Shown here piece by piece: positions 1 to 64,000 of a stretch of DNA of 64,000 bases. Position numbers and translations under genes: made by a program. Source of the stretch: Rhizobium freirei PRF 81. GTDB taxonomy: Bacteria; Pseudomonadota; Alphaproteobacteria; Rhizobiales; Rhizobiaceae. Position 1 is the stretch's first letter; every line of letters begins with the position of its first letter. The notes beneath the pieces are model-generated. The model made no database searches, was not told the DNA's origin, and was given only the letters and a program-made list of their open reading frames with translations. The DNA lies in NCBI RefSeq assembly GCF_000359745.1, contig NZ_AQHN01000055.1, positions 62,001 to 126,000 on the forward strand, read 5' to 3'.

Positions 1-233
1 TCGCGTAGCGTCTGCGTCAGCATGCGCTGGGAAATATCGGGCACCAGCCGGCGCAATTCGCCGAAGCGATAGGGCCGCTTCGCCAATGTTTCCAGCAGCA
101 GCACCGACCATTTCCCGCCGATCTGCGAGATCAGATCGCGCACCGGACAATTGCCGAAATCGAGATTGCTGAGATCGACGTCGCGTAGTGGTGGCTCCAC
201 GCTGCGCAGATTGACGACGGTGCTGGCGCTCAT
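1..233 (-). CDS. HxlR-family transcriptional regulator, 3' part cut by window edge
   Basis: The first 77 codons of a winged-helix HxlR regulator are visible, starting at ATG 233-231. The Cys-containing start (DFGNCPVRDLISQIGGKWSV) followed by LLLETLAKRPYRFGELRRL and DISQRMLTQTLR is the standard HxlR N-terminal pattern, in which the single cysteine can sense electrophiles or oxidants in some members. The C-terminal wing lies beyond the window. It is divergent from the QorB-like reductase at 372, an arrangement like the E. coli ytfH/ytfG pair, so control of that gene is a reasonable inference. No ligand can be read from the sequence. Confidence 0.9.
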   Translation of the reverse strand, partial: MSASTVVNLRSVEPPLRDVDLSNLDFGNCPVRDLISQIGGKWSVLLLETLAKRPYRFGELRRLVPDISQRMLTQTLR

Positions 234-371
234 GCCGGTTCCCTTTTGGTAACTTGGAGCCGAAAAACTGCCTCCTTTACACCTCGAAGTCAATTCCTAT
301 TCTAGTGCTAGTCTCTTTTTGAGAGCAACAGAACCGCTGCAAATCCGCAGCGGTCAAACAAGGAAAAAGTC

Positions 372-1259
372 ATGAGCAGCACCCTTCTCGTCACCGGCGC
401 CGCCGGTCAGCTTGGCCAGCGCATCATTCATCACCTGCTGGAGACTTATAAGGTCGCGCCCGGCCGCATCATTGCCGCTACCCGCAGCCCCGAGAAGCTT
501 GCCGACCTGGCCGCCAAGGGCGTGGTGACCCGCAAGGCAGATTTCGATGACGCCGCCACCCTGCCGGCCGCTTTCGCCGGTGTCGACCTGTTGCTGATCA
601 TCAGCACTGATGCACTCGCCGTCCCGGGTCTGCGCCTGAAGCAGCAGACGGCTGCGGTCGAAGCCGCGAAGAAAGCCGGCGTGAAGCACATTCTCTACAC
701 CTCCATGCCGGCGCCGGAAGGTTCGCTCGTGAGCTTCGCACCCGACCACCTCGGCACCGAAAACGCCATCAAGGCCAGCGGCATCGGCTATACGATCCTG
801 CGCGACGCCTGGTATTTCGACAACTACTTGCTCGGTCTGCCGCACAGCCTCGAAGTCGGCAAGTGGTACACCGCGACCGGCAATGGCCGCGTCAGCAACA
901 TCAGCCGCAACGATTGCGCTCTCGCCATCGCCGCAGCACTGGCGTCCGATGAGACCGAAAACGCCACCTATACGCTGACTGGCTCCACGGCCTTCACGAT
1001 CGAGGACGTCGCAAGCGTCGTCAGCAAGATCACCGGCCGTCCGCTTGAGGTCGTGCAGGTCAATGACGAACAGTTCGCCGCCGGCCTCACCGGTGCCGGC
1101 CTGCCGAAATTCGTGGTCGACATGCTTGTCTCCGCCGACGCCAACACCCGCGCCGGCAAATTCGACATCCTCACGAACGATTTCAACAAGCTGACCGGCA
1201 AGGAGCCGCAAACGCTGCGCAGCTTCGTCGAGGAACACAAGGCCGCATTGGCCGGCTGA
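372..1259 (+). CDS. NAD(P)H-binding SDR reductase, NmrA/QorB-like
   Basis: A 295-residue atypical short-chain reductase. The N-terminus LLVTGAAGQLGQRI carries the GxxGxxG dinucleotide-binding loop, followed by an NmrA-like core (GVDLLLIISTDAL, AGVKHILYTSMPAP, ILRDAWYFDNYL). This matches the QorB (YtfG) family of NAD(P)H:quinone oxidoreductases, which reduce quinones or related electrophiles in the cytosol. It faces an HxlR regulator across 138 bp, which supports induction by an electrophile or oxidant. Length is normal. The substrate is unknown, and a role as a redox sensor like NmrA cannot be excluded. Confidence 0.88.
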   Translation: MSSTLLVTGAAGQLGQRIIHHLLETYKVAPGRIIAATRSPEKLADLAAKGVVTRKADFDDAATLPAAFAGVDLLLIISTDALAVPGLRLKQQTAAVEAAKKAGVKHILYTSMPAPEGSLVSFAPDHLGTENAIKASGIGYTILRDAWYFDNYLLGLPHSLEVGKWYTATGNGRVSNISRNDCALAIAAALASDETENATYTLTGSTAFTIEDVASVVSKITGRPLEVVQVNDEQFAAGLTGAGLPKFVVDMLVSADANTRAGKFDILTNDFNKLTGKEPQTLRSFVEEHKAALAG

Positions 1260-1305
1260 GTTTTAGGAGGTCAGGTGAAGCTTCATTTGCCGCATCTTTG
1301 TGCGT

Positions 1306-1451
1306 GGCCCCTCACCCCAGCCCTCTCCCCGCTTGCGGGGAGAGGGAGCTTTCGCCCTTCAATCGTGAACTCTAACCAAATGAGATAAGCACCGTTCGCG
1401 CGCTGTCGTCCCTTCTCCCCGCAAGCGGGGAGAAGGCTAGGATGAGGGGCC
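1306..1451. repeat. Inverted pair of palindromic intergenic repeats
   Basis: Two copies of a roughly 41-base unit lie in opposite orientation (1306-1346 and 1411-1451), each containing its own hairpin around CTCCCCGCTTGCGGGGAG or CTCCCCGCAAGCGGGGAG. The outer edges (GGCCCCTCACCCC and GGATGAGGGGCC) also match as inverted repeats, so the whole block can fold into one large cruciform. It lies between two convergent genes, qorB-like and pdxJ, where it could stop transcription from both sides. Such REP-like units are common between genes in rhizobia. Confidence 0.85.
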
Positions 1452-1504
1452 AGGCACTATGGCGCGTCAGCGACGCCGTCGCCTGACCAGCACCAAGCCT
1501 ATCC

Positions 1505-2260
1505 TTATCCAACCACCTGCCCACACGCCCGGCGGAAACGGCGCACCGTCTCGGCCATGCCATATTCCAGCGCATCCGCCGTCAGTCCGTGGCCGATCGA
1601 CGTTTCCGCAAGCTTCGGAATACGCTTGAGGAGCGCCGGTAGGTTGGCGACCGTCAGATCGTGACCGGCATTGACATCGAGGCCGTTGGCGAAGGCGGCG
1701 TCGGCGGTCTTGCCGAGCATCTCCAGAAAGACAGCAGCCTTTTCCGGATCATCATAGCAGCCGCCATAAGGGCCGGTGTAAAGCTCGATGCGATCGGCAC
1801 CGACCTCCTTGGCGATCTTCACCGCGTCGATATCGCCGTCGCCATCGGCAAACAGCGAAACGCGGCAGCCGATCGTCTTGTACCTGGCAACGACCTCGGC
1901 CAGCAGTTTACGGTTCTTGCGAAAGTCCCAACCATGATCCGATGTCGCCTGCGTGGGATCGTCCGGCACGAGCGTCACCTGCTCGGGCTCGGCCGAAGCG
2001 CAGAGATCGAAGAACTCATCGGTCGGATAGCCCTCGATGTTGAACTCCGCCTCCGGAAACTCGTCGTCGATCAGTGCGCGGATCTCAGGCAGATCGGAAA
2101 AGCGGATATGCCGCTGATCCGGGCGCGGATGAACGGTCAGACCGCTGGCGCCGGCGGCAAGCGCGATACGGCCAAGCCCGGTGACGCTCGGCCAGGGAAG
2201 GTCGCGCCGATTGCGCAGCATCGCTATGGCGTTGAGGTTCACGGAAAGCTTGGCGGGCAT
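1505..2260 (-). CDS. pdxJ: Pyridoxine 5'-phosphate synthase
   Basis: A 251-residue TIM-barrel enzyme that condenses 1-deoxyxylulose 5-phosphate with 3-amino-2-oxopropyl phosphate to make pyridoxine 5'-phosphate, the last ring-forming step of the DXP-dependent vitamin B6 route. Visible family blocks are [15 protein letters not shown] at the start, [53 protein letters not shown], and [11 protein letters not shown] near the C-terminus. The length is slightly above that of E. coli PdxJ. The ATG at 2260 has AGGGATTTCG upstream as a ribosome site. It stands alone, with no other B6 genes nearby. Confidence 0.96.
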
Positions 2261-2424
2261 GATCGAAATCCCTGATTTTCAAAGCGGATGATAACAGCCG
2301 TTTTATGCCATTATGCCCAGCAAAACCAACGAGATTCCGACATCAATCCATGCAAAACTTTGATAGGCGCCCCGCACAAGTGTCCCCGCCTGACGATGGA
2401 TCTGTGGAGAAGCCTGAAGTCGTA

Positions 2425-3552
2425 TCAGCGAACGATCGTCAGCGTTTCGGCGGCACGGGTAATCGCCGTGTAAAGCCAGCGCTCGCGGGTATCGCGAAAC
2501 GCCCAGCTCTCATCGAACAGCACGACATTGTTCCATTGCGAACCCTGCGCCTTGTGCACTGTCAATGCGTAGCCGTAGTCGAATTCGTCATAGCGCTTGC
2601 GCGTCGACCATGGAATCTCGCCCTCGACATCCTCAAAGGCCTGCTTCAAGAGCTTGATCTTCGCAGCGCCCCGATCCATGTCGTCATCTTCCGGGCGGAT
2701 CAAAAGGTTGATGCCCGGCTTGGTGGTTTCCCTGGAAGAGGTCATGACCTGCCAGAGCGAGCCGTTAAGCAGCCCCTTGGCGGGATCGTTGCGCAGGCAG
2801 ACCAGCTTGTCGCCGGATTGCGGATAGTCTGCCGTAAAGCCTTTCAACTCGCGCAGACGCTGATTATAGCGCCGGCGAGTCCTGTTGGTGCCGACCAATA
2901 CCTGATCGGCCTCCATCACCAACGGCTGCGTGACCTCGTTCTTCGAGATCACCTGCGCGGTGCCGTAGTCGCCGTGCATGATCTCCTTGCCCTCGCGCAC
3001 CTGCATGGCGAGCTGGATGATCGGATTGTCGCGGGCCTGACGATGAATATCCGTCAGCAGATAATCCGGCTCCTCATTCGTGAAGAAACCGCCGCCGGAA
3101 ACCGGCGGGAGCTGTCCGGGATCGCCGAGCACCAGAATGGGCGTCCCGAAGCTCATCAAATCCTTGCCGAGCGCTTCGTCCACCATCGAGCATTCGTCGA
3201 CGATGATGAGCGCTGCCTTGGCAACCGGGCTCTGGCGGTTGATGGTGAACATCGGGGCGATCGAGGTCTTGCCCGTCTCTTCGTCCTCGACAGCCTCTTC
3301 GCCGCGCGGCCGGTAGATCAGCGAGTGGATGGTCTTGGCGTTCGAGGCGCCGCGCGAGCGCAGCACCTGCGCCGCCTTGCCGGTGAAGGCCGCAAACAGC
3401 ACGTCGCCGTCCACATGCTCGGCAAAATGCCGCGCAAGCGTCGTTTTGCCCGTGCCGGCATAGCCGAACAGACGGAACAGCGGCGAGCGCCCTTCCTTCA
3501 GCCACTTGGCGACGGCCTGGAGCGCTTCATCTTGTTGCGGCGCGAATTGCAT
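2425..3552 (-). CDS. ATP-dependent RecD-like DNA helicase
   Basis: A compact 375-residue superfamily 1B helicase. Walker A is FGYAGTGKTT at about residues 29-38, the DExx box is ALIIVDECSM, motif III is ILVLGDPGQLPPV, and the C-terminal YALTVHKAQGSQW is the UvrD/RecD C-terminal fold. It lacks the extra N-terminal domain of full RecD and RecD2, so it resembles the short AAA_30/UvrD_C_2 proteins usually annotated as ATP-dependent RecD-like helicases. A role in DNA repair or end processing is inferred from the family only. No recB or recC genes are adjacent. The ribosome site in front of ATG 3552 is weak. Confidence 0.9.
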   Translation of the reverse strand: MQFAPQQDEALQAVAKWLKEGRSPLFRLFGYAGTGKTTLARHFAEHVDGDVLFAAFTGKAAQVLRSRGASNAKTIHSLIYRPRGEEAVEDEETGKTSIAPMFTINRQSPVAKAALIIVDECSMVDEALGKDLMSFGTPILVLGDPGQLPPVSGGGFFTNEEPDYLLTDIHRQARDNPIIQLAMQVREGKEIMHGDYGTAQVISKNEVTQPLVMEADQVLVGTNRTRRRYNQRLRELKGFTADYPQSGDKLVCLRNDPAKGLLNGSLWQVMTSSRETTKPGINLLIRPEDDDMDRGAAKIKLLKQAFEDVEGEIPWSTRKRYDEFDYGYALTVHKAQGSQWNNVVLFDESWAFRDTRERWLYTAITRAAETLTIVR

Positions 3553-3612
3553 AGGCGGAATTGGCAGGATTCGGCCGCAGGAAGCAAGCAGTAAAAAATA
3601 CCCGGCGGATAG

Positions 3613-3639
3613 GGAATAAAATCAGGAGTGCCGGTGTCT
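3613..3639 (+). promoter_or_regulatory. Candidate ECF-sigma promoter
   Basis: GGAATA (3613-3618) is followed after 16 bases by TGTCTC (3635-3640), about 65 bases before the ATG of the secreted-repeat gene that heads the sigma operon. A GGAA-type -35 with a GTC-type -10 is the usual ECF layout, so autoregulation by the sigma factor at 4068 is plausible. This rests on motif spacing only. Confidence 0.4.
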
Positions 3640-3703
3640 CATGTCCGGCAACGCAAAACGCGACGCCTGAGCAATTATTATTCACCACCCGAGGAGAAAC
3701 ATC

Positions 3704-4084
3704 ATGAAGACCGTGAGATTCCTGGCCGCGCTCGCTGCAGCATCGGCCTTTGCCACAGTCGCTTTCGCTGCAGAGCCCGTCAAGACGGTCGAAAGCGCCA
3801 AAGGCAAGGTCCTTGCCGGCGAAAACGGCAAGACCCTCTATACCTTCAAGAACGACAAGGCTGGCGAATCCAATTGCAACGGCGATTGCGCAAAAGCCTG
3901 GCCACCCTTCATGGCCGATAGCAAAGCCAAGGCCGAGGGTGCATATTCGATCATTACCCGCAAGGACGGGATGAAACAGTGGGCAAAGGACGGCATGCCG
4001 CTCTACTTCTTCTCCAAGGACGCAAAATCAGGTGATGTCGCCGGCGACGGCTTCAAGGGCGTCTGGAATGCCGCACGGCCCTGA
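3704..4084 (+). CDS. Secreted repeat protein (COG4315 / PF03640 type)
   Basis: A 126-residue exported protein. Residues 1-22 are a signal peptide (MKTVRFLAALAAASAFATVAFA). The mature part carries two PF03640 'secreted repeat of unknown function' units: GKTLYTFKNDKAGESNCNGD, with CAKAWPPF, and MPLYFFSKDAKSGDVAGDGF, ending in GVWNAARP. The two cysteines of NCNGDC may bind metal or form a disulfide. The biochemical function of this family is unknown. It precedes and slightly overlaps an ECF sigma gene, so it is probably part of an envelope stress regulon. Confidence 0.9.
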   Translation: MKTVRFLAALAAASAFATVAFAAEPVKTVESAKGKVLAGENGKTLYTFKNDKAGESNCNGDCAKAWPPFMADSKAKAEGAYSIITRKDGMKQWAKDGMPLYFFSKDAKSGDVAGDGFKGVWNAARP

Positions 4085-4622
4085 CCGGACCGAAAACGGC
4101 GCGGCGGGAGCCTCCCCCGCGCCGGATGGTTTCGAGGCGGAGGTGCTGGCGCTCCTCCCCTCGCTGCGGCGCTATTCGCGCAGCCTCACCCGCTCGGATG
4201 CCGATGGCGAAGACCTGCTTCAGGATTGCGTCGAAAAGGTTCTGACCCGGCGCGGCCAATGGCGGGGACTGAACCTGCGCGGCTGGGTCCTTACCATCAT
4301 GACCAATCTCTATCGCAACGGACTGCGCCAGCAGGGCAATCGCAATTTCATCGACATTGATGAAAACAGCCAGTTGGCCGCAGCGGAAACCGACAACGAC
4401 CCGCTGCAACGGTCACGCCTGGAAACGGCCTTGAACAGCCTCGGCGAAGACTATCGAGCGGTGCTGATGCTCGTCGTCGTCGAAGGTTACAGCTATCAGG
4501 ATGTCGCCGACATGCTCGATATCCCGATCGGCACCGTCATGTCGCGCCTGTCGCGCGCGCGCCAGAAGATGACCAGCCTGCTGAATGCAGACAATGTTGT
4601 CACGCTTCGGAGACCAAGATGA
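4068..4622 (+). CDS. ECF-type RNA polymerase sigma factor
   Basis: A 184-residue group 4 sigma factor. Region 2 runs from about residue 25 (LLPSLRRYSRSLTRSDADGE, DLLQDCVEKVL, GWVLTIMTNLYRN) and region 4 from about residue 110 (ALNSLGEDYRAVLMLVVVEG, SYQDVADMLDIPIGTVMSRL). I chose ATG 4068, which overlaps the preceding gene by 17 bases and has AAGGGCG upstream; an ATG at 4032 is possible but lies deeper inside that gene. The stop overlaps the start of the next gene (ATGA at 4619-4622), which indicates translational coupling to the anti-sigma factor. Confidence 0.93.
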   Translation: MPHGPDRTENGAAGASPAPDGFEAEVLALLPSLRRYSRSLTRSDADGEDLLQDCVEKVLTRRGQWRGLNLRGWVLTIMTNLYRNGLRQQGNRNFIDIDENSQLAAAETDNDPLQRSRLETALNSLGEDYRAVLMLVVVEGYSYQDVADMLDIPIGTVMSRLSRARQKMTSLLNADNVVTLRRPR

Positions 4623-5422
4623 ACGAAAACAACCCGACCGTGACCGAAGCGGACCTTCACGCCTTTGCCGATGGCTTGCTATCGCCGGAAAAGCAGGCGG
4701 AATTGCAGGCATGGCTGACCGAAAACCCCGAGGACGCCGCCGCCGTTGCGGCATGGCAGGCGCAGAACGATGACATCCGGGCGATGTTCTCTCCTTATGC
4801 AAAAGCAAAGGACGGCGATACGGACCTTATTTCGAAGAACAGAAGCACATCGTCCGAACAGGCAATTGCACCACAACGAAGCCGTCGGCTGATGCTGCTT
4901 GCTGCCTCATTCGCGCTGTTCTTCGCCGGTGCCGCGGCTGGCCACTTCGGCCCTGATCTTTTCGCCCGGCCCGAAATGCGGCTGACCGCAATCGAAGCCC
5001 TGCCGCAGCAGGCGCATTCGGCCTTCGTGGTCTATGCCAGCGATGTCCGCCATCCGGTCGAAGTCGGCGCGGATCAGGAGGCACACCTCGCCACCTGGCT
5101 CGGCAAACGCATGAATATCGCCGGCCTCAAGGTGCCGAGCCTGCAGAAACTGGGCTTCCAGCTGGTCGGCGGCCGGCTGCTGCCGATCAACGGCACGCCA
5201 GGCGCCCTGTTCATGTATGAAAATGCCAGCGGCCAGCGCCTGACGGTGCTGTTGGGGCACAATAGCGGCAACACCACGACGAGCTTCCGTTTCGCCAGCA
5301 GCGGCGCCGTCGAAACCTTCTACTGGATCGATGGTGATCTCGGCTATGCCGTGACGGGCGAGATTTCACGCGACATGCTGCGGCAAGTGGCGGACGAGTG
5401 CTACAAGCAGTTCTCTTCTTAG
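4619..5422 (+). CDS. Membrane anti-sigma factor
   Basis: A 267-residue protein with a short cytoplasmic anti-sigma domain (VTEADLHAFADGLLSPEKQA, then AELQAWLTENPEDAAAVAAW), a single membrane span at about residues 90-110 (LMLLAASFALFFAGAAAGHF) and a periplasmic domain ending in DMLRQVADECYKQFSS. This is the layout of FecR/ChrR-like transmembrane regulators that hold an ECF sigma factor at the inner membrane until an envelope signal releases it. I see no clear HxxxCxxC zinc motif. ATGA overlap with the sigma gene supports a fixed sigma/anti-sigma ratio. Confidence 0.88.
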   Translation: MNENNPTVTEADLHAFADGLLSPEKQAELQAWLTENPEDAAAVAAWQAQNDDIRAMFSPYAKAKDGDTDLISKNRSTSSEQAIAPQRSRRLMLLAASFALFFAGAAAGHFGPDLFARPEMRLTAIEALPQQAHSAFVVYASDVRHPVEVGADQEAHLATWLGKRMNIAGLKVPSLQKLGFQLVGGRLLPINGTPGALFMYENASGQRLTVLLGHNSGNTTTSFRFASSGAVETFYWIDGDLGYAVTGEISRDMLRQVADECYKQFSS

Positions 5423-5458
5423 GTTGCCCAGAGCGGTAAAGGCGCCCCTCGGATTGCT

Positions 5459-5848
5459 TTAGCGCTGCGGATCGTTTTCCAGCGTGATCGGTTTGCCATG
5501 CGGCGTCGCCTCCGCCGCGCGCTGCCAGCTTTGCTGCAAAGCCAGGACCGCATCCGCATCGGCGACGCCCTTCGACACCAGCAGGCCTGACAGCGCCGCC
5601 ACCCAGCGATCGAAATAATCGCTGCCATCAGCCGCGCAGCCCGGCTTGTGCAGTTCCGCCGACAGCTGTTCGGCCCATTCGCTCCAGGCAAACAGGCCCT
5701 TCTCATGCAGATGCACGGTCATTGCAAAGGCATCCGCCGCCCAGGGCTCGGGAAAGACCGGCTCGCCATCGGTTGATTTCGGCAAGCCCGGCGATTGCGC
5801 CAGAGGCGATGCGGTCTCACACACGCTCAAGATAGCTCTCCCAAGCAT
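5459..5848 (-). CDS. Nitrile hydratase accessory protein (activator)
   Basis: A 129-residue small protein matching the nitrile hydratase accessory family: MTVHLHEKGLFAWSEWAEQL and YFDRWVAALSGLLVSKGV resemble beta-subunit segments. Such proteins act as self-subunit-swapping chaperones that deliver cobalt to the alpha subunit. It is the last gene of the nthA-nthB-accessory order typical of cobalt enzymes. From ATG 5848 it overlaps nthB by 32 bases. A GTG at 5824, with GGGAGAG upstream and only 8 bases of overlap, is an equally credible start. Confidence 0.85.
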   Translation of the reverse strand: MLGRAILSVCETASPLAQSPGLPKSTDGEPVFPEPWAADAFAMTVHLHEKGLFAWSEWAEQLSAELHKPGCAADGSDYFDRWVAALSGLLVSKGVADADAVLALQQSWQRAAEATPHGKPITLENDPQR

Positions 5849-6476
5849 CGATCGAGACGGTCAGCGAGGGATCGCCGCCCTCGCCCCAGATCTCGGCACC
5901 ATCGAAAACGACCGTGTAGACCCATTGCGGATTTTCGCCGCGGCCGTGGGCGTTATCGTCCGGGAAGACGAACGAGCCCTGTACGGCTTCGACGACGCCC
6001 GTCTTGGCGCGGGCGTAGCGCGGCAATCTTGTATGGCCTGTCGGATTGAAGTTTTTCGTCCTCACATGATCGCCGGTGGCGAAAAGCGGTACGGTATCGA
6101 CCGGCCGGTCGCAAGGCCCGCCCTTGGCCAATACGCCATCGACCATATCCGCCTTCAGAACCCGCTTCGGCACCCTACCCTGCTCAAGCGAGTGACCGGT
6201 GTACAGCTCCTCGGCGGTGGCGAAACCGTGCCGCTCAAGCAGCATGTCTATGCCCCGAGTCCAGACCTCGTAATAGCTGGCGGCAAGATAATCGGCCGGC
6301 GGAATGTTTTCGCGCGCATGCCGGCTCTCGTCTATCGTCCAGGCGCCGAAAGCGCCGCAGGAGAGCGTGATGCCAAGCGCACGTTTTTCCCATTCGGCAT
6401 GGAAATAGGGTTCGTTCTGTTCCGGCGCGACCGGGCCGAAGCCCATCTGGCCGCCGAGATCGTGCGGGCCGTTCAT
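5817..6476 (-). CDS. nthB: Nitrile hydratase subunit beta
   Basis: A 219-residue subunit with the family start [20 protein letters not shown], the helical N-terminal part ([16 protein letters not shown]) and the SH3-like C-terminal barrel ([29 protein letters not shown]). Paired with the alpha subunit, it hydrates nitriles to amides in the cytosol. It is directly downstream of nthA with an ATGA overlap (6473-6476), so the two are translated together in equal amounts. Confidence 0.95.
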
Positions 6477-7123
6477 AGCGCAGCCCCTGGCGTTTTGGCG
6501 ACTGCCGTCCCGATCATGGCGTCGCGGCTGACGAGATCCGCGAGCGCCGCCTCATCCATGCCTTCGGAACCGGCCGGCCGTTCCGGGATCACCAGATAGC
6601 GAAGTTCCGCCGTCGAATCCCAGACGCGGATCTTCGTCTCCTGCGGCAACGACAGGCCGAACTCCGCAAGCACGCCGCGCGGGTCGATGACAGCACGCGA
6701 GCGATAGGCGGGCGCCTTATACCAGACGGGCGGCAGCCCGAGCACCGCCCAGGGATAGCAAGAGCAAAGCGTGCAGACGATCAGATTATGCGTCTCCGGA
6801 GTATTGAACACCGCACGCATGTGCTCGCCTTGACGGCCGGTAAAACCGAGGCTTGCAATCGCCGCTGTCGCATCGCGCCGCAGCCAGTCGGCAAAATCGG
6901 GATCGCTCCAGGCCTTCGCCACCACCCGCGCGCCGTTGCGCGGCCCGACCTTCGTCTCATAGGTCTCGACGATACGGTCGATCGCCGCCGGGTCGATCAA
7001 ACCCTTTTCCGTCAGCAGCGTTTCGAGCGCCTTCACACGCGCCTGCATGTCGGAATAGTGATTGTCGTGGTGATGGTGGTGATCGTGATGATCGTCGTCA
7101 TCATGCGAGTGTCCGTGGGACAT
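6473..7123 (-). CDS. nthA: Nitrile hydratase subunit alpha, cobalt type
   Basis: A 216-residue catalytic subunit. The metal loop [10 protein letters not shown] (cysteines at 117-122) has the Thr of cobalt enzymes; iron enzymes carry Ser there. Two of these cysteines are oxidised in the mature enzyme. Further landmarks are [31 protein letters not shown] and [22 protein letters not shown] 7123 is preceded by AGGAGGC and is chosen over a start 37 codons upstream. Residues 3-22 are an unusually dense His/Asp tract with 11 histidines, probably a metal-binding tail. A LysE-type exporter lies 23 bases upstream on the same strand. Confidence 0.95.
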
Positions 7124-7146
7124 GGCTGCCTCCTGTCTCTTGCCCG

Positions 7147-7740
7147 TTACTTTAGCATCGGCCAGAGACTGAGCACCAGCAGGACGGCCATGGTTATGTT
7201 GAACCATTTGAGCCGGACGGGATCGGACAGCCACTCACGCAGCGCAGAACCGAAGCCGGCCCAGGTCGAAACGCTCGGAAGGTTGACTGCGGCAAACGCC
7301 AGCCCGACGAGAAGGACGGTGACGAGGTAGAGCTGTTCGTTGGTGTAGGTCGCCATGGCGGTGACTGCCATCACCCAGGCCTTCGGATTGACCCATTGGA
7401 ACGCGGCGGCACTCATGAAGCTCATCGGCTGTGCGGAGCCTTCGCTCTCAGTCAGGCTGCGCGACGTGCCGATCTTCCAGGCGATCCAGACAAGATAGGC
7501 GCCGCCCGCGAATTTCAGCAGGGTGTAGAGTATCGGCACGGTATGCAGCACAGCGCCGAGGCCGAGGCCGACGCCAAGCAGCAGCGACAGGAAACCAACG
7601 CCGATGCCGAGCATATGCGGGATGGTGCGCCGGAAACCGAAGTTCACGCCGGAAGCAAACAACATCATGTTGTTTGGCCCTGGGGTGATAGAGGTTGTGA
7701 ATGCAAAAAGTAAAAGAGCCAGAAATGTATCCAGCGCCAT
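7147..7740 (-). CDS. LysE/RhtB-family exporter
   Basis: A 197-residue inner-membrane protein. The N-terminal [22 protein letters not shown] is the signature of LysE/RhtB amino-acid and small-metabolite exporters, and about five to six hydrophobic segments follow ([55 protein letters not shown]). ATG 7740 has GGGAGGCC upstream; the open frame extends further but without a better site. It lies 23 bases before nthA on the same strand, so it is likely co-transcribed with nitrile hydratase. Its substrate cannot be read from sequence. Confidence 0.9.
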
Positions 7741-7947
7741 AAGGCCTCCCGGGACACCGTATGTGACAAAGGGCGGCATCCAAAATTCTTGTTCATACGC
7801 GCAGAATATGAGTGTCGCGCGTCTGTGCGACATTAGTTCGCCAGCCATACGAAAGCCATAGGCTGATTGTCACCGTGACATGACGGATGTCGATTGAAAT
7901 CCGTGGGGATGGACCTATCCTTCGGCTTTCTGCAGCGAGGACAGACC

Positions 7948-8793
7948 ATGCGCGACCCCATCCCCTCAGTCACCCTTCCCTCCGGCATCATGGTTCCGGC
8001 GCTCGGCCAGGGGACATGGAATATGGGGGAGAATACCGCGACCGCCAGAGACGAGATCACCAGTCTCAAAACCGGACTCGATCTCGGCATGACGCTGATC
8101 GACACGGCGGAAATGTATGCCGACGGCGGCTCCGAGGAGATCGTCGGCAAGGCGATCGAAGGCCGGCGCGACGAGGTTTTCCTGGTCAGCAAGGTCTATC
8201 CCGCCAATGCCAGCCGCAAGGGCGCGGTCGAAGCCTGCGAACGCAGCCTGAAGCGCCTGAACACCGACCGCCTAGACCTCTATCTGCTGCATTGGCGCGG
8301 AAACTACCCGCTCGAAGAGACCGTGGAGGCTTTCGAAGGACTGAAAGCGGCGGGCAAAATCAAGGCCTGGGGCGTCTCGAATTTCGACGTTGACGATATG
8401 GACGAGCTGCTTTCCGTGCCGAACGGCGGCAATGTCGCGGCCAATCAGGTGCTCTACAATCTCGGCCGGCGCGGCATCGAATACGACCTTCTGCCGTGGT
8501 GCCAGGAGCGCAGCATTCCGATCATGGCCTATTCGCCGATCGAACAGGGCCGCCTGCTTCACCATCCAGAACTTATCCGCATCGCCAAGACCTATCAGGC
8601 CACGCCGGCCCAGATCGCCCTCGCCTTCCTTTTGGAGCGCGATGGCGTGATATCGATCCCGAAATCGTCGAACCCGCAGCGCGTCGAGGAAAACCGTGGC
8701 TCCATAGATGTCGACATGACTGACGAGGATTGGGCCATCCTCGACGCCGCCTTCCCGCCGCCATCGCGAAAGAAATCATTGGAAATGCTGTAG
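7948..8793 (+). CDS. Aldo/keto reductase
   Basis: A 281-residue (alpha/beta)8 NADPH-dependent reductase. The tetrad is visible: Asp in [12 protein letters not shown] with the catalytic Tyr three residues later, Lys in [11 protein letters not shown], and His in [13 protein letters not shown]. The cofactor-binding C-terminal motif is [18 protein letters not shown] 7948 follows GAGGAC; an in-frame ATG at 7894 lacks a ribosome site. It likely reduces small aldehydes or ketones, substrate unknown. It converges on the KpsC-like gene, with only two bases between the two stop codons. Confidence 0.93.
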
Positions 8794-8795
8794 GT

Positions 8796-9827
8796 TCAGG
8801 CGGTGGCTTTCTGTTGCGCGACAATCAGTTCGATTGCCCGGAAGACGTCGATCTCCCGCCAGTCTTTGGGATCCCGATACGTCGGATAGAGCGAAAAGGC
8901 GGCGGCGGCGATCTGGTCGACAGTCCTTCGCTTCGTCCGGCGCCCGGCAAGCGTAGCCTTGGTGTAGACGCCGAAATGATCCTCGGTCACCCCCCAGCCT
9001 GCGTAGAAGGGCGCGGCATAGCAGCGAACCGGAATGCCGCGCAGCAGCGCATCGAAACCGAACTGACTCGAGACGGTCCAGACCTCGTCGACGACGTCGA
9101 GAATAGATGCCACCGATACGGCGTCATCAAGCAGCACCGCATCGCCCTTGGCAACACCATCTGTAAGATAACCCTTACGAAGTCCGGCCATAACGTCCGG
9201 ATGTGTGCGAATGATACATTGAGCGCCGCTCGCCAGCCCATCGGCAAGCATCTTCTCAAAGGAAGCCTTGGAGCCTAGCGCCCTGCCAACGGAGACGTCA
9301 CCAACGACCTGATCGACCATCAGGATACGACGCTTGCCGGTCCGCTCGATGCCGGGCGACCGATGAGGAAGATGATTGTATTTGGACAGCTTGTTGAGAA
9401 CAATCTGATCGCGGATGGTGCGACCAAACTCTCCCGCCTCTCCGGCACCTTCAATAAGGCGCTCAAGACGCGACGGCCGGCCGGCATCGACTGGCAAGCC
9501 GAGATCGTCGATGACAATGGAGAGAGGAACGGCACCGGATTTGCCAAGCCCCATCGACCGCAGGAAACCGTCTTCCAAATGCCAATGGCGCAATCGGCGA
9601 AACCGCGCAATCCGCGCCGCGATTTTAGCCGGCGCGCGGCCGCCCCAGGAAACGATGCCGCCTATACCAGGCGACAGCGCCGAGGCAAGTCTACGCGAAC
9701 CGAAATAATGTCCGAGCCAGGGAAAGTCGCCGCGGACGAAAAACGCGGCGCCGAGAGGCATATCCGCCGGTGGATGCCACGGCTTTTCGCCGATATCAGG
9801 CAAAGTCTCGCCGGCAACGACTGCCAC
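8796..9827 (-). CDS. KpsC/LipB-like capsular polysaccharide protein
   Basis: A 343-residue protein resembling one half of KpsC, the enzyme family that adds beta-Kdo residues to the lipid anchor of capsules. Recognisable blocks are WGGRAPAKIAARIARFR, HLEDGFLRSMGLG, ILMVDQVVGDVSVGRALGSK, IIRTHPDVMAGLRKGY, and EVWTVSSQFGFDALLRGIPV with PFYAGWGVTEDH. KpsC proper has two such domains; this is single-domain. It starts with GTG at 9827 just after GGTAGAAG. No other capsule gene is adjacent, so the sugar and acceptor remain unknown. It might act on a cell-surface Kdo-containing polysaccharide, which rhizobia often make. Confidence 0.82.
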   Translation of the reverse strand: MAVVAGETLPDIGEKPWHPPADMPLGAAFFVRGDFPWLGHYFGSRRLASALSPGIGGIVSWGGRAPAKIAARIARFRRLRHWHLEDGFLRSMGLGKSGAVPLSIVIDDLGLPVDAGRPSRLERLIEGAGEAGEFGRTIRDQIVLNKLSKYNHLPHRSPGIERTGKRRILMVDQVVGDVSVGRALGSKASFEKMLADGLASGAQCIIRTHPDVMAGLRKGYLTDGVAKGDAVLLDDAVSVASILDVVDEVWTVSSQFGFDALLRGIPVRCYAAPFYAGWGVTEDHFGVYTKATLAGRRTKRRTVDQIAAAAFSLYPTYRDPKDWREIDVFRAIELIVAQQKATA

Positions 9828-9917
9828 CTTCTACCCCCGCTGCAAATAGAGCCGACAATCTGGACCGGGCATCGCAGAAATTAAGCGACGCCCGCAAACC
9901 GGTCAACGATACGGCTC

Positions 9918-10490
9918 TTACATCCCCTGCGAGCCGCGATTCATCGCGGCGATGCCGGTGCGGCAGACTTCGATGAGGCCGAGCGGCTTGATAATGGCGA
10001 TGAACTGATCGATCTTCGAGGACTTGCCGGTGATCTCGAGAATGAAATGCTCGACGGTCGCATCCACCACCTTGGCGTGGAAGGCATCGGCCAGCCGCAA
10101 CGTTTCGGCGCGGGTCTCACCGCTTCCGGTCACCTTCAGCAGCGCCACTTCGCGCTCGATCGGCCGTTCCTGGCCGAGTTCGCGGGCGCGCACGGTCAGA
10201 TCGACGACGCGGTGAACGGGAACAATGCGTTCGAGCTGCGCCTTGATCTGTTCCAGCACCTGCGGCGTGCCGCGCGTAACGATGGTGATGCGCGACAGAT
10301 GGGCCTGATGCTCCGTCTCCGAGACGGTAAGGCTTTCGATGTTGTAGCCGCGACCGGAGAAGAGGCCGATGACGCGAGCGAGAACGCCAGGCTCGTTGTC
10401 GACGAGTACCGAAAGCGTATGGCTCTCGGCCGCCGCGGTTTCCGGCGAAATAAAATAGGCGGAGCCCGTGGGTTGAAGGTGTGCGTTCAT
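9918..10490 (-). CDS. ilvH: Acetolactate synthase, regulatory (small) subunit
   Basis: A 190-residue regulatory subunit. The ACT domain at about residues 22-95 is clear (SHTLSVLVDNEPGVLARVIG, LFSGRGYNIESLTVSETEHQ), followed by the C-terminal ALS_ss_C domain (EREVALLKVTGSGETRAETL). It binds valine or other branched-chain amino acids and confers feedback inhibition on the catalytic subunit. It lies 85 bases downstream of ilvI on the same strand and would share its attenuated transcript. ATG 10490 has AGGA upstream. Confidence 0.96.
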   Translation of the reverse strand: MNAHLQPTGSAYFISPETAAAESHTLSVLVDNEPGVLARVIGLFSGRGYNIESLTVSETEHQAHLSRITIVTRGTPQVLEQIKAQLERIVPVHRVVDLTVRARELGQERPIEREVALLKVTGSGETRAETLRLADAFHAKVVDATVEHFILEITGKSSKIDQFIAIIKPLGLIEVCRTGIAAMNRGSQGM

Positions 10491-10575
10491 TATTCCTGTT
10501 CCGTTTCCTCGGTTTTGTTCGATATGCCAGAGAGATCTGCCGGGGCGCGGCTCCCGCCGCGCCCCGGGCTATCGA

Positions 10576-12369
10576 TCAAACCAGCTGGCGGCCCTTGGCG
10601 TCGATGGCGTTGGCAACGGCCTCGTCGGTCGCTTCGTCCGGCAACAGCATCTCGTTATGCGCCTTGCCCGAGGGGATCATCGGGAAGCAGTTGGCGAGAT
10701 TGGCGACGCGGCAATCAAAAATGACCGGCTTCTTGACGTCGATCATTTCCTGGATGGCGGCATCGAGCTCACCCGGCTTTTCGCAGCGCAGGCCGACGGC
10801 ACCGTAGGCCTCGGCCAGCTTGACGAAATCAGGCATCGCTTCCGTATAGGAATTGGACAAGCGGTTGCCGTGCAGCAGTTGCTGCCACTGACGAACCATG
10901 CCCATGTACTGGTTGTTCAGGATGAAGATCTTGATCGGCGCGTTGTGCTGGATAGCCGCCGACATTTCCTGAATGCACATCTGGATCGAGGCATCGCCGG
11001 CAATGTCGATGACCAGGCTTTCCGGATGGGCGATTTGCACGCCAAGTGCTGCCGGCAGGCCATAGCCCATGGTCCCGAGGCCGCCCGAGGTCATCCAGCG
11101 GTTCGGCTGTTCGAAACCGAAGAACTGTGCCGCCCACATCTGGTGCTGGCCGACTTCCGTCGTGATGTAGGTGTCGCGATGCTTCGTCAGCTCGTAGAGC
11201 CGCTGGATAGCATATTGCGGCATGATGACATCGTCGCTCGGCTTGTAGGCGAAGGAATTGCGCGCACGCCAGCGGGCGATATTCCCCCACCAGTCGCCAA
11301 GCCGATCCGCCGCCGGCTTCTGCGGCAGCGCCCGCCACAGGCGAACCATGTCTTCCAGAACATTGCCGACATCGCCGAGGATGCCGATATCGACGTGAAC
11401 GTTCTTGTTGATGGACGATGGGTCGATATCGATGTGGATTTTCTTCGAATTCGGCGAGAAGGCATTGAGGCGGCCGGTGATGCGGTCGTCAAAGCGCGCG
11501 CCGATACAGACCATGACGTCGCAATCATGCATCGCCATGTTGGCTTCGTAGGAACCATGCATGCCCAGCATGCCGAGCCAGTTCTTGCCCGATGCCGGAT
11601 AAGCGCCGAGACCCATCAGCGTCGAGGTGATCGGGAAGCCTGTCAGCTCGACGAGTTCGCGCAGCAGCTTGGAAGCTTCCGGACCGGAGTTGACGACACC
11701 GCCGCCGGAATAGATGACCGGCTGGCGTGCATTCTTCATCAATTCGATCGCCTGGGTGATCTTGTTGAGATCACCCTGAACCTTTGGCTGATAGCTCTTC
11801 TGGGCGTCATGCGCTTCCGGCGGCGTATAGGTGCCGGTGGCAAACTGAACGTCCTTCGGAATGTCGACCACAACAGGACCAGGGCGGCCGGTCTGCGCGA
11901 TGCGGAAGGCTTCATGAATAACGGCGGCCAGCTGGTTGACGTCCTTGACCAGCCAGTTGTGCTTGGTGCAAGGCCGCGTGATGCCGACCGTATCGCATTC
12001 CTGGAAAGCGTCCGAGCCGATCAGCGACGTCGGAACCTGGCCCGTCAGGCAGACGAGCGGGATCGAGTCCATCAAGGCATCCTGCAGCGGCGTGACGGCA
12101 TTGGTCGCGCCCGGACCGGAGGTGACCAGCATGACGCCGACCTTGCCGGTGGAGCGGGCATAGCCTTCGGCCGCATGGCCGGCGCCCTGCTCGTGGCGGA
12201 CGAGAATGTGCTGGATGTCGTCCTGCTGGAAGATCTCGTCATAGATCGGAAGCACCGCGCCGCCCGGATAACCGAAAATGTGTTCGACGCCGTTGTCCTT
12301 GAGCGCCTGCAACACGATCTCCGCGCCTGTCATTCGATTGCCGCTCGCCTGATTATCTGTGCCGGTCAT
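10576..12369 (-). CDS. ilvI: Acetolactate synthase, catalytic (large) subunit
   Basis: A 597-residue ThDP/FAD/Mg-dependent enzyme that makes 2-acetolactate or 2-aceto-2-hydroxybutyrate, the first common step of valine, leucine and isoleucine synthesis. The ThDP-contacting Glu lies in VRHEQGAGHAAEGYARSTGK, and the ThDP motif is GDASIQMCIQEMSAAIQHNA. Other blocks are GYPGGAVLPIYD and LTGQVPTSLIGSDAFQECDT. I chose ATG 12369 because the next upstream ATG (12426) directly abuts the T-run of a terminator in the leader, leaving no room for a ribosome site. Expression is probably set by that attenuator. Confidence 0.96.
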   Translation of the reverse strand: MTGTDNQASGNRMTGAEIVLQALKDNGVEHIFGYPGGAVLPIYDEIFQQDDIQHILVRHEQGAGHAAEGYARSTGKVGVMLVTSGPGATNAVTPLQDALMDSIPLVCLTGQVPTSLIGSDAFQECDTVGITRPCTKHNWLVKDVNQLAAVIHEAFRIAQTGRPGPVVVDIPKDVQFATGTYTPPEAHDAQKSYQPKVQGDLNKITQAIELMKNARQPVIYSGGGVVNSGPEASKLLRELVELTGFPITSTLMGLGAYPASGKNWLGMLGMHGSYEANMAMHDCDVMVCIGARFDDRITGRLNAFSPNSKKIHIDIDPSSINKNVHVDIGILGDVGNVLEDMVRLWRALPQKPAADRLGDWWGNIARWRARNSFAYKPSDDVIMPQYAIQRLYELTKHRDTYITTEVGQHQMWAAQFFGFEQPNRWMTSGGLGTMGYGLPAALGVQIAHPESLVIDIAGDASIQMCIQEMSAAIQHNAPIKIFILNNQYMGMVRQWQQLLHGNRLSNSYTEAMPDFVKLAEAYGAVGLRCEKPGELDAAIQEMIDVKKPVIFDCRVANLANCFPMIPSGKAHNEMLLPDEATDEAVANAIDAKGRQLV

Positions 12370-12426
12370 ACGTTTGTTCCGCTGTCTGCTGGAGGTTTGG
12401 AAAGATGAAATCTCGATTTCGGGCAT

Positions 12427-12450
12427 AAAAAAAGGCCCCTTGGGGAGCCT
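12427..12450 (-). terminator. Attenuator terminator of the ilvIH leader
   Basis: Reading the minus strand, AGGCTCC-CCAA-GGGGCCT forms a 7-bp stem closed by a tetraloop and followed at once by seven T residues. It sits between the leader peptide and ilvI, so it can only act as a conditional stop for that operon. Confidence 0.85.
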
Positions 12451-12509
12451 GTCATCTAGCGCATGGGTGGCTGTCGCCGGATGGTTACACCATCCTGCCC
12501 ATGCGCCTT
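12451..12509 (-). promoter_or_regulatory. Upstream hairpins of the ilvIH attenuator
   Basis: On the minus strand GCGCATGGG pairs perfectly with CCCATGCGC, and inside that stem GGATGG-TGTAA-CCATCC forms a second hairpin that includes the leader stop codon. A ribosome stalled on the branched-chain codons would leave these arms in a different state from a ribosome at the stop, which is the usual switch between antitermination and termination. The alternative antiterminator pairing was not worked out in detail. Confidence 0.65.
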
Positions 12510-12541
12510 CCCACCACGATAAGAACCATCGAGTTTTTCAT
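12485..12541 (-). CDS. ilvIH leader peptide
   Basis: An 18-residue peptide, MKNSMVLIVVGRRMGRMV, encoded 116 bases before the ilvI start. Residues 6-10 are Val-Leu-Ile-Val-Val, so all three branched-chain amino acids sit in one run, as expected for a peptide that senses their charged tRNAs. It is followed by two nested hairpins and a T-run terminator. The match of peptide content, position and terminator makes coincidence unlikely. The leader has no obvious strong ribosome site. Confidence 0.85.
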   Translation of the reverse strand: MKNSMVLIVVGRRMGRMV

Positions 12542-12697
12542 GGGCCGAAGTGATAGACAGAAAATTTCGAAGCGTCAACGCGTGAAGCAATAAAAAATCG
12601 CGCTCGCCCCTATGCCAGATAAAAAGCACGGCTTGCCGACAGGGTTTTGTTAAGCCGCACTCCCTATGCTTTACCGTCTAACGCTTGGGGTAGCCGT

Positions 12698-14731
12698 TTG
12701 CTCAATAACGATCCGCAGACATCAGGCAAAGCGGAAGATGTTGATCGCCGCGATAAACTGAAGCCGGGAAATCGTTTCCTCGGTCGCGTCGTCGCGTGCA
12801 ATGGCTCCAGAGCAACGATTGCAGCCGTGGCCGAAGCAGGCGGCACCGACCTGACCGAACTCTGGTCCGTGGGGAAGCTGATCTCCATCAGCGTCGGCAA
12901 GAACCGTGTTGCCGCCCTCGTTTACTCGATGAACACCCAGGGCGTCGGATGGGGCGAAGGACAGGACAATCTCTTCCGCATCGAAGTGGAATTGCTGGGC
13001 GAAGTCCGTGTAGAGCCGGATGGCCGCGAAGAATTTTCCAGCGGCATCTCCGCCTATCCCTATCTCGGCGCCATCGCGCATCGCATCCGCGCCAGCGACC
13101 TCATGCGCATCTTCGATGCCGGCAAGGACAGCAGCTGCGTCATCGGCAAGCTGACGCAGGACGAAAGCATCGACGCTTCCATCCATATTCCCTCGATGCT
13201 GTCGAAGCATTTCGCAGTCGTCGGTTCGACCGGCGTCGGCAAGTCCACGGCGGTCTCGCTGCTGCTGCACAAGGCGATCAGTGCCAATCCGAAGCTGCGC
13301 GTGCTGATCCTCGATCCGCACAATGAATTCGCCGCCGCCTTTCCCCGGCACGCCGTCGTCATCGATACCGACACGCTCGACCTGCCTTTCTGGCTGATGC
13401 GGCTGGAGGAGTTCAGCGAGGTCGTCTTCCGCGGCCGCCCGGGCGCACCCGAAGAAATCGATGCCCTGCGCGATCTCATTCCGGAGGCCAAGCGCGCCTT
13501 CCGCGGCAGCGATTCCGCCTTGATGCGCCGTCAGGCGGAAAAGGCGTCCGTAACGGCCGACACGCCGATTCCCTACCGCATGGCCGACCTGCTGGCGTTG
13601 ATCGACGAGCGCATCGGCCGGCTCGAAGGCCGTCAGGAAAAGCCGCATCTGCGCTCGCTGAAGATGCGCATCATCTCGGCGATCAACGATCCGCGCTATC
13701 ACTTCATGTTCTCCAACAATACGATCACCGATACGATCATGGAGACCATAGCCAAGATCTTCCGCATTCCAGGCGACGGCAAGCCGATCTGCACCTTCCA
13801 GCTCGCCGGGATACCCTCAGAAGTCATCAATTCCGTTGCCTCGGTTCTCTGCCGTATGGCGTTCGAACTGGCGCTCTGGAGCGATGGTGCAATCCACATG
13901 CTGGTCGTCTGCGAGGAAGCGCACCGCTATATCCCCGCAGATCAGAGCCTCGGCTTCTTCCCGACACGGCAGGCGATCGCCCGCATCGCCAAGGAAGGCC
14001 GCAAATACGGCGTGTCGCTCGGCATCATCACCCAGCGTCCCGGCGAACTCGACCAGACGATCCTGTCGCAGTGCTCGACACTCTTCGCCATGCGCCTGGC
14101 AAACGACCACGACCAGGAAATCATTCGTTCGGCCATACCGAACTCCTCGATCTCGACGACCAGCTTCCTGTCGTCGATCGGCAATGGCGAAGCCATCGCC
14201 TTCGGCGCCGCCATTGCCGTGCCGATGCGCATGCGCTTCGCTCGCGTCGATGAACGTTTGCTGCCGAAAGCCACCGGCAGCGTGGCAAAGGTCAGCGACG
14301 ATTCGCCGGATACCGTCGACTTACGCACGATCGTCAACCGCATGCGCGCGATTTCCGGCCCCGATATCGGCTCGTTGCAGCAAGGCTACGGCGCGGCTGG
14401 CGAGACACCCGCCAATATCATTGACGATCGTGACGATATGCCGGTCGAGCAGCTTACATGGCGCCCGACGGAAGCACAGGCACCGCCAAACGAGCGTTAT
14501 CGTCCGGACATGCTCCCCCGGGGCGCCGCTGCGCAGACGGCCGCACCGGTACAGACGTCGATCGACAGCAGACTTGCCGAACTGCACCGCGAATTCCGCA
14601 GCAGCGACCCGGCAACCGCACGCACCATCCCCACAAGGGAGGCACCTGCACCGCCACGGCGGGAATCCGGCCTCTCCCTGCGGGAGAGCCTTTTGAAGAA
14701 GCCGCTGAGCAGCCTTTACGACAAGGACTGA
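12698..14731 (+). CDS. HerA-type hexameric ATPase (DUF87)
   Basis: A protein of about 677 residues (694 if a TTG at 12647 is used). An N-terminal HAS-barrel-like beta domain (RFLGRVVACNGSRATIAAV) precedes the RecA-fold ATPase: Walker A is VGSTGVGKST, at about residues 176-183 of this form, followed by VLILDPHNEFAAAFP. The Walker B region is HMLVVCEEAHRYIP, then GRKYGVSLGIITQRPGELD and the arginine-rich MRLANDHDQEIIR. The C-terminal 170 residues are low-complexity. HerA pumps DNA in end resection with NurA, or in bacterial defence with Sir2-like partners, but no nurA or effector gene is adjacent. No ATG starts are available; TTG 12698 has GGGGTAG upstream. Confidence 0.85.
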   Translation: MLNNDPQTSGKAEDVDRRDKLKPGNRFLGRVVACNGSRATIAAVAEAGGTDLTELWSVGKLISISVGKNRVAALVYSMNTQGVGWGEGQDNLFRIEVELLGEVRVEPDGREEFSSGISAYPYLGAIAHRIRASDLMRIFDAGKDSSCVIGKLTQDESIDASIHIPSMLSKHFAVVGSTGVGKSTAVSLLLHKAISANPKLRVLILDPHNEFAAAFPRHAVVIDTDTLDLPFWLMRLEEFSEVVFRGRPGAPEEIDALRDLIPEAKRAFRGSDSALMRRQAEKASVTADTPIPYRMADLLALIDERIGRLEGRQEKPHLRSLKMRIISAINDPRYHFMFSNNTITDTIMETIAKIFRIPGDGKPICTFQLAGIPSEVINSVASVLCRMAFELALWSDGAIHMLVVCEEAHRYIPADQSLGFFPTRQAIARIAKEGRKYGVSLGIITQRPGELDQTILSQCSTLFAMRLANDHDQEIIRSAIPNSSISTTSFLSSIGNGEAIAFGAAIAVPMRMRFARVDERLLPKATGSVAKVSDDSPDTVDLRTIVNRMRAISGPDIGSLQQGYGAAGETPANIIDDRDDMPVEQLTWRPTEAQAPPNERYRPDMLPRGAAAQTAAPVQTSIDSRLAELHREFRSSDPATARTIPTREAPAPPRRESGLSLRESLLKKPLSSLYDKD

Positions 14732-14740
14732 CGCGGCAAA

Positions 14741-15637
14741 TCAGGGGCTGAGCCGTTCCCAGCTCTCGTCCATCTGATTGCGAAACCAGGTCATCTGCCG
14801 CTTGGCATATTGTCGGGTCGCAGCCGCTCCGGCTTCGAGAACTTCGTCGCGCGTCATCTCGCCTTTCAGCATGGCGGCAATCTGCGACACGCCGATCGCC
14901 TTCATAACCGGCATATCGGGTGATAATTCCAGCGCCAGCAAGGATCGAACCTCGTCTTCCGCGCCCATCGCCAGCATTTTTTCAAAGCGGCCGTTGATGC
15001 GCCGATGCAGCACCTCACGATCGGGCAGCACGACGATCTTCCGCGCGCAGTCAAGATCGATCACGACAGGGCCTCGGTTGCCCTGATAGGCCGCGATGGA
15101 CTGGCCGGTCGCTTCGATCACCTCCAGCGCACGAACGATGCGCTGGCCATCCTGGGGATTGAGGCTTTCCGCGACAGGAGCATCGCGGCCGGCGAGCTCG
15201 CGATGCAGGACTTCTGCGCCTTCCGCCGGAAGCCGCGCACGCAGTCGGTCGCGAATCTCCGCGGGAATAGCGGGCATGTCGGAAAGGCCACCCGTCAGCG
15301 CCTTGAAATAAAGCCCTGTTCCGCCAACGAAAACGGGCAGTCGCCCATCCCTGCGCAAGCCCTCGACAAGGTCCGTGGCCTCGCGCAGCCAAACGCCCGT
15401 CGAGTAGGCCTGCCCGGCCGGGACATGGCCGTAAAGATGATGCGGAATGCCTTCCATGTCCTCTTCGGAAGGCCGGGCGGTCAGCACGCGCAAAGTGTCA
15501 TAGACCTGCATGCTGTCGGCATTGATGACCACGCCATCGTGCGAACGCGCCAATTCGACCGCGAGTGCGGACTTGCCGCTCGCGGTCGGCCCGGTTATCA
15601 GGATCGCGTCGATATTGCTCATAAGGTTTCTGCTCAT
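14741..15637 (-). CDS. miaA: tRNA dimethylallyltransferase
   Basis: A 298-residue enzyme that adds a dimethylallyl group to A37 of tRNAs reading UNN codons. The P-loop ILITGPTASGKSALAVELA is at about residues 11-29, followed by VVINADSMQVYDTL, HHLYGHVPAGQAYSTGVWL, FVGGTGLYFKAL and the C-terminal RQYAKRQMTWFRNQ. I chose ATG 15637 because GAAGG lies just upstream; an ATG five codons later has no ribosome site. Its start codon shares bases with that of the divergent serB (CATG at 15635-15638). Confidence 0.95.
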   Translation of the reverse strand: MSRNLMSNIDAILITGPTASGKSALAVELARSHDGVVINADSMQVYDTLRVLTARPSEEDMEGIPHHLYGHVPAGQAYSTGVWLREATDLVEGLRRDGRLPVFVGGTGLYFKALTGGLSDMPAIPAEIRDRLRARLPAEGAEVLHRELAGRDAPVAESLNPQDGQRIVRALEVIEATGQSIAAYQGNRGPVVIDLDCARKIVVLPDREVLHRRINGRFEKMLAMGAEDEVRSLLALELSPDMPVMKAIGVSQIAAMLKGEMTRDEVLEAGAAATRQYAKRQMTWFRNQMDESWERLSP

Positions 15638-16526
15638 GACCTTCGTTGCCACGCTTATTGCCAATCCGTCAAATCCCGTTCTTGTTCCGGCGATCGCCGA
15701 ACAGGCAGCGGAAGCCGTCAAAGCCTCCGGGCTTTACTGGCTGGCCGACGGCATTGCCTGCGATATCGCGCTGCGCGACGATACCGATATCCAGGCCGCG
15801 GAAGCCAGTATCCTGGCTGTGATCGGTAATCAGCCGATCGATCTCGTCATCCAGCAAGCGGAAACCCGCCGCAAGAAGCTGCTGATTGCCGACATGGACT
15901 CGACCATGATCGGCCAGGAATGTATTGACGAACTTGCCGCCGAAGTCGGCCTCAAGGAAAAGGTGGCCGACATCACGGCCCGCGCCATGAACGGCGAGAT
16001 CGCCTTCGAGCCCGCCCTGCGCGAACGCGTGGCCCTTCTGAAAGGATTGCCGATTTCCGTCGTCGACGACGTCATCGCCAAACGCATCACCCTCACTCCT
16101 GGCGGCCCCGAGCTCGTCGCTACCATGAAGGCGAAAGGCTACTACTCCGCACTCGTCTCCGGCGGCTTCACGGTCTTCACCAGCCGCGTCGCAGCAACGC
16201 TGGGCTTCGATGAGAACCGCGCCAATATCCTGCTCGACGAAAATGGCGCGCTGACCGGGCAGGTCGCGGAACCGATCCTCGGCAAGCAGGCCAAAGTGGA
16301 TGCGCTGAACGAAATTGCCGAAGAACTCGGCATTTCCGCCGATGACGCTCTGGCCGTCGGCGACGGCGCCAATGATCTCGGCATGCTGCAGCTCGCCGGC
16401 TCCGGCGTCGCGCTCCACGCCAAGCCGACCGTCTCCGCACAGGCCAGGATGCGGATCGACCATGGCGATCTCACCGCTCTGCTCTACATCCAGGGTTACC
16501 GCAAGACGGATTTCATCAAACCGTAG
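15636..16526 (+). CDS. serB: Phosphoserine phosphatase
   Basis: A 296-residue HAD-family enzyme performing the last step of serine synthesis. The catalytic motif I is IADMDSTMIGQECIDE, motif II is YSALVSGGFTVFTS, Lys is in GKQAKVDAL, and the Asp pair is in AVGDGANDLGML. About 80 residues at the N-terminus form an ACT-like regulatory segment, as in other long bacterial SerB proteins. ATG 15636 overlaps the miaA start by two bases. Downstream, two acetyltransferase genes follow on the same strand. Confidence 0.95.
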   Translation: MTFVATLIANPSNPVLVPAIAEQAAEAVKASGLYWLADGIACDIALRDDTDIQAAEASILAVIGNQPIDLVIQQAETRRKKLLIADMDSTMIGQECIDELAAEVGLKEKVADITARAMNGEIAFEPALRERVALLKGLPISVVDDVIAKRITLTPGGPELVATMKAKGYYSALVSGGFTVFTSRVAATLGFDENRANILLDENGALTGQVAEPILGKQAKVDALNEIAEELGISADDALAVGDGANDLGMLQLAGSGVALHAKPTVSAQARMRIDHGDLTALLYIQGYRKTDFIKP

Positions 16527-16558
16527 AACGGCGCAAACCGCCGGATCGGGGGCCACCG

Positions 16559-17122
16559 ATGATCATCGCCGAAACCGAACGCCTCGTCATCCGCAACTGG
16601 CGCGAGACGGACCGCGACCTAGCCTACGAGATCAATTCCGACGAGACCGTCATGGAATTCTTCCCCTTCCGCCGCAATCGTGCGGAAGCGGACGCCTTCT
16701 TCGACCGCGTTCACTCGATGATCGCGGAAACCGGGCTTGGGCTCTGCGCGCTGGAGCTGAAGGAAAGCGGCGAGGCAATCGGCTATTGCGGGCTGATGCG
16801 AACCGATCATCTCGAACCGTTCATTCCGGCGGGAACGGTCGAAATCGGCTGGCGGCTGGCGACCCGGCAATGGGGCAAGGGACTGGTCAGCGAGGCGGCG
16901 CACGCCCTGCTGGCTCTTGGTTTCGAAACGCTCGGCCTGAACGAGATCGTTTCCTTTGCCGTGCATAATAATGTCAGATCGACCGCGGTCATGGAGCGGA
17001 TCGGCATGCATCGCGTCGAGGGCGGCGATTTCGATCACCCCGGTGTGTCGGAAACCCATTCCCATCTCAAACGCCACGTCCTCTATCGGCTGGCCGCTGC
17101 CGAGTGGCGCTCGAGACAATGA
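16559..17122 (+). CDS. GNAT N-acetyltransferase (RimJ/RimL-like), first of tandem pair
   Basis: A 187-residue acetyltransferase of the Acetyltransf_3 group: ETERLVIRNWRETDRDLAYE at the start, EFFPFRRNRAEADAF, then IGWRLATRQWGKGLVSEAAH, where Q/RxxGxG/A binds acetyl-CoA, and STAVMERIGMHRVEGGDFDH. Related proteins acetylate ribosomal proteins or small amines. It is 32 bases after serB, with GGGGG as the ribosome site. It is clearly a paralogue of the next gene. Substrate unknown. Confidence 0.9.
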   Translation: MIIAETERLVIRNWRETDRDLAYEINSDETVMEFFPFRRNRAEADAFFDRVHSMIAETGLGLCALELKESGEAIGYCGLMRTDHLEPFIPAGTVEIGWRLATRQWGKGLVSEAAHALLALGFETLGLNEIVSFAVHNNVRSTAVMERIGMHRVEGGDFDHPGVSETHSHLKRHVLYRLAAAEWRSRQ

Positions 17123-17697
17123 CTCTTATCGAAACATCGCGACTGATCCTGCGGCCATGCTTGGCCGAGGATCGCGAGCTGTTTTTTGAACTCGGTGCCG
17201 ATCCGGCCGTGCTTGAATTCTTCCCCTTCCGCCGAAGCCGCGAGGATGCCGACGCCATCTTCGCCATGATCCAAGATATCACGCCCGAGCCTGGCTTCGA
17301 TCTTCTCGTCATGGTCTTGAAGCACAGCGGAGAGGCAATCGGGTTCTGCGGACTATCGAAATTGCAGCTCGAGCCTCTTTTGCCGCAGGATGCCGTGGAA
17401 ATCGGCTGGCGGATATCAGCACGCCATTGGGGCAATGGCTATGCGACCGAATCCGGCAGGGCTCTTCTGCGCCATGCCTTCACCGTGCTGGAGATCGAAG
17501 AAATCCTGTCGATTGCCGTGCATGACAACAGCCGTGCGCTCGCAGCGATGGCCAAGATCGGCATGCCGCCCGATCCAAGCTGCGATTTCGACCATCCCGA
17601 CATTCCGGACACGCATCCGCATCTGAAGCGCCATGTCGTCTATCGCCTGAGTGCCGCCGAGTGGCGTGCACAGCAGGCGGGACCGGCGGCACGCTGA
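17119..17697 (+). CDS. GNAT N-acetyltransferase, second of tandem pair
   Basis: A 192-residue paralogue of the preceding gene, sharing EFFPFRR, EIGWRISARHWGNGYATESG, FDHPDIPDTHPHLKRHVVYR and the ending LSAAEWRAQQ. ATG 17119 overlaps the previous stop (ATGA), so the two are translationally coupled, probably after a local duplication. The HWGNGYATE loop is the acetyl-CoA site. Whether the two have diverged in substrate is not visible. It converges on degP with four bases between stops. Confidence 0.9.
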   Translation: MTLIETSRLILRPCLAEDRELFFELGADPAVLEFFPFRRSREDADAIFAMIQDITPEPGFDLLVMVLKHSGEAIGFCGLSKLQLEPLLPQDAVEIGWRISARHWGNGYATESGRALLRHAFTVLEIEEILSIAVHDNSRALAAMAKIGMPPDPSCDFDHPDIPDTHPHLKRHVVYRLSAAEWRAQQAGPAAR

Positions 17698-17701
17698 ATT
17701 C

Positions 17702-19411
17702 CTATTCCAGCGGAACGGCGATAAAGCGCAAGTCACCGTTTGGAGATGCGATCATCATCTGCGCATTGCGGCGACCTTCGCGCTTCAGCGAAGACACCTT
17801 GTCCGATGCAGCACCCGGCGTCTGAACGAATTCCTGCGCGACCTCGACGACGACATCGCCCGGTTTCAGACCCTTTTCGGCCGCAGCCGAACCCGGCGCG
17901 ACTTCCGTAATGACCACGCCATCGACGCTGTCGGCAATGCCGAAGCTCTTGCGGTTTTCGGCGGTCAGCTTTGCAAGCTTCATCCCGAGCAGGGCCGAGC
18001 TTGCCTGGGTTTGCGGCTGAGCCTGTGGCGACTGCTGCGGGTCGCCGCCCCGGTCCTGTCCGTCCATGCCGTCATTGTCATCATCACCCTCGTCGGGATT
18101 GATGACGCCGTCATGCTTGCCGTTGCCATCCGGTGCGAGCTGCGGCTGCTTTCCCTTGTCGCTGCTTGCCGCCGCGGCCTGGTTGCTGTCCTCCAGCCGG
18201 CCAAGCGTCACCTTGACGGTCTGCTCCTTGCCGTCGCGGTAGATGACAACGTCCACTTCCTTGCCGACCGAGCTTTCGGCGACGATGCGCAACAGGTCGC
18301 GCGTCTCGTCCACCTCTTTGCCGTCGAACTTCAGGATGACGTCACCCGCCTTGATGGTGCCGTTGTCGACGGGGCCGCCCTTGATGACGCCAGCGACAAG
18401 AGCGCCCTTGGCGCTGCCGAGACCGAGGCTGTTGGCAACATCATCCGTGACCGGCTGGATGCGCACGCCGAGCCAGCCGCGGCGGGTCTCACCGAAATCC
18501 TTCAGCTGATTGACGACGCCTTCCGCCAGTTCCGACGGAACGGCAAAGCCGATGCCGATCGAGCCACCGCTCGGAGAGATGATGGCGGTGTTGATGCCGA
18601 TCACCTCACCCTTCATGTTGAAGAGCGGGCCGCCAGAGTTGCCCTTGTTGATCGCCGCATCCGTCTGGATGAAATTGTCGTAGGGGCCAGCATTGATGTT
18701 GCGCCCGCGGGCCGAGACGATGCCGATGGTCACGGAACCGCCAAGGCCGAAAGGATTGCCGATCGCCATCACCCAATCGCCGATCCGCATCTTGGAGGAA
18801 TCGCCGAACTTGACCGCCGTCAGCGGATGCTTCGGCTCGACCTTGAGAACCGAGAGATCGGTCTTCGTATCCGTTCCGATCAGCTTGGCTTTCAGCTTGG
18901 TGCCATTCGGAAAGATCGCCTCGATGTCGTCGGCGCCTTCGATGACGTGGTTGTTGGTGACGATATAGCCGGAGGGATCGATGACAAAGCCGGAGCCGAG
19001 CGAGCTCACCTTGCGGTTGCTGTTGTCGTCATCCCTATTGTTGAAGAAGTCCTTGAAGTAATCCCGATAGGGCGAATTATCCGGCAGCTTCGGCGTCGAC
19101 GGCCCGTTTCCCTCATCCTTCACCTTTTGCGAGGTGGAAATATTGACGACGGCATCAAGCAGGCCGGAAGCCAGATCGGCAACCGAGGCAGGCCCCGCGT
19201 TCAGCGTCGGGTTCATCGGCACCGTCGGCGAGATCGCTGGCGGCGTCTGGTCGTTCGTGGTCGCCGGAGCCTGAGCGCCTGCGGCCGCGCCGCTATTCTG
19301 CACCTGAGCGAAAGCCTGCCCCGCGCGTCCTGCAACCGGGCCGGCAATCAACGCGATGCTGGCCAGCAAAGCGAACGAACGACTGAAAGGCAGGCGATTG
19401 ATCGGGGCCAT
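17702..19411 (-). CDS. degP: Periplasmic serine protease DegP/HtrA with acidic insertion
   Basis: A 569-residue Do-family protease/chaperone. Residues 1-35 are a signal peptide. The triad is His155 (VTNNHVIEG), Asp185 (TDTKTDLSVLKV) and Ser259 (INKGNSGGPLFN). PDZ1 spans about 305-405 and PDZ2 about 475-565. Between them, residues 409-471 form a Gln/Asp-rich linker with an EF-hand-like loop (NGKHDGVINPDE) and a run of acidic residues; this is longer than the usual linker. It degrades or refolds damaged envelope proteins. It follows hflKC on the same strand, but a terminator separates them. ATG 19411 has GAGGAT upstream. Confidence 0.94.
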   Translation of the reverse strand: MAPINRLPFSRSFALLASIALIAGPVAGRAGQAFAQVQNSGAAAGAQAPATTNDQTPPAISPTVPMNPTLNAGPASVADLASGLLDAVVNISTSQKVKDEGNGPSTPKLPDNSPYRDYFKDFFNNRDDDNSNRKVSSLGSGFVIDPSGYIVTNNHVIEGADDIEAIFPNGTKLKAKLIGTDTKTDLSVLKVEPKHPLTAVKFGDSSKMRIGDWVMAIGNPFGLGGSVTIGIVSARGRNINAGPYDNFIQTDAAINKGNSGGPLFNMKGEVIGINTAIISPSGGSIGIGFAVPSELAEGVVNQLKDFGETRRGWLGVRIQPVTDDVANSLGLGSAKGALVAGVIKGGPVDNGTIKAGDVILKFDGKEVDETRDLLRIVAESSVGKEVDVVIYRDGKEQTVKVTLGRLEDSNQAAAASSDKGKQPQLAPDGNGKHDGVINPDEGDDDNDGMDGQDRGGDPQQSPQAQPQTQASSALLGMKLAKLTAENRKSFGIADSVDGVVITEVAPGSAAAEKGLKPGDVVVEVAQEFVQTPGAASDKVSSLKREGRRNAQMMIASPNGDLRFIAVPLE

Positions 19412-19556
19412 CAGGCATCCTCATCGAAAAAGGGAAATCTTGTATAAGCATCAACATAAGGCGGAATGATGAAGCGTGAAATCACCTTTTTGCGATATCC
19501 CCGAACCTGATCCAACCGATGGAATTCCCGACAAGGGCGACGCAGTTTCGCATAAG

Positions 19557-19585
19557 AAAAAGGGCCGCCGTGAGGCAGCCCTTCG
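19557..19585 (-). terminator. Rho-independent terminator after hflC
   Basis: On the minus strand AAGGGCTGCC-TCAC-GGCGGCCCTT forms a 10-bp stem with one G-T pair, followed by TTTTC. It lies about 20 bases after the hflC stop and before degP, so degP probably has its own promoter. Confidence 0.8.
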
Positions 19586-19602
19586 ATTTTTTCGGTCGAC
19601 GA

Positions 19603-20523
19603 TCAATTCGCCGGTGTCGCCGGATTGGCGAGCGCCGGTGCGCCGATGGGACTATCGAAGAACTTGAAGAAATCCGACTTGTTCGGCGGAAGGACCAGCG
19701 TCTTGCCGCCGGAGCCAAGCGCCTTGTTATAGGCAGCCATCGAACGATAGAACTCGTAGAAGTTGGGATCGCGTTTCGAGGCATCGGCGAAGATGGCGTT
19801 GCGCTCGGCTTCACCCTGACCACGCAGGACTTCCGAGTCCCTTCGCGCATCCGCGACGATTTCGACAACCTGACGGTCCGCAATCGCGCGGCGGCGCTGG
19901 CCTTCTTCGTTACCTCTGGCGCGGATCAGCTCCGCTTCCGCCAGACGTTCGGCCTTCATGCGGTCGTAGGTATTCTGCGACACCTCCTGAGACAGGTCCG
20001 TGCGGCGGATGCGGACATCCTCGATGTTGAGACCAAGCGTCTCCGCATCGCGATGCAGATCGTCACGCACTTCGGTCATCATGGAGGCGCGTTCGTTGGA
20101 GAGCGCCGCTTCGAAACCACGCAGACCGTAGACACGGCGCAGCGAGGCGTCGAGGCGGGTTCTCAGACGCGATTCCGCCGCATCACGATCGCCCGATACC
20201 GTCTCGCGGAACTTGCGGGCGTTGGTGATCTTGTAGACGACGAAAGCATCGACCTCATAGAACTTGCCGCCCGAAACCTGAACGCGGATATTGTCCAGAT
20301 CGAAACGAAGCTCCTGTTGCTGGATGTACTGGACGCGGTCGGCATCCATGAAGGCGAAAGGCAGCTTGAAATAGAGGCCCGGCTCGGTCTTGACGGCGCG
20401 AATCTGGCCGAAGCGCAGCACGATGGCCTGCTCGCGGGCATTGACCACGAACACCGACGAATAGATGAGCAACAGCACCACCGCAAGCGCGATGAGAATG
20501 GTTGGCAAACGGCTGGACGTCAT
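19603..20523 (-). CDS. hflC: HflC, FtsH-modulating membrane protein
   Basis: A 306-residue SPFH/band 7 protein. An N-terminal membrane anchor (ILIALAVVLLLIYSSVFVVN) is followed by the prohibitin-like domain on the periplasmic side (EQAIVLRFGQIRAVKTEPGL, YFKLPF) and a helical region rich in charged residues (RMKAERLAEAELIRARGNEE). It forms a large cage with HflK around the FtsH protease and limits its activity. Its start overlaps the hflK stop by one base (TAATG). Confidence 0.95.
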   Translation of the reverse strand: MTSSRLPTILIALAVVLLLIYSSVFVVNAREQAIVLRFGQIRAVKTEPGLYFKLPFAFMDADRVQYIQQQELRFDLDNIRVQVSGGKFYEVDAFVVYKITNARKFRETVSGDRDAAESRLRTRLDASLRRVYGLRGFEAALSNERASMMTEVRDDLHRDAETLGLNIEDVRIRRTDLSQEVSQNTYDRMKAERLAEAELIRARGNEEGQRRRAIADRQVVEIVADARRDSEVLRGQGEAERNAIFADASKRDPNFYEFYRSMAAYNKALGSGGKTLVLPPNKSDFFKFFDSPIGAPALANPATPAN

Positions 20524-21644
20524 TATTTGGCCTCCGGCTGAGTTGCGGTAGCGGGCTTGCTCGCCTGCGGATTGGACTGCTTGCCGACTTCATTGAGCGG
20601 CAGGTAGGGAACGACGCCCTGCTTGTCGTCGATGATGACGCTGTTGGAATTGCCGATGACGGTCTCCATGGTTTCAAGGAACAGCCGCTTGCGGGTGACT
20701 TCCGGCGCCTTGGCGTATTCGTCGTAGATCGAGATGAAGCGCTGCGCCTCACCCTGCGCTTCTTTCACGACGCGATCCTTGTAGGCGGCTGCCTCTTCGC
20801 GGATCTGTGCTGCACGGCCGCGGGCCTGACCAAGCTGCTGGTTGGCGTATTGATTGGCCTCCTCGACCTGCTGGTCTTCGTTCTGCTCGGCGCGCTGCAC
20901 TTCTTCGAACGCATCGGCCACTTCGCGTGGCGGCGAGACGTCCTCGATCGGAACGGCATTGATGGAAATACCAGCGCCATAACGATCCATCGTGTCCTGG
21001 ATGATATTCCTCACCTGAACAGCGATTTCCTGGCGGTTGTCGCGGTAGATATCCTGGGCAGGACGGCGGCCGACGATTTCGCGCATGGCGCTTTCAGATA
21101 CCTGCTGCAGGGTCTCGTCGGGGGTTTCAAGCTTGAAAAGATAGGATTGCGGATTGGTTACCGTATAGAGGACCGAAAACTGCACGTTGACGATGTTCTG
21201 ATCACCGGTCAGCATCAGACCATTGGTCGAACCGGAGCTCGAACGGCCGCCGATATTGCGCTGCTGTTCAGTGACCTTGACGAACTCGATACGATCCACT
21301 GGCCAGAAATGGAAGTGCAGGCCAGGCATCGAGACCTCTTCACGCGGTTTGCCGAAACGCAGTTCCACGCCGCGCTCGTCCGGCTGTACCGTATAGATGC
21401 ACTGGATCAGCCAAAAAATACCGATAATCGCAGCAATGATGAAGAAGACGCCAGCATTGAAGCCGCCAGGGACAAAGCCCTTCAGGCGGTCCTGGCCACG
21501 GCGAATAATATCCTCGAGATCCGGAGGTCCTCCATTGCCGCTTCCGCGCGGCCGGTTCGGTCCTTGCCCCCAAGGTCCCTGGTTATTTCCACCGCCGCCG
21601 CCCCATGGGCCACCGCCGCCGCCATTCTGATTGCTCCAAGGCAT
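20523..21644 (-). CDS. hflK: HflK, FtsH-modulating membrane protein
   Basis: A 373-residue partner of HflC. It opens with a cytoplasmic Gly/Asn/Trp-rich segment, then LEDIIRRGQDRLKGFVPGG, a membrane span (FFIIAAIIGIFWLIQCIYTV) and the band 7 domain (VQPDERGVELRFGKPREEVS, MPGLHFHFWPVD), with long helices after it (DAFEEVQRAEQNEDQQVEEA). ATG 21644 is preceded by AGAGG; a TTG one codon upstream is less likely. It is the first gene of hflKC and lies downstream of folA on the same strand. Confidence 0.95.
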   Translation of the reverse strand: MPWSNQNGGGGGPWGGGGGNNQGPWGQGPNRPRGSGNGGPPDLEDIIRRGQDRLKGFVPGGFNAGVFFIIAAIIGIFWLIQCIYTVQPDERGVELRFGKPREEVSMPGLHFHFWPVDRIEFVKVTEQQRNIGGRSSSGSTNGLMLTGDQNIVNVQFSVLYTVTNPQSYLFKLETPDETLQQVSESAMREIVGRRPAQDIYRDNRQEIAVQVRNIIQDTMDRYGAGISINAVPIEDVSPPREVADAFEEVQRAEQNEDQQVEEANQYANQQLGQARGRAAQIREEAAAYKDRVVKEAQGEAQRFISIYDEYAKAPEVTRKRLFLETMETVIGNSNSVIIDDKQGVVPYLPLNEVGKQSNPQASKPATATQPEAK

Positions 21645-21807
21645 CAAAACCTCTTTGTTTGTTGACTCCCAGCATCGCGCCGAGCCCGCAAAATTCGCGG
21701 GTAGCAGCGATTGTTTCCCGTTATAGGTATCGACGCACCTGCTTTCAACGCAACTTCAGGAAGTTCGGCGGATTAACTGGAAAATATTTGATTTTTGGGG
21801 ACAGCTT

Positions 21808-22326
21808 TTACGCTTTTCGCCTGAGATAAACAACGAAACGCGTCGGATAGCTGTCCTTTTCGCCGGCTGGTACGGCGAGCTCGCTTTCGACCTGCCAGAG
21901 AGCTGGATCGATAACCGGAAAGGAAGTATCTCCGTCCACGTCCGTTTCGACATGCGTGACCAGCAAGCGATCCGCCAGAGCGATCGACTGACGATAGATT
22001 TCACCGCCGCCGAGAATGCAGATCTCGTCAGCGCCGCTCTCCACCGCAAGGCGGGAAGCGATATCGACGGCCTCGTCAAGCGAATGCGCCGTCGTGACGC
22101 CTCCTGCCGAAAACCCTTCATCGCGCGTGATAATGACATTCGGCCGGCCGGGCAACGGCCGGCCGATCGATTGAAATGTCTTGCGTCCCATGATGACGGG
22201 CTTGCCGAGCGTCATCGCCTTGAACCGCTTGAGATCTGACGACAATCGCCAGGGCATGTCCCCATCACGCCCGATGATGCCGTTACGCGATACGGCGACG
22301 ACAATGGTTTTGATCGGTTGGCTCAT
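21808..22326 (-). CDS. folA: Dihydrofolate reductase
   Basis: A 172-residue enzyme that reduces dihydrofolate with NADPH. Landmarks are IVVAVSRNGIIGRDGDMPWR with the substrate-contacting Asp, LKRFKAMTLGKPVIMGRKTF, SIGRPLPGRPNVIITRD, and ICILGGGEIYRQSI for the cofactor. ATG 22326 has GAGGGAG upstream; an in-frame start nine codons earlier lacks one. In many rhizobia thyA directly precedes folA; here thyA is about 3 kb away with a dehydrogenase and the XRE/GNAT module between them. Confidence 0.96.
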   Translation of the reverse strand: MSQPIKTIVVAVSRNGIIGRDGDMPWRLSSDLKRFKAMTLGKPVIMGRKTFQSIGRPLPGRPNVIITRDEGFSAGGVTTAHSLDEAVDIASRLAVESGADEICILGGGEIYRQSIALADRLLVTHVETDVDGDTSFPVIDPALWQVESELAVPAGEKDSYPTRFVVYLRRKA

Positions 22327-22431
22327 GCTTCTCCCTCGGGCAACGGTCGTCATAGCCGATGCGAATCGGGAGACGATACGGCCATACGATAGTCGCGACC
22401 CCGGATAAAAAGCACCCCTTTCCGCACGCCG

Positions 22432-23265
22432 TCAGCCGTTGTTCAGTCTGTCGAGTTGCCCCGCCAGCAAGCCGCCGCCTTCCCGATCTGCCGCCATCTT
22501 TCGATAGAGCCCGGCCATGCCCTTGAATATCAAAGCTGCCGGATCGTCGTCGCCGAGAAATTCGGAAATCTCCTCCATCTCGGCAACCCAGCGATAGGCC
22601 TTCGGATACATGTCAGGGATAGCATTCACCAGTTTCGCATCGAGATCCGGCAAGCTTTCCTGCAATTCCCGTTTCAACGCCTCGTCCGCTCTCGAACGGA
22701 TCGCGGCAAGCAGCATGGCCGTGCCGAGGCCCGTCACGCCCTTGTTGATGCCGGCGTAGCACATTTTCAATGCCGAGGCCGCGCCGATCGGCCCATCGAT
22801 GCGGCGCACCTGCAAGCCGCACTCGCCAAGCACGGCACTGCTGTCGGCCGCATCCCCGCTGATATAGAGCTTGGGTCCCTTTTGACCGGTCTTCGGCGGC
22901 CCACCGATGATGGAGCCATCGAGGACAACGCCGCAATCGCCGCCGAAGATCGCAGCGACCTGCGTCATCGTCTGCGGCGATATCGCGTTGCAGTCGATGA
23001 AGGTGGTCTTCGCGCCGCACCGGCGGATCGCGGCCGCAATCTGCTCGGCGACGGCAATGGCATTGGCCGGCGGAACGATGGAAAGGATAAGGCCTGTACC
23101 GGCAACGGCATCAAGATCGGCTGGCTCCATGCCCGCCATCTTCGCCCGCTCCACCGTCGCCGCCGAGCGGCCCTCGAGATAGGTCAGCACCCTCGCACCG
23201 CTCTCGACCAAACGCCGCGCAATGGCGCTGCCCATGGCGCCAGCTCCGATGACTGCGATATCCAC
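22432..23265 (-). CDS. NAD(P)-binding dehydrogenase, 6PGDH-like with DUF1932
   Basis: A 277-residue protein with an N-terminal Rossmann domain (VDIAVIGAGAMGSAIARRLV) like 3-hydroxyisobutyrate/6-phosphogluconate dehydrogenases. The substrate-binding block LDGSIIGGPPKTGQKGPKLY and the helical C-terminal part with LKMCYAGINKGVTGLG match DUF1932 proteins, in which the Lys of the last motif is the probable catalytic base. I chose GTG 23265 because AAGGAGAG precedes it; the frame is open further upstream without a better signal. Substrate is not known. Confidence 0.88.
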   Translation of the reverse strand: MDIAVIGAGAMGSAIARRLVESGARVLTYLEGRSAATVERAKMAGMEPADLDAVAGTGLILSIVPPANAIAVAEQIAAAIRRCGAKTTFIDCNAISPQTMTQVAAIFGGDCGVVLDGSIIGGPPKTGQKGPKLYISGDAADSSAVLGECGLQVRRIDGPIGAASALKMCYAGINKGVTGLGTAMLLAAIRSRADEALKRELQESLPDLDAKLVNAIPDMYPKAYRWVAEMEEISEFLGDDDPAALIFKGMAGLYRKMAADREGGGLLAGQLDRLNNG

Positions 23266-23441
23266 GGCCGCTCTCCTTCTCCGCACAAGGATGGCGGCAC
23301 CATAGCGTCTATCGTCCAGCCGAACGAGCAGAATGCCACGCGGTAACACGAAGTTTAGCATCGAAATGAAGATCCCAGTCCGCCTGATGGCTCATCCGCC
23401 GACGCGCGCCCGTGAACCTGCCTCGCAAAACCGCCATCGCC

Positions 23442-24008
23442 TCACGCGTTGCGGAGCACGAGGACGGCATAGATGCACAAATCCTCGCTTTCATTCCTGA
23501 AGACGCAATCCGTCGGCGGGCCGAGCTCGAGACAGTCGCCCGCCGCCATCAGGTGCTTGGCATCCCCTTCGAGAAAGGTCAGCCGCCCTTGCAGCACCCA
23601 GATCAGTTGCCGCATGAAGGCGTAAGCCGATGCGGGCATGGGAACTTCCGCGCCCGCAGGCAATTCGATGCGGACCAAATCCAGCGGCAGGTCGGATTTC
23701 GGAGAGACGTGCCGTCGCTCGTAACCTGTCTGCGGATCGACCCAGACCGGCTGCTCTTCCCTACGCAGAAATCGGCCCTGCTGCATCTCCGCGCGCGCCA
23801 TCAAGGTCGACATGCTGAGACTGAAGGCGCCGGAAAGCTTGCCGAGCAGCGTCGCCGTCGGACTGCTCTCGCCGCGCTCGATCTTGTGGATCATCGCCCT
23901 GGAAACGGCCGAGCGTTCCGCCAGCTCCGTCAACGACCAGCCGCGGCTCTCACGTTCCAAACGAATGCGTGCGCCGATGCGCCTATCGATATCGTCATGC
24001 TGAGACAT
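23442..24008 (-). CDS. XRE-family regulator with C-terminal cupin domain
   Basis: A 188-residue regulator. The helix-turn-helix lies at about residues 10-65 (IGARIRLERESRGWSLTELA, ERSAVSRAMIHKIERGESSP) and a cupin-2 domain follows (PMPASAYAFMRQLIWVLQGR, LTFLEGDAKHLMAAGDCLEL). ATG 24008 has no strong ribosome site. It is divergent from the acetyltransferase at 24309, and three TAGTGGA sites lie between the two. The first begins 11 bases upstream of its own start, consistent with autoregulation. XRE-cupin proteins often sense small polar metabolites such as amino acids or polyamines; the ligand here is unknown. Confidence 0.9.
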   Translation of the reverse strand: MSQHDDIDRRIGARIRLERESRGWSLTELAERSAVSRAMIHKIERGESSPTATLLGKLSGAFSLSMSTLMARAEMQQGRFLRREEQPVWVDPQTGYERRHVSPKSDLPLDLVRIELPAGAEVPMPASAYAFMRQLIWVLQGRLTFLEGDAKHLMAAGDCLELGPPTDCVFRNESEDLCIYAVLVLRNA

Positions 24009-24018
24009 ATGTAAACTA

Positions 24019-24030
24019 TAGTGGACAATT
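24019..24030 (+). promoter_or_regulatory. Operator-like site 1 (TAGTGGACAATT)
   Basis: First of three direct copies of a TAGTGGA-core motif in the gap between the XRE-cupin gene and the acetyltransferase. It ends 300 bases before the nearest other protein start on the plus strand and begins 11 bases upstream of the regulator's ATG. Confidence 0.55.
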
Positions 24031-24218
24031 ACAGGAATGACAATCGAGACCAACGGTCTTCATTTGATCGCCCACACGGAAATCAAATGGCGCGGAAAGT
24101 AAGCTGAGTTTCAATCGAAACGGTCACTTATCCATTGAAATTTCACTACATTCCATCGAAGTCACGATAGCTCAGGTTTCCAGTGCTGCTCTTGGCTCGT
24201 TCGATTTTCGTAATAACA

Positions 24219-24230
24219 TAGTGGACAGTT
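24219..24230 (+). promoter_or_regulatory. Operator-like site 2 (TAGTGGACAGTT)
   Basis: Second copy, identical to site 1 at 11 of 12 positions and exactly 200 bases from it, the same helical face for a repeat near 10.5 bases per turn (about 19 turns). Confidence 0.55.
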
Positions 24231-24283
24231 GTCGAAATCGGTGTATGACAGCGTAGACTGATAGGATAGGTATTCATCCAATT

Positions 24284-24295
24284 TAGTGGATGATC
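24284..24295 (+). promoter_or_regulatory. Operator-like site 3 (TAGTGGATGATC)
   Basis: A weaker third copy sharing TAGTGGA, 65 bases after site 2 and ending 14 bases before the acetyltransferase ATG, where a bound repressor would block initiation. Confidence 0.4.
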
Positions 24296-24308
24296 CATGG
24301 AGCCGCCG

Positions 24309-24836
24309 ATGCAAATTCGCGATGCGAGAGATGAAGATCTCGCGGGAATAACCGCGATCTACAATGATGCCGTTGCCAATACCACCGCGATCTGGAACGA
24401 GACGCAGGTCGATATTGGCAATCGCCGGCTATGGCTGCAGGACCGGCACAAGCTGGGCTATCCGGTGCTGGTAGCGACCGACGACCATGGCACCGTAATC
24501 GGTTATGCCTCCTTCGGCGACTGGCGCGCCTTCGATGGCTATCGGCACACGGTCGAGCATTCTGTGTATGTCCGCAACGATCAATATCGCGGCGGCATCG
24601 GCAAAGCGCTGATGATCGAGCTGATCGATCGTGCTCGGGCGATCGGCAAGCATGTAATGGTCGCTGGCATCGAAGCCGGCAATGAGGCCTCGATCCGGCT
24701 GCACGAAAAGCTCGGCTTCCAGCAGGTCGGCCTGCTGCCGCAAGTCGGCACGAAGTTCGGACGCTGGCTCGATCTGGCCTTCCTGCAACTGCTGCTCGAT
24801 GAGCGCACGGACCCCGACAACGGGCCGACGGCATAA
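24309..24836 (+). CDS. GNAT acetyltransferase, phosphinothricin/methionine-sulfone type
   Basis: A 175-residue enzyme of the Pat/YncA (MddA) group: MQIRDARDEDLAGITAIYND, the Trp of TTAIWNETQV, FGDWRAFDGYRHTVEHSVYV, RGGIGKALMIELIDRARAIG for acetyl-CoA, and LHEKLGFQQVGLLPQVGTKF. Family members acetylate phosphinothricin, methionine sulfoximine or methionine sulfone. ATG 24309 has GGAG nine bases upstream; ATG 24297 is an alternative. It is followed after 13 bases by a DMT transporter gene and is probably repressed by the divergent XRE-cupin protein. Confidence 0.9.
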   Translation: MQIRDARDEDLAGITAIYNDAVANTTAIWNETQVDIGNRRLWLQDRHKLGYPVLVATDDHGTVIGYASFGDWRAFDGYRHTVEHSVYVRNDQYRGGIGKALMIELIDRARAIGKHVMVAGIEAGNEASIRLHEKLGFQQVGLLPQVGTKFGRWLDLAFLQLLLDERTDPDNGPTA

Positions 24837-24849
24837 AGGCGCAAACACG

Positions 24850-25293
24850 ATGCCGATCACAGTGGCAACGCTCATTCTCGCCGGCATATCGCTCGTCTTG
24901 CAGAATGCGCTGATGGTGCGGATCACCCAGTCGGTGTCGACCGTGCTCATCACGCTGGTCATCAACTCCTCAGTCGGATTGACGGCGCTGCTCCTGATCC
25001 TGATTTCCCGCAATGGCCTCGCCGGACTTACGGAAGCAGCCGGTGCCGTTCGACCATGGGCGCTGCTGCCGGGCCTGCTGGGCTCGTTCTTCGTCTTTGC
25101 CGGTATTATGGGATACCAGCGTCTTGGCGCGGCGCCCACCATCGCCGTCCTCGTCGCCAGCCAGCTGCTGGCCGGCCTTGCATTCGACGCCGCCATATCC
25201 GGAAAGACGATGGCCGGCTTTAGCGCATGGCAGCTTGTCGGAGCATTGCTGCTCGTCAGCGGAGCCGCTCTCGTTGCAGGTCGAAACGCCTAG
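24850..25293 (+). CDS. DMT-family membrane protein, YdcZ-like half transporter
   Basis: A 147-residue protein with five hydrophobic segments, including VATLILAGISLVLQNALMV, ITLVINSSVGLTALLLILIS, LPGLLGSFFVFAGIMGYQRL and LVGALLLVSGAALVAGR. This is the size and pattern of YdcZ-type (DUF606) DMT proteins, which have one five-helix repeat and probably act as dimers. ATG 24850 follows AAAGG. It is 13 bases after the acetyltransferase and likely in the same operon, perhaps exporting the same toxic compound that the enzyme acetylates. It overlaps the thyA stop by four bases on the opposite strand. Confidence 0.85.
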   Translation: MPITVATLILAGISLVLQNALMVRITQSVSTVLITLVINSSVGLTALLLILISRNGLAGLTEAAGAVRPWALLPGLLGSFFVFAGIMGYQRLGAAPTIAVLVASQLLAGLAFDAAISGKTMAGFSAWQLVGALLLVSGAALVAGRNA

Positions 25294-26210
25294 ACAGCAA
25301 CCTCGGCCGCGATCGCCGCATGCGGCTCGTAGCCGGTGACCTCGAAATCCTCGATGCGATAATCATCGATGCTGGCGGGCCGGCGCAGCAGACGCAAGGT
25401 CGGGAACGGCTTCGGCTCGCGGCTGAGCTGCTCGCGGATCGCATCCAGATGGTTGAGATAGAGGTGCACGTCACCGCCCGACCAGACCAGCTCTCCCACA
25501 TCCATATCGACCTGCTGCGCGACCATGGCCAGCAAGGCCGCCTGCTGGCAGACGTTGAATGGATTGCCGAGGAAGAGATCGCAGGAGCGCTGGAAGACCA
25601 TCAGGCTGAGACGCGGACGCTTGCCTCCCTCAGCCGAGATGTTCGATACGTGGAACTGATAGACCATATGGCAGGGATGCAGCGCCATATCGGCCAGCTC
25701 ACCGACGTTCCAGGCATGGAAAATCATGCGGCGGCTGCTGGGATTGGTTTTCAGATCCTTGATGACCGAGGCAAGTTGATCATGCACCCTGCCCTCCGCA
25801 TCGCGCCATTGCCGCCACTGCTTGCCGTAGACCGGGCCGAGATCCCCCCATTGCAAGGCAAAAGCCTCGTCCTCCAGAATCCGTTTCTCGAAAGCAACCT
25901 GATCGATATCCTCACCAGTGGCCTTGCGGTATTTGGCGAGCGGCCAATCGGTCCAGATCCGCACATTCTCCTGGAGGAGATTGCGGATGTTCGTGTCGCC
26001 GGTCAGGAACCAGAGCATCTCCTTGACCGCAAGCTTCCAATAGACGCGCTTGGTCGTGAAGATCGGGATCTGCCCTTTGGAGAGGTCGAAGCGCATCATG
26101 GCGCCGAGGCCGCTCAACGTGCCGACGCCGGTGCGGTCGATCCGACGATCGCCGTGCTCGAGCAGGTGCTCCATCAGGTCGAGATATTGATACTCCGGGT
26201 GACGAGCCAT
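25290..26210 (-). CDS. thyA: Thymidylate synthase
   Basis: A 306-residue folate-dependent enzyme that methylates dUMP to dTMP. Key blocks are DRTGVGTLSGLGAMMRFDLS, TTKRVYWKLAVKEMLWFLTG, the catalytic Cys in ALHPCHMVYQFHVS, RSCDLFLGNPFNVCQQAALL with the Asn/Asp for pyrimidine, and GDVHLYLNHLDAIREQLSRE. It is about 40 residues longer than the E. coli enzyme; the extra residues include the stretch around WPLAKYRKATGEDIDQVAF. Its product dihydrofolate is recycled by FolA, encoded 3 kb away. ATG 26210 has GGAG upstream. Confidence 0.97.
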   Translation of the reverse strand: MARHPEYQYLDLMEHLLEHGDRRIDRTGVGTLSGLGAMMRFDLSKGQIPIFTTKRVYWKLAVKEMLWFLTGDTNIRNLLQENVRIWTDWPLAKYRKATGEDIDQVAFEKRILEDEAFALQWGDLGPVYGKQWRQWRDAEGRVHDQLASVIKDLKTNPSSRRMIFHAWNVGELADMALHPCHMVYQFHVSNISAEGGKRPRLSLMVFQRSCDLFLGNPFNVCQQAALLAMVAQQVDMDVGELVWSGGDVHLYLNHLDAIREQLSREPKPFPTLRLLRRPASIDDYRIEDFEVTGYEPHAAIAAEVAV

Positions 26211-26442
26211 TTTCCGCTCCGAAATCGCTTGAATTTTGTGGGCAACCGAATGCGCCAACGGTTGCCCGCCGCCTGCCGGCCGATTCCCTTTTTACAATTT
26301 TAGTGACAAGCCGGCGCGAAACCAACCGCGATGCAGAGTAATTCAGGCAAATCTCGCTTGGGCCTGCGGCAAACCGATGTTTCGGCGAAGCATTTGTGAC
26401 AATTGCCCTTCCCTTCGCCTGCGGAAAACACTATATCACCCT

Positions 26443-26790
26443 TGCCGGTCTTCGGGCCGGCTATGGCGATAAATGAGCGGTGTAATAAACCTATTGGACC
26501 CGGGGGCGGTACCCGGCGCCTCCACCAAAAACCGGCCGGCACGACGGCGACAGACCGGCTTTTGATGGGGGCGAAACAGGATCGACAAGGGTGTAAAGAT
26601 CGACTTTTCGCTCGGCATTGTACCGCCGTTATCGGGCTAAAATTGTAGTTGCAAACGACAACTATGCGGAAGCTCGTCTCGCTGCTTAATCGCGGTGTGA
26701 CACTTCAAATAAAGTCCTAAGGGGTCGCACTCTTAGGCGGGGTTCGAAGGCACCTGGCAACAGAAGCCTTCACCTTATCCTCCATTGCTA
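26443..26790 (+). ncRNA. ssrA: Transfer-messenger RNA, circularly permuted two-piece form
   Basis: Two tRNA-like halves and a tag reading frame are visible. The acceptor piece comes first and ends with the T-arm and CGCCTCCACCA at 26517-26527. After a 39-base spacer, the coding piece begins at 26567 with GGGGGCGAAACAGGATCGAC; its first seven bases pair with CGCCTCC of the acceptor end (one G-U pair). The tag is at 26651-26689. This order, acceptor upstream of coding, is the permuted gene layout of alphaproteobacteria, in which the precursor is cut into two RNAs. The outer ends are estimates. tmRNA rescues stalled ribosomes and tags the nascent chain; sspB follows directly. Confidence 0.95.
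26651..26689 (+). other. tmRNA proteolysis tag reading frame
   Basis: Codons from GCA 26651 to TAA 26689 read ANDNYAEARLAA. The C-terminal LAA is recognised by ClpX and the AND/NY segment by SspB. The resume codon is preceded by TAAAATTGTAGTT, the usual region read by SmpB. Confidence 0.95.
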
Positions 26791-26895
26791 TATTATAGTA
26801 AGACTGAGCGATGACTCGCGCACGGGGCTTTCCCCTGGGCGTCGAGCATGGCATAAGCCTTAGAAAAAGCATGGGCTAACGAAAGACAGGAAAGT

Positions 26896-27408
26896 ATGGC
26901 GCAGGATCATATCCGCTACGATATTTTGGCACAGGACGCCCTGCGTGGAGTCATACGTAAGGTGTTGACCGAAGTTGGCGCAACCGGCCGTCTGCCCGGC
27001 GACCATCATTTCTTCATTACCTTCCTCACGGGTGCTCCGGGTGTGCGCATCTCGCAGCACCTAAAGTCGAAATATCCGGAACAGATGACCATCGTCATCC
27101 AGCATCAATTCTGGGATCTCAAAGTCACGGAAAGCCTGTTCGAGATCGGCCTCTCCTTCTCCGACGTTCCTGAAAAGCTGGTGATCCCCTTCAACGCCGT
27201 CCGAGGCTTCTACGACCCCTCCGTCAATTTCGAGCTGGAGTTCGACGTACCGTTGGCCGACGACGACGAGGAAATCACCTCCGGTGAGATCACCGCCTAT
27301 CCGGTTCCGGCCGAAGGCGCTGAGGAGCAGGCGACTGCCGCCAAGGACGGCGAGGAGAAGAAGCCCGGGTCGGTGGTTTCCCTCGACGCGTTCCGCAAGA
27401 AGCAATAG
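26896..27408 (+). CDS. sspB: SspB adaptor protein for ClpXP (alpha type)
   Basis: A 170-residue adaptor that binds tmRNA-tagged proteins and tethers them to ClpXP. The substrate-binding fold is visible (RYDILAQDALRGVIRKVLTE, HHFFITFLTGAPGVRISQHL, VIQHQFWDLKVTESLFEIGL, FNAVRGFYDPSVNFELEF), followed by an acidic Ala/Glu linker and a short C-terminal tail (VVSLDAFRKKQ) that would contact ClpX. ATG 26896 has AGGAAAG upstream. Its position right after ssrA places the tag and its reader side by side. Confidence 0.93.
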   Translation: MAQDHIRYDILAQDALRGVIRKVLTEVGATGRLPGDHHFFITFLTGAPGVRISQHLKSKYPEQMTIVIQHQFWDLKVTESLFEIGLSFSDVPEKLVIPFNAVRGFYDPSVNFELEFDVPLADDDEEITSGEITAYPVPAEGAEEQATAAKDGEEKKPGSVVSLDAFRKKQ

Positions 27409-27415
27409 GCATATC

Positions 27416-27441
27416 AGGGGAAGCATCTGCTTCCCCTTTCT
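27416..27441 (+). terminator. Terminator after sspB
   Basis: GGGGAAGC-ATCT-GCTTCCCC gives a perfect 8-bp stem followed by TTTCT, eight bases after the sspB stop. The T-run is short, so read-through into the small gene at 27464 is possible. Confidence 0.75.
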
Positions 27442-27463
27442 ACATGGAAAAGGGAACAGACCG

Positions 27464-27658
27464 ATGAGCGCGGAAGTCGTCAATCTGCGTCAGTTTCGCA
27501 AAACCAAGGCCCGCTCCGAAAAGGAAAAGCAGGCCGAACAGAACCGTATCACCTTCGGCCGCACCAAGACGGAAAAGAACCTGACGAAGGCGCTCAACGA
27601 CAAGGCGACGAAAGCCCACAAGGCCGGCCATATCGAGACGCCCAAGTCAGACGAATGA
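27464..27658 (+). CDS. DUF4169 small protein
   Basis: A 64-residue, very basic and helical protein: MSAEVVNLRQFRKTKARSEK and then NRITFGRTKTEKNLTKALND match the DUF4169 family of alphaproteobacteria. Its function is not known. ATG 27464 has AAAGGGAA upstream. It is placed between sspB and a ribbon-helix-helix gene, all on the plus strand. Confidence 0.85.
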   Translation: MSAEVVNLRQFRKTKARSEKEKQAEQNRITFGRTKTEKNLTKALNDKATKAHKAGHIETPKSDE

Positions 27659-27762
27659 TTGCAGTGCCTGCATAAAAAAACTTCCGAAATCAGTTGCTTA
27701 CTCCTGCATTTTGAATCATTTTCAGAAGCGCCCCATCTTTTCCGATTTTGATCGACCCTCCG

Positions 27763-27975
27763 ATGATCCGTAAACATTCCGCGACGCTGCATGGCCATCG
27801 CACGAGCTTTTCCCTTGAGGACGCCTTCTGGACAGAACTGAAGGCCATCGCCGGCGCACGCGGCATCTCGCTAGCTGCGCTTATCTCCGAAATCGACGAT
27901 GGACGCGAGGCTGGCAGCAACCTCTCTTCCGCGCTCCGCCTCTACGTGCTTAAGTGGCTGAAGGATCGCAGCTAG
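27763..27975 (+). CDS. Ribbon-helix-helix domain protein
   Basis: A 70-residue protein matching RHH_4 proteins of alphaproteobacteria: MIRKHSATLHGHRTSFSLED supplies the beta strand and FWTELKAIAGARGISLAALI plus NLSSALRLYVLKWLKD the helices. Small RHH proteins usually bind DNA as dimers, but no target or toxin partner is visible here. ATG 27763 is preferred over a TTG at 27748; both have weak ribosome sites. The stop codon TAG coincides with the first bases of a dispersed repeat. Confidence 0.82.
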   Translation: MIRKHSATLHGHRTSFSLEDAFWTELKAIAGARGISLAALISEIDDGREAGSNLSSALRLYVLKWLKDRS

Positions 27976-28074
27976 AGCATTTCGGAAAAGTGCGAAGCGG
28001 TTTTCGCGTTAGGAACCGCGCAAAAACAATAAGTTGGAGCGTTTACCAGATTCCGTGAAAAACTGAACCGCTCC
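27974..28074 (+). repeat. Dispersed rhizobial repeat, copy 1
   Basis: Starts AGAGCATTTCGGAAAAGTGC and GAAGCGGTTTTC, and ends near GAACCGCTCC. Related copies are at 45235, 54029 and 63168. It occupies most of the 266-base gap between the RHH gene and the convergent AsmA gene; the rest of that gap (28075-28241) shows no gene. Confidence 0.75.
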
Positions 28075-28241
28075 AGGTCCGTTGCAGCAAAGCCCACAAC
28101 AGGCTTCCTTCCGGAGTGGCGCCAGATAACAATATCGCGCGCTGACCCTCCGTCTAAAAGGCCGGAGATCGTTCAAGGAGCTGCGCGTCGCTTCTCAATC
28201 GCGATCGACGCCGCTTCAACATGGCGCAGCGGAGACGGGCG

Positions 28242-31200
28242 CTACTGGGCGATCCCAGGTAGCTCATTGAAATTCAAGGGAGGCGCGGCTTTCGGCGCCT
28301 GTCCGATGGGTGCTGGCGGCTGCTGAGCGTCAGCCTTGGCGCGTGCTTCGGCGGCAGCCTTGACCTTCGCTTCCTCCTCCACCTGCTTGGCCTTGGCCTC
28401 TTCTTCCGCCTGCTTCTGCGCAGCAGCCTCCCGGGCTAGATCGCGCAGCCGCTCTTCCTCGGCACGCCGCTGCTGCTCGATGACGGCATCGCGCTGGCGT
28501 TGAGCCTCGCGCGCCACAGCCATGTATTTGTAAAGCGCCACCTCACGCCGGAGCCGCTGCTTTTCGAGCACGTTGGCCTGCAAGCGTTCGACGCGCCGAC
28601 GCTCGCGCTCGAATGCACGCACGGAGAGAAAACTGGTGATGTCGGTGACATCCATCGTTCGGCCCGGCGTTGCAAGCGGCCCGGCAAAATCGAGACGCAG
28701 TGCCGGAACGGCACCGCTCTGTGCTTCGTTTCCAGGTTTGAAAGCGATGCCCAGCGATCCGCGCATGCGCTCGTCAGGCAGGCTGATTTCCGCATTACCC
28801 GAAAGCTTCGCAACATCGTTGCCGGCAACAATATTGGTCGCGCGCGCCACACCGCTGGAGATATTGAACGGTATGCTGGTCACCGACAACACCGCCTCGC
28901 CGTTGTTGAGCAGCGTCTGCACGATCGGCAAGACCTTGTCGGCGGTGATCTCGCCCTGAATCTGGTCCGTCGCCGACAGCAACGGCGGCAGAATGGAAAG
29001 ATTGAGGCCGCGCACGTGCGTCTCGCCAAGCTTGATCTCGCCCGAACCACTGGCGTTTGCGGCAAGCTCGGCAATGCTCTTGCCGCTTGCCTCGACATTC
29101 GTGGCCAGGCCAAAACGACCGCTGGCGAGCGGAGCGCCATCGCGCTGCCAGGCAACCGCGGCAAGATCGGCATTGACGAGGTTGAGCTTCGTCTGAAGCA
29201 GCCCCGTGCCGTCGGAATTGGCAAACATCAGGCTGCCGTTCACCGTGCCGCCGTTCCAGCCGCCGGCCAGATCATTCAGCCGGAACTCTTCGCCCTTGTA
29301 AGCGACATTGCCGGTGAAATTCGAAATGGGACCGAAAATGCCGGGCCATACCTGCTTTGCAGAGAGCTTGACGCCGATATCCAGCCCGGTGAAGGCCGGC
29401 AATCCGAGCTTGTCCCTGGACAGATTGCCGGTCTTGGCATCCGTCATTGGCCCGTAGATCGCCTCCGCCAGCCAACCGAGATCCGCCTTGTCCAACGTCA
29501 ATTCACCAGTCGCCTTGACGTTCCGTGCGTTCCTGTCGAAGGCAAGCGCGCCCGACACATTGTTGTCGGCAAGCAGGCCCTTGATGCCGGCCAATACGAT
29601 CTTGTCGGGGCTCAGCGCCGCATTGGCCTGGAACTTGACCGGCAGACCGGCTCCCATCTGCGGCAGGCCGATGCCGTTCATCACGAAATAGGGGTCCAGA
29701 TCCGCGCTCTCCAGCGACAGGGCGATATTGCCGTTGAGGAAGCTATCGGGGCGCACATCGACCTTGCCGTTCGCGGTGAACGAGGTCTTGTCGGTAGCGA
29801 AGGTCAGCGCCGCATCGGCAGGATCTGTGCCGCTGGCGGAGACTTTCAGCGTCAGACGGCCATTGGCATCGGCTTCGACCGGTAGCGGATCGAGACCCGC
29901 TTGACCGAAGAGGATCGACGTAACGGAGTTCTCAAGCGTTCCTTCCAGGGTTGTCGTGCCCTTGCCGGTGAAGGCGGAAAGATCGGACATACGGTAGTCG
30001 AAATTGACACGGCTGCCATTGGACACGCCGGCCAGCGTCACCGTCAGCGCATTATCCTGATCGCCGCCAAGCGTTACCGCGCCGCGAAGCGCTGTATTTC
30101 CATACCAGGCCGCATTGCGCACCAGCCGGTCCATTACGGGATGATGCGGCAGATGCTGGCGCAGCATTTCGAAGAACGGACTGGGATCGGCCGCCTTGAA
30201 CGTGATTTCGCCCGAACCCTTGTAATCCGACGGCGAACCGTCAGCTCGCCCGGTCGCGGTGATCTCCGCGCCGGCGACATTGCGCACGGCAAGCTTGTCG
30301 AGCGTCAGCGAGCCATTCGCAAGGGAGAACGAGGTATCGACATTATCGGCCGGTACGCCGAAGGCAACGAACTTTCCGGCTTGCAGATGCGCAGTGATCC
30401 GGTGATCGAACAGAGACTCATCGCTGTTCTGACCGGTTAACAAGCCTGTCAACGCCCTCAAGGCGTCTAGATCGAGCGCATCGCCAGCCAGATCGACGGC
30501 GAGCTTCGGCGGGTTCTTGTCGCTTGGCGACTGACGATCGAGCCTACCCTTCAGCGTTGCCGGGCCGATGGCGATTTCCAGGTTTTCGAAACGCTGCTCT
30601 TCGTGGCGCAGACTGACGTCGGCAGAAAAGCCGGCCTGCCGCAACTGACGGATCGACGGATCGACGGATCCTACCAGCCAGGAGGCCAGTCCGGAGGGCT
30701 GGTTCGACGCGACGACCAGATTGCCGATGAAATTCGGCTCGCCCCGCAGCATCAGATTGCCGCGCGCCTCGACCTGCGTCCGTCCAGGCAACGTGCCGAT
30801 CGCATGATCGATCTTCCATCCTGTTCCTGCCGGCTCTAGGTCGAGCTGGACGTCGCGGATGGTCGTGTCGCCAGCCACGATTGCCGGCAGGCGGAAGGTG
30901 GCCTTACCGGGCACCTGCGGCACTGGAATTTCGGCAGCGATCGCGATCAGGTTGTTCAGGCGCTGACGCACCGAGATCACCGGATTCCGGTTGGTCTTGC
31001 CATTGGCGCCCTTGCTGTTTCCGAGCCGGTTCACGTCGATCTGCTGGCCATCGGCGGTCAGGAGGAACTCCGGCTTCGAGCCGGTATCCAGCGTCGCCTC
31101 GCCGGTGACGACATAGGGATCATTGTCGGCGCCGACTTCGAGACGATATTCTGGAACGCGAATACGATCATTCGTCAGTTCGAAGCGGCCTTTGATACGC

Positions 31201-31976
31201 GGCTGCGCCTTCTGGTCGGCGGAATTGCGGGACTGCTTGTCGTTGACCCCCGCCGTGAAGGAGCCCATGTAGTCGGGCCTGCTGTCGACCAGCTTCAGCT
31301 CGCCATCGAGATCGATATTGAGCGGATGACGATCGGGCATCAGCCGCGTACGGACGCGCAAGACGCCATTGTCATCCGGCTGGCTGCTGGAAACCGTGAA
31401 ACTGCCCTGCTCGCCGTCGAGCGCCGCATCCCCTTCGATGCGCCAAGGCCCGGCAAGCGACCTCGCGGACATTCCGGCATTGAGGTCGGTAACATGCCGG
31501 GTACGGCCGGACTGTTCGTCGATGAAGACGACATCCCCCTCCTCCACATGCACGCTTTCGAGCACCACCGACTTTGCGGGGATCTCGGGCTGGCTACCGC
31601 GCATCCAGTCCAGCGTGCCGTCTTTCAGCAGCCTCAGACGCACCTTCGGCTTCGACACGCGCATGTCGAATATCAGCGCTTCGCCTGAAAGAAAGGGCGC
31701 AAGCTCGGCATCCATGGAGAATTCCGCAATCTGCACCAGCGGCGTTCCATCCGCCTCCTGACCGACGCGGACATCATGCAGGGTTACGGACGGAAAAGGC
31801 AGAAGGCGGGCATCGACGGTGCCATGCACAGTCACCTTCTTACCGATGATGCGGCTTGCCTGATCCTCGAAATTCTTGCGAAAATCGGTCCAGTCTATGA
31901 AGAGCGGAGCAAGCAGTGCCACGAACAGCACCACCACAAGCAATCCACCCAGAAAAACCAGGACCCTACCCAACAA
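28242..31976 (-). CDS. AsmA-family large envelope protein
   Basis: A 1244-residue protein. Residues 4-26 are a membrane anchor (RVLVFLGGLLVVVLFVALLA), followed by the AsmA start (FIDWTDFRKNFEDQASRIIG, VTVHGTVDARLLPFPSVTLH). The repetitive beta-rich middle is typical of proteins that bridge inner and outer membrane for phospholipid transport. The C-terminal AsmA_2 part (GEIKLGETHVRGLNLSILPP) ends at about 1080. The last 150 residues are a charged coiled coil (RRVERLQANVLEKQRLRREV) and a Pro/Ala tail, an addition not found in E. coli AsmA. It begins with TTG 31976, with GGAG upstream. Function is inferred from family. Confidence 0.9.
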   Translation of the reverse strand: MLGRVLVFLGGLLVVVLFVALLAPLFIDWTDFRKNFEDQASRIIGKKVTVHGTVDARLLPFPSVTLHDVRVGQEADGTPLVQIAEFSMDAELAPFLSGEALIFDMRVSKPKVRLRLLKDGTLDWMRGSQPEIPAKSVVLESVHVEEGDVVFIDEQSGRTRHVTDLNAGMSARSLAGPWRIEGDAALDGEQGSFTVSSSQPDDNGVLRVRTRLMPDRHPLNIDLDGELKLVDSRPDYMGSFTAGVNDKQSRNSADQKAQPRIKGRFELTNDRIRVPEYRLEVGADNDPYVVTGEATLDTGSKPEFLLTADGQQIDVNRLGNSKGANGKTNRNPVISVRQRLNNLIAIAAEIPVPQVPGKATFRLPAIVAGDTTIRDVQLDLEPAGTGWKIDHAIGTLPGRTQVEARGNLMLRGEPNFIGNLVVASNQPSGLASWLVGSVDPSIRQLRQAGFSADVSLRHEEQRFENLEIAIGPATLKGRLDRQSPSDKNPPKLAVDLAGDALDLDALRALTGLLTGQNSDESLFDHRITAHLQAGKFVAFGVPADNVDTSFSLANGSLTLDKLAVRNVAGAEITATGRADGSPSDYKGSGEITFKAADPSPFFEMLRQHLPHHPVMDRLVRNAAWYGNTALRGAVTLGGDQDNALTVTLAGVSNGSRVNFDYRMSDLSAFTGKGTTTLEGTLENSVTSILFGQAGLDPLPVEADANGRLTLKVSASGTDPADAALTFATDKTSFTANGKVDVRPDSFLNGNIALSLESADLDPYFVMNGIGLPQMGAGLPVKFQANAALSPDKIVLAGIKGLLADNNVSGALAFDRNARNVKATGELTLDKADLGWLAEAIYGPMTDAKTGNLSRDKLGLPAFTGLDIGVKLSAKQVWPGIFGPISNFTGNVAYKGEEFRLNDLAGGWNGGTVNGSLMFANSDGTGLLQTKLNLVNADLAAVAWQRDGAPLASGRFGLATNVEASGKSIAELAANASGSGEIKLGETHVRGLNLSILPPLLSATDQIQGEITADKVLPIVQTLLNNGEAVLSVTSIPFNISSGVARATNIVAGNDVAKLSGNAEISLPDERMRGSLGIAFKPGNEAQSGAVPALRLDFAGPLATPGRTMDVTDITSFLSVRAFERERRRVERLQANVLEKQRLRREVALYKYMAVAREAQRQRDAVIEQQRRAEEERLRDLAREAAAQKQAEEEAKAKQVEEEAKVKAAAEARAKADAQQPPAPIGQAPKAAPPLNFNELPGIAQ

Positions 31977-32222
31977 CGCGCATCGTCTCCAATCTTCATT
32001 CCAAATAAACGATAATTCTTAATCTATCGGAGCACATACACCACATCGCCCCGGATACGCACGTCTCTATTGGGCCTCGCTCAAAAATCGCATCATTTTC
32101 CGAGGCCTGTCGCATGATCTTGCGCATCCTCGCCGCTTTCCGTGACATAAATTGGGAAAAGCGGCTCAGCCTATCGCCATTCGCGCGTGTAGCAAGCCAA
32201 GATCATGGGAACACTTCACTTT

Positions 32223-33635
32223 TCAATGCGGGCGGAATATCTTTCCGGGATTGAAGATGGCGCGGGGATCGAGCGCTTCCTTGACCTGCCGCATCACATC
32301 GACGGCATTGCCTAGTTCCTGCTCGAGAAATGCCATCTTCCCCTGCCCTATTCCGTGTTCGCCCGTGCATGTGCCATCCATGGCCAGCGCGCGGGCATTG
32401 AGGCGCGCCACGAAATCCTCGACGGCGGCGATCCCTTCCGGGGTCTTGTCGTCGAACAGGACAAGCACATGGAAGTTGCCGTCGCCGGCATGGCCGACGA
32501 TCGGTGCCAGCAGTCCATGCGCCTCGATATCTGCCTGAGTCTCCGCGACGCATTCGGCAAGCCGCGAGATCGGCACGCAGACATCCGTCGATAGGGCAGC
32601 CAGCTCCGGCGCCAGCGCGCGGCATGCCCAATAGGCATCGTGACGCGCCTTCCAGAGCTTATTGCGCTCCTCCGCGTTATCAGTCCACAGAAACTCGCCG
32701 CCACCGCATTCGGCAGCAATCTCGGCGAACTGCTCCGATTGCAGCGCAACCGTCTCTTCCGTGCCGTGGAATTCGAGGAAGAGCGTCGGCTTCTCGTCGT
32801 ATGTCAGGCCGGAATAGCGGTTGCAGGCCAGCATCTGCATGGCATCGAGAAGCTCGATGCGCGCAACCGGAATGCCCATCTGGATCGTCATGATGACAGC
32901 GTCGCATGCTGCCTTGATATCCGGAAAAGCGCAGGCGCCACCGGCAATCTTCTGAGGAATGCCGTGCAGGCGCAGCGTGATCGACGTCAGCACGCCGAGC
33001 GTGCCCTCGGCACCGACGAAAAGCCGGGTCAGATCGTAGCCGGCCGAGGATTTTCTGGCACGGCGGGCGGTGCGGATTTCCTCACCATCGGCGGTCACGA
33101 CCGTCAGCGCCAGCACATTATCCTTCATCGTACCATAGCGCACGGCATTGGTGCCGGAGGCGCGCGTCGAAGTCATGCCGCCAATCGAGGCATTGGCGCC
33201 CGGATCGATCGGAAAGAACAATCCGGTATCGCGGAGATAGGTGTTGAGCTGCTCGCGGGTGACGCCAGGCTCAACCGTGCAATCCAGATCCTCGGCGTTG
33301 ACTTCGAGAATGCGGTTCATGCGACTGAAATCGATGGAAATACCGCCTTCCGGCGCATTCACCTGCCCCTCGAGCGAAGACCCGGTGCCGAAGGGAATGA
33401 CGGGAACCTTGTGCTCGGCGCAGGCCTTGACGACGGTCTGCACGTCTTCGCCCGTTTCGGCGAAAACGACGCCGTCAGGAAGTTGCGACGGAATATACGT
33501 GGTCGTATGGGCGTGCTGCGCGCGAAAGCTCTCGCCGGTCTGGAAACGCTCGCCGAAAGCCTGTTTCAGAACGCCGAGAACGGCTGCTATTCCCGCCTCG
33601 TTGCGTGTTCCCACCTTCGCATCGGCCAGCACCAT
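32223..33635 (-). CDS. FAD-linked D-lactate dehydrogenase / glycolate oxidase GlcD-like
   Basis: A 470-residue flavoprotein of the vanillyl-alcohol oxidase fold. The FAD domain is clear (VPVIPFGTGSSLEGQVNAPE, GGISIDFSRMNRIL, GANASIGGMTSTRASGTNAV, GAEGTLGVLTSITLRL), as is the C-terminal cap with GHAGDGNFHVLVLFDD and CTGEHGIGQGKMAFLEQELG. This matches membrane-associated D-lactate (cytochrome) dehydrogenases and GlcD. No glcE or glcF follows, which favours the single-subunit D-lactate type. ATG 33635 has GGGAGA upstream. Confidence 0.92.
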   Translation of the reverse strand: MVLADAKVGTRNEAGIAAVLGVLKQAFGERFQTGESFRAQHAHTTTYIPSQLPDGVVFAETGEDVQTVVKACAEHKVPVIPFGTGSSLEGQVNAPEGGISIDFSRMNRILEVNAEDLDCTVEPGVTREQLNTYLRDTGLFFPIDPGANASIGGMTSTRASGTNAVRYGTMKDNVLALTVVTADGEEIRTARRARKSSAGYDLTRLFVGAEGTLGVLTSITLRLHGIPQKIAGGACAFPDIKAACDAVIMTIQMGIPVARIELLDAMQMLACNRYSGLTYDEKPTLFLEFHGTEETVALQSEQFAEIAAECGGGEFLWTDNAEERNKLWKARHDAYWACRALAPELAALSTDVCVPISRLAECVAETQADIEAHGLLAPIVGHAGDGNFHVLVLFDDKTPEGIAAVEDFVARLNARALAMDGTCTGEHGIGQGKMAFLEQELGNAVDVMRQVKEALDPRAIFNPGKIFRPH

Positions 33636-33799
33636 AGCTCGAATCTCCCATTGCGACTATCGAAGGGCGTTAACCCTTTCGTCGGTTCTATGGGACATCG
33701 GCGCGGCGCTGTCCAGTCATGAAAAAAGTGAACTCGGCTCGGCCCTTGCCGCCGCATGGACGGCAAGTTCGGGCGGCCTCGCCGCACGCCGTGAAATCC

Positions 33800-34708
33800 T
33801 CAGCCGCGCACCCCCACACCGCGCACCATGCTGCTCCATGCGCCGGGCGCAATGCCGAAGGCTTTCTTGAAATGCCGGGTCAAATGGCTCTGATCGGCAA
33901 ATCCTGTTGCTGCGGCGACTTGAGCGATCGGTTCGCCTTTTACGATCAGTGCTTTTGCCTGCTGCAGCCTGCGCATCAGCAGGAAACGATGCGGACTTGT
34001 GGCAAAGGCAGCGCGGAAATGCCGTGAAAGCGCGAAACGATCGAGGCCGGTGATACGCTCCAGCTCCTGGGAGTGCACACCACGCATGACATGCGCTTCG
34101 AGATAGTCGCGGGCGGCCTTTGCCTGCCCCCAGGCGATGCTGCCCAGCGGTCTCTGCGGCAGGCGCGCATGCTGCACGAGACCATCGGCCAGACGGGAAA
34201 CGAAATCGTCGACGAAGAGGTCATCCAGCTCGCGATCGAGTTCGCCGAGCGCCGCCAGCAATAGGCCGGCGAGCCGGTCATCCTCCACGACGGGGTCGCC
34301 GACGAAAGGCAGACCGACGCCCGCTGCCTCCAGACATTGAAACAGTACAGAAGGTTCCAGATACAGCATGCGATAAACCAGCCCGTCGTCGGTCGCAGCC
34401 CCGCCGTCATGCAGTTCATCCGGATGAAGAATGATCACCCTGCCCGGCAGGCTATAGCGCTGCTCGCCACGGTAGCGGAATGTCTGCACGCCGCGCATGG
34501 TGACGCCGAGCGCATAGGTGTCGTGCCGATGCAGGCCGAATGCATCGCCTCGAAACTGCGCCTGGATGCGCTCGATGCCGGGATAGGCCGGCGCCGACAG
34601 GATGCGGTTGGCCTCCGGCGTCACGCACAAACGTTCAAGACCCTCGAAGATCTGTCCGGCTACATCGTCGTGCAATGTCCCATTTCCAGACTGCATGAAA
34701 GTGACCAT
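33800..34708 (-). CDS. AraC-family regulator with cupin-like N-terminus
   Basis: A 302-residue regulator. Residues 45-120 form the AraC ligand-binding cupin (GLHRHDTYALGVTMRGVQTF, YSLPGRVIILHPDELHDGGA), and residues 195-295 hold two helix-turn-helix motifs (GVHSQELERITGLDRFALSR, PIAQVAAATGFADQSHLTRH, FKKAFGIAPGAW). Its ATG at 34708 is only two bases from the start of the divergent DUF2000 gene; an ATG at 34696 or a TTG at 34675 may be the true start. DUF2000 genes commonly neighbour AraC regulators, so control of that gene is likely. Confidence 0.9.
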   Translation of the reverse strand: MVTFMQSGNGTLHDDVAGQIFEGLERLCVTPEANRILSAPAYPGIERIQAQFRGDAFGLHRHDTYALGVTMRGVQTFRYRGEQRYSLPGRVIILHPDELHDGGAATDDGLVYRMLYLEPSVLFQCLEAAGVGLPFVGDPVVEDDRLAGLLLAALGELDRELDDLFVDDFVSRLADGLVQHARLPQRPLGSIAWGQAKAARDYLEAHVMRGVHSQELERITGLDRFALSRHFRAAFATSPHRFLLMRRLQQAKALIVKGEPIAQVAAATGFADQSHLTRHFKKAFGIAPGAWSSMVRGVGVRG

Positions 34709-34710
34709 CG

Positions 34711-35118
34711 ATGTTCGATACCAAAATCGCGATCGTTCTGCGAAACGACCTTCAATCCTGGCAGAAGCTGAACGTAACCGCCTTCCTGACGAGCGGCATT
34801 GCCGGACAATATCCGGAAGTCATCGGCGAATCTTATCGCGATCGCGCCGGCAACGTCTATAACGCATTGTCGATCCAGCCGATCATCGTGCTGTCGGCCG
34901 ATCAGGACAACATCGCTGCCATCCATCGCCGTTCGCTGGAGCGCGGCGTCACCTCCTCGCTTTTCATCGAGGAAATGTTTTCGACGGGCCATGACGCGGC
35001 CAATCGCGCTGTCTTTTCCGAATTTGCGCCCGAAGATGCCAAGGTCGTCGGCATCGCTTTACGGGCGGACAAGAAAATCGTCGACAAGATCACGAAGGGC
35101 GCAAGCATGCATGCGTGA
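34711..35118 (+). CDS. DUF2000 family protein
   Basis: A 135-residue protein of PF09391: KIAIVLRNDLQSWQKLNVTA, FLTSGIAGQYPEVIGESYRD, and VLSADQDNIAAIHRRSLERG with FIEEMFSTGHDAANRAVF. Structures of the family resemble peptidyl-tRNA hydrolase II, but no activity has been established. It is paired head-to-head with an AraC regulator. The ribosome site is weak (GAAAG). Confidence 0.88.
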   Translation: MFDTKIAIVLRNDLQSWQKLNVTAFLTSGIAGQYPEVIGESYRDRAGNVYNALSIQPIIVLSADQDNIAAIHRRSLERGVTSSLFIEEMFSTGHDAANRAVFSEFAPEDAKVVGIALRADKKIVDKITKGASMHA

Positions 35119-35134
35119 TCGGACCTAAACTGAA

Positions 35135-35160
35135 GCGGCCGGATCATTAGACCCGGCCGC
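35135..35160. repeat. GC-rich hairpin between convergent genes
   Basis: GCGGCCGG and CCGGCCGC, ten bases apart, form an 8-bp stem between the stops of the DUF2000 and OmpA genes. No T-run follows on either strand, so termination is only a possibility. Confidence 0.5.
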
Positions 35161-35175
35161 CATCTGTCGAAAGGC

Positions 35176-35844
35176 TTAGCCGTTCTGCGTAATCGGCGCG
35201 ATCTGGATTTCGACGCGGCGGTTCTGTGCGCGGCCGGCTTCGTTTGCATTGGATGCAACCGGCTGCGACGGGCCGAAGCCGATCGCCGACATGCGGCGCT
35301 GATCGATGCCCTGGCTGCCGAGATAGGAAGCGACCGAGCCGGCGCGGCGTTCGGACAGGTCCTGGTTATGCTGCAAGCTGCCGGTCGAATCCGTATGGCC
35401 GTTGACGTCGATCAGCGTGCGGTTGAACTTGCGCAGGACGATTGCGACGGAATTGAGGGTCGCGAAGAATTCCGGTTTGATTGCGTCCCGATCGATATCG
35501 AAGGTGATGGCAGACGGCATGTTGAGGATGATGCGGTCGCCGACGCGGGTAACCGAAACCCCGGTGCCCTGCAGCTGCGCGCGCAGCTCGGATTCCTGCT
35601 GGTCCATGTAGTTGCCAATACCGGCTCCCGCGAGCGCACCGACGCCGGCGCCGATCAGCGCGGCATTGCGGCGCGAAGACGGCGAATGACCGATGAGAAG
35701 GCCAGCGACCGCGCCAACGCCAGCGCCGATCGCCGCACCACCGGCCGTGTTCGACACCTTCTGCTCGCCCGTATAGGGATCAGTCGTGGTGCACGCGTTC
35801 AAAAAGGCTGCCGCAAGGGCAAGAATGGCAATTTTCTTGATCAT
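35176..35844 (-). CDS. OmpA-family outer-membrane lipoprotein (YiaD-like)
   Basis: A 222-residue lipoprotein. The signal peptide ends in the lipobox LNAC (Cys18). Residues 32-75 form a glycine zipper (GAAIGAGVGAVAGLLIG, AALIGAGVGALAGAGIGNYM) that may insert in membrane. The OmpA C-terminal domain follows (ITFDIDRDAIKPEFFATLNS, DVNGHTDSTGSLQHNQDLSE, RRAGSVASYLGSQGI), with the Asp and Arg that bind peptidoglycan. It anchors the outer membrane to the wall. The gene stands alone. Confidence 0.93.
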   Translation of the reverse strand: MIKKIAILALAAAFLNACTTTDPYTGEQKVSNTAGGAAIGAGVGAVAGLLIGHSPSSRRNAALIGAGVGALAGAGIGNYMDQQESELRAQLQGTGVSVTRVGDRIILNMPSAITFDIDRDAIKPEFFATLNSVAIVLRKFNRTLIDVNGHTDSTGSLQHNQDLSERRAGSVASYLGSQGIDQRRMSAIGFGPSQPVASNANEAGRAQNRRVEIQIAPITQNG

Positions 35845-35988
35845 AGAATCGTCGCTCTCCGGTTCGATGGCCGAAGCAGATATGAAACATTACGGCAAGA
35901 TGATGAAGTGAAATTTTGGCCAGTCGGTTGTCCCCTGTGCATAGCGCATGGGACGACCTATGTACGAATCGGTTGCCGCCTGCGATCC

Positions 35989-36010
35989 GCGGGGCCGACA
36001 TCGGCCCCGC
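35989..36010. repeat. Perfect GC-rich palindrome downstream of flagellin gene
   Basis: A 22-base palindrome (GCGGGGCCGA joined by CA to TCGGCCCCGC) about 30 bases after the flagellin stop. It would form a strong hairpin, but no T-run follows on the minus strand, so it may stabilise the mRNA end rather than terminate. Confidence 0.5.
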
Positions 36011-36040
36011 CTCGCCCCCACCTGTGACCTCGGCAGGCGA

Positions 36041-37054
36041 TCATAAATTGCGGAAGAGCTGCAGCGCCGTATTGTAGCTCGCATTGGCGATCGAGAGCCC
36101 TTGAAGTCCGAGTTGCACCTGGGCCTGCAGCGCCATTACCCTGCTCGACTGCTGCTCCATGTTGGCGTCCACAAGCTTGCCGACGCCGGTTGTCAGGGAA
36201 TCGTTGAGATTCTTGGCGAACTCGGTCTGGAGGCTGATACGGGACTCCAGCGAGCCGAAGGCGGATCCGATCGTGTTGAGCTGCTTCAACATCCCCGTCA
36301 CGGTATTGACCATATCGGTAATCGCCCCCCGCGTCGTATTCGCGTCGAGCGAAATTTCGACCTGGCCACTCGTGTTGCCGCTTTTGCTGCTGAGCAACAC
36401 GTAGTTTTTGGCGGAGCCCGCTGCAGTCGCAAAGGCTGTGGAGGTCAGTACGCCATATCCGCCCGAACCGCCCGACTGATCGTCGATCAGATATCGCGCG
36501 TCCGCCGGCACGGCCGAGCCGCTGGTAGACGTTACGCCTTCGTAGTTCAGCATGCCGATCGAGACGGTTCCATTGGCGTTGCGGATGAAGGAACCGGGAA
36601 CCTGATGCGGTTTGGTCGGATCGACGCCATCGCGCAATACGGTCCAGTTGACACCATTGAAGGTCGCCGATTCGCCGATGCCGCGCAGCTGCTCCTTGAG
36701 CTGGGCGATCTCATCGTTGAGCTTCGTCTTGTCGACACTTGTCTCATAAGCGCTGACAAGCTTCGATCGTATCTGCGTGACGACGCTGACCGCGCTCTCG
36801 ACACCCGTGGACGCGGTATTGACCGTGGACGCGGCAAGGCCGAGCGCATCCTGTACCGCCGAAATCGCGCCGATGTCGGTGCGCGTTGAAGTGGAAATTT
36901 TCCAATAGGTGGCGTCGTCCTGGACCGTCTGCACTCGCAGACCAGACGACATTTGCCGCTCCGCATTAACCAACTTGGCCTGGGTGTCTTTCAACACTTC
37001 CAGTGCCGAATTTACGGAGGGGCTGACCCTGATGAAGGTCGAAAAGATACTCAC
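36041..37054 (-). CDS. Flagellin family protein
   Basis: A 337-residue flagellin. The conserved N-terminal coiled-coil domain (VNSALEVLKDTQAKLVNAER, QMSSGLRVQTVQDDATYWKI, ALGLAASTVNTASTGVESAV) and C-terminal domain (RISLQTEFAKNLNDSLTTGV, LQAQVQLGLQGLSIANAS) flank a short Gly/Ser-rich variable region. It appears to start with GTG 37054 (GGAG upstream). No other flagellar genes are present, so it is a stray copy outside the main cluster and may be a minor or specialised filament subunit. Compared with FlaA-type rhizobial flagellins, the middle segment is small. Confidence 0.88.
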   Translation of the reverse strand: MSIFSTFIRVSPSVNSALEVLKDTQAKLVNAERQMSSGLRVQTVQDDATYWKISTSTRTDIGAISAVQDALGLAASTVNTASTGVESAVSVVTQIRSKLVSAYETSVDKTKLNDEIAQLKEQLRGIGESATFNGVNWTVLRDGVDPTKPHQVPGSFIRNANGTVSIGMLNYEGVTSTSGSAVPADARYLIDDQSGGSGGYGVLTSTAFATAAGSAKNYVLLSSKSGNTSGQVEISLDANTTRGAITDMVNTVTGMLKQLNTIGSAFGSLESRISLQTEFAKNLNDSLTTGVGKLVDANMEQQSSRVMALQAQVQLGLQGLSIANASYNTALQLFRNL

Positions 37055-37294
37055 GGCACATGAACTCCGAATGCAACAATACGCAACAAATACCAGGAAA
37101 CATTGGAACCTTGCCGCAGGCGCTCATGCACGCGGGCCGATCGTGTCGGCGAACGGGGAGCCAGGCAAAAACAACACCTGAGCCCCAGCGGTTACATGCC
37201 GCTATGATTAGCAAACACACTTAATAAAATGCTAAGCCACACACATGATTTACCATAAATAAGCGTGAAGCGTGCAGAAAGCGCAACCCATCCG
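37055..37294. other. Non-coding gap upstream of flagellin gene
   Basis: AT-richer than its surroundings, as expected for a promoter region. I see no convincing sigma-28 motif and no gene. The gap continues into an efflux pump remnant. Confidence 0.4.
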
Positions 37295-37453
37295 TGCCGA
37301 CGTCATTACAGGACGCAGCCGCACTGCACAGGCCTTTTCGATCGCCTCGCGCGCGCCCTCGCCATGGTCGCAAAGCTGATCGGCGAATTCGACGATGAGA
37401 ATGCCGTTCTTCGCCATGACGCCGACTAGCAGCACCAGACTGCCGCCAGCCTG
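37295..37453 (-). pseudogene. Remnant of an RND (AcrB/MexB-type) efflux pump gene
   Basis: About 50 codons are recognisable: GGSLVLLVGVMAKNGILIVE, FADQLCDHGEGAREAIEKAC and AVRLRPVMTSA. This is the strongly conserved C-terminal membrane segment around the KNGILIVEFA motif of RND pumps, which are normally over 1000 residues long. Both flanks end abruptly with no continuing homology that I can see. It is a decayed fragment between the flagellin and uvrD genes. Confidence 0.8.
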
Positions 37454-37527
37454 TGAATGTGCACTTTTTGTTCTAGTTTCGGCCCGTTTCTTTTGCCTTT
37501 CGGGGTAGAATCATTACATTGGGCCGC

Positions 37528-39993
37528 ATGACCATCGGACATGACGACATTCCCTTCTTTGACGAGGAGCCGGAGCATCTGGCGCCGCGCCGCCCCGCGC
37601 CGGCTGCCGGTAGCATCGGTGGCGGTATTGCCGCCCGTGCCATGGCCGCGCGCGACAGCGGCCGCCGGCCGGACTATCTCGCCGGCCTCAATCCGGAGCA
37701 AGCCGAGGCAGTCGAGACGCTTGACGGCCCCGTTCTGGTGCTTGCAGGCGCCGGCACTGGCAAGACGCGCGTACTCACCACCCGCATCGCCCATATCCTG
37801 TCTACCAATCGCGCCTTCCCCAGCCAGATCCTTGCGGTGACCTTCACCAACAAGGCGGCGCGCGAGATGAAGGAACGTATCGCGCTGCTCGTCGGCGGCG
37901 CGGTCGAGGGCATGCCCTGGCTCGGCACCTTCCACTCGATCGGCGTCAAGCTTTTGCGCCGTCATGCCGAGCTGGTCGGGCTCACCTCGAGCTTCACCAT
38001 TCTCGATACCGACGATGTCATCCGCCTGATCAAGCAGCTAATCCAGGCGGAAGGGCTGGACGACAAGCGCTGGCCGGCCAAGCAGTTTGCCGGCATGATC
38101 GACACCTGGAAGAACAAGGGTCTCAGCCCCGCCGAGATTCCGGAGGGTGACGCCCGCGCCTTTGCCAACGGCAAGGGCCGCGAGCTCTACGCCGCCTACC
38201 AGAACCGCCTGAAGACATTGAACGCCTGCGACTTCGGCGATCTTCTGCTGCATCCGATCAACATGTTCCGGAAGAATCCTGATATCCTCAAGGATTATCA
38301 TCAGCGCTTCCGCTATATCCTCGTCGACGAGTATCAGGACACCAATACGGCGCAGTACATGTGGCTCCGCCTGCTGGCACAGCGGCAGAAGGGCGAGCCG
38401 CAAAACGTCTGCTGCGTCGGCGACGACGACCAGTCGATCTACGGCTGGCGCGGCGCCGAAGTGGACAACATCCTGCGCTTCGAAAAGGATTTTCCGGGCG
38501 CCAAGGTCATCAAGCTCGAGCGCAACTATCGCTCGACGGAACATATTCTCGGTGCCGCCGCACATTTGATCGCCCATAACGAGGGCCGGCTCGGTAAGAC
38601 GCTGTTTACCGATCGCTCCGACCCCGACGACATCAAGGTGCAGGTGCACGCCTCCTGGGATTCCGAGGAGGAAGCGCGCGCCATCGGCGAGGAGATCGAG
38701 CAGCTTCAGCGCAACAAGCACAATCTCAACGACATGGCGATCCTCGTGCGCGCCTCGTTCCAAATGCGCGAATTCGAAGACCGCTTCGTCACGCTTGGCC
38801 TGAACTACCGCGTCGTCGGCGGCCCGCGCTTCTACGAGCGCCTCGAAATCCGCGACGCCATGGCCTATTTCCGCCTTGTCTGCCAGCCGGCCGACGATCT
38901 CGCCTTCGAGCGCATCATCAACACGCCGAAGCGCGGCCTCGGCGACACCACCGTCCGCGCCCTGCACGACTATGCCCGTGTGCGCGATATCCCGATGCTG
39001 GCGGCAGCGGCCGATATCATCGAGACGGACGAGATGAAGCCGAAGGCACGCAAGGCGCTGTTCGACGTCGTGCAATCCTTCCGCCGCTGGCAGGGACTGC
39101 TTGAAAACACGCCGCATACCGAGCTTGCCGAGCAGATCCTCGAAGAGTCCGGCTATACGGACATGTGGAAGAACGACAAATCGGCCGAAGCACCGGGGCG
39201 CCTGGAAAATCTGAAGGAACTCATCCGCTCCATGGATAGTTTCGAATCCATGCGCGGCTTCCTCGAACACGTCGCCCTTGTCATGGATGCCGAGCAGAAC
39301 GAAAATCTCGACGCCGTCTCCATCATGACGCTGCACTCGGCCAAGGGTCTGGAATTCGAAACCGTGTTCCTGCCCGGCTGGGAGGAAGGTCTGTTTCCGC
39401 ACCAGCGCTCGCTCGACGAAAGCGGCCGCGCGGGCCTCGAAGAAGAGCGCCGCCTCGCCTATGTCGGCATCACCCGCGCCAAGCGCCGCTGCCACATCTG
39501 GTTCGTCTCCAACCGCCGCATCCACGGCCTCTGGCAATCGACCATCCCCTCTCGCTTCCTCGACGAACTGCCGGAAACGCATGTTCAGGTGGCCGAAGTC
39601 GAGCAGTCCTATGGTGGTTACGGCCGCGGCGGTTACGGCCAGTCACGCTTCGACAAGGCCGACCCCTTCGCCAACTCCTATTCCACCCCCGGCTGGAAAC
39701 GCGCGCAGGCAAACCGCAACGATGCGACGCGCGACAACTGGGGCAGTCGCTCCGGCCACGCCGTTGAACGCATCGGCTATGGCGAAAGCGGCCCGAAGGT
39801 GCGCACGATCGACGGCGAGCTGGTGGCCAAATCCACCTCCTCCGAACCCTCCAAGTTCATGGTCGGCGACCGAGTCTTCCACATCAAGTTCGGCAACGGC
39901 AATGTCTCGGAGATCGAGGGCAACAAGCTGACGATCGAATTCGACCGCGCCGGGCAGAAGCGTGTGCTGGATGGGTTTGTGGAGAGGGTTTGA
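37528..39993 (+). CDS. uvrD: UvrD/PcrA-type DNA helicase
   Basis: An 821-residue SF1A helicase that unwinds DNA in nucleotide excision and mismatch repair. Walker A is LVLAGAGTGKTRVLTTRIAH, motif II is YILVDEYQDTNTAQYMWL, motif III CVGDDDQSIYGWRGAEVDNI, motif IV ERNYRSTEHIL, motif V IMTLHSAKGLEFETVFLPG, motif VI ERRLAYVGITRAKRRC. The C-terminal 45 residues (KFMVGDRVFHIKFGNGNVSE) form the Tudor-like domain that contacts RNA polymerase in PcrA. ATG 37528 is preferred over a TTG three codons upstream; its ribosome site is weak. Confidence 0.95.
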   Translation: MTIGHDDIPFFDEEPEHLAPRRPAPAAGSIGGGIAARAMAARDSGRRPDYLAGLNPEQAEAVETLDGPVLVLAGAGTGKTRVLTTRIAHILSTNRAFPSQILAVTFTNKAAREMKERIALLVGGAVEGMPWLGTFHSIGVKLLRRHAELVGLTSSFTILDTDDVIRLIKQLIQAEGLDDKRWPAKQFAGMIDTWKNKGLSPAEIPEGDARAFANGKGRELYAAYQNRLKTLNACDFGDLLLHPINMFRKNPDILKDYHQRFRYILVDEYQDTNTAQYMWLRLLAQRQKGEPQNVCCVGDDDQSIYGWRGAEVDNILRFEKDFPGAKVIKLERNYRSTEHILGAAAHLIAHNEGRLGKTLFTDRSDPDDIKVQVHASWDSEEEARAIGEEIEQLQRNKHNLNDMAILVRASFQMREFEDRFVTLGLNYRVVGGPRFYERLEIRDAMAYFRLVCQPADDLAFERIINTPKRGLGDTTVRALHDYARVRDIPMLAAAADIIETDEMKPKARKALFDVVQSFRRWQGLLENTPHTELAEQILEESGYTDMWKNDKSAEAPGRLENLKELIRSMDSFESMRGFLEHVALVMDAEQNENLDAVSIMTLHSAKGLEFETVFLPGWEEGLFPHQRSLDESGRAGLEEERRLAYVGITRAKRRCHIWFVSNRRIHGLWQSTIPSRFLDELPETHVQVAEVEQSYGGYGRGGYGQSRFDKADPFANSYSTPGWKRAQANRNDATRDNWGSRSGHAVERIGYGESGPKVRTIDGELVAKSTSSEPSKFMVGDRVFHIKFGNGNVSEIEGNKLTIEFDRAGQKRVLDGFVERV

Positions 39994-40368
39994 TTGGCAG
40001 AGCTGACTATCTGGTTTGGGACCAGAGGGTCGTGTGCTGATACGAGGCGCGAGCATGGGTCCGCTGTAGGGCTCCTCATACTCCCACCTTCTCCGTCATC
40101 CTCGGGCTTGACCCGAGGATCCACGCACAAGCATTCCAATGCGACGCATTGCACCCATTAGAGCGGTGAGCACGTTGCGATTAGCGCTACAACGCCGTGG
40201 TCACTTCCGCAAACAACAGGGCCTGTGCTTGGATCCTCGGGTCAAGCCCGAGGATGACGGAGTGTGGGTATGCTGCGGTGGCAAACGAGAACTTTAATCT
40301 CTGTCCTCCGCATATAATCCCCAATCCCACCTCTTGACGACCACCCTCGCCGCTAGCACCATACACGC
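39994..40368. other. Gap with intergenic repeat only
   Basis: No gene is visible here. Most of the gap is the inverted repeat pair listed separately; the remainder shows no clear signal. Confidence 0.5.
40076..40271. repeat. Inverted pair of palindromic repeats
   Basis: CCGTCATCCTCGGGCTTGAC (40093-40112), continuing to CCCGAGGATCCA, returns in reverse at 40229-40260 as TGGATCCTCGGG followed by TCAAGCCCGAGGATGACGG. Each unit holds an internal palindrome (CTCGGG...CCCGAG), and the outer edges CATACTCCCAC and GTGGGTATG also match. This is a common alphaproteobacterial intergenic element, here as a divergent pair about 95 bases apart. Confidence 0.85.
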
Positions 40369-40652
40369 ATGGGTGGATATACTTACATCATCACCAACCA
40401 CAAACGAGGTACGCTGTATATCGGCGTCACGGCCGATCTTGAGCGCCGTATTTACGAACATCGTGAAGGTCTGACACCTGGATTCGCATAGAAATACGGC
40501 TGTACCCGCCTCGTCTGGTATGGGGCCACGCCGACATCGTTTCGGCCGTACAGCAGGAAAAGTCTCTGAAACGCTGGTATCGCCGATGGAAAATCGAACT
40601 TATTGAAAAAGCGAATCCCGATTGGCGGGATTTATATTACGAGCTCTGGTGA
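40369..40652 (+). pseudogene. Broken GIY-YIG endonuclease gene
   Basis: The frame opens as MGGYTYIITNHKRGTLYIGV and TADLERRIYEHREGLTPGFA, the GIY-YIG fold with its catalytic Arg and Tyr motifs, then hits an in-frame TAG. Homology resumes as KYGCTRLVWY; a single-base deletion near 40523 then shifts the frame, and it continues as HADIVSAVQQEKSLKRWYRR, WKIELIEKANPDW and YYELW to TGA 40652. The intact protein of this UPF0213-like group would be about 95 residues. Two independent lesions show decay. Its last 21 bases overlap the convergent HxlR gene. Confidence 0.85.
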
Positions 40653-40994
40653 AGAGTCTCGCGCGTCAGCCGCCTGCGCATCCCGATCCTTGAGCCAAAG
40701 CCCGAATTCCTTGACCACGGCCACCACTTTTTCCAGGCGTGAACCGTCTTCCGTCAGCGAATATTCGACCTTCACGGGAACCGTCGGATAAACCGTGCGC
40801 TTGATGAGACCCGCTTCCTCCAGCGCGCGCAAATCGAGCGTCAGCATCCTCTGCGAGATGCCGGGCATCAGCCGCCGCAGCTCGTTGAAGCGCTGGGGTC
40901 CATCGACCAGGTAGGAGACGATCAGCAATCGCCAGCGGCCTCCCAGCAAATGCATCGCTTCCTCGACGGAGCAGCCAGTCACGGTCTTCTTCAT
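40632..40994 (-). CDS. HxlR-family transcriptional regulator
   Basis: A 120-residue winged-helix regulator: CSVEEAMHLLGGRWRLLIVS, GPQRFNELRRLMPGISQRML, LDLRALEEAGLIKRTVYPTV and VEYSLTEDGSRLEKVV. The conserved Cys8 may be the sensing residue. The C-terminal tail (AQAADARDSSPELVI) runs into the broken GIY-YIG gene, so the reading frame end may have been set by that decay. It is divergent from a glutathione transferase gene. A small inverted repeat CATAC-N7-GTATG (40999-41015) lies just upstream of its start and may be its operator. Confidence 0.92.
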   Translation of the reverse strand: MKKTVTGCSVEEAMHLLGGRWRLLIVSYLVDGPQRFNELRRLMPGISQRMLTLDLRALEEAGLIKRTVYPTVPVKVEYSLTEDGSRLEKVVAVVKEFGLWLKDRDAQAADARDSSPELVI

Positions 40995-40998
40995 GGTG

Positions 40999-41015
40999 CA
41001 TACCTCATGCGTATG
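40999..41015. promoter_or_regulatory. Candidate HxlR operator
   Basis: CATAC and GTATG, seven bases apart, form a short dyad five bases upstream of the HxlR start in the gap shared with the glutathione transferase gene. Short dyads are common by chance, so confidence is low. Confidence 0.35.
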
Positions 41016-41144
41016 GCGGTATAATTTTTGTACCTAGATGTCAAACTTTTCCGTTCTTACTATTCCATACCAAGGGGATTACATGGTTCAGCGACAGTCT
41101 TTCCAAGTGAAGGCTGGCACCGGAAAACACCATGGAGCCCCCTC

Positions 41145-41780
41145 GTGAAACTGTATTATCTGCCCGCAAGTTGCTCGCTCTCGCCCCATATCGTCATCAA
41201 CGAACTCGGCCTCGACGTCGAGCTGATCAAGGTCGATCACACCACTCACAAGACAGAGACCGGGCTGGATTTCTATGACATCAATCCGCACGGCTATGTC
41301 CCCCTTCTCGAACTCGAAGATGGCAATCTTCTGCGGGAGGGGCCGGCCATCGTCCAATATCTGGCGGATCTGAAGCCCGAGGCCGGACTGGCGCCAGCCG
41401 CCGGCACGATGGAGCGTTACAAGCTGCAGGAAATGCTCGGCTTCCTGTCGACGGAAATCCACAAGGGCTTCATTCCGCTTCTTTATGCGCGGCTGGCGGG
41501 AAACTATGTCGAGACGGCAAGGCCAAAGCTCGAAAAACGATTTCAATGGATCGACGAGCACCTCGCCGACCGCCCCTTTTTGATGGGCGATCACTTTACC
41601 GTTGCCGATGCCTATCTGTTTGCGCTGACGGGATGGGGCCAGGCCGCATGGCTCAAATCCTATTACAAAGCCGGCATCCACTTCGATGAGCTCGATCATC
41701 TCAAGGCCTGGTATGCCCGCGTCAGACAGCGCGATTCCGTACGGAAATCCATCGCCGAAGAGGGATTGGCCTTCGACTGA
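41145..41780 (+). CDS. Glutathione S-transferase
   Basis: A 211-residue enzyme of the beta class: VKLYYLPASCSLSPHIVINE with the Cys of bacterial GSTs, the cis-Pro loop HGYVPLLELEDGNLLREGPA and IVQYLAD, and the C-terminal helical domain (RPFLMGDHFTVADAYLFALT, GWGQAAW). It conjugates glutathione to electrophiles or reduces peroxides. I chose GTG 41145 (GGAG ten bases upstream), which gives the canonical start of the family. The divergent HxlR protein is the likely regulator. Confidence 0.93.
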   Translation: MKLYYLPASCSLSPHIVINELGLDVELIKVDHTTHKTETGLDFYDINPHGYVPLLELEDGNLLREGPAIVQYLADLKPEAGLAPAAGTMERYKLQEMLGFLSTEIHKGFIPLLYARLAGNYVETARPKLEKRFQWIDEHLADRPFLMGDHFTVADAYLFALTGWGQAAWLKSYYKAGIHFDELDHLKAWYARVRQRDSVRKSIAEEGLAFD

Positions 41781-42041
41781 TAGCGAAATGCTCCCTGTCG
41801 ACGCTGGAAATAGCGGGGAGCATGATCACAGCTCGGAACTTGCGGGTTCCCGCATTGCTGCATTGCAAAATCCGCATCGCTAGCATGCTACCAATATGAC
41901 CCTAATCGATTATATCGACCTTAGCGGCTTCGGGGTTCCGCGCCTCCCGCGGCGCCTCGGCAAGCCGCTGCCAGTTCCTCTTTCGGCCCGTTCCCGGCTC
42001 GAATATCGGAGCTGGCAACAACAAGAACCGAGGATAAAAAA

Positions 42042-43325
42042 GTGGCTGGACCAGCAACAAGCTCTGCGCCCACCAGCGTCCGTGCATCCGCACATCAAGG
42101 CCAGGGCAGCTACCAATTCGCGCTTATCGCACTCACCTCACTCTTTTTCATGTGGGGCTTCATCACCTGCCTGAACGACATTCTGGTGCCGCACCTGAAG
42201 AGCGTCTTTCAGCTCAATTACACCCAGTCGATGCTCATCCAGCTCTGCTTTTTCGGCGCCTATTTCATCGTGTCGCTGCCGGCAGGTGCGCTTGTGAAGC
42301 GTATTACCTATAAGTGGGGCATCGTCGTCGGTCTCTCGATCGCGGCGGTCGGCTGCGCGCTGTTCATCCCGGCCGCCAGCTATCGCGTCTATGCCCTTTT
42401 CCTCGGCGCGCTCTTCGTGCTCGCCACGGGCATCACGATCCTGCAGGTCGCCGCCAACCCCTATGTCACCGTATTGGGACCACCGGATACCGCCGCCAGC
42501 CGCCTGAACCTGACGCAGGCTTTCAATTCGCTCGGCACGACGATTGCACCCTACTTCGGCGCGATGCTGATCCTGTCTGCCGCCACCGTTGCGGCCGCCA
42601 ATGCGACACCAGAGCAGATCGACGCCATGCGGCTTGCCGAAGCCGGCGCGGTGAAGCTGCCCTACCTGTTTCTGGCCGCAGCCTTTCTGCTGCTCGCCGC
42701 CATCTTTGCAGCGCTGAAGCTTCCCGAGGTCGAAGACGAAGAAGCCGTCGAACCGATGCGCGGCGGCGGCTCCGCCTGGCAGTATCGCCATCTCGTGCTC
42801 GGCGCGATCGGCATTTTTCTTTATGTCGGTGCGGAAGTCAGCATCGGCAGCTTCCTCGTCAATTTCCTCAGCCAGCCTGATATCGCCCATCTCTCCGAAG
42901 CCGATGCAGCCCGCTACGTCTCCTATTTCTGGGGCGGCGCGATGCTCGGCCGCTTCGCCGGCTCAATCATCATGCGGCAGATCGACGATGGCAAGGCGCT
43001 CGCCTTCAACGCCGCGGTAGCCATTGTCCTGCTGGTGATCACCGTGTTGACCACGGGCCATGTCGCCATGTGGTCGGTGCTGGCGATCGGCCTTTTCAAC
43101 TCCATCATGTTCCCGACGATCTTCAGCCTGGCGCTGCACGGCCTCGGCAAATATACGAGCCAGGGCTCGGGCATCCTGTGCCTAGCCATCGTCGGCGGCG
43201 CCATCCTGCCGGTCATCCAGGGTGGTCTTGCCGATACGATCGGTATCCACCTCGCCTTCCTGATGCCGATCATCTGCTACGTCTATATTGCCTTCTACGG
43301 CCTCAAGGGCCACAAGCCGGCGTAA
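42042..43325 (+). CDS. Sugar MFS transporter (FucP/GluP family)
   Basis: A 427-residue transporter with twelve predicted spans. Family marks are [60 protein letters not shown] with [36 protein letters not shown], and [20 protein letters not shown]. Relatives carry fucose, glucose or galactose with protons. GTG 42042 is the likely start, with GAGG 11 bases upstream. No sugar catabolic genes are adjacent. The 260 bases upstream show no gene. Confidence 0.92.
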
Positions 43326-43440
43326 GCTCCAGCAAACAGGCAATCGCGCCTCGCCGCCATGATCGGCGGGGCGCAAAGGGCTTGATCCGAAGCGCGTCGC
43401 TTGGCATCGTGCAACGCAACAATCGGGAAGGACAGGCCTC

Positions 43441-44064
43441 ATGAAAGCATTGCTGCTCATCGACATCCAGAACGGCTTCTGCCCCGGCGGCAACCTGCCC
43501 GTGCCGGATGGAGATCAGGTGGTGCCCGTCGCCAACAAGCTCATCGACAGCGGCAAATATGATCTGATCGTGGCCTCGCAGGACTGGCATCCGGCCGGTC
43601 ACGGCAGCTTCGCCTCCGCTCATCTCGGCAAGAAGCCCTTCGAAATCGGTAGGCTCTCGGGCAAGCCGCAAATGATGTGGCCCGACCATTGCATCCAGAA
43701 CACAAAAGACGCCGAGTTCCACCCCGATCTCCATGTCGATGATGCCGATTTCATTCAGCAGAAGGGTCAGAATCCCCTAGTGGACAGCTACTCCGCTTTC
43801 CGCGACAACGACCAGGCAGCCCTCACCGGTCTTGCGGCCTATCTGCGCAACAAAGGCGTCACCGCGCTCGATCTCTGCGGATTGGCAACCGATTACTGCG
43901 TGAAGTTCTCGGCTCTCGACGCCGTCGAAATGTTGCCCGGTGTGTCCGTCCGCTTCATCGAGGATGCGAGCCGCGGCATCGACCCCGCCGGCGTCAAGGC
44001 GGCAATGGAGGAAATGCGTGCGCGTGGCGTCGCGATCATCGATAGCAGAGCGGCGCTGACCTGA
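43441..44064 (+). CDS. pncA: Nicotinamidase / pyrazinamidase
   Basis: A 207-residue hydrolase converting nicotinamide to nicotinate for NAD salvage. The catalytic Asp is in LLIDIQNGFCPGGNLPVPDG, the metal site in VASQDWHPAGHGSFAS, and the nucleophilic Cys in LCGLATDYCVKFSALDAVEM. The MWPDHCIQNTKDAEFHPDL block is also typical. ATG 43441 follows GAAGGACAG. It is 116 bases after the sugar transporter. Confidence 0.96.
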   Translation: MKALLLIDIQNGFCPGGNLPVPDGDQVVPVANKLIDSGKYDLIVASQDWHPAGHGSFASAHLGKKPFEIGRLSGKPQMMWPDHCIQNTKDAEFHPDLHVDDADFIQQKGQNPLVDSYSAFRDNDQAALTGLAAYLRNKGVTALDLCGLATDYCVKFSALDAVEMLPGVSVRFIEDASRGIDPAGVKAAMEEMRARGVAIIDSRAALT

Positions 44065-44143
44065 AAACAACCTGCGAAGGTAAAGCTTCCCTAAGGAAAA
44101 TTGTGCAAACTGTTCCTGATTAACGGGATTTCGGGGCCTTCAC

Positions 44144-45229
44144 GTGCAGTCGATTACTATCAACGGGCGGTTTCTCGGCCAGCCACTATCCGGCGTGCAG
44201 CGCTTTGCACGGGAGCTGACGCTGGCGCTCGACAGAAAGATCGCGGCAGGCGTCGTGCCGGCCGCATTGAAGGGCGCAATCTGGCGTCTGGCCGTGCCGC
44301 GCAATACGCCCGTCGACATCGGACTTTCCGCCATTGAGGTCGATTCGTTCGGCTCCGGTCCCGGTCACCTGTGGGAGCAGACGTCGCTGCTTTCGCGCTC
44401 GCGCGGCAGCCGTCTGATCGGCTTCGGCGGCAGCGGCCCGCTCCTGCATCGCCGCCAGGCGGTCGTCATTCACGACGTGACGATCTTCCGTCATCCGCAA
44501 TCCTTCAAGCGCAGCTATCGCCTGCTGCACGGCGCGCTCGGCACCGTGCTGACCCGCACCGCCAAGATCGGCACCGTCTCGGAATTTTCGCGCGGGGAGA
44601 TCGCCTCGGTCTTCGGCGTTTCCGTCGATGACATCGATGTCGTCTACAACGCCGTCGATCATTTCGCCGCCATTCAGCCGGATGAAACTATCGTCGAGCG
44701 GCTTGGATTGAAGACGAATGGCTTCTTCCTTCTCGTCGGCACGATGAAACCGAACAAGAACCTCGATTTTGCCATCCGCGCCTTCGAGGCGCTCGGCGAC
44801 GAAAATCAGAAGCTCGTGGTTGTCGGCGGCACGGCCCCGACTGTGTTTCAATCGGAAGGCCCGCAGTCCAACGATCGGCTGCTCTTTCCCGGCCGCCTAA
44901 CGGATGCTGAGATCGCCGCACTGGAACGCCACGCCACCGCCTTCGTCTTTCCAAGCCTCTATGAAGGCTTCGGTATCCCGCCGCTGGAAGCCATGACACA
45001 GGGTTGCCCGGTGCTGGCCGCCGATATCCCCGCCGTCCGCGAAGCCTCGGGCGATGCCGCGCTCTATTTCGACCCTACGCGACAGGACGAGCTCGTCAGC
45101 GCCATGCGAAGGATCGCTACGGACAATGCCCTGCGCGAGGATCTTCGCAGGCGCGGCCACGAGAATGTCGCCCGCTTTTCCTGGGATGGCAGCGCCGAAC
45201 GCGTACTGTCCATGCTGGAAGCTCTCTGA
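44144..45229 (+). CDS. Glycosyltransferase, GT4 family
   Basis: A 361-residue GT-B enzyme. The N-terminal domain begins ITINGRFLGQPLSGVQRFAR; the donor-binding C-terminal domain has GFFLLVGTMKPNKNLDFAIR, LLFPGRLTDAEIAALERHAT and the EX7E region FPSLYEGFGIPPLEAMTQGC. It likely transfers a hexose or similar sugar to a surface polysaccharide. It starts at GTG 44144 with GGGG upstream. The convergent flippase-like gene suggests a small polysaccharide locus, though other assembly genes are absent. Confidence 0.9.
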   Translation: MQSITINGRFLGQPLSGVQRFARELTLALDRKIAAGVVPAALKGAIWRLAVPRNTPVDIGLSAIEVDSFGSGPGHLWEQTSLLSRSRGSRLIGFGGSGPLLHRRQAVVIHDVTIFRHPQSFKRSYRLLHGALGTVLTRTAKIGTVSEFSRGEIASVFGVSVDDIDVVYNAVDHFAAIQPDETIVERLGLKTNGFFLLVGTMKPNKNLDFAIRAFEALGDENQKLVVVGGTAPTVFQSEGPQSNDRLLFPGRLTDAEIAALERHATAFVFPSLYEGFGIPPLEAMTQGCPVLAADIPAVREASGDAALYFDPTRQDELVSAMRRIATDNALREDLRRRGHENVARFSWDGSAERVLSMLEAL

Positions 45230-45234
45230 AAAAC

Positions 45235-45335
45235 CAGAGCCCTGCCAGGAAAAGGGCGCAGCGGTTTTCCGTCCGGAATGCGTAAACAAGAAGATGGGGC
45301 GTTTTCGCGATTCGAAGAAAAGCGGAAGTGCCCTA
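45235..45335 (+). repeat. Dispersed rhizobial repeat, copy 2
   Basis: AGAGCCCTGCCAGGAAAAGG, GCAGCGGTTTTCCGTCCGGA and the second half GCGATTCGAAGAAAAGCGGA match the family seen at 27974 and 63168. It fills the gap between the convergent glycosyltransferase and flippase genes, and its last bases (CTA at 45333) are the flippase stop codon. Confidence 0.8.
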
Positions 45336-46730
45336 GGATCGGGCTTGCGGCCGAAACATCGTGACGAAGTAGCTGTAGAGGCCGAGCAGGCAGAAAAGCG
45401 CGCCGCCGACCACGCCGATCGAAACCGATAGCCAGAGCGAATACTCGAAGCCCGCCGTAGCCAGTACCGGCACGGCGAGACCAATGGCGGAGAGGATGAC
45501 CGGCTGCCAGACGAAATCGAAAGGCAGCGACAGGAGCACCCTCACCCCGACCGCCGTCGCCACGAGCGCACCGGCCATCCCGCCGCCCATAAGGACCGCA
45601 TCACTGAGCGAGCCGAAATAGCCACCAGCAAGCGTTCCAAGGTTCAGCAATACGCAATCGGCCATCGCGAGCAGGAAGATCGTGAGCAGCCGGTGCTGCA
45701 GATGCGCCGGCGTCGGCGACATGTTGAACGTCAGCGCGCGACAGGCGGAAAGGCCAATTACGAAAGGTGCGACCGCCAGGAATCCATCGCGCATGCCTGC
45801 GGAAATCACCAGCTGCGCCACGGGCTGCAACAAGGCAAAGATGCCGGCCGCAGTCATCAGCGTCAGGCCCGCCAGCAGCGAATAGTAGTCACCCAGCTGC
45901 TTCCTGAAAGCCGGGGTGGCTCCCTCGCGATCATAGGAGGCGACCACGTCCGGATATTGGATGGCCTGCAAGGCCGAAACGATCAACACGAACGGCCGCT
46001 GTAAGAGATCGAGCGCCAGCAGTGCGCCAGCCGCCCCGCCGGCCCCCAGCGCCGCCGTCAGGATCGACTTCAGACCGAGTGGCGCCAACATGCCGAGCAC
46101 CGATGCGCTGGCCGCAACGCTGCCATAAACGAAATGCTTGCGCACCAGCGGCGGCTCGAATCGGGCTGCCTCGCGCAGGCTGTCGCGGGTCAGAAACGCA
46201 GCCCATAGACCATAGGCGAGATAGCCCGCCAACAGCCCGACGATCGTCGAGGTGAAACTCGGAGCAACGACTGCCCCGGCGAGCGTGCCCACGGCAAGAA
46301 TGGTGGCACGCGATCCCTGCAGGCGCGAGAAGGCGCGAAACTCCTGGCGAAAGCGCAGCATGGTGAGATGCAGGTCGCTGCCGCCCTGGAGAACCGCGAC
46401 AAGGCCGCCGAGTACCGCGATCTCCCGCGGAACCGAAAAGAACATCGAGGCAGAGGCCGCAACCAGGCAGATCGCCGCGCATGCAGCAAACTCGATGGTC
46501 AGCGCCTTTCGCTCCAACGCCTCGCTCCCAGGCGTTGGCCCCGGATAGAAACGGCTGCAGGCATAGCGTATCCATTCGAAGCAGAAGATTGCTGCAAACT
46601 GGCTGATGGTGATGAAAAGCGAATAGGCCGCATAATCCGCCGGCGTCAGCAGATGCGCCACTGCGATCAGCAGCCCGAAGGCCACCGCCGCCTGATAGAA
46701 ATATGCCGCCAATGCCACGATCTTTGCCAT
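45333..46730 (-). CDS. Polysaccharide flippase-like membrane protein
   Basis: A 465-residue protein with about 12-14 hydrophobic segments, for example AAYFYQAAVAFGLLIAVAHL, FITISQFAAIFCFEWIRYAC and VLGMLAPLGLKSILTAALGA. This pattern fits the MATE/Wzx-like O-antigen and exopolysaccharide flippases, which move lipid-linked sugars across the inner membrane. ATG 46730 lacks a clear ribosome site; a TTG six codons upstream is possible. Its neighbour, a GT4 enzyme on the other strand, supports a polysaccharide role. Confidence 0.82.
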   Translation of the reverse strand: MAKIVALAAYFYQAAVAFGLLIAVAHLLTPADYAAYSLFITISQFAAIFCFEWIRYACSRFYPGPTPGSEALERKALTIEFAACAAICLVAASASMFFSVPREIAVLGGLVAVLQGGSDLHLTMLRFRQEFRAFSRLQGSRATILAVGTLAGAVVAPSFTSTIVGLLAGYLAYGLWAAFLTRDSLREAARFEPPLVRKHFVYGSVAASASVLGMLAPLGLKSILTAALGAGGAAGALLALDLLQRPFVLIVSALQAIQYPDVVASYDREGATPAFRKQLGDYYSLLAGLTLMTAAGIFALLQPVAQLVISAGMRDGFLAVAPFVIGLSACRALTFNMSPTPAHLQHRLLTIFLLAMADCVLLNLGTLAGGYFGSLSDAVLMGGGMAGALVATAVGVRVLLSLPFDFVWQPVILSAIGLAVPVLATAGFEYSLWLSVSIGVVGGALFCLLGLYSYFVTMFRPQARS

Positions 46731-46860
46731 GCAGTCAGCTAACAGCAAAAGATTGAGAAAAACGCTAATCCGGAACGGACAATCCGGAGCCGGATGATCG
46801 TCGCGTCCGGCAATCGCACGGATGAGGCGCCCCGTCGGCAGCGTGGAGACATTGCGCCCC

Positions 46861-47751
46861 TTACGTCCGTCTCGCTTCCCCGCTCATCCAGGCAATGACC
46901 GTCTCCAGGGCAGCCGATTTCCGATATCGCGGCCACACGAGGTAGAAATCGGAGGGGCCGCTCAGCGATCCCTCGATGATCTGCATAAGGCGACCCTCAG
47001 CCAAATCTCGCGCCACGAAATCGCGATTGGCAAGCACGATGCCCTGCCCGGCAATGGCAGCCTCGATGGCGTGCGATGTCTGATTGAAGCTGATGCCCTT
47101 GTAAGGAGCCTGCGCCGCGCCTCCCAAATGCCTGTCGATGAATTCCGGCCAGGAATTATGCGCATCATGGAGAAGTACGTAAGCTGCGAGTTCCTCCGAT
47201 GTCTTCGGCGGCTCCCGGTCTCGTAACAGCACCGGGCTGCAGACAGCGATGATCTCCTGTTCGAAGAGCAGCTCCGTCGCCAGTCCCGGGCCGAAGGGCG
47301 GCCGCCCATAGCGGACGGCAAGATCCACTCCATCGGCCTGAAAGCCGGATATGCGCTCCGTCGCGAGAATGTGGAGATCGAGATCGGGATAGCGGGCGGT
47401 AAAGTCCGGCAGGCGCGGGATCAGCCATTTCGACGCGAATGTCGGCGTCGTGCTGATGGTGAGCCTCACGGGTTGCGGCCTGAGGTCGCCGGTCGCTTGC
47501 GCGATAATTTCAAAGGCACGCCTGATATCGGCGAAATAGCCGCGTCCTTCGCCCGTCAGGACAAGACTTCGCGGCATCCGCTCGAACAGTTTGACGCCCA
47601 GCTCCGCTTCCAACCCTCGCACCTGCTGAGCCACCGCCCCTTGCGTGACCCCGAGTTCCTCGGCGGCAAGCCTGAAGCTATGATGCCGGGCCGACACCTC
47701 GAACGCCTTGAGGCCGTTGAGAGAAGGAAGTTTGCCGACCGAACCGTCCAT
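46861..47751 (-). CDS. LysR-family regulator, GcvA-like
   Basis: A 296-residue regulator. The DNA-binding domain LPSLNGLKAFEVSARHHSFR, LAAEELGVTQGAVAQQVRGL is at about residues 8-65, followed by the effector-binding domain (RLTISTTPTFASKWLIPRLP, DGVDLAVRYGRPPFGPGLAT, GIVLANRDFVARDLAEG). It resembles GcvA-type proteins, but glycine cleavage genes are not nearby. It is divergent from an SDR gene with 124 bases between starts and probably controls it. Confidence 0.92.
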   Translation of the reverse strand: MDGSVGKLPSLNGLKAFEVSARHHSFRLAAEELGVTQGAVAQQVRGLEAELGVKLFERMPRSLVLTGEGRGYFADIRRAFEIIAQATGDLRPQPVRLTISTTPTFASKWLIPRLPDFTARYPDLDLHILATERISGFQADGVDLAVRYGRPPFGPGLATELLFEQEIIAVCSPVLLRDREPPKTSEELAAYVLLHDAHNSWPEFIDRHLGGAAQAPYKGISFNQTSHAIEAAIAGQGIVLANRDFVARDLAEGRLMQIIEGSLSGPSDFYLVWPRYRKSAALETVIAWMSGEARRT

Positions 47752-47875
47752 GCGATAGTTTTTCTACTGTCAAATAAGAGCGCAACTGCTTCGCTCACGC
47801 GCGAGAAAGATGATATTCCATCGGTAAGTTTGAGGCAATCAACTCTACCGGAACAAGACGACGGAGGAACCGAAA

Positions 47876-48580
47876 ATGTCGATAGAAAAAGTGGCTGTTA
47901 TCACCGCAGGCGGGAGCGGCATGGGTGCCGAAAGCGCCAGACGCCTTGCTGCCGATGGCTTCAAGGTGGCGATTTTGTCGTCCTCTGGAAAAGGCGAAGC
48001 GCTGGCGCAAGAGCTTGGCGGCATCGGCATCACGGGCTCCAACCAGTCGAATGACGATCTCAAGCGGTTGGTCGATGCGACGATGGAAAAATGGGGGCGA
48101 ATCGATGTGCTCGTCAACAGCGCCGGCCACGGTCCGCGCGCACCGATCCTGGAAATTACCGACGAGCAATGGCATACCGGCCTCGACGTCTATCTGATGA
48201 ACGTCATCCGCCCGGTCCGCCTCGTCGCTCCCATCATGCAGCAGCAGAAGTCCGGCGCGATCGTCAACATCTCCACCGCCTGGGCGTTCGAACCCTCGCC
48301 GATGTTCCCGACCTCGGCCGTATTCCGCGCGGGCCTTGCCTCCTACACGAAGATTTTCGCCGACACCTACGCCGCCGACAATGTACGGATGAACAATGTC
48401 CTGCCCGGCTGGATCGACAGCCTGCCGGCAACCGAGGAGCGCCGCGACGCCGTGCCGATGAAGCGCTACGGCACCAGCGCCGAAATCGCCGCCACCGTCG
48501 CCTTCCTCGCCTCCGACGGAGCCGGCTACATCACCGGCCAGAACCTCAAGGTCGACGGCGGCTTGACCCGCTCGGTGTAG
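47876..48580 (+). CDS. SDR-family protein with altered active site
   Basis: A 234-residue Rossmann protein. The cofactor loop is AVITAGGSGMGAESARRLAA, the NAG motif is VLVNSAGHGPRAP, and the Ser of the triad is in GAIVNISTAWAFEP. In place of YxxxK the aligned stretch reads SAVFR (within PMFPTSAVFRAGLASYTKIF), so both the Tyr and Lys are missing. The C-terminal block YITGQNLKVDGGLTRS is normal. It may still bind cofactor and act by a different chemistry or as a sensor. ATG 47876 has GGAGGA upstream; it faces a LysR regulator. Confidence 0.88.
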   Translation: MSIEKVAVITAGGSGMGAESARRLAADGFKVAILSSSGKGEALAQELGGIGITGSNQSNDDLKRLVDATMEKWGRIDVLVNSAGHGPRAPILEITDEQWHTGLDVYLMNVIRPVRLVAPIMQQQKSGAIVNISTAWAFEPSPMFPTSAVFRAGLASYTKIFADTYAADNVRMNNVLPGWIDSLPATEERRDAVPMKRYGTSAEIAATVAFLASDGAGYITGQNLKVDGGLTRSV

Positions 48581-48611
48581 TCTCTGCTAGAGATCGAGCC
48601 ATCTCGTTTTG

Positions 48612-48645
48612 GCTCTCCCGAGCCTTGCCTGGGAGAGCGTTTTCG
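48612..48645 (+). terminator. Terminator after SDR gene
   Basis: GCTCTCCC (48612-48619) pairs with GGGAGAGC (48631-48638), followed by GTTTTCGTTT. It lies 31 bases after the SDR stop. The rest of the gap up to panC (48646-48852) shows no gene. Confidence 0.75.
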
Positions 48646-48852
48646 TTTGGAGTATAATGACAGAGATTAAGCCGTCCCTGACTGGCCAGCATCAGGAGTT
48701 GCGAACCTCGTAGATCGAAAGCGACGCCGCAGCCGCGACTTTTGCCGTTCGCGAATTTGCCTTTTTGCACTGCACACGTTAGAAGGCCCCCGCGAATTCA
48801 GGGGACGGAAACGGGCGGTGTGGGACGGCGCTGCCTTGGGAGGAGTGTCACT

Positions 48853-49728
48853 ATGAACGTCATCAGCACGATTGCCACCTTGCGCGAACGACTTGCTGAG
48901 CATCGCAAGTCCGGCTGCAGGATCGGCCTGGTGCCGACCATGGGCTATCTGCACGGCGGCCATATGGAGCTGGTTTCGCGCGCCAAAGTCGAGAACGACA
49001 TCGTCGTCGCCTCGATCTTCGTCAATCCGCTGCAATTCGGCGCCAACGAAGATCTGGCGAAATATCCGCGCGATCTCGAGCGCGACAGCGCCATGCTGCG
49101 CGACGCCGGCGTCGATTTCCTCTTCGCACCCGAAGTCGCAGACATGTATCCGCGCCCCATGGAAACCGTGGTCGACGTCCCGAAGCTCGGTGCGGAGTTG
49201 GAAGGCGCGGTGCGCCCCGGTCATTTTGCCGGCGTCGCGACTGTTGTCACCAAGCTCTTCAATATCGTCCAGCCCGACAGTGCCTATTTCGGCGAAAAGG
49301 ATTATCAGCAGGTGGCGATCATCCGCCGCATGGTCGAAGACCTGGCGCAGCCGGTTCGTGTCGTACCGGTGCCGACCGTTCGCGATGTGGATGGCCTGGC
49401 CCTGTCCTCGCGCAACGTCTATCTCTCCAAGGAAGAGCGCGCAGCCGCCGTCGTCGTCCCCGATACATTGGCGGAAGCCGAAAGGCTCTATGGCCTTGGC
49501 GTCGACGACCCATCAGCATTCGAGGAAGCCCTGCGGGTCTTCATCGAAAAGGAGCCGCTTGCCACCGCCGAGGTCGCCGCCGTCCGCCATCCCGACACAC
49601 TGGAAGAGCTGACGAAACTGCAAGGCCAGCCCGTGCTCGTCGCCCTGTTCGTGCGCATCGGCACCACCCGCCTGCTCGACAATAGGGTCATCGGTCGCAA
49701 GCCGTCGGCCAACGAAAGGAGCGCCTGA
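48853..49728 (+). CDS. panC: Pantothenate synthetase
   Basis: A 291-residue enzyme joining pantoate and beta-alanine with ATP, the last step of pantothenate synthesis. The adenylate motifs are [80 protein letters not shown] and [15 protein letters not shown] 48853 has GGGAGGAG upstream. It is directly followed by panB. Confidence 0.97.
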
Positions 49729-49729
49729 G

Positions 49730-50551
49730 ATGAGCACCGTCGGACGCACCAAGCGCGTGACGACCGCCGCGATCGAGGCGATGAAGGGCGTGCGCCCCAT
49801 CGTCAGCCTGACGGCCTATACGACGCCGATCGCCCGCCTGCTCGACCCGCATTGCGACCTGCTGCTGGTCGGCGATTCCCTCGGCATGGTACTTTACGGC
49901 ATGGAGACGACGGTCGGCGTCACGATGGAGATGATGATCGCCCACGGCCAGGCCGTCATGCGCGGCGCAAAGCACGCCTGCGTCATCGTCGACCTACCCT
50001 TCGGCTCCTATCAGGAATCGAAAGAACAGGCATTTCGCAATGCCGCACGCATCCTGAAGGAGACCGGCTGCGATGGCGTGAAGCTGGAGGGCGGCGAGGA
50101 AATGGCGGAAACAGTCTCCTTTCTCACGTCTCGCGGTATCCCGGTCTTCGGCCATGTCGGGCTGATGCCGCAGCAGGTGAATACGACAGGTGGCTATCGT
50201 TCGCTCGGACGCTCGAACAAGGAAGCAGGCAAGATCCGCCGCGATGCCAAAGCGATCTCTGAAGCCGGCGCTTTCGCAATGGTGATCGAAGGCACGATCG
50301 AGCCGCTCGCCCGCGAGATCACCGCCGCCGTCGCCATTCCTACCATCGGCATCGGCGCATCCGCCGCCTGTGACGGGCAGATCCTCGTCTCCGACGACAT
50401 GCTTGGCCTGTTCAACGATTTCAAGCCGCGCTTCGTCAAGCATTTTGCTCAGTTGGCGCCCGTCGTCTCGAAAGCGGCCGAAGCCTATGCCGAGGAAGTG
50501 AAAGCCCGCACCTTCCCGGCAGTGGAACACACCTTCCAGCCGAAGAAGTAA
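49730..50551 (+). CDS. panB: 3-methyl-2-oxobutanoate hydroxymethyltransferase
   Basis: A 273-residue TIM-barrel enzyme that adds a hydroxymethyl group from methylene-THF to 2-oxoisovalerate (made from the IlvI pathway) to give ketopantoate. Motifs: [93 protein letters not shown] and [20 protein letters not shown]. It begins one base after the panC stop, with AGGAGCG within the end of panC, so the two are one operon. Confidence 0.97.
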
Positions 50552-50558
50552 GGCTCGG

Positions 50559-50810
50559 TCAGCCCTTGGCAGGCTCCTTCTCAAGCAGATAGATCGCCTC
50601 GCCGAAATCCTCCATCTTGCTCATCAGCGCTGCGTGAGCATCGTGCAGGCCCTGATTGTAGTAGTATGGCCCGATCTCGGTCGTGAGGAAATCGAGCAGG
50701 AATTCGGCCGGCAATGTTCCAAGCGTCTGATCGAGTTCCTCGGAGAAGTAGCGCTGGAGACGGGCGACGATCGCCGCCTTCTCGTCCCTGGCAAAGGTGA
50801 TTTTCTTCAT
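50559..50810 (-). CDS. DUF2164 protein
   Basis: An 83-residue small protein of PF09932: MKKITFARDEKAAIVARLQR, YFSEELDQTLGTLPAEFLLD and FLTTEIGPYYYNQGLHDAHA. Function is unknown. ATG 50810 follows GGAGATATGGAG; the frame extends 11 codons upstream without a better start. It is convergent with panB, with seven bases between stops. Confidence 0.88.
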   Translation of the reverse strand: MKKITFARDEKAAIVARLQRYFSEELDQTLGTLPAEFLLDFLTTEIGPYYYNQGLHDAHAALMSKMEDFGEAIYLLEKEPAKG

Positions 50811-51053
50811 GCTCCATATCTCCCAATTTGCAAGCAGACCCAAGCAACTGCTTCAAGAAAATCGATTAATCCATCAAGTAAATTTAATTGCTGCGTCAGC
50901 GCTCACGGCTTACAGCTCCCGCCATTGAACAGCGCGAGGGCAGATGCGCAAGGGGTGCGATGATATTGCACTTCGCGCTTGATCTACGCGCCGGACTGCA
51001 GATGCGGCATCCGGGCGAAAGCGCCGGGTTTTCCACAAAGGATAGAGCGGACG

Positions 51054-51776
51054 ATGAGTCGCGCGGATTTTCTTGAAGGCACGAGGGGCGGCATTGCCGT
51101 CGGCCTTGCTGCGGCACCCTTCGGCGCCTTGTTTGGCGCGCTGGCCCGCGATCAAGGCATGTCGCTCGGCGAATTGACCCTGATGAGCGGCACCGTCTAT
51201 GCCGGCGCCAGCCAGATGGTGGGGCTCGATCTATTCGGCCACAAGGTTGAGGCCTGGCTCATCGTGCTGTCGATCCTGGCCGTCAACTTCCGCCACGTGC
51301 TCTATTCGGCGGCGATCGCACGCTACATCAGGCACTTTTCCGTGGTGGAAAAGTTCTTCACCTTCTTCCTGCTCGTCGATCCGCAATTTGCCGAAACGAT
51401 CAAGCGCCATGAGAGCGGCAAGGCGGTGACCTTCGCCTGGTACATCGGCTTTGCGGCGATGGTCTACATTCCCTGGGTGGTGATCAGCTTCATCGGCGGC
51501 CTGCTCGGGAGCCTGATCGGCGATCCGAAGGCCATCGGCCTCGATATCCTGCTGCCGATCTATTTCCTCGGCATCGTCATGGGCTTTCGCAAGCGCGACA
51601 ACTTCCTGCCCGTGGTGGCCGCCAGCGCCGTGGCATCGGCCATCGCATATCGTTACGTCGGCTCGCCATGGCATGTCAGCATCGGCGCACTCGCCGGCGT
51701 AGCGCTTGCTGCGGTGCTGCCGCCGGTGAAGGCGAACCGCAAGCCTGATATCGCCCACGAAAGCCACGAGGTCTGA
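51054..51776 (+). CDS. azlC: AzlC-family branched-chain amino acid exporter subunit
   Basis: A 240-residue inner-membrane protein with about five to seven spans. The start RADFLEGTRGGIAVGLAAAP and GELTLMSGTVYAGASQMVGL, with LAVNFRHVLYSAAIARYIRH, is the AzlC signature. With AzlD it exports branched-chain amino acids or analogues, as in the E. coli YgaZH valine exporter. ATG 51054 has AGAGCGG upstream. azlD follows after two bases. Confidence 0.92.
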   Translation: MSRADFLEGTRGGIAVGLAAAPFGALFGALARDQGMSLGELTLMSGTVYAGASQMVGLDLFGHKVEAWLIVLSILAVNFRHVLYSAAIARYIRHFSVVEKFFTFFLLVDPQFAETIKRHESGKAVTFAWYIGFAAMVYIPWVVISFIGGLLGSLIGDPKAIGLDILLPIYFLGIVMGFRKRDNFLPVVAASAVASAIAYRYVGSPWHVSIGALAGVALAAVLPPVKANRKPDIAHESHEV

Positions 51777-51778
51777 CC

Positions 51779-52090
51779 ATGTTCGATTTCAATCCGCACA
51801 TGATCCTGCTGATTGCGGCCGCTGCCGTGGTGACCTTCTTGACGCGTATCGGCGGCTATATCCTGATCGTCAAGATGACCCGCATCCCGCCGCGCGTCGA
51901 AGCGGCGCTGAATGCCGTGCCCGCCGCCGTTCTCACGACCCTCGTCGCGCCCGCCTTCTTCATCAGCGGCTGGGATACCAAAGTGGCTATGCTCGCAGCC
52001 CTTCTTGTCGGCCTGCGCTTTCCCTCGACCTACATGCTGACCGCGGGCTGGATCATCGTCATGGCATGGCGCCATTCTATCGGCGCCTGA
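51779..52090 (+). CDS. azlD: AzlD-family exporter subunit
   Basis: A 103-residue protein with three to four membrane spans (MILLIAAAAVVTFLTRIGGY, AALNAVPAAVLTTLVAPAFF, VAMLAALLVGLRFPSTYMLT). It is the small partner of AzlC, encoded two bases downstream. The ribosome site lies in the end of azlC. It is convergent with the aminopeptidase P gene. Confidence 0.92.
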   Translation: MFDFNPHMILLIAAAAVVTFLTRIGGYILIVKMTRIPPRVEAALNAVPAAVLTTLVAPAFFISGWDTKVAMLAALLVGLRFPSTYMLTAGWIIVMAWRHSIGA

Positions 52091-52140
52091 CACGTCAAAA
52101 GACCCCATCCCGTTTTGAGTCGGGATAGGCCCCGTGCTTC

Positions 52141-53976
52141 TTAGTGCTTCAGCTCGAGCGTGGCATTTTCCAGCCATGCCCGGATGTCGTGATCGTGGAT
52201 CAGCGGCATCAGCGCCTCGCGCGTCCGGACGTGATATTCGTTCAGCCAATGCAGCTCTTCGTGCGTCAGCAGTTCGACGAGCACCAGGCTGCGATCGATC
52301 GGGCAGAAGGTCAGCGTTTCAAAACCCAGCATCGGCATGTCGCCGCCCTCGATCTCCTCCGGATCGCGGATGTAGATCAGGTTTTCGATGCGGATGCCGA
52401 AGTGACCCGGTCGATAGTAGCCGGGTTCGTTCGACAGAATCATGCCGGGCAGCAGCTCCTGCACGGCGAGCCGCGCGATGCGCTGCGGCCCCTCATGCAC
52501 GGAAAGATAGGAGCCGACGCCGTGGCCCGTGCCATGGGCGAAATCGACGCCGGCCTTCCAGAGCGCAATGCGTGCCAGCGGATCGAGATCGCAGCCGCGC
52601 GTCCCCTTGGGGAAACGTGCCGTGCTGATCGCGATCATCCCCTTCAGCACCAGCGTGAAGAGCCGCTTCTGCTCTTCGGAGACGGCGCCGATGCCGACGG
52701 TGCGGGTGATATCGGTCGTGCCATTGATGTATTGCGCGCCCGAATCGATGAGGAACAGCTCACCCGCCTGGATCAGCCGGTCGCTCGACGTCGTCACGCG
52801 ATAGTGCATGATAGCGGCGTGCTCGCCCGCACCGGAGATCGTATCGAAGGAAATGTCCTTCAATGGATTCTGCATGCTTTCGCCGACACGGGCACGGCAG
52901 GCTTCCAGCCGTTCCGCTGCCGCAATCTCGGTGACCGTCCCTGGCTTGCTCGTCTCCAGCCAGTAAAGGAATTCGACCATGGCAGCGCCATCCTGCAGAT
53001 GGGCGGCAGCCGAACCGTTGATTTCGGCAGCGTTCTTGCAGGCGCGCGGCAGCTTGGCAGGATCGTTGCCTTCTACGACCTCGCCGCCCTCGTGACGGAT
53101 GATATCCGTGAGAGCATAGGAAGCGAGATCGGGGTCGACGAGGATGCGCCCGCCATTCGCCGAAGCAGCAGCCAGGCGCTTGGCGAGCTCAGCGGGCGGC
53201 AGCTGCTTGCAGATCTGCGTCAGATAGGCTTCGGCCTCCACCTTGGTCTTGCGCTTGTCAAGGAAAAGCTCTGCCGCACCCTCTGCATAGATGATGGCGC
53301 GAGCCAGGGGATGCGGCGTGTGCGGCACGTCGCTGCCACGGATATTGAAGATCCAGGCGACTGAAGACGGATCGGTGATCAGCACCGCCTTGAGGTTCTT
53401 TTCCTTAAGGTTGGCCGCGATGGTCGCAAGCTTGTCCTTGGCCAGAACGCCGGCCTGACCGATATCCTGAATGATGACACCGCCGAGCGGCTCGGCCGGC
53501 CGGTCCCCCCAGAGCCTGTCGAGCGGATTATGCGGGAGAAACACTAGCTTGCCGTCGATTTCGGCCAGCGCCTTTTCCAACCGCCTGACTTCGGCACCCG
53601 TATGCAGCCAAGGATCAATCCCGAGACGGAAACCCTTCGTTGCATGGCGCGGCAACCAGACATGCGGCGGCTCGTTCACCAGGTCGCCACCGGTGAAGAC
53701 GGTTCGATCCACCTGCTCAGCAAGCTGCGTCACATACCGGCCGTCCACGAAAATCACGGCCTGGCTGTGTGTCACAAGCGCAACACCTGCGGAGCCAGTG
53801 AAGCCGGTAAGCCATGCGAGACGCTCCGAGCACTTGGGCACATACTCGCCCTGATACTCGTCGGCACGCGGTACGAGGAAGCCGTCAATGCCGAGATCGC
53901 CGAAAGCGGCGCGCAGGCCGGCGACGCGCTCGCGACCGAATTGCGGAGTGGACGTGACGTCGAAAGACTGAAACAT
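52141..53976 (-). CDS. Aminopeptidase P family (M24) Xaa-Pro aminopeptidase
   Basis: A 611-residue metallopeptidase with two creatinase-like N-terminal domains (FGDLGIDGFLVPRADEYQGE, LAWLTGFTGSAGVALVTHSQ, WIFNIRGSDVPHTPHPLARA) and a C-terminal pita-bread domain. The metal ligands are Asp in LFLIDSGAQYINGTTDITRT, His in FAHGTGHGVGSYLSVHEGPQ, and Glu in ILSNEPGYYRPGHFGIRIEN. The three-domain size matches the long eukaryotic-like form. It releases N-terminal residues before proline. ATG 53976 is chosen with GGATCAG upstream; a TTG four codons earlier is possible. Confidence 0.93.
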   Translation of the reverse strand: MFQSFDVTSTPQFGRERVAGLRAAFGDLGIDGFLVPRADEYQGEYVPKCSERLAWLTGFTGSAGVALVTHSQAVIFVDGRYVTQLAEQVDRTVFTGGDLVNEPPHVWLPRHATKGFRLGIDPWLHTGAEVRRLEKALAEIDGKLVFLPHNPLDRLWGDRPAEPLGGVIIQDIGQAGVLAKDKLATIAANLKEKNLKAVLITDPSSVAWIFNIRGSDVPHTPHPLARAIIYAEGAAELFLDKRKTKVEAEAYLTQICKQLPPAELAKRLAAASANGGRILVDPDLASYALTDIIRHEGGEVVEGNDPAKLPRACKNAAEINGSAAAHLQDGAAMVEFLYWLETSKPGTVTEIAAAERLEACRARVGESMQNPLKDISFDTISGAGEHAAIMHYRVTTSSDRLIQAGELFLIDSGAQYINGTTDITRTVGIGAVSEEQKRLFTLVLKGMIAISTARFPKGTRGCDLDPLARIALWKAGVDFAHGTGHGVGSYLSVHEGPQRIARLAVQELLPGMILSNEPGYYRPGHFGIRIENLIYIRDPEEIEGGDMPMLGFETLTFCPIDRSLVLVELLTHEELHWLNEYHVRTREALMPLIHDHDIRAWLENATLELKH

Positions 53977-54316
53977 GAGCTGATCCAAGACTGGTGGAGA
54001 ATCCGTGAAACTGAATTGCGCCAGTATGTTAGAGCATGATTGCCGGAAGTGCGATGTGATTTTCGGGAGTGACTGAAAACTGACTGCGCGAGCGCGACTT
54101 AGGCCGCCGCCTTGCCGGATCTGTCTGAGATGCCGTTAACGAATCCGCCCATTTCATGAGCATCGCCAACCAAATATGACATCTTCACGGCACGATACAT
54201 GCATATCGCGCATAGCTCCCATGAAGCCTCCCCCCTGCCACGCAAGCGGGCGAGTCGCTATATCCGCCGCATCAAACGGGTTCACGAAGAACCAGCTCAA
54301 ACAAGGACTAAAGACA
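53977..54316. other. Gap with a degenerate repeat and no gene
   Basis: A diverged copy of the dispersed repeat lies at 54029-54064 (AGAGCATGATTGCCGGAAGT). I see no gene; the right part must hold the promoter of the small gene at 54317. Confidence 0.5.
54029..54064 (+). repeat. Dispersed rhizobial repeat, copy 3 (degenerate)
   Basis: Only the first third of the element is recognisable (TTAGAGCATGATTGCCGGAA, GTGCGATGTGATTTTCGG), upstream of the aminopeptidase gene. Confidence 0.6.
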
Positions 54317-54457
54317 ATGCCTATCACCCGCTCCGCATATGTTAGCCCCGCGCTGGCTGGCGAGCGTCGTACCGTACGCCATTCCGTCGGCTCGCTTCGT
54401 CAGCTCGAAGTCGAGACCTCGAAGGCAATCGGCGCAAGCCGCGGCGGTCACCGCTAA
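54317..54457 (+). CDS. Small protein of 46 residues, function unknown
   Basis: MPITRSAYVSPALAGERRTV, RHSVGSLRQLEVETSKAIGA and SRGGHR: a basic peptide with no membrane segment. ATG 54317 follows AGGACTAAAGAC, a fair ribosome site, and a strong terminator 140 bases downstream ends what looks like a single-gene transcript. I do not recognise the family. The alternative is that the region is a regulatory RNA and this frame is incidental. Confidence 0.5.
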   Translation: MPITRSAYVSPALAGERRTVRHSVGSLRQLEVETSKAIGASRGGHR

Positions 54458-54593
54458 GAAGTTTACCAGCTACGCGTTCCAAGCGATCGCAGTCCGGTTC
54501 TCCTCCTCCCCCCGGATCACGATCAGAACGCTAGAGCCCGCTTGAGCACTCCTCCACACACGCTCGCGGGCAAGATCGGCGAAAGCCGGTCTC

Positions 54594-54622
54594 AAGGCGG
54601 TGCCTCGGCACCGCCTTTTTTA
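54594..54622 (+). terminator. Strong rho-independent terminator
   Basis: AAGGCGGTGCC-TC-GGCACCGCCTT forms an almost perfect 11-bp stem with only a two-base centre, followed by TTTTT. It closes the transcript of the small gene on the plus strand, and also faces the end of prmA. Confidence 0.9.
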
Positions 54623-54656
54623 TTTACCGCAATCGGCTCAGCCGGAAGCGACCGGC

Positions 54657-55535
54657 TCAAGGCCGGTCGAGATGGATGGTAACCCAGCCGTTCCGCCAGA
54701 TGGTACGCACATGGCGCAGATTGGCACCATTGTAAGCGGCCAGCACCTTCCAGCGTTGCTCGGCGAGAATACCCGAAAGAATGACCGATCCACCCGGTGC
54801 CAGATGTGCCACCAGCTGCGGCGCCATCTTGATGAGCGGGCGCGCCAGAATATTGGCGATGATCAAGTCGAAAGGCCCGTGGCGGGAAAAGGCCGTGGAA
54901 TGAAATCCCGGCGCCGTCTCCAGCGCAATACCCGAAGCGATCCCGTTGCTGCGGACATTCTCCCGCGCGACGCGGACCGCAACCGGATCGATATCGGTCG
55001 CCAGGACCGGGATGTTGCGCAGCTTGCGCACGGCGATCGCCAGAACGCCGCTGCCGGTGCCGAGATCGAGCGCGTTGCGCACGCGACGGCCGGCAAGAAC
55101 CCTCTCGATCGTCTCAAGGCAGCCTGCGGTCGTGCCATGATGGCCTGTGCCGAAAGCTTGCCCGGCCTCGATCTCGATAGCGATATCGCTTGCGCCGACT
55201 TTGTCGCGATCATGCGAACCATGCACAAGGAATCGCCCGGCACGCACCGGCTTCAATCCTTCCAGCGACTTGGCGATCCAGTCGATATCGGGAATGACTT
55301 CCTTCTGGACGGACAATCCCGGAAAATTCGGCTTCAGCAGCGCCTCAAAACGGCTGCGAACGTCTTCTTCGTCGTCGGCATACAGATAGATGGAGGCTTC
55401 CCAGATATCCTTCTTTTCGTCGATCTCGGTCGTCGCGATCGGCAATTCCTCATCCTCGAAAACCGGCGTCATCAGGTCAAGGATCTGCCCTGCCTCTTTC
55501 TCGTTCGTCGTCACATAAAGGCGGATTTCGCTCAA
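54657..55535 (-). CDS. prmA: Ribosomal protein L11 methyltransferase
   Basis: A 292-residue SAM-dependent enzyme that trimethylates L11. The N-terminal substrate domain (LSEIRLYVTTNEKEAGQILD, IATTEIDEKKDIWEASIYLY) is followed by the Rossmann methyltransferase with QAFGTGHHGTTAGCLETIER, ALDLGTGSGVLAIAVRKL and the NxxP-like FDLIIANILARPLIKMAP. No ATG lies near the family start; TTG 55535 gives the expected N-terminus. It ends close to the terminator at 54594-54622 on the opposite strand. Confidence 0.93.
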   Translation of the reverse strand: MSEIRLYVTTNEKEAGQILDLMTPVFEDEELPIATTEIDEKKDIWEASIYLYADDEEDVRSRFEALLKPNFPGLSVQKEVIPDIDWIAKSLEGLKPVRAGRFLVHGSHDRDKVGASDIAIEIEAGQAFGTGHHGTTAGCLETIERVLAGRRVRNALDLGTGSGVLAIAVRKLRNIPVLATDIDPVAVRVARENVRSNGIASGIALETAPGFHSTAFSRHGPFDLIIANILARPLIKMAPQLVAHLAPGGSVILSGILAEQRWKVLAAYNGANLRHVRTIWRNGWVTIHLDRP

Positions 55536-55555
55536 CTCGTCGTTCTTTCTTGTTC

Positions 55556-56698
55556 TTACTCGGCCCAATCGATCCAAGGCGGCTTCGGCGTATCGTAACC
55601 GGCTATGCTCCGAAGCAAGGTCCGTCGCATCGGCCCGAAGCGCAAAAGCAGCGGTGCAAAGAGATTGCGCGCTGCAATTGCCAGCGGATTTGTCATGGTG
55701 ATCAGTCGCGTCAGGCCATACGTCTGCTTCAACACTTGTTTTACGGCGGGAATTCTCAAGGCCGAATACTCCTGTTCGCGGCCTTCCGCAATGAGCCAGG
55801 CAAGCCAGCAGGCATCTTCGATACCGAGATTCATGCCGCGCGCGCCGGCCGGCGAATGGATATGAGCGGCATCGCCTGCCAGAAACACGTTGCCTTTGGC
55901 CATCGGCTCGACATGGCGAAAATGAATGCGAAACTGCGAGGCCCAGATCCTTTCGGCAATCGCCGCGGGATGAACGATCCGGCTCTCGAAATCCTCCAGT
56001 GTCGAAATATAGCGAATGACATCGGATGCCACCGGCAAGCGGCCGATCATGCCGGGATCCAGGACTGAGACCTCGCCAAAATGCGTATCGATAGGCTCCG
56101 CATAGCGAAAATCGACGAGATAGAAATAAGCCTCCAGCGCCTCTCCCGGGAACCCTGCTCCGATAGCCTTGCGCACGACGGAATGGGCGCCATCGGCGCC
56201 GACCAGAATATCCGGGCGAACCGTCTCCATCGCACCGTCCGGATGCCGAAGCGTAACCTCCGGCCTCTGCAAATCTGCGATCTCGCCTGCCATGATCGCC
56301 GTTTGCCATTCAGGCACGATGCCGTAGCTCGCAAGCGCCGCCATCAGCAGGCGTTCCGTGTGCCCTTGGGCCAGGCCGCGAATGGCGCTGAAGCGGCCGC
56401 TCACCTGCCTTGCATCCAGCTCGAAAAGCGTCTTTTCGCCGGAATGGAAACGAAAGCGATCGATGGTCTGGGCGGCTTCGACGATGCGCTCCGCAACACC
56501 GGAAGGGGAAAGCAATGTCAGCGTGCGGGCGTTGACGCCAAGAGCGCGGCTCTCTTCAACGGGCGTCGGTCCCGAGCTGTCATCGACGATGCGTGGTGCA
56601 AAGCCACGCCGGGCAAGCTCGAGTGCCGCAGTGAGACCGGCAGGCCCGGCCCCTGCAATCAGAATGGATCTTCTTTCCTTGCCAGCCACGGGTTCCAT
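55556..56698 (-). CDS. FAD-dependent aromatic monooxygenase
   Basis: A 380-residue group A flavin monooxygenase: the GxGxxG dinucleotide motif ILIAGAGPAGLTAALELARR at about residue 12, the DG motif DILVGADGAHSVVRKAIG, and the GD motif VFLAGDAAHIHSPAGARGMN, followed by LGIEDACWLAWLIAEG. Relatives hydroxylate phenols or oxidise ubiquinone precursors; the substrate is not apparent. It is shorter than full PheA/TetX relatives that have a thioredoxin-like tail. prmA follows after 20 bases. Confidence 0.9.
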   Translation of the reverse strand: MEPVAGKERRSILIAGAGPAGLTAALELARRGFAPRIVDDSSGPTPVEESRALGVNARTLTLLSPSGVAERIVEAAQTIDRFRFHSGEKTLFELDARQVSGRFSAIRGLAQGHTERLLMAALASYGIVPEWQTAIMAGEIADLQRPEVTLRHPDGAMETVRPDILVGADGAHSVVRKAIGAGFPGEALEAYFYLVDFRYAEPIDTHFGEVSVLDPGMIGRLPVASDVIRYISTLEDFESRIVHPAAIAERIWASQFRIHFRHVEPMAKGNVFLAGDAAHIHSPAGARGMNLGIEDACWLAWLIAEGREQEYSALRIPAVKQVLKQTYGLTRLITMTNPLAIAARNLFAPLLLRFGPMRRTLLRSIAGYDTPKPPWIDWAE

Positions 56699-56706
56699 CC
56701 AAGCCC

Positions 56707-57309
56707 CTATCCCTTCTTGATCAGCTTCTCCAGCTTCTTCACCGCCACATCCGGATCCTCCTGATAGGCGATGGTTCCGGCAAAACCGCCCGACGAATCC
56801 AGCAGGAAGACCGAGGCGGTGTGATCCATCGTGTAGTCACCATTCGGCTGCTTTTCATCCGCAGGCACCTTCTTGGCGTAAACCCGGAACCCCTTGATCA
56901 TATCCATCACCTTGCCGGGATCACCCGAAATGCCAGTAATGCGCTTGGATACGTTGGAGACATACTGGTTCATGATTTCGGGCGTGTCGCGCTCTGGATC
57001 GACGGTTACGAAATAGGCATTGAGCTTGGTGCCCTCCGGATCGACCTTCTCCAGCCAGGCGTTCAGCTCGAACAGGGTCGTCGGGCAGACATCCGGACAA
57101 TGCGTATAGCCGAAGAACACCGCCGAAGGCTTGCCGCGAAACGCTTGTTCACTGATCGGTTGGCCGCCCTGCGAGATCAGGGTGAAAGGCACACCATACG
57201 GCCCCGCTGCAGCCACATCAGGCGTCTTGCCGCCGCCGAAGCTCAGCCAGCCCAATATGCCGGCGACGATCAATACAGCCACCCAGACACCAATTCGCAC
57301 GCTTCTCAT
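56707..57309 (-). CDS. SCO1/SenC-family copper chaperone
   Basis: A 200-residue thioredoxin-fold protein anchored by an N-terminal span (VRIGVWVAVLIVAGILGWLS). The copper-binding CxxxC is in FFGYTHCPDVCPTTLFELNA, and the distal His is in YTMDHTASVFLLDSSG. It inserts copper into the CuA site of cytochrome c oxidase or acts as a thiol reductase. ATG 57309 has AGGA nine bases upstream; ATG 57318 is an alternative. It lies eight bases before the FAD monooxygenase and may be co-transcribed with it. Confidence 0.92.
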   Translation of the reverse strand: MRSVRIGVWVAVLIVAGILGWLSFGGGKTPDVAAAGPYGVPFTLISQGGQPISEQAFRGKPSAVFFGYTHCPDVCPTTLFELNAWLEKVDPEGTKLNAYFVTVDPERDTPEIMNQYVSNVSKRITGISGDPGKVMDMIKGFRVYAKKVPADEKQPNGDYTMDHTASVFLLDSSGGFAGTIAYQEDPDVAVKKLEKLIKKG

Positions 57310-57766
57310 GACTGCCATTCCTCATCCAACCCCGGTAACGACGCCTGAAAACCGGCAGCGTCGATCTGCCTGTCGGTGTAGCGGCTCGAAGTAGAGGACG
57401 CAATTCAACAAGGCGTGCCGAACAAGCCGAAATTGCCGCAGCAAGCGCGCTACTACTTCAAGTGCTTCAACATTCTCCCGCACCTCTCTCTCGCAAGCCC
57501 GCACAGATAAATTCTGTTTCAGTGTTAAAGCAATCCTAACCTGTCCGCGCGAACATCTATCGCAAATGTCGAGATCGACTTCGGCCATCGCCGCCGGAAC
57601 GCACGGCAGACCGATTTACTTTAGAAGGGCATGACGCCCGCCGGGTGCAGCCAGGCGTTTCCCGCCGAAGCACCGGACGCTGCCGCTGCTCAAGCTGCTT
57701 CAGCCGATCTTTCTTTTCAATCGCCAGCGCCTTTTGCCAGCGGCGCCAAACGGGAAGCCTTCAATC

Positions 57767-58231
57767 ATGACGAACGCCATCAAACAAGCCGGCGCCTATC
57801 TGGAAATCGTCTCCTTCCACCTCGGCGATCAGGAGTTCTGCATCGACATCATGGCCATCCGCGAAATCCGCGGCTGGGCGCCGGTGACGCCGATGCCGCA
57901 CACGCCGCCTTACGTGCTCGGCCTGATCAACCTGCGCGGTGCCGTGATCCCGGTCATCGATATGGCTTGCCGTCTCGGCATGAAGATGACGGAGCCCTCC
58001 GAGCGTTCGGCGATCATCGTCACGGATATTGCCGGCAAGCTCGTCGGCCTTCTGGTCGAACAGGTTTCCGACATGATGACCATCAAAAGCGAGGATCTGC
58101 AGCCGGCGCCGGAAATTGTTCCGGAAGCACAGCGCGCCTTCTGCCGCGGCATCGTCGCTCTGGAAAAATCGATGGTCTGCTTCCTCAACCTCGACACGAT
58201 CATTGCCGATCAGCTGGCACAAGCTGCGTAA
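57767..58231 (+). CDS. cheW: Chemotaxis coupling protein CheW
   Basis: A 154-residue SH3-like adaptor linking chemoreceptors to CheA: LEIVSFHLGDQEFCIDIMAI, REIRGWAPVTPMPHTPPYVL, GLINLRGAVIPVIDMACRLG and VGLLVEQVSDMMTIKSEDLQ are all standard. ATG 57767 follows GGAAG. No other che gene is nearby, so this is an isolated copy, possibly a second CheW serving a particular receptor set. Confidence 0.95.
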   Translation: MTNAIKQAGAYLEIVSFHLGDQEFCIDIMAIREIRGWAPVTPMPHTPPYVLGLINLRGAVIPVIDMACRLGMKMTEPSERSAIIVTDIAGKLVGLLVEQVSDMMTIKSEDLQPAPEIVPEAQRAFCRGIVALEKSMVCFLNLDTIIADQLAQAA

Positions 58232-58602
58232 CGTCAATAAAGCACGTCGCACAAAAGTGTGCTGCGGTTTTGCGACAACGACATGCAAAAAAATCAAACA
58301 CTTAAAGCGCATGTCGCGAATCTGAAAGATCGCGGCGCGCCTGAGCTCAGCACAAAAGAAAATCGCCCTGGAGCCTCGCTTCAGGGCGATCGATTTTTAT
58401 GAGACCAGCATTGGCAGGGGTGTAGCCAACGCGCCAGTCATGCAGGCCGTGAACAAGCGGAAGAGTCGCTCCCCTGTTCGTCTTCGAAATTGCATCAAAA
58501 AGGTGCAGACCGAAAGCAACCAGAAGGAATTCGACAACCCAAGAGTATGACTTTTTTTGGTATTATCCTTCTATCGGTTGTCATTGAGGTATCCTGGTAA
58601 CT
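58232..58602. other. Gap with hairpins and a terminator, no gene
   Basis: Contains a short stem GTCGCA/TGCGAC at 58248-58278, a sequence resembling a common rhizobial intergenic repeat at about 58300-58335 (AAAGCGCATGTCGCGAATCT), and the terminator listed separately. The remaining 200 bases show nothing I can name. Confidence 0.45.
58362..58398. terminator. Bidirectional terminator between cheW and creA
   Basis: ATCGCCCTG (58362-58370) pairs with CAGGGCGAT (58382-58390), followed by CGATTTTTAT on the plus strand. On the minus strand TTTTCTTTT follows, so it can serve both genes. It is 130 bases after the cheW stop. Confidence 0.8.
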
Positions 58603-59097
58603 CTATTTTGGCTTGCCGCTCTTCCATGTCACGTTCTGGCCGAACAGAGGTATCGTTGAAATCGCCATTTTGGCCGAGCCATCCGTCAGCTGGCGCGAGT
58701 GGATGAGATAGACCAACGTATCGTTCTTCTTGTCGTAGATGCGTGTGACGACCAGCTTCTTCCAGATTAGCGACAACCCGGCGCGGAACACCTCTTCGCC
58801 GCTCTGCGACAGGCTGATATTGCCGATCTCGATCGGCCCTGTCTGGCGGCAGGCGATAGAATTGTTGGAGGGATCTTCGAACCAGTTGCCCTTGCGCAAC
58901 CGGTCGATAACGCTGCGATCGAAATAGGTCACATGGCAGGTGACGCCCGAAACCTCCGGATCCGGTACGGCATCGACCAGAATATCGTTACCCGTCCAGT
59001 CCACGCCAACCTTGCCGACCACCTCGGCGGAGGCGGAAACGGGCGCAAGGGTCAAGAAAGATGCAGCAATGGCGGCGCAGAATTTCAGTGAAGTCAT
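58603..59097 (-). CDS. CreA family secreted protein
   Basis: A 164-residue exported protein. Residues 1-24 form a signal peptide (LKFCAAIAASFLTLAPVSAS). The mature part (VGKVGVDWTGNDILVDAVPD, VTCHVTYFDRSVIDRLRKGN, NSIACRQTGPI, YDKKNDTLVYLIHSRQLTDG) matches CreA proteins. Function is unknown in E. coli too. ATG 59097 has GGAGGATGATCG upstream. Confidence 0.9.
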   Translation of the reverse strand: MTSLKFCAAIAASFLTLAPVSASAEVVGKVGVDWTGNDILVDAVPDPEVSGVTCHVTYFDRSVIDRLRKGNWFEDPSNNSIACRQTGPIEIGNISLSQSGEEVFRAGLSLIWKKLVVTRIYDKKNDTLVYLIHSRQLTDGSAKMAISTIPLFGQNVTWKSGKPK

Positions 59098-59279
59098 CGA
59101 TCATCCTCCAACATCAGCCGCAGGGAGCAAGAGCGGCTCCGCTAAGGTAAGATGGCAAATGACCGATGCAAGAGATTGCGAACCGCAAAGCAATGCCTGT
59201 TGAAAGGCGTCAGCGGCAATTCCCGTCGAGAAGCGCCATCGCTGAAACAATGGCGCTTCCCGGCATGAAAAGACCGCAC

Positions 59280-59723
59280 TCACTTGCTCTCGATTGCAAT
59301 CCTGCCCGTCTCCAGCAACGACTTCAGATTGGACAAGATCTTCGGCCAGCCGCCGGAGACCGCTTCGATGAACTTGGAATTCTCAAGTTCGATCGTGTGG
59401 GTGACCGTCAGCTTCACGGCGCCGTCGGCAGGCTCCAGCTCCATGACACAGCGCGACCAGCCCTCGGCTTTCAGCTCCGGCCTGAATTCATTGCGCCATT
59501 TAAAGGCGATGCGCCGCGGCGGTTCGAATTCCGCGATTTCCCCAGTGTCGGCAACTCGGCCATCGGGAAAAAGCATCTTCCACGGCGAGCCGACTTTCCA
59601 ATCGGTCTCGTGCGTCATGTCGAACCAGTATTGCCTGATGAATTCCGGCGTCGTCAGCGCCGACCAGAGCTTCTCCGGCGAAGTGCGGATGAAGGTGACG
59701 TAGACGAATTTGCTTCCAGTCAT
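59280..59723 (-). CDS. SRPBCC/AHSA1-like protein
   Basis: A 147-residue START-fold protein: FVYVTFIRTSPEKLWSALTT, PEFIRQYWFDMTHETDWKVG, FEPPRRIAFKWRNEF and SGGWPKILSNLKSLLETG match the Activator of Hsp90 ATPase 1-like group, which bind hydrophobic ligands. ATG 59723 has AAGGAGAAATGGC upstream. The next gene upstream is an ArsR regulator on the same strand, the usual pairing of this family. Ligand unknown. Confidence 0.92.
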   Translation of the reverse strand: MTGSKFVYVTFIRTSPEKLWSALTTPEFIRQYWFDMTHETDWKVGSPWKMLFPDGRVADTGEIAEFEPPRRIAFKWRNEFRPELKAEGWSRCVMELEPADGAVKLTVTHTIELENSKFIEAVSGGWPKILSNLKSLLETGRIAIESK

Positions 59724-59761
59724 GCCATTTCTCCTTGTTTCACTATTCTTGCCTGAGTGGC

Positions 59762-60085
59762 TTATGAACCGCTCTCGCCTTCGAGAGCCTTCTTCAATGC
59801 CGAGAGCGCGCTCAGCTGCCGGCGCTCGAATTTGCTGATCCAGCGTTCGGCAATCTCGTTGATCGGCACCGAATTGATGAAATGCAGCTTCTCCCGCCCC
59901 TGCTTCGCGGTCGATACCAGATTGGCCTCCTCCAGAATGGCGAGGTGCTTCGCCACGGCCTGTCGGGTCATGGCCAGATCTTCGCAAAGCGCATTCAGCG
60001 TCTGGCCGTTGCGCTCATGAAGCCGATCCAGCAATTGCCGCCGACTGGTATCCGCCAGAGCCTTGAAAACTGCGTCATCATTCAT
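59762..60085 (-). CDS. ArsR-family transcriptional regulator
   Basis: A 107-residue winged-helix repressor: VFKALADTSRRQLLDRLHER, NGQTLNALCEDLAMTRQAVA, KHLAILEEANLVSTAKQGRE and KLHFINSVPINEIAERW. It lacks the CxC metal-binding motif of ArsR and SmtB, so it belongs to the non-metal SRPBCC-linked group. It is 38 bases before the SRPBCC gene and starts 10 bases downstream of a long inverted repeat that must be its own operator. Confidence 0.93.
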   Translation of the reverse strand: MNDDAVFKALADTSRRQLLDRLHERNGQTLNALCEDLAMTRQAVAKHLAILEEANLVSTAKQGREKLHFINSVPINEIAERWISKFERRQLSALSALKKALEGESGS

Positions 60086-60404
60086 CGAAATACGGAACCA
60101 TTTGGTTGCCTATTTCCATCTTATAGGCAACCAAATGGTTGCCTGTCAAGCGAACTTTGGGAGGTGCGGCCGTAATCGGCGGTGGCAAAATTGGCGGAAG
60201 ACAATTGACAATGGCGCCATCGCATCGGATCATCGCGCCATGATCGCAATTCGTACCACGGTAATGCATCTTATCACCATCTCTCCCCTTGCAGGGCGAG
60301 TGGAAGCTGTGTTGCGCTGAGCTGACTGCGATCCATCTCAACCCTGCCGAGGCGAGCAGGGTTGAAACCTCCCTAGCTCTCCTCCCCAATACCAAGGAGA
60401 GCCC
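60086..60404. other. Regulatory gap between ArsR and acetyltransferase genes
   Basis: Besides the operator, the gap has a hairpin at about 60340-60365 (CAACCCTGC and GCAGGGTTG) upstream of the acetyltransferase. No gene is visible. Confidence 0.45.
60096..60140. promoter_or_regulatory. Long inverted-repeat operator of the ArsR regulator
   Basis: AACCATTTGGTTGCCTAT (60096-60113) is repeated perfectly in inverted form as ATAGGCAACCAAATGGTT (60123-60140) with nine bases between. Each half is itself near-palindromic (AACCATTTGGTT), so two dimers could bind. The site is 10-55 bases before the ArsR start. Confidence 0.85.
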
Positions 60405-60941
60405 ATGTCTTTCGAAGAACGAGAACCCGTTAAACGACGATCAGGCAAAGTCGGCCCGATCGAGATTCGTGCAACACGCCCGTCCGATGCCGAAGCGATA
60501 GCAGCGATCGCCAATCTTCCCGGTTTCCGCGCCGGCACCTTGCGCCTGCCCTTTCAAAGCGTCGAGGAAACCCGGGAATGGCTGGAAAAGCCCGCCCCCA
60601 ACTCGACCCGCCTTGTCGCGGAGGTCAACGAACAAGTCGTCGGCAATGCCGGCCTCAACCGGCTTTCCGGACGACGGATGCACATCGGCCAGATCGGCAT
60701 GGGTGTGCACGACGATTTCACGGGCTGCGGTGTCGGCTCAGCGCTTCTTGCCGCGCTTGTCGACAGCGCCGACAACTGGCTGGCGATCAAGCGCCTGGAA
60801 CTGACCGTCTTCGTCGACAATGCACCGGCGATCCGGCTCTACGAGAAATTCGGCTTCGAAACCGAGGGCCGACTGCGCGCCTTTGCATTCCGCAACGGCG
60901 AATATGTGGACGCATTCACGATGGCACGCATGAGATTTTGA
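60405..60941 (+). CDS. GNAT N-acetyltransferase
   Basis: A 178-residue acetyltransferase: IEIRATRPSDAEAIAAIANL at the start, MHIGQIGMGVHDDFTGCGVG for acetyl-CoA, KRLELTVFVDNAPAIRLYEK and FGFETEGRLRAFAFRNGEYV. The C-terminal part recalls the YhhY/ SpeG-like group, but no substrate can be assigned. ATG 60405 has AAGGAGAG upstream. Confidence 0.9.
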   Translation: MSFEEREPVKRRSGKVGPIEIRATRPSDAEAIAAIANLPGFRAGTLRLPFQSVEETREWLEKPAPNSTRLVAEVNEQVVGNAGLNRLSGRRMHIGQIGMGVHDDFTGCGVGSALLAALVDSADNWLAIKRLELTVFVDNAPAIRLYEKFGFETEGRLRAFAFRNGEYVDAFTMARMRF

Positions 60942-60980
60942 TTGATCGAGGGCGGCAGATCATAACCATGCCGCCCTCTA

Positions 60981-63164
<2,184 letters not shown>

Positions 63165-63167
63165 TTA

Positions 63168-63230
63168 GAGCACTTCGAGAAAAAGTGCGAAGCAGTTTTC
63201 CGTTCGGAGCACTCAAAACAAAGGGAAAAA
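63168..63230 (+). repeat. Dispersed rhizobial repeat, copy 4
   Basis: TTAGAGCACTTCGAGAAAAA, GTGCGAAGCAGTTTTCCGTT and CGGAGCACTCAAAACAAAGG match copies 1 and 2. It fills the gap between recN and ligA. The second half is lost. Confidence 0.75.
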
Positions 63231-63252
63231 TCGAACGCTGAGATAAGGCGCG

Positions 63253-64000
63253 TCAGCCGTTGCCCGAGAGCAAACGCTTGGCAGCCGCCCTCGCCTCTTC
63301 GGTCACCGAAGCGCCTGCAAGCATGCGGGCGATTTCCTCGGTGCGGTCCTTCGGCTCCATCGTCGCAACGCGCGTGGAAATCTTTTCCGAGCCATCCGCG
63401 ACCGGTCCCTTGGAGATCAGCAGATGCGTCGCGGCGCGCGCAGCGACCTGCGGCGCATGGGTGACGGAAAGCACCTGCACACGATCGGACAGGCGCTTCA
63501 GCCGCTGGCCGATCGCATCGGCGACAGCGCCGCCGACGCCGGTGTCGATTTCGTCGAAGACGAGTGTCGGCGCCGAGCCGCGATCGGCGAGCGCTACTTT
63601 CAGCGCGAGCAGGAAGCGCGACAGCTCGCCACCGGATGCAACCTTGGTGATCGGACCTGGACGCGTGCCCGGATTGGTCTGAACATGGAACTCGACGACA
63701 TCGATGCCATCAGCCGTACCGGCTTCGGGATCGCTGGTGATCTCCACCATGAAACGCGCCCGCTCGAGCTTCAGTGCCGGCAATTCCGCCATGACGGCGG
63801 CGGCAAGGGCTTCTCCCGCGTGATGGCGCTTTTCCGAGAGGCTGCGCGCTGCAACATCATATTCCGCCTTTGCGGCCGCCAGCTCGGCATCCAGGCGGGC
63901 CAGCTTTTCTTCGCCAGCATCGACATCGGCAAGATCGGAAACCATGCGCTCGGCGAGAGCCGGAAGCTCGCTGACCGGCACCGAATATTTGCGCGACGCT
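63253..64000 (-). CDS. recN: DNA repair protein RecN, 5' part cut by window edge
   Basis: The last 249 codons of RecN, an SMC-like ATPase in double-strand break repair. Visible are the end of the coiled coil (LARLDAELAAAKAEYDVAAR), the ABC signature KVASGGELSRFLLALKVALA, Walker B TLVFDEIDTGVGGAVADAIG, and the His loop VLSVTHAPQVAARAATHLLI. The N-terminal head lies outside. It precedes ligA on the same strand; recN-ligA adjacency is usual in this group. Confidence 0.95.
   Translation of the reverse strand, partial: ASRKYSVPVSELPALAERMVSDLADVDAGEEKLARLDAELAAAKAEYDVAARSLSEKRHHAGEALAAAVMAELPALKLERARFMVEITSDPEAGTADGIDVVEFHVQTNPGTRPGPITKVASGGELSRFLLALKVALADRGSAPTLVFDEIDTGVGGAVADAIGQRLKRLSDRVQVLSVTHAPQVAARAATHLLISKGPVADGSEKISTRVATMEPKDRTEEIARMLAGASVTEEARAAAKRLLSGNG

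Follow-up and report, generated by a model that had tools for sequence, protein, structure and literature searches.

The question raised by this locus is whether the RNA that precedes ilvI in Rhizobium freirei PRF 81 works as a leader-peptide attenuator of the ilvIH operon and, if so, which parts make up the switch and which amino acids it reads. In the window (the whole stretch of 64,000 nucleotides that was analyzed), ilvI (acetolactate synthase large subunit, Pfam TPP_enzyme domains, 10576-12369 with the preferred start at 12369) and ilvH (small subunit, Pfam ALS_ss_C and ACT domains, 9918-10490) lie on the minus strand, as do all features of the leader described below. Sequence and family comparison place a leader ORF, MKNSMVLIVVGRRMGRMV, at 12485-12541, with its ATG at 12541-12539 and its TAA at 12487-12485. 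It reads Met-Lys-Asn-Ser-Met-Val-Leu-Ile-Val-Val-Gly-Arg-Arg-Met-Gly-Arg-Met-Val, with the control codons Val-Leu-Ile-Val-Val as codons 6-10 (12512-12526). An intrinsic terminator (12450-12427) sits between this ORF and the first gene of the operon. The original prediction, made from the letters alone, had described a leader peptide, nested hairpins and a terminator with seven T residues directly upstream of ilvI, and all of these were confirmed in the sequence.

Searching with cmscan matched positions 12417-12539 (minus strand) to the RNA family RF02502, Atu_C8, with 124.4 bits (E 3.7e-27) against a gathering score of 50 and with all model positions covered (1-122 of 122). Atu_C8 is a Rhizobiales sRNA named after Agrobacterium. 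Matches were found in 193 of the 199 genomes of the host's taxonomic family (187 above the cut-off) and in 148/148 genomes of the genus. Across the class they occur in 6 of 289 genomes, two of them above the cut-off and one of those two being the window's own genome. Among 111 family loci fetched from the better-scoring matches, a sample that leaves the weakest leaders outside, ilvI or an ilvI paralogue lies downstream on the same strand in 108. That Atu_C8 should be an sRNA only is hard to reconcile with the presence of a leader ORF linked to ilvI. The original reading of the region as an ilvIH leader-peptide attenuator is supported, and the element is already a known RNA family. In addition, 29 ilvI loci from other families of the class were searched for runs of branched-chain amino acids and for terminators, and no ORF with both was found; one locus (L239) has an ORF with LVLI and no terminator called, and four have a terminator without such a run, among them L231 with a short ORF seen by eye (MSKILVPRAPFLGRT). 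A separate search yielded MNNVVLIVGKQRMGR 5' of ilvI at locus L222. Elsewhere in the window, cmscan identified an alphaproteobacterial tmRNA (RF01849, 304.9 bits) at 26405-26774 on the plus strand.

The content of the leader peptide was compared after removal of partial and reverse-strand model matches and of identical leaders, which reduced 209 loci to 192 distinct leaders. In the 132 distinct ilvI-linked leaders, which include the paralogue-linked L032 and L035, the core tetrad is mostly LIVV or ILVV; Ile is kept by 130 of them, Leu by 128 and two or more Val by 127, with Ile and Leu in either order beside the Val pair. The two tetrads lacking Ile, LAVV and VLVV, match those of L032 and L035, both 5' of an ilvI paralogue. 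As the order varies while the content stays constant, the conservation points to the peptide, and RNA structure could hardly account for it. These leader ORFs carry codons for the end products of the operon, and the run of V, L and I, on whose conservation across related genomes the original prediction depended, is indeed conserved. The ORF also ends at the same structural position in 111/111 fetched loci, allowing for three that end one codon early and L031, which ends one codon late. Through this ORF the cell probably detects when Val, Leu and Ile run short.

Downstream of the control codons, alignment and covariation analysis define a long-range stem, P1, whose 5' arm (GCGCAUGGG, 12498-12506) pairs with its 3' arm (CCCAUGCGC, 12459-12467; 12506-12498 with 12467-12459). 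Nested inside P1 is the hairpin P2 (12479-12495), in which GGAUGGU (12495-12489) pairs with ACCAUCC (12485-12479) and the stop codon of the leader overlaps the loop. A further small hairpin, P3 (GGC-GACA-GCC, 12469-12478), was absent from the original prediction; 89.9% of its cells are paired and none of its pairs changed on both sides among 26 diverse leaders. The terminator, recognized by a terminator call and by alignment, is a stem-loop of 7 pairs (AGGCUCC-CCAA-GGGGCCU, 12433-12450) that runs into seven T residues (12427-12433), the first of which is paired. The terminator is present in 132/132 distinct ilvI-linked leaders, and both P1 arms, under a strict pattern, in 127/132.

The covariation test proposed with the original prediction was run on the same 26 diverse leaders, and the stems co-vary, above all P2. 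Overall, 96.1% of cells pair, and 35 cells show double-sided changes against a shuffled mean of 10.5, a value reached in 0 of 500 shuffles; pairs with a double-sided change number 8 against a shuffled mean of 3.1, and a control in which the partners were slid gave just 1-4 doubly changed cells. One of the five covariation measures, the number of further pair types, was unremarkable (22, where the shuffles averaged 20.6 and 110 of 500 were as high). Most of the signal resides in P2, where 6 of 7 pairs are doubly changed, and P1 is nearly invariant and less informative.

Upstream of the leader, a -35 element (TTGACG, 12573-12578) is followed, across a 16-nt spacer read from the sequence, by an inferred -10 element (CTATCA, 12551-12556). 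In 111/111 fetched loci, TTGAC starts 35-38 nt 5' of the leader ATG, whereas of 1110 control windows, each 70 bases long, 38 contain the motif. In the larger deduplicated set the motif falls between -39 and -34 in 131/132 ilvI-linked and 58/60 transporter-linked leaders (the latter are described below), the three exceptions being at -28 or -31 of the ATG chosen by the script. This fixed distance would place the transcription start at or within ~3 bases of the AUG, and the leader mRNA is, by its sequence, probably leaderless. A strict scan for E. coli-type promoters called none at the leader because the -10 box is weak. A second TTGAC promoter 3' of the leader ATG was considered and rejected, as such a motif occurs in 7 of 135 distinct ilvI-linked stretches against ~10.9 expected. 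A main start downstream of 12485, which would have spoken against the original prediction, is accordingly not indicated by any conserved TTGAC-type promoter 3' of the AUG, and the conserved promoter lies 5' of it. A term search for "ilv" or "ilvI" in the main texts of transcriptome or translatome papers (PMC10117765, PMC3616915, PMC2873474, PMC2881028, PMC10469942) gave no hit.

The leader had also been claimed to decide the start of ilvI. In the 125 loci in which the N-terminal motif of ilvI was found, all of them readable, an in-frame start codon lies 3' of the terminator in every case, and 81 of them have no stop in that frame across the terminator. That part of the claim stands; the ATG that touches the T-run (12426 in the window) is in frame in just 22 of the 73 loci possessing one and was rejected as not conserved. 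As it is so rarely in frame, the ATG at 12369 (MTGTDNQ...MTGAEIV) is preferred over that at 12426. Promoter position, peptide content, P1, P2, the terminator and the linkage to ilvI are all read from the sequence and its comparison among relatives.

How the switch might be thrown is less plain. A strong classical antiterminator was looked for and none was found: in the 103 of 111 leaders that have the anchor motifs, pairing of the terminator 5' arm was 0.22-0.47, compared with 0.48-0.67 when the upstream sequence was mononucleotide-shuffled, and it was lower at every ribosome position. What remains is a candidate of four pairs between GGGC (12497-12500) and GCUC within the terminator 5' arm (12445-12448), named for its pairing potential and predicted probabilities. 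The two strands can pair in nearly all leaders (97% of those linked to ilvI, 98% of those linked to the transporter), a match that is not independent proof because P1, the codons and the terminator constrain each strand and because the pair was itself chosen after inspection of the alignment. When 130 and 59 leaders, respectively, were folded with the ribosome at defined positions, the predicted probability of this pairing was 0.27 (ilvI-linked) and 0.38 (transporter-linked) when the A site was occupied by the last Val codon, and 0.34 and 0.43 when the ribosome stood a base further on; the remaining five states gave 0.00-0.01. For the ilvI-linked leaders the prediction is confined to a ribosome edge of 40-41. 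In the 103 leaders, pairing of the terminator 5' arm likewise climbs from 0.22 to ~0.45 when the P1 5' arm is covered. The window's own leader, folded with its 5' end masked, retains the terminator at all nine ribosome positions tried.

In these models, GGGC:GCUC is the sole conserved candidate antiterminator, a helix of four pairs with no covariation of its own, and the original description of the attenuator as complete, which named no antiterminator, was too strong. The proposal that all three branched-chain amino acids are sensed fares in part: it fits the conserved Ile, Leu, Val and Val, but under the footprint rule applied a stall at Leu or Ile would leave P1 intact, and the antiterminator strand would be freed solely by a ribosome whose A site has stalled on the last Val codon. 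Val may therefore dominate, and the last Val codon is predicted to matter most. A sequence UGCCC right after the T-run (12421-12425) could form base pairs with the GGGCA of P1, in 72% of the leaders linked to ilvI and in 95% of those linked to the transporter. This long-range pairing was set aside as part of the switch, because only transcripts that have already read through would contain it.

Ribosome stalling, the antiterminator and its effect, and the identity of the acting amino acids are what we infer, and the modeling is consistent with a classical attenuation logic with a weak antiterminator. With ample charged tRNAs, the ribosome would reach the stop codon at the P2 loop and cover GGGC in the P1 5' arm, and the terminator would form, leaving an RNA of ~115 bases that would be the Atu_C8 sRNA. 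When there is no translation, P1 would sequester GGGC and the terminator would form too. A ribosome stalled at the last Val codon would instead cover the base of P1, P1 would open, GGGC would pair with the terminator 5' arm and transcription would run on into ilvIH. Taken together, it is likely that ilvIH is controlled here by ribosome-dependent transcription attenuation, with a promoter that puts the mRNA start at or within ~3 bases of the leader AUG.

The same element also occurs in front of other genes. The host genome contains a second RF02502 match (G000:C91:145554-145674; L031:3555-3675) with the leader MNTALVLAVVGRRMGRMV, directly 5' of an MFS transporter (P0001) whose score against TIGR00710 (efflux_Bcr_CflA), 189.1 bits, falls short of the cut-off of 200.9. 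Across the 148 genomes of the genus, counted by eye, one match was found in 30, two in 116 and three in 2, so that 118/148 hold two or three, and in 12 of 12 further copies, picked from the better-scoring second matches in the genus, the element lies 5' of the transporter. A scan of named genomes for the transporter, which detects close relatives only and in part revisits genomes from the other searches, returned 67 loci (L153-L219), 57 of them with a leader upstream. Those 57 belong to Rhizobium, Mesorhizobium, Phyllobacterium or other Rhizobiales; the 10 without a leader comprise one cut off upstream, six from actinomycetes and three from archaea. The ORFs around three of the actinomycete relatives, listed without a family search, gave no hint of the substrate. 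By eye, leader and transporter are kept as a unit among differing neighbors.

In order to follow this linkage within the genus, the transporter was searched for (E up to 1e-80) in 61 genomes: every one of the 30 single-leader genomes, 29 of the 116 that have two leaders and the two that have three. Among the 31 searched genomes with several leaders, 14 contain the transporter, and a leader precedes it in 14/14; in the remaining 17, the second copy lies 5' of an ilvI paralogue in 17/17, the one at L320 being in pieces. Beyond the copies at ilvI and at the transporter, the two three-copy genomes have one leader 5' of an ilvI paralogue (L323) and one 5' of a different MFS-like ORF (L321). At L321 (G246:C79:32902-33020), the leader MEIRSVILVVVGMRMGRVA lies 173 bases 5' of this ORF of 386 amino acids, assigned to MFS by eye. 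Against full linkage, a relative of the transporter without a leader occurs in 3 of the 30 single-leader genomes (four loci, 46-62% identity, one in pieces). Outside the taxonomic family, at L220 (G449, another family of the class), the leader MRMMQVSVVVGRRMGKAA, with neither Ile nor Leu, is found at a transporter relative (49% identity), and the extrapolated start of this relative overlaps the leader end; leader and transporter could have been transferred there as a unit.

The control codons of these second copies are shifted. Among 60 distinct transporter-linked leaders, the core tetrad contains Ile in 12, Leu in 46 and at least two Val in 60/60, and VVV is present in 47/60 compared with 4/132 of the ilvI-linked leaders; some transporter-linked leaders have an Ile outside the tetrad. 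In this respect they may resemble ivbL, the ilvB leader of E. coli, which responds to Val and Leu and is not known to respond to Ile. The ilvI paralogues (L032, L305-L320, L322, L323), of 63-73% identity, likewise lie under a Val-rich leader in Rhizobium, and ilvH was not found in the stretches L305-L324. In five aligned paralogues, the ilvI stretch NNQYMGMVRQW, presumably an active-site stretch, is degenerate, and the paralogue may by its sequence be a pseudoenzyme. A quick tree of the leaders, built on a short sequence and with many weak forks, put transporter- and paralogue-linked leaders in one group of 80 rows with a support of 93, where the program's mark is 95. This group also holds L023, labeled ilvI and from a genome with two ilvI copies, and the two kinds are not cleanly separated.

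One account of these observations, which we offer tentatively and hold to be somewhat short of an even chance, is that the ilvI attenuator was duplicated, apparently once, and retuned from Ile, Leu and Val to mainly Val, and that it now switches a Bcr/CflA-like transporter and an acetohydroxyacid synthase (AHAS) paralogue seemingly without active-site residues. Together these could answer valine starvation caused by inhibitors of the branched-chain pathway, with the leader peptide serving as an inhibitor sensor for an efflux pump. A literature search found no description of a transporter-linked attenuator. As an attenuator of ilvIH the element is ordinary, and its interest lies in the second copies. 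One and the same RNA switch sits ahead of an amino-acid enzyme and ahead of a transporter, with differing control codons, and this amounts to a built-in test of the codons that the ribosome reads. It also offers a clue to what is carried by the transporter, which is present in Rhizobium, Mesorhizobium and Phyllobacterium.

The second copies also bear on other explanations of the region. The terminated RNA might act mainly in trans as an sRNA, or through a functional micropeptide, or both, with attenuation of ilvIH secondary or additional. Rfam classes RF02502 as an sRNA gene, extra copies persist beside other genes in the genus, and in S. meliloti the attenuator RNA rnTrpL acts in trans and its peptide, peTrpL, is functional, according to the portion of PMC7298713 that concerns it. 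This explanation is nevertheless unlikely: the core peptide tracks the downstream gene, with Ile kept before ilvI and mostly absent before the transporter, and a purely trans role does not require the leader to adjoin ilvI or its paralogue, as it does in 108/111 loci.

That the conserved Ile, Leu, Val and Val, and their shift before the transporter, would serve no purpose argues against a terminator that is not switched by the ribosome and that merely sets a constant low level of ilvIH, with control at the promoter. The weak antiterminator would fit such an arrangement, as would the action of Lrp at the E. coli ilvIH promoter (described in a section of PMC6123439), and we consider it improbable. 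A translation-independent RNA sensor, either a T-box or a riboswitch, would likewise present itself as a conserved structured 5' RNA ahead of a biosynthesis operon. However, RF02502 is the only gathering-level Rfam match in the region, with no T-box or riboswitch family reaching that level; the leader ORF is present in 111/111 fetched loci; and, if the transcript starts at the AUG, its first 35 bases are coding. Such a sensor is hardly to be expected here.

The proposed ribosome-dependent attenuator of ilvIH is of a known kind and has been published in kind before, and the comparison presented here firms up the published prediction. Rfam labels Atu_C8 an sRNA gene, whereas its full-length match in the window is read here as the ilvIH attenuator. 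Valverde et al. 2008 list an "ilvIH cis regulatory" element for S. meliloti, citing Vitreschak et al. 2004 (PMC2573895), and an alphaproteobacterial "ilvB leader peptide" is termed previously described with the same citation in PMC1273637; as far as the relevant passages of these papers go, gene and position are the same as here. The leader coding sequence of Caulobacter ilvBN/ilvIH, with tandem Ile and Val codons, is said in a passage of PMC4117421, citing Tarleton 1994, to attenuate the same operon and is alike by that description; RF02502 itself reaches 6/289 genomes of the class. The trpL leader of S. meliloti is leaderless, the 5' end of rnTrpL being the AUG of the leader ORF in the account of PMC7298713; it has Trp codons where the present leader has Val, Leu and Ile, and the predicted promoter position here fits a start at the AUG. 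In E. coli, ivbL is likewise an AHAS attenuator with a longer peptide, in which 11 of 32 amino acids are branched-chain (as stated in a section of PMC6123439), and the likeness is at the level of the peptide. To the known attenuator, the sequence comparison would add three things: a probably leaderless promoter, a candidate antiterminator and the Val-shifted second copies.
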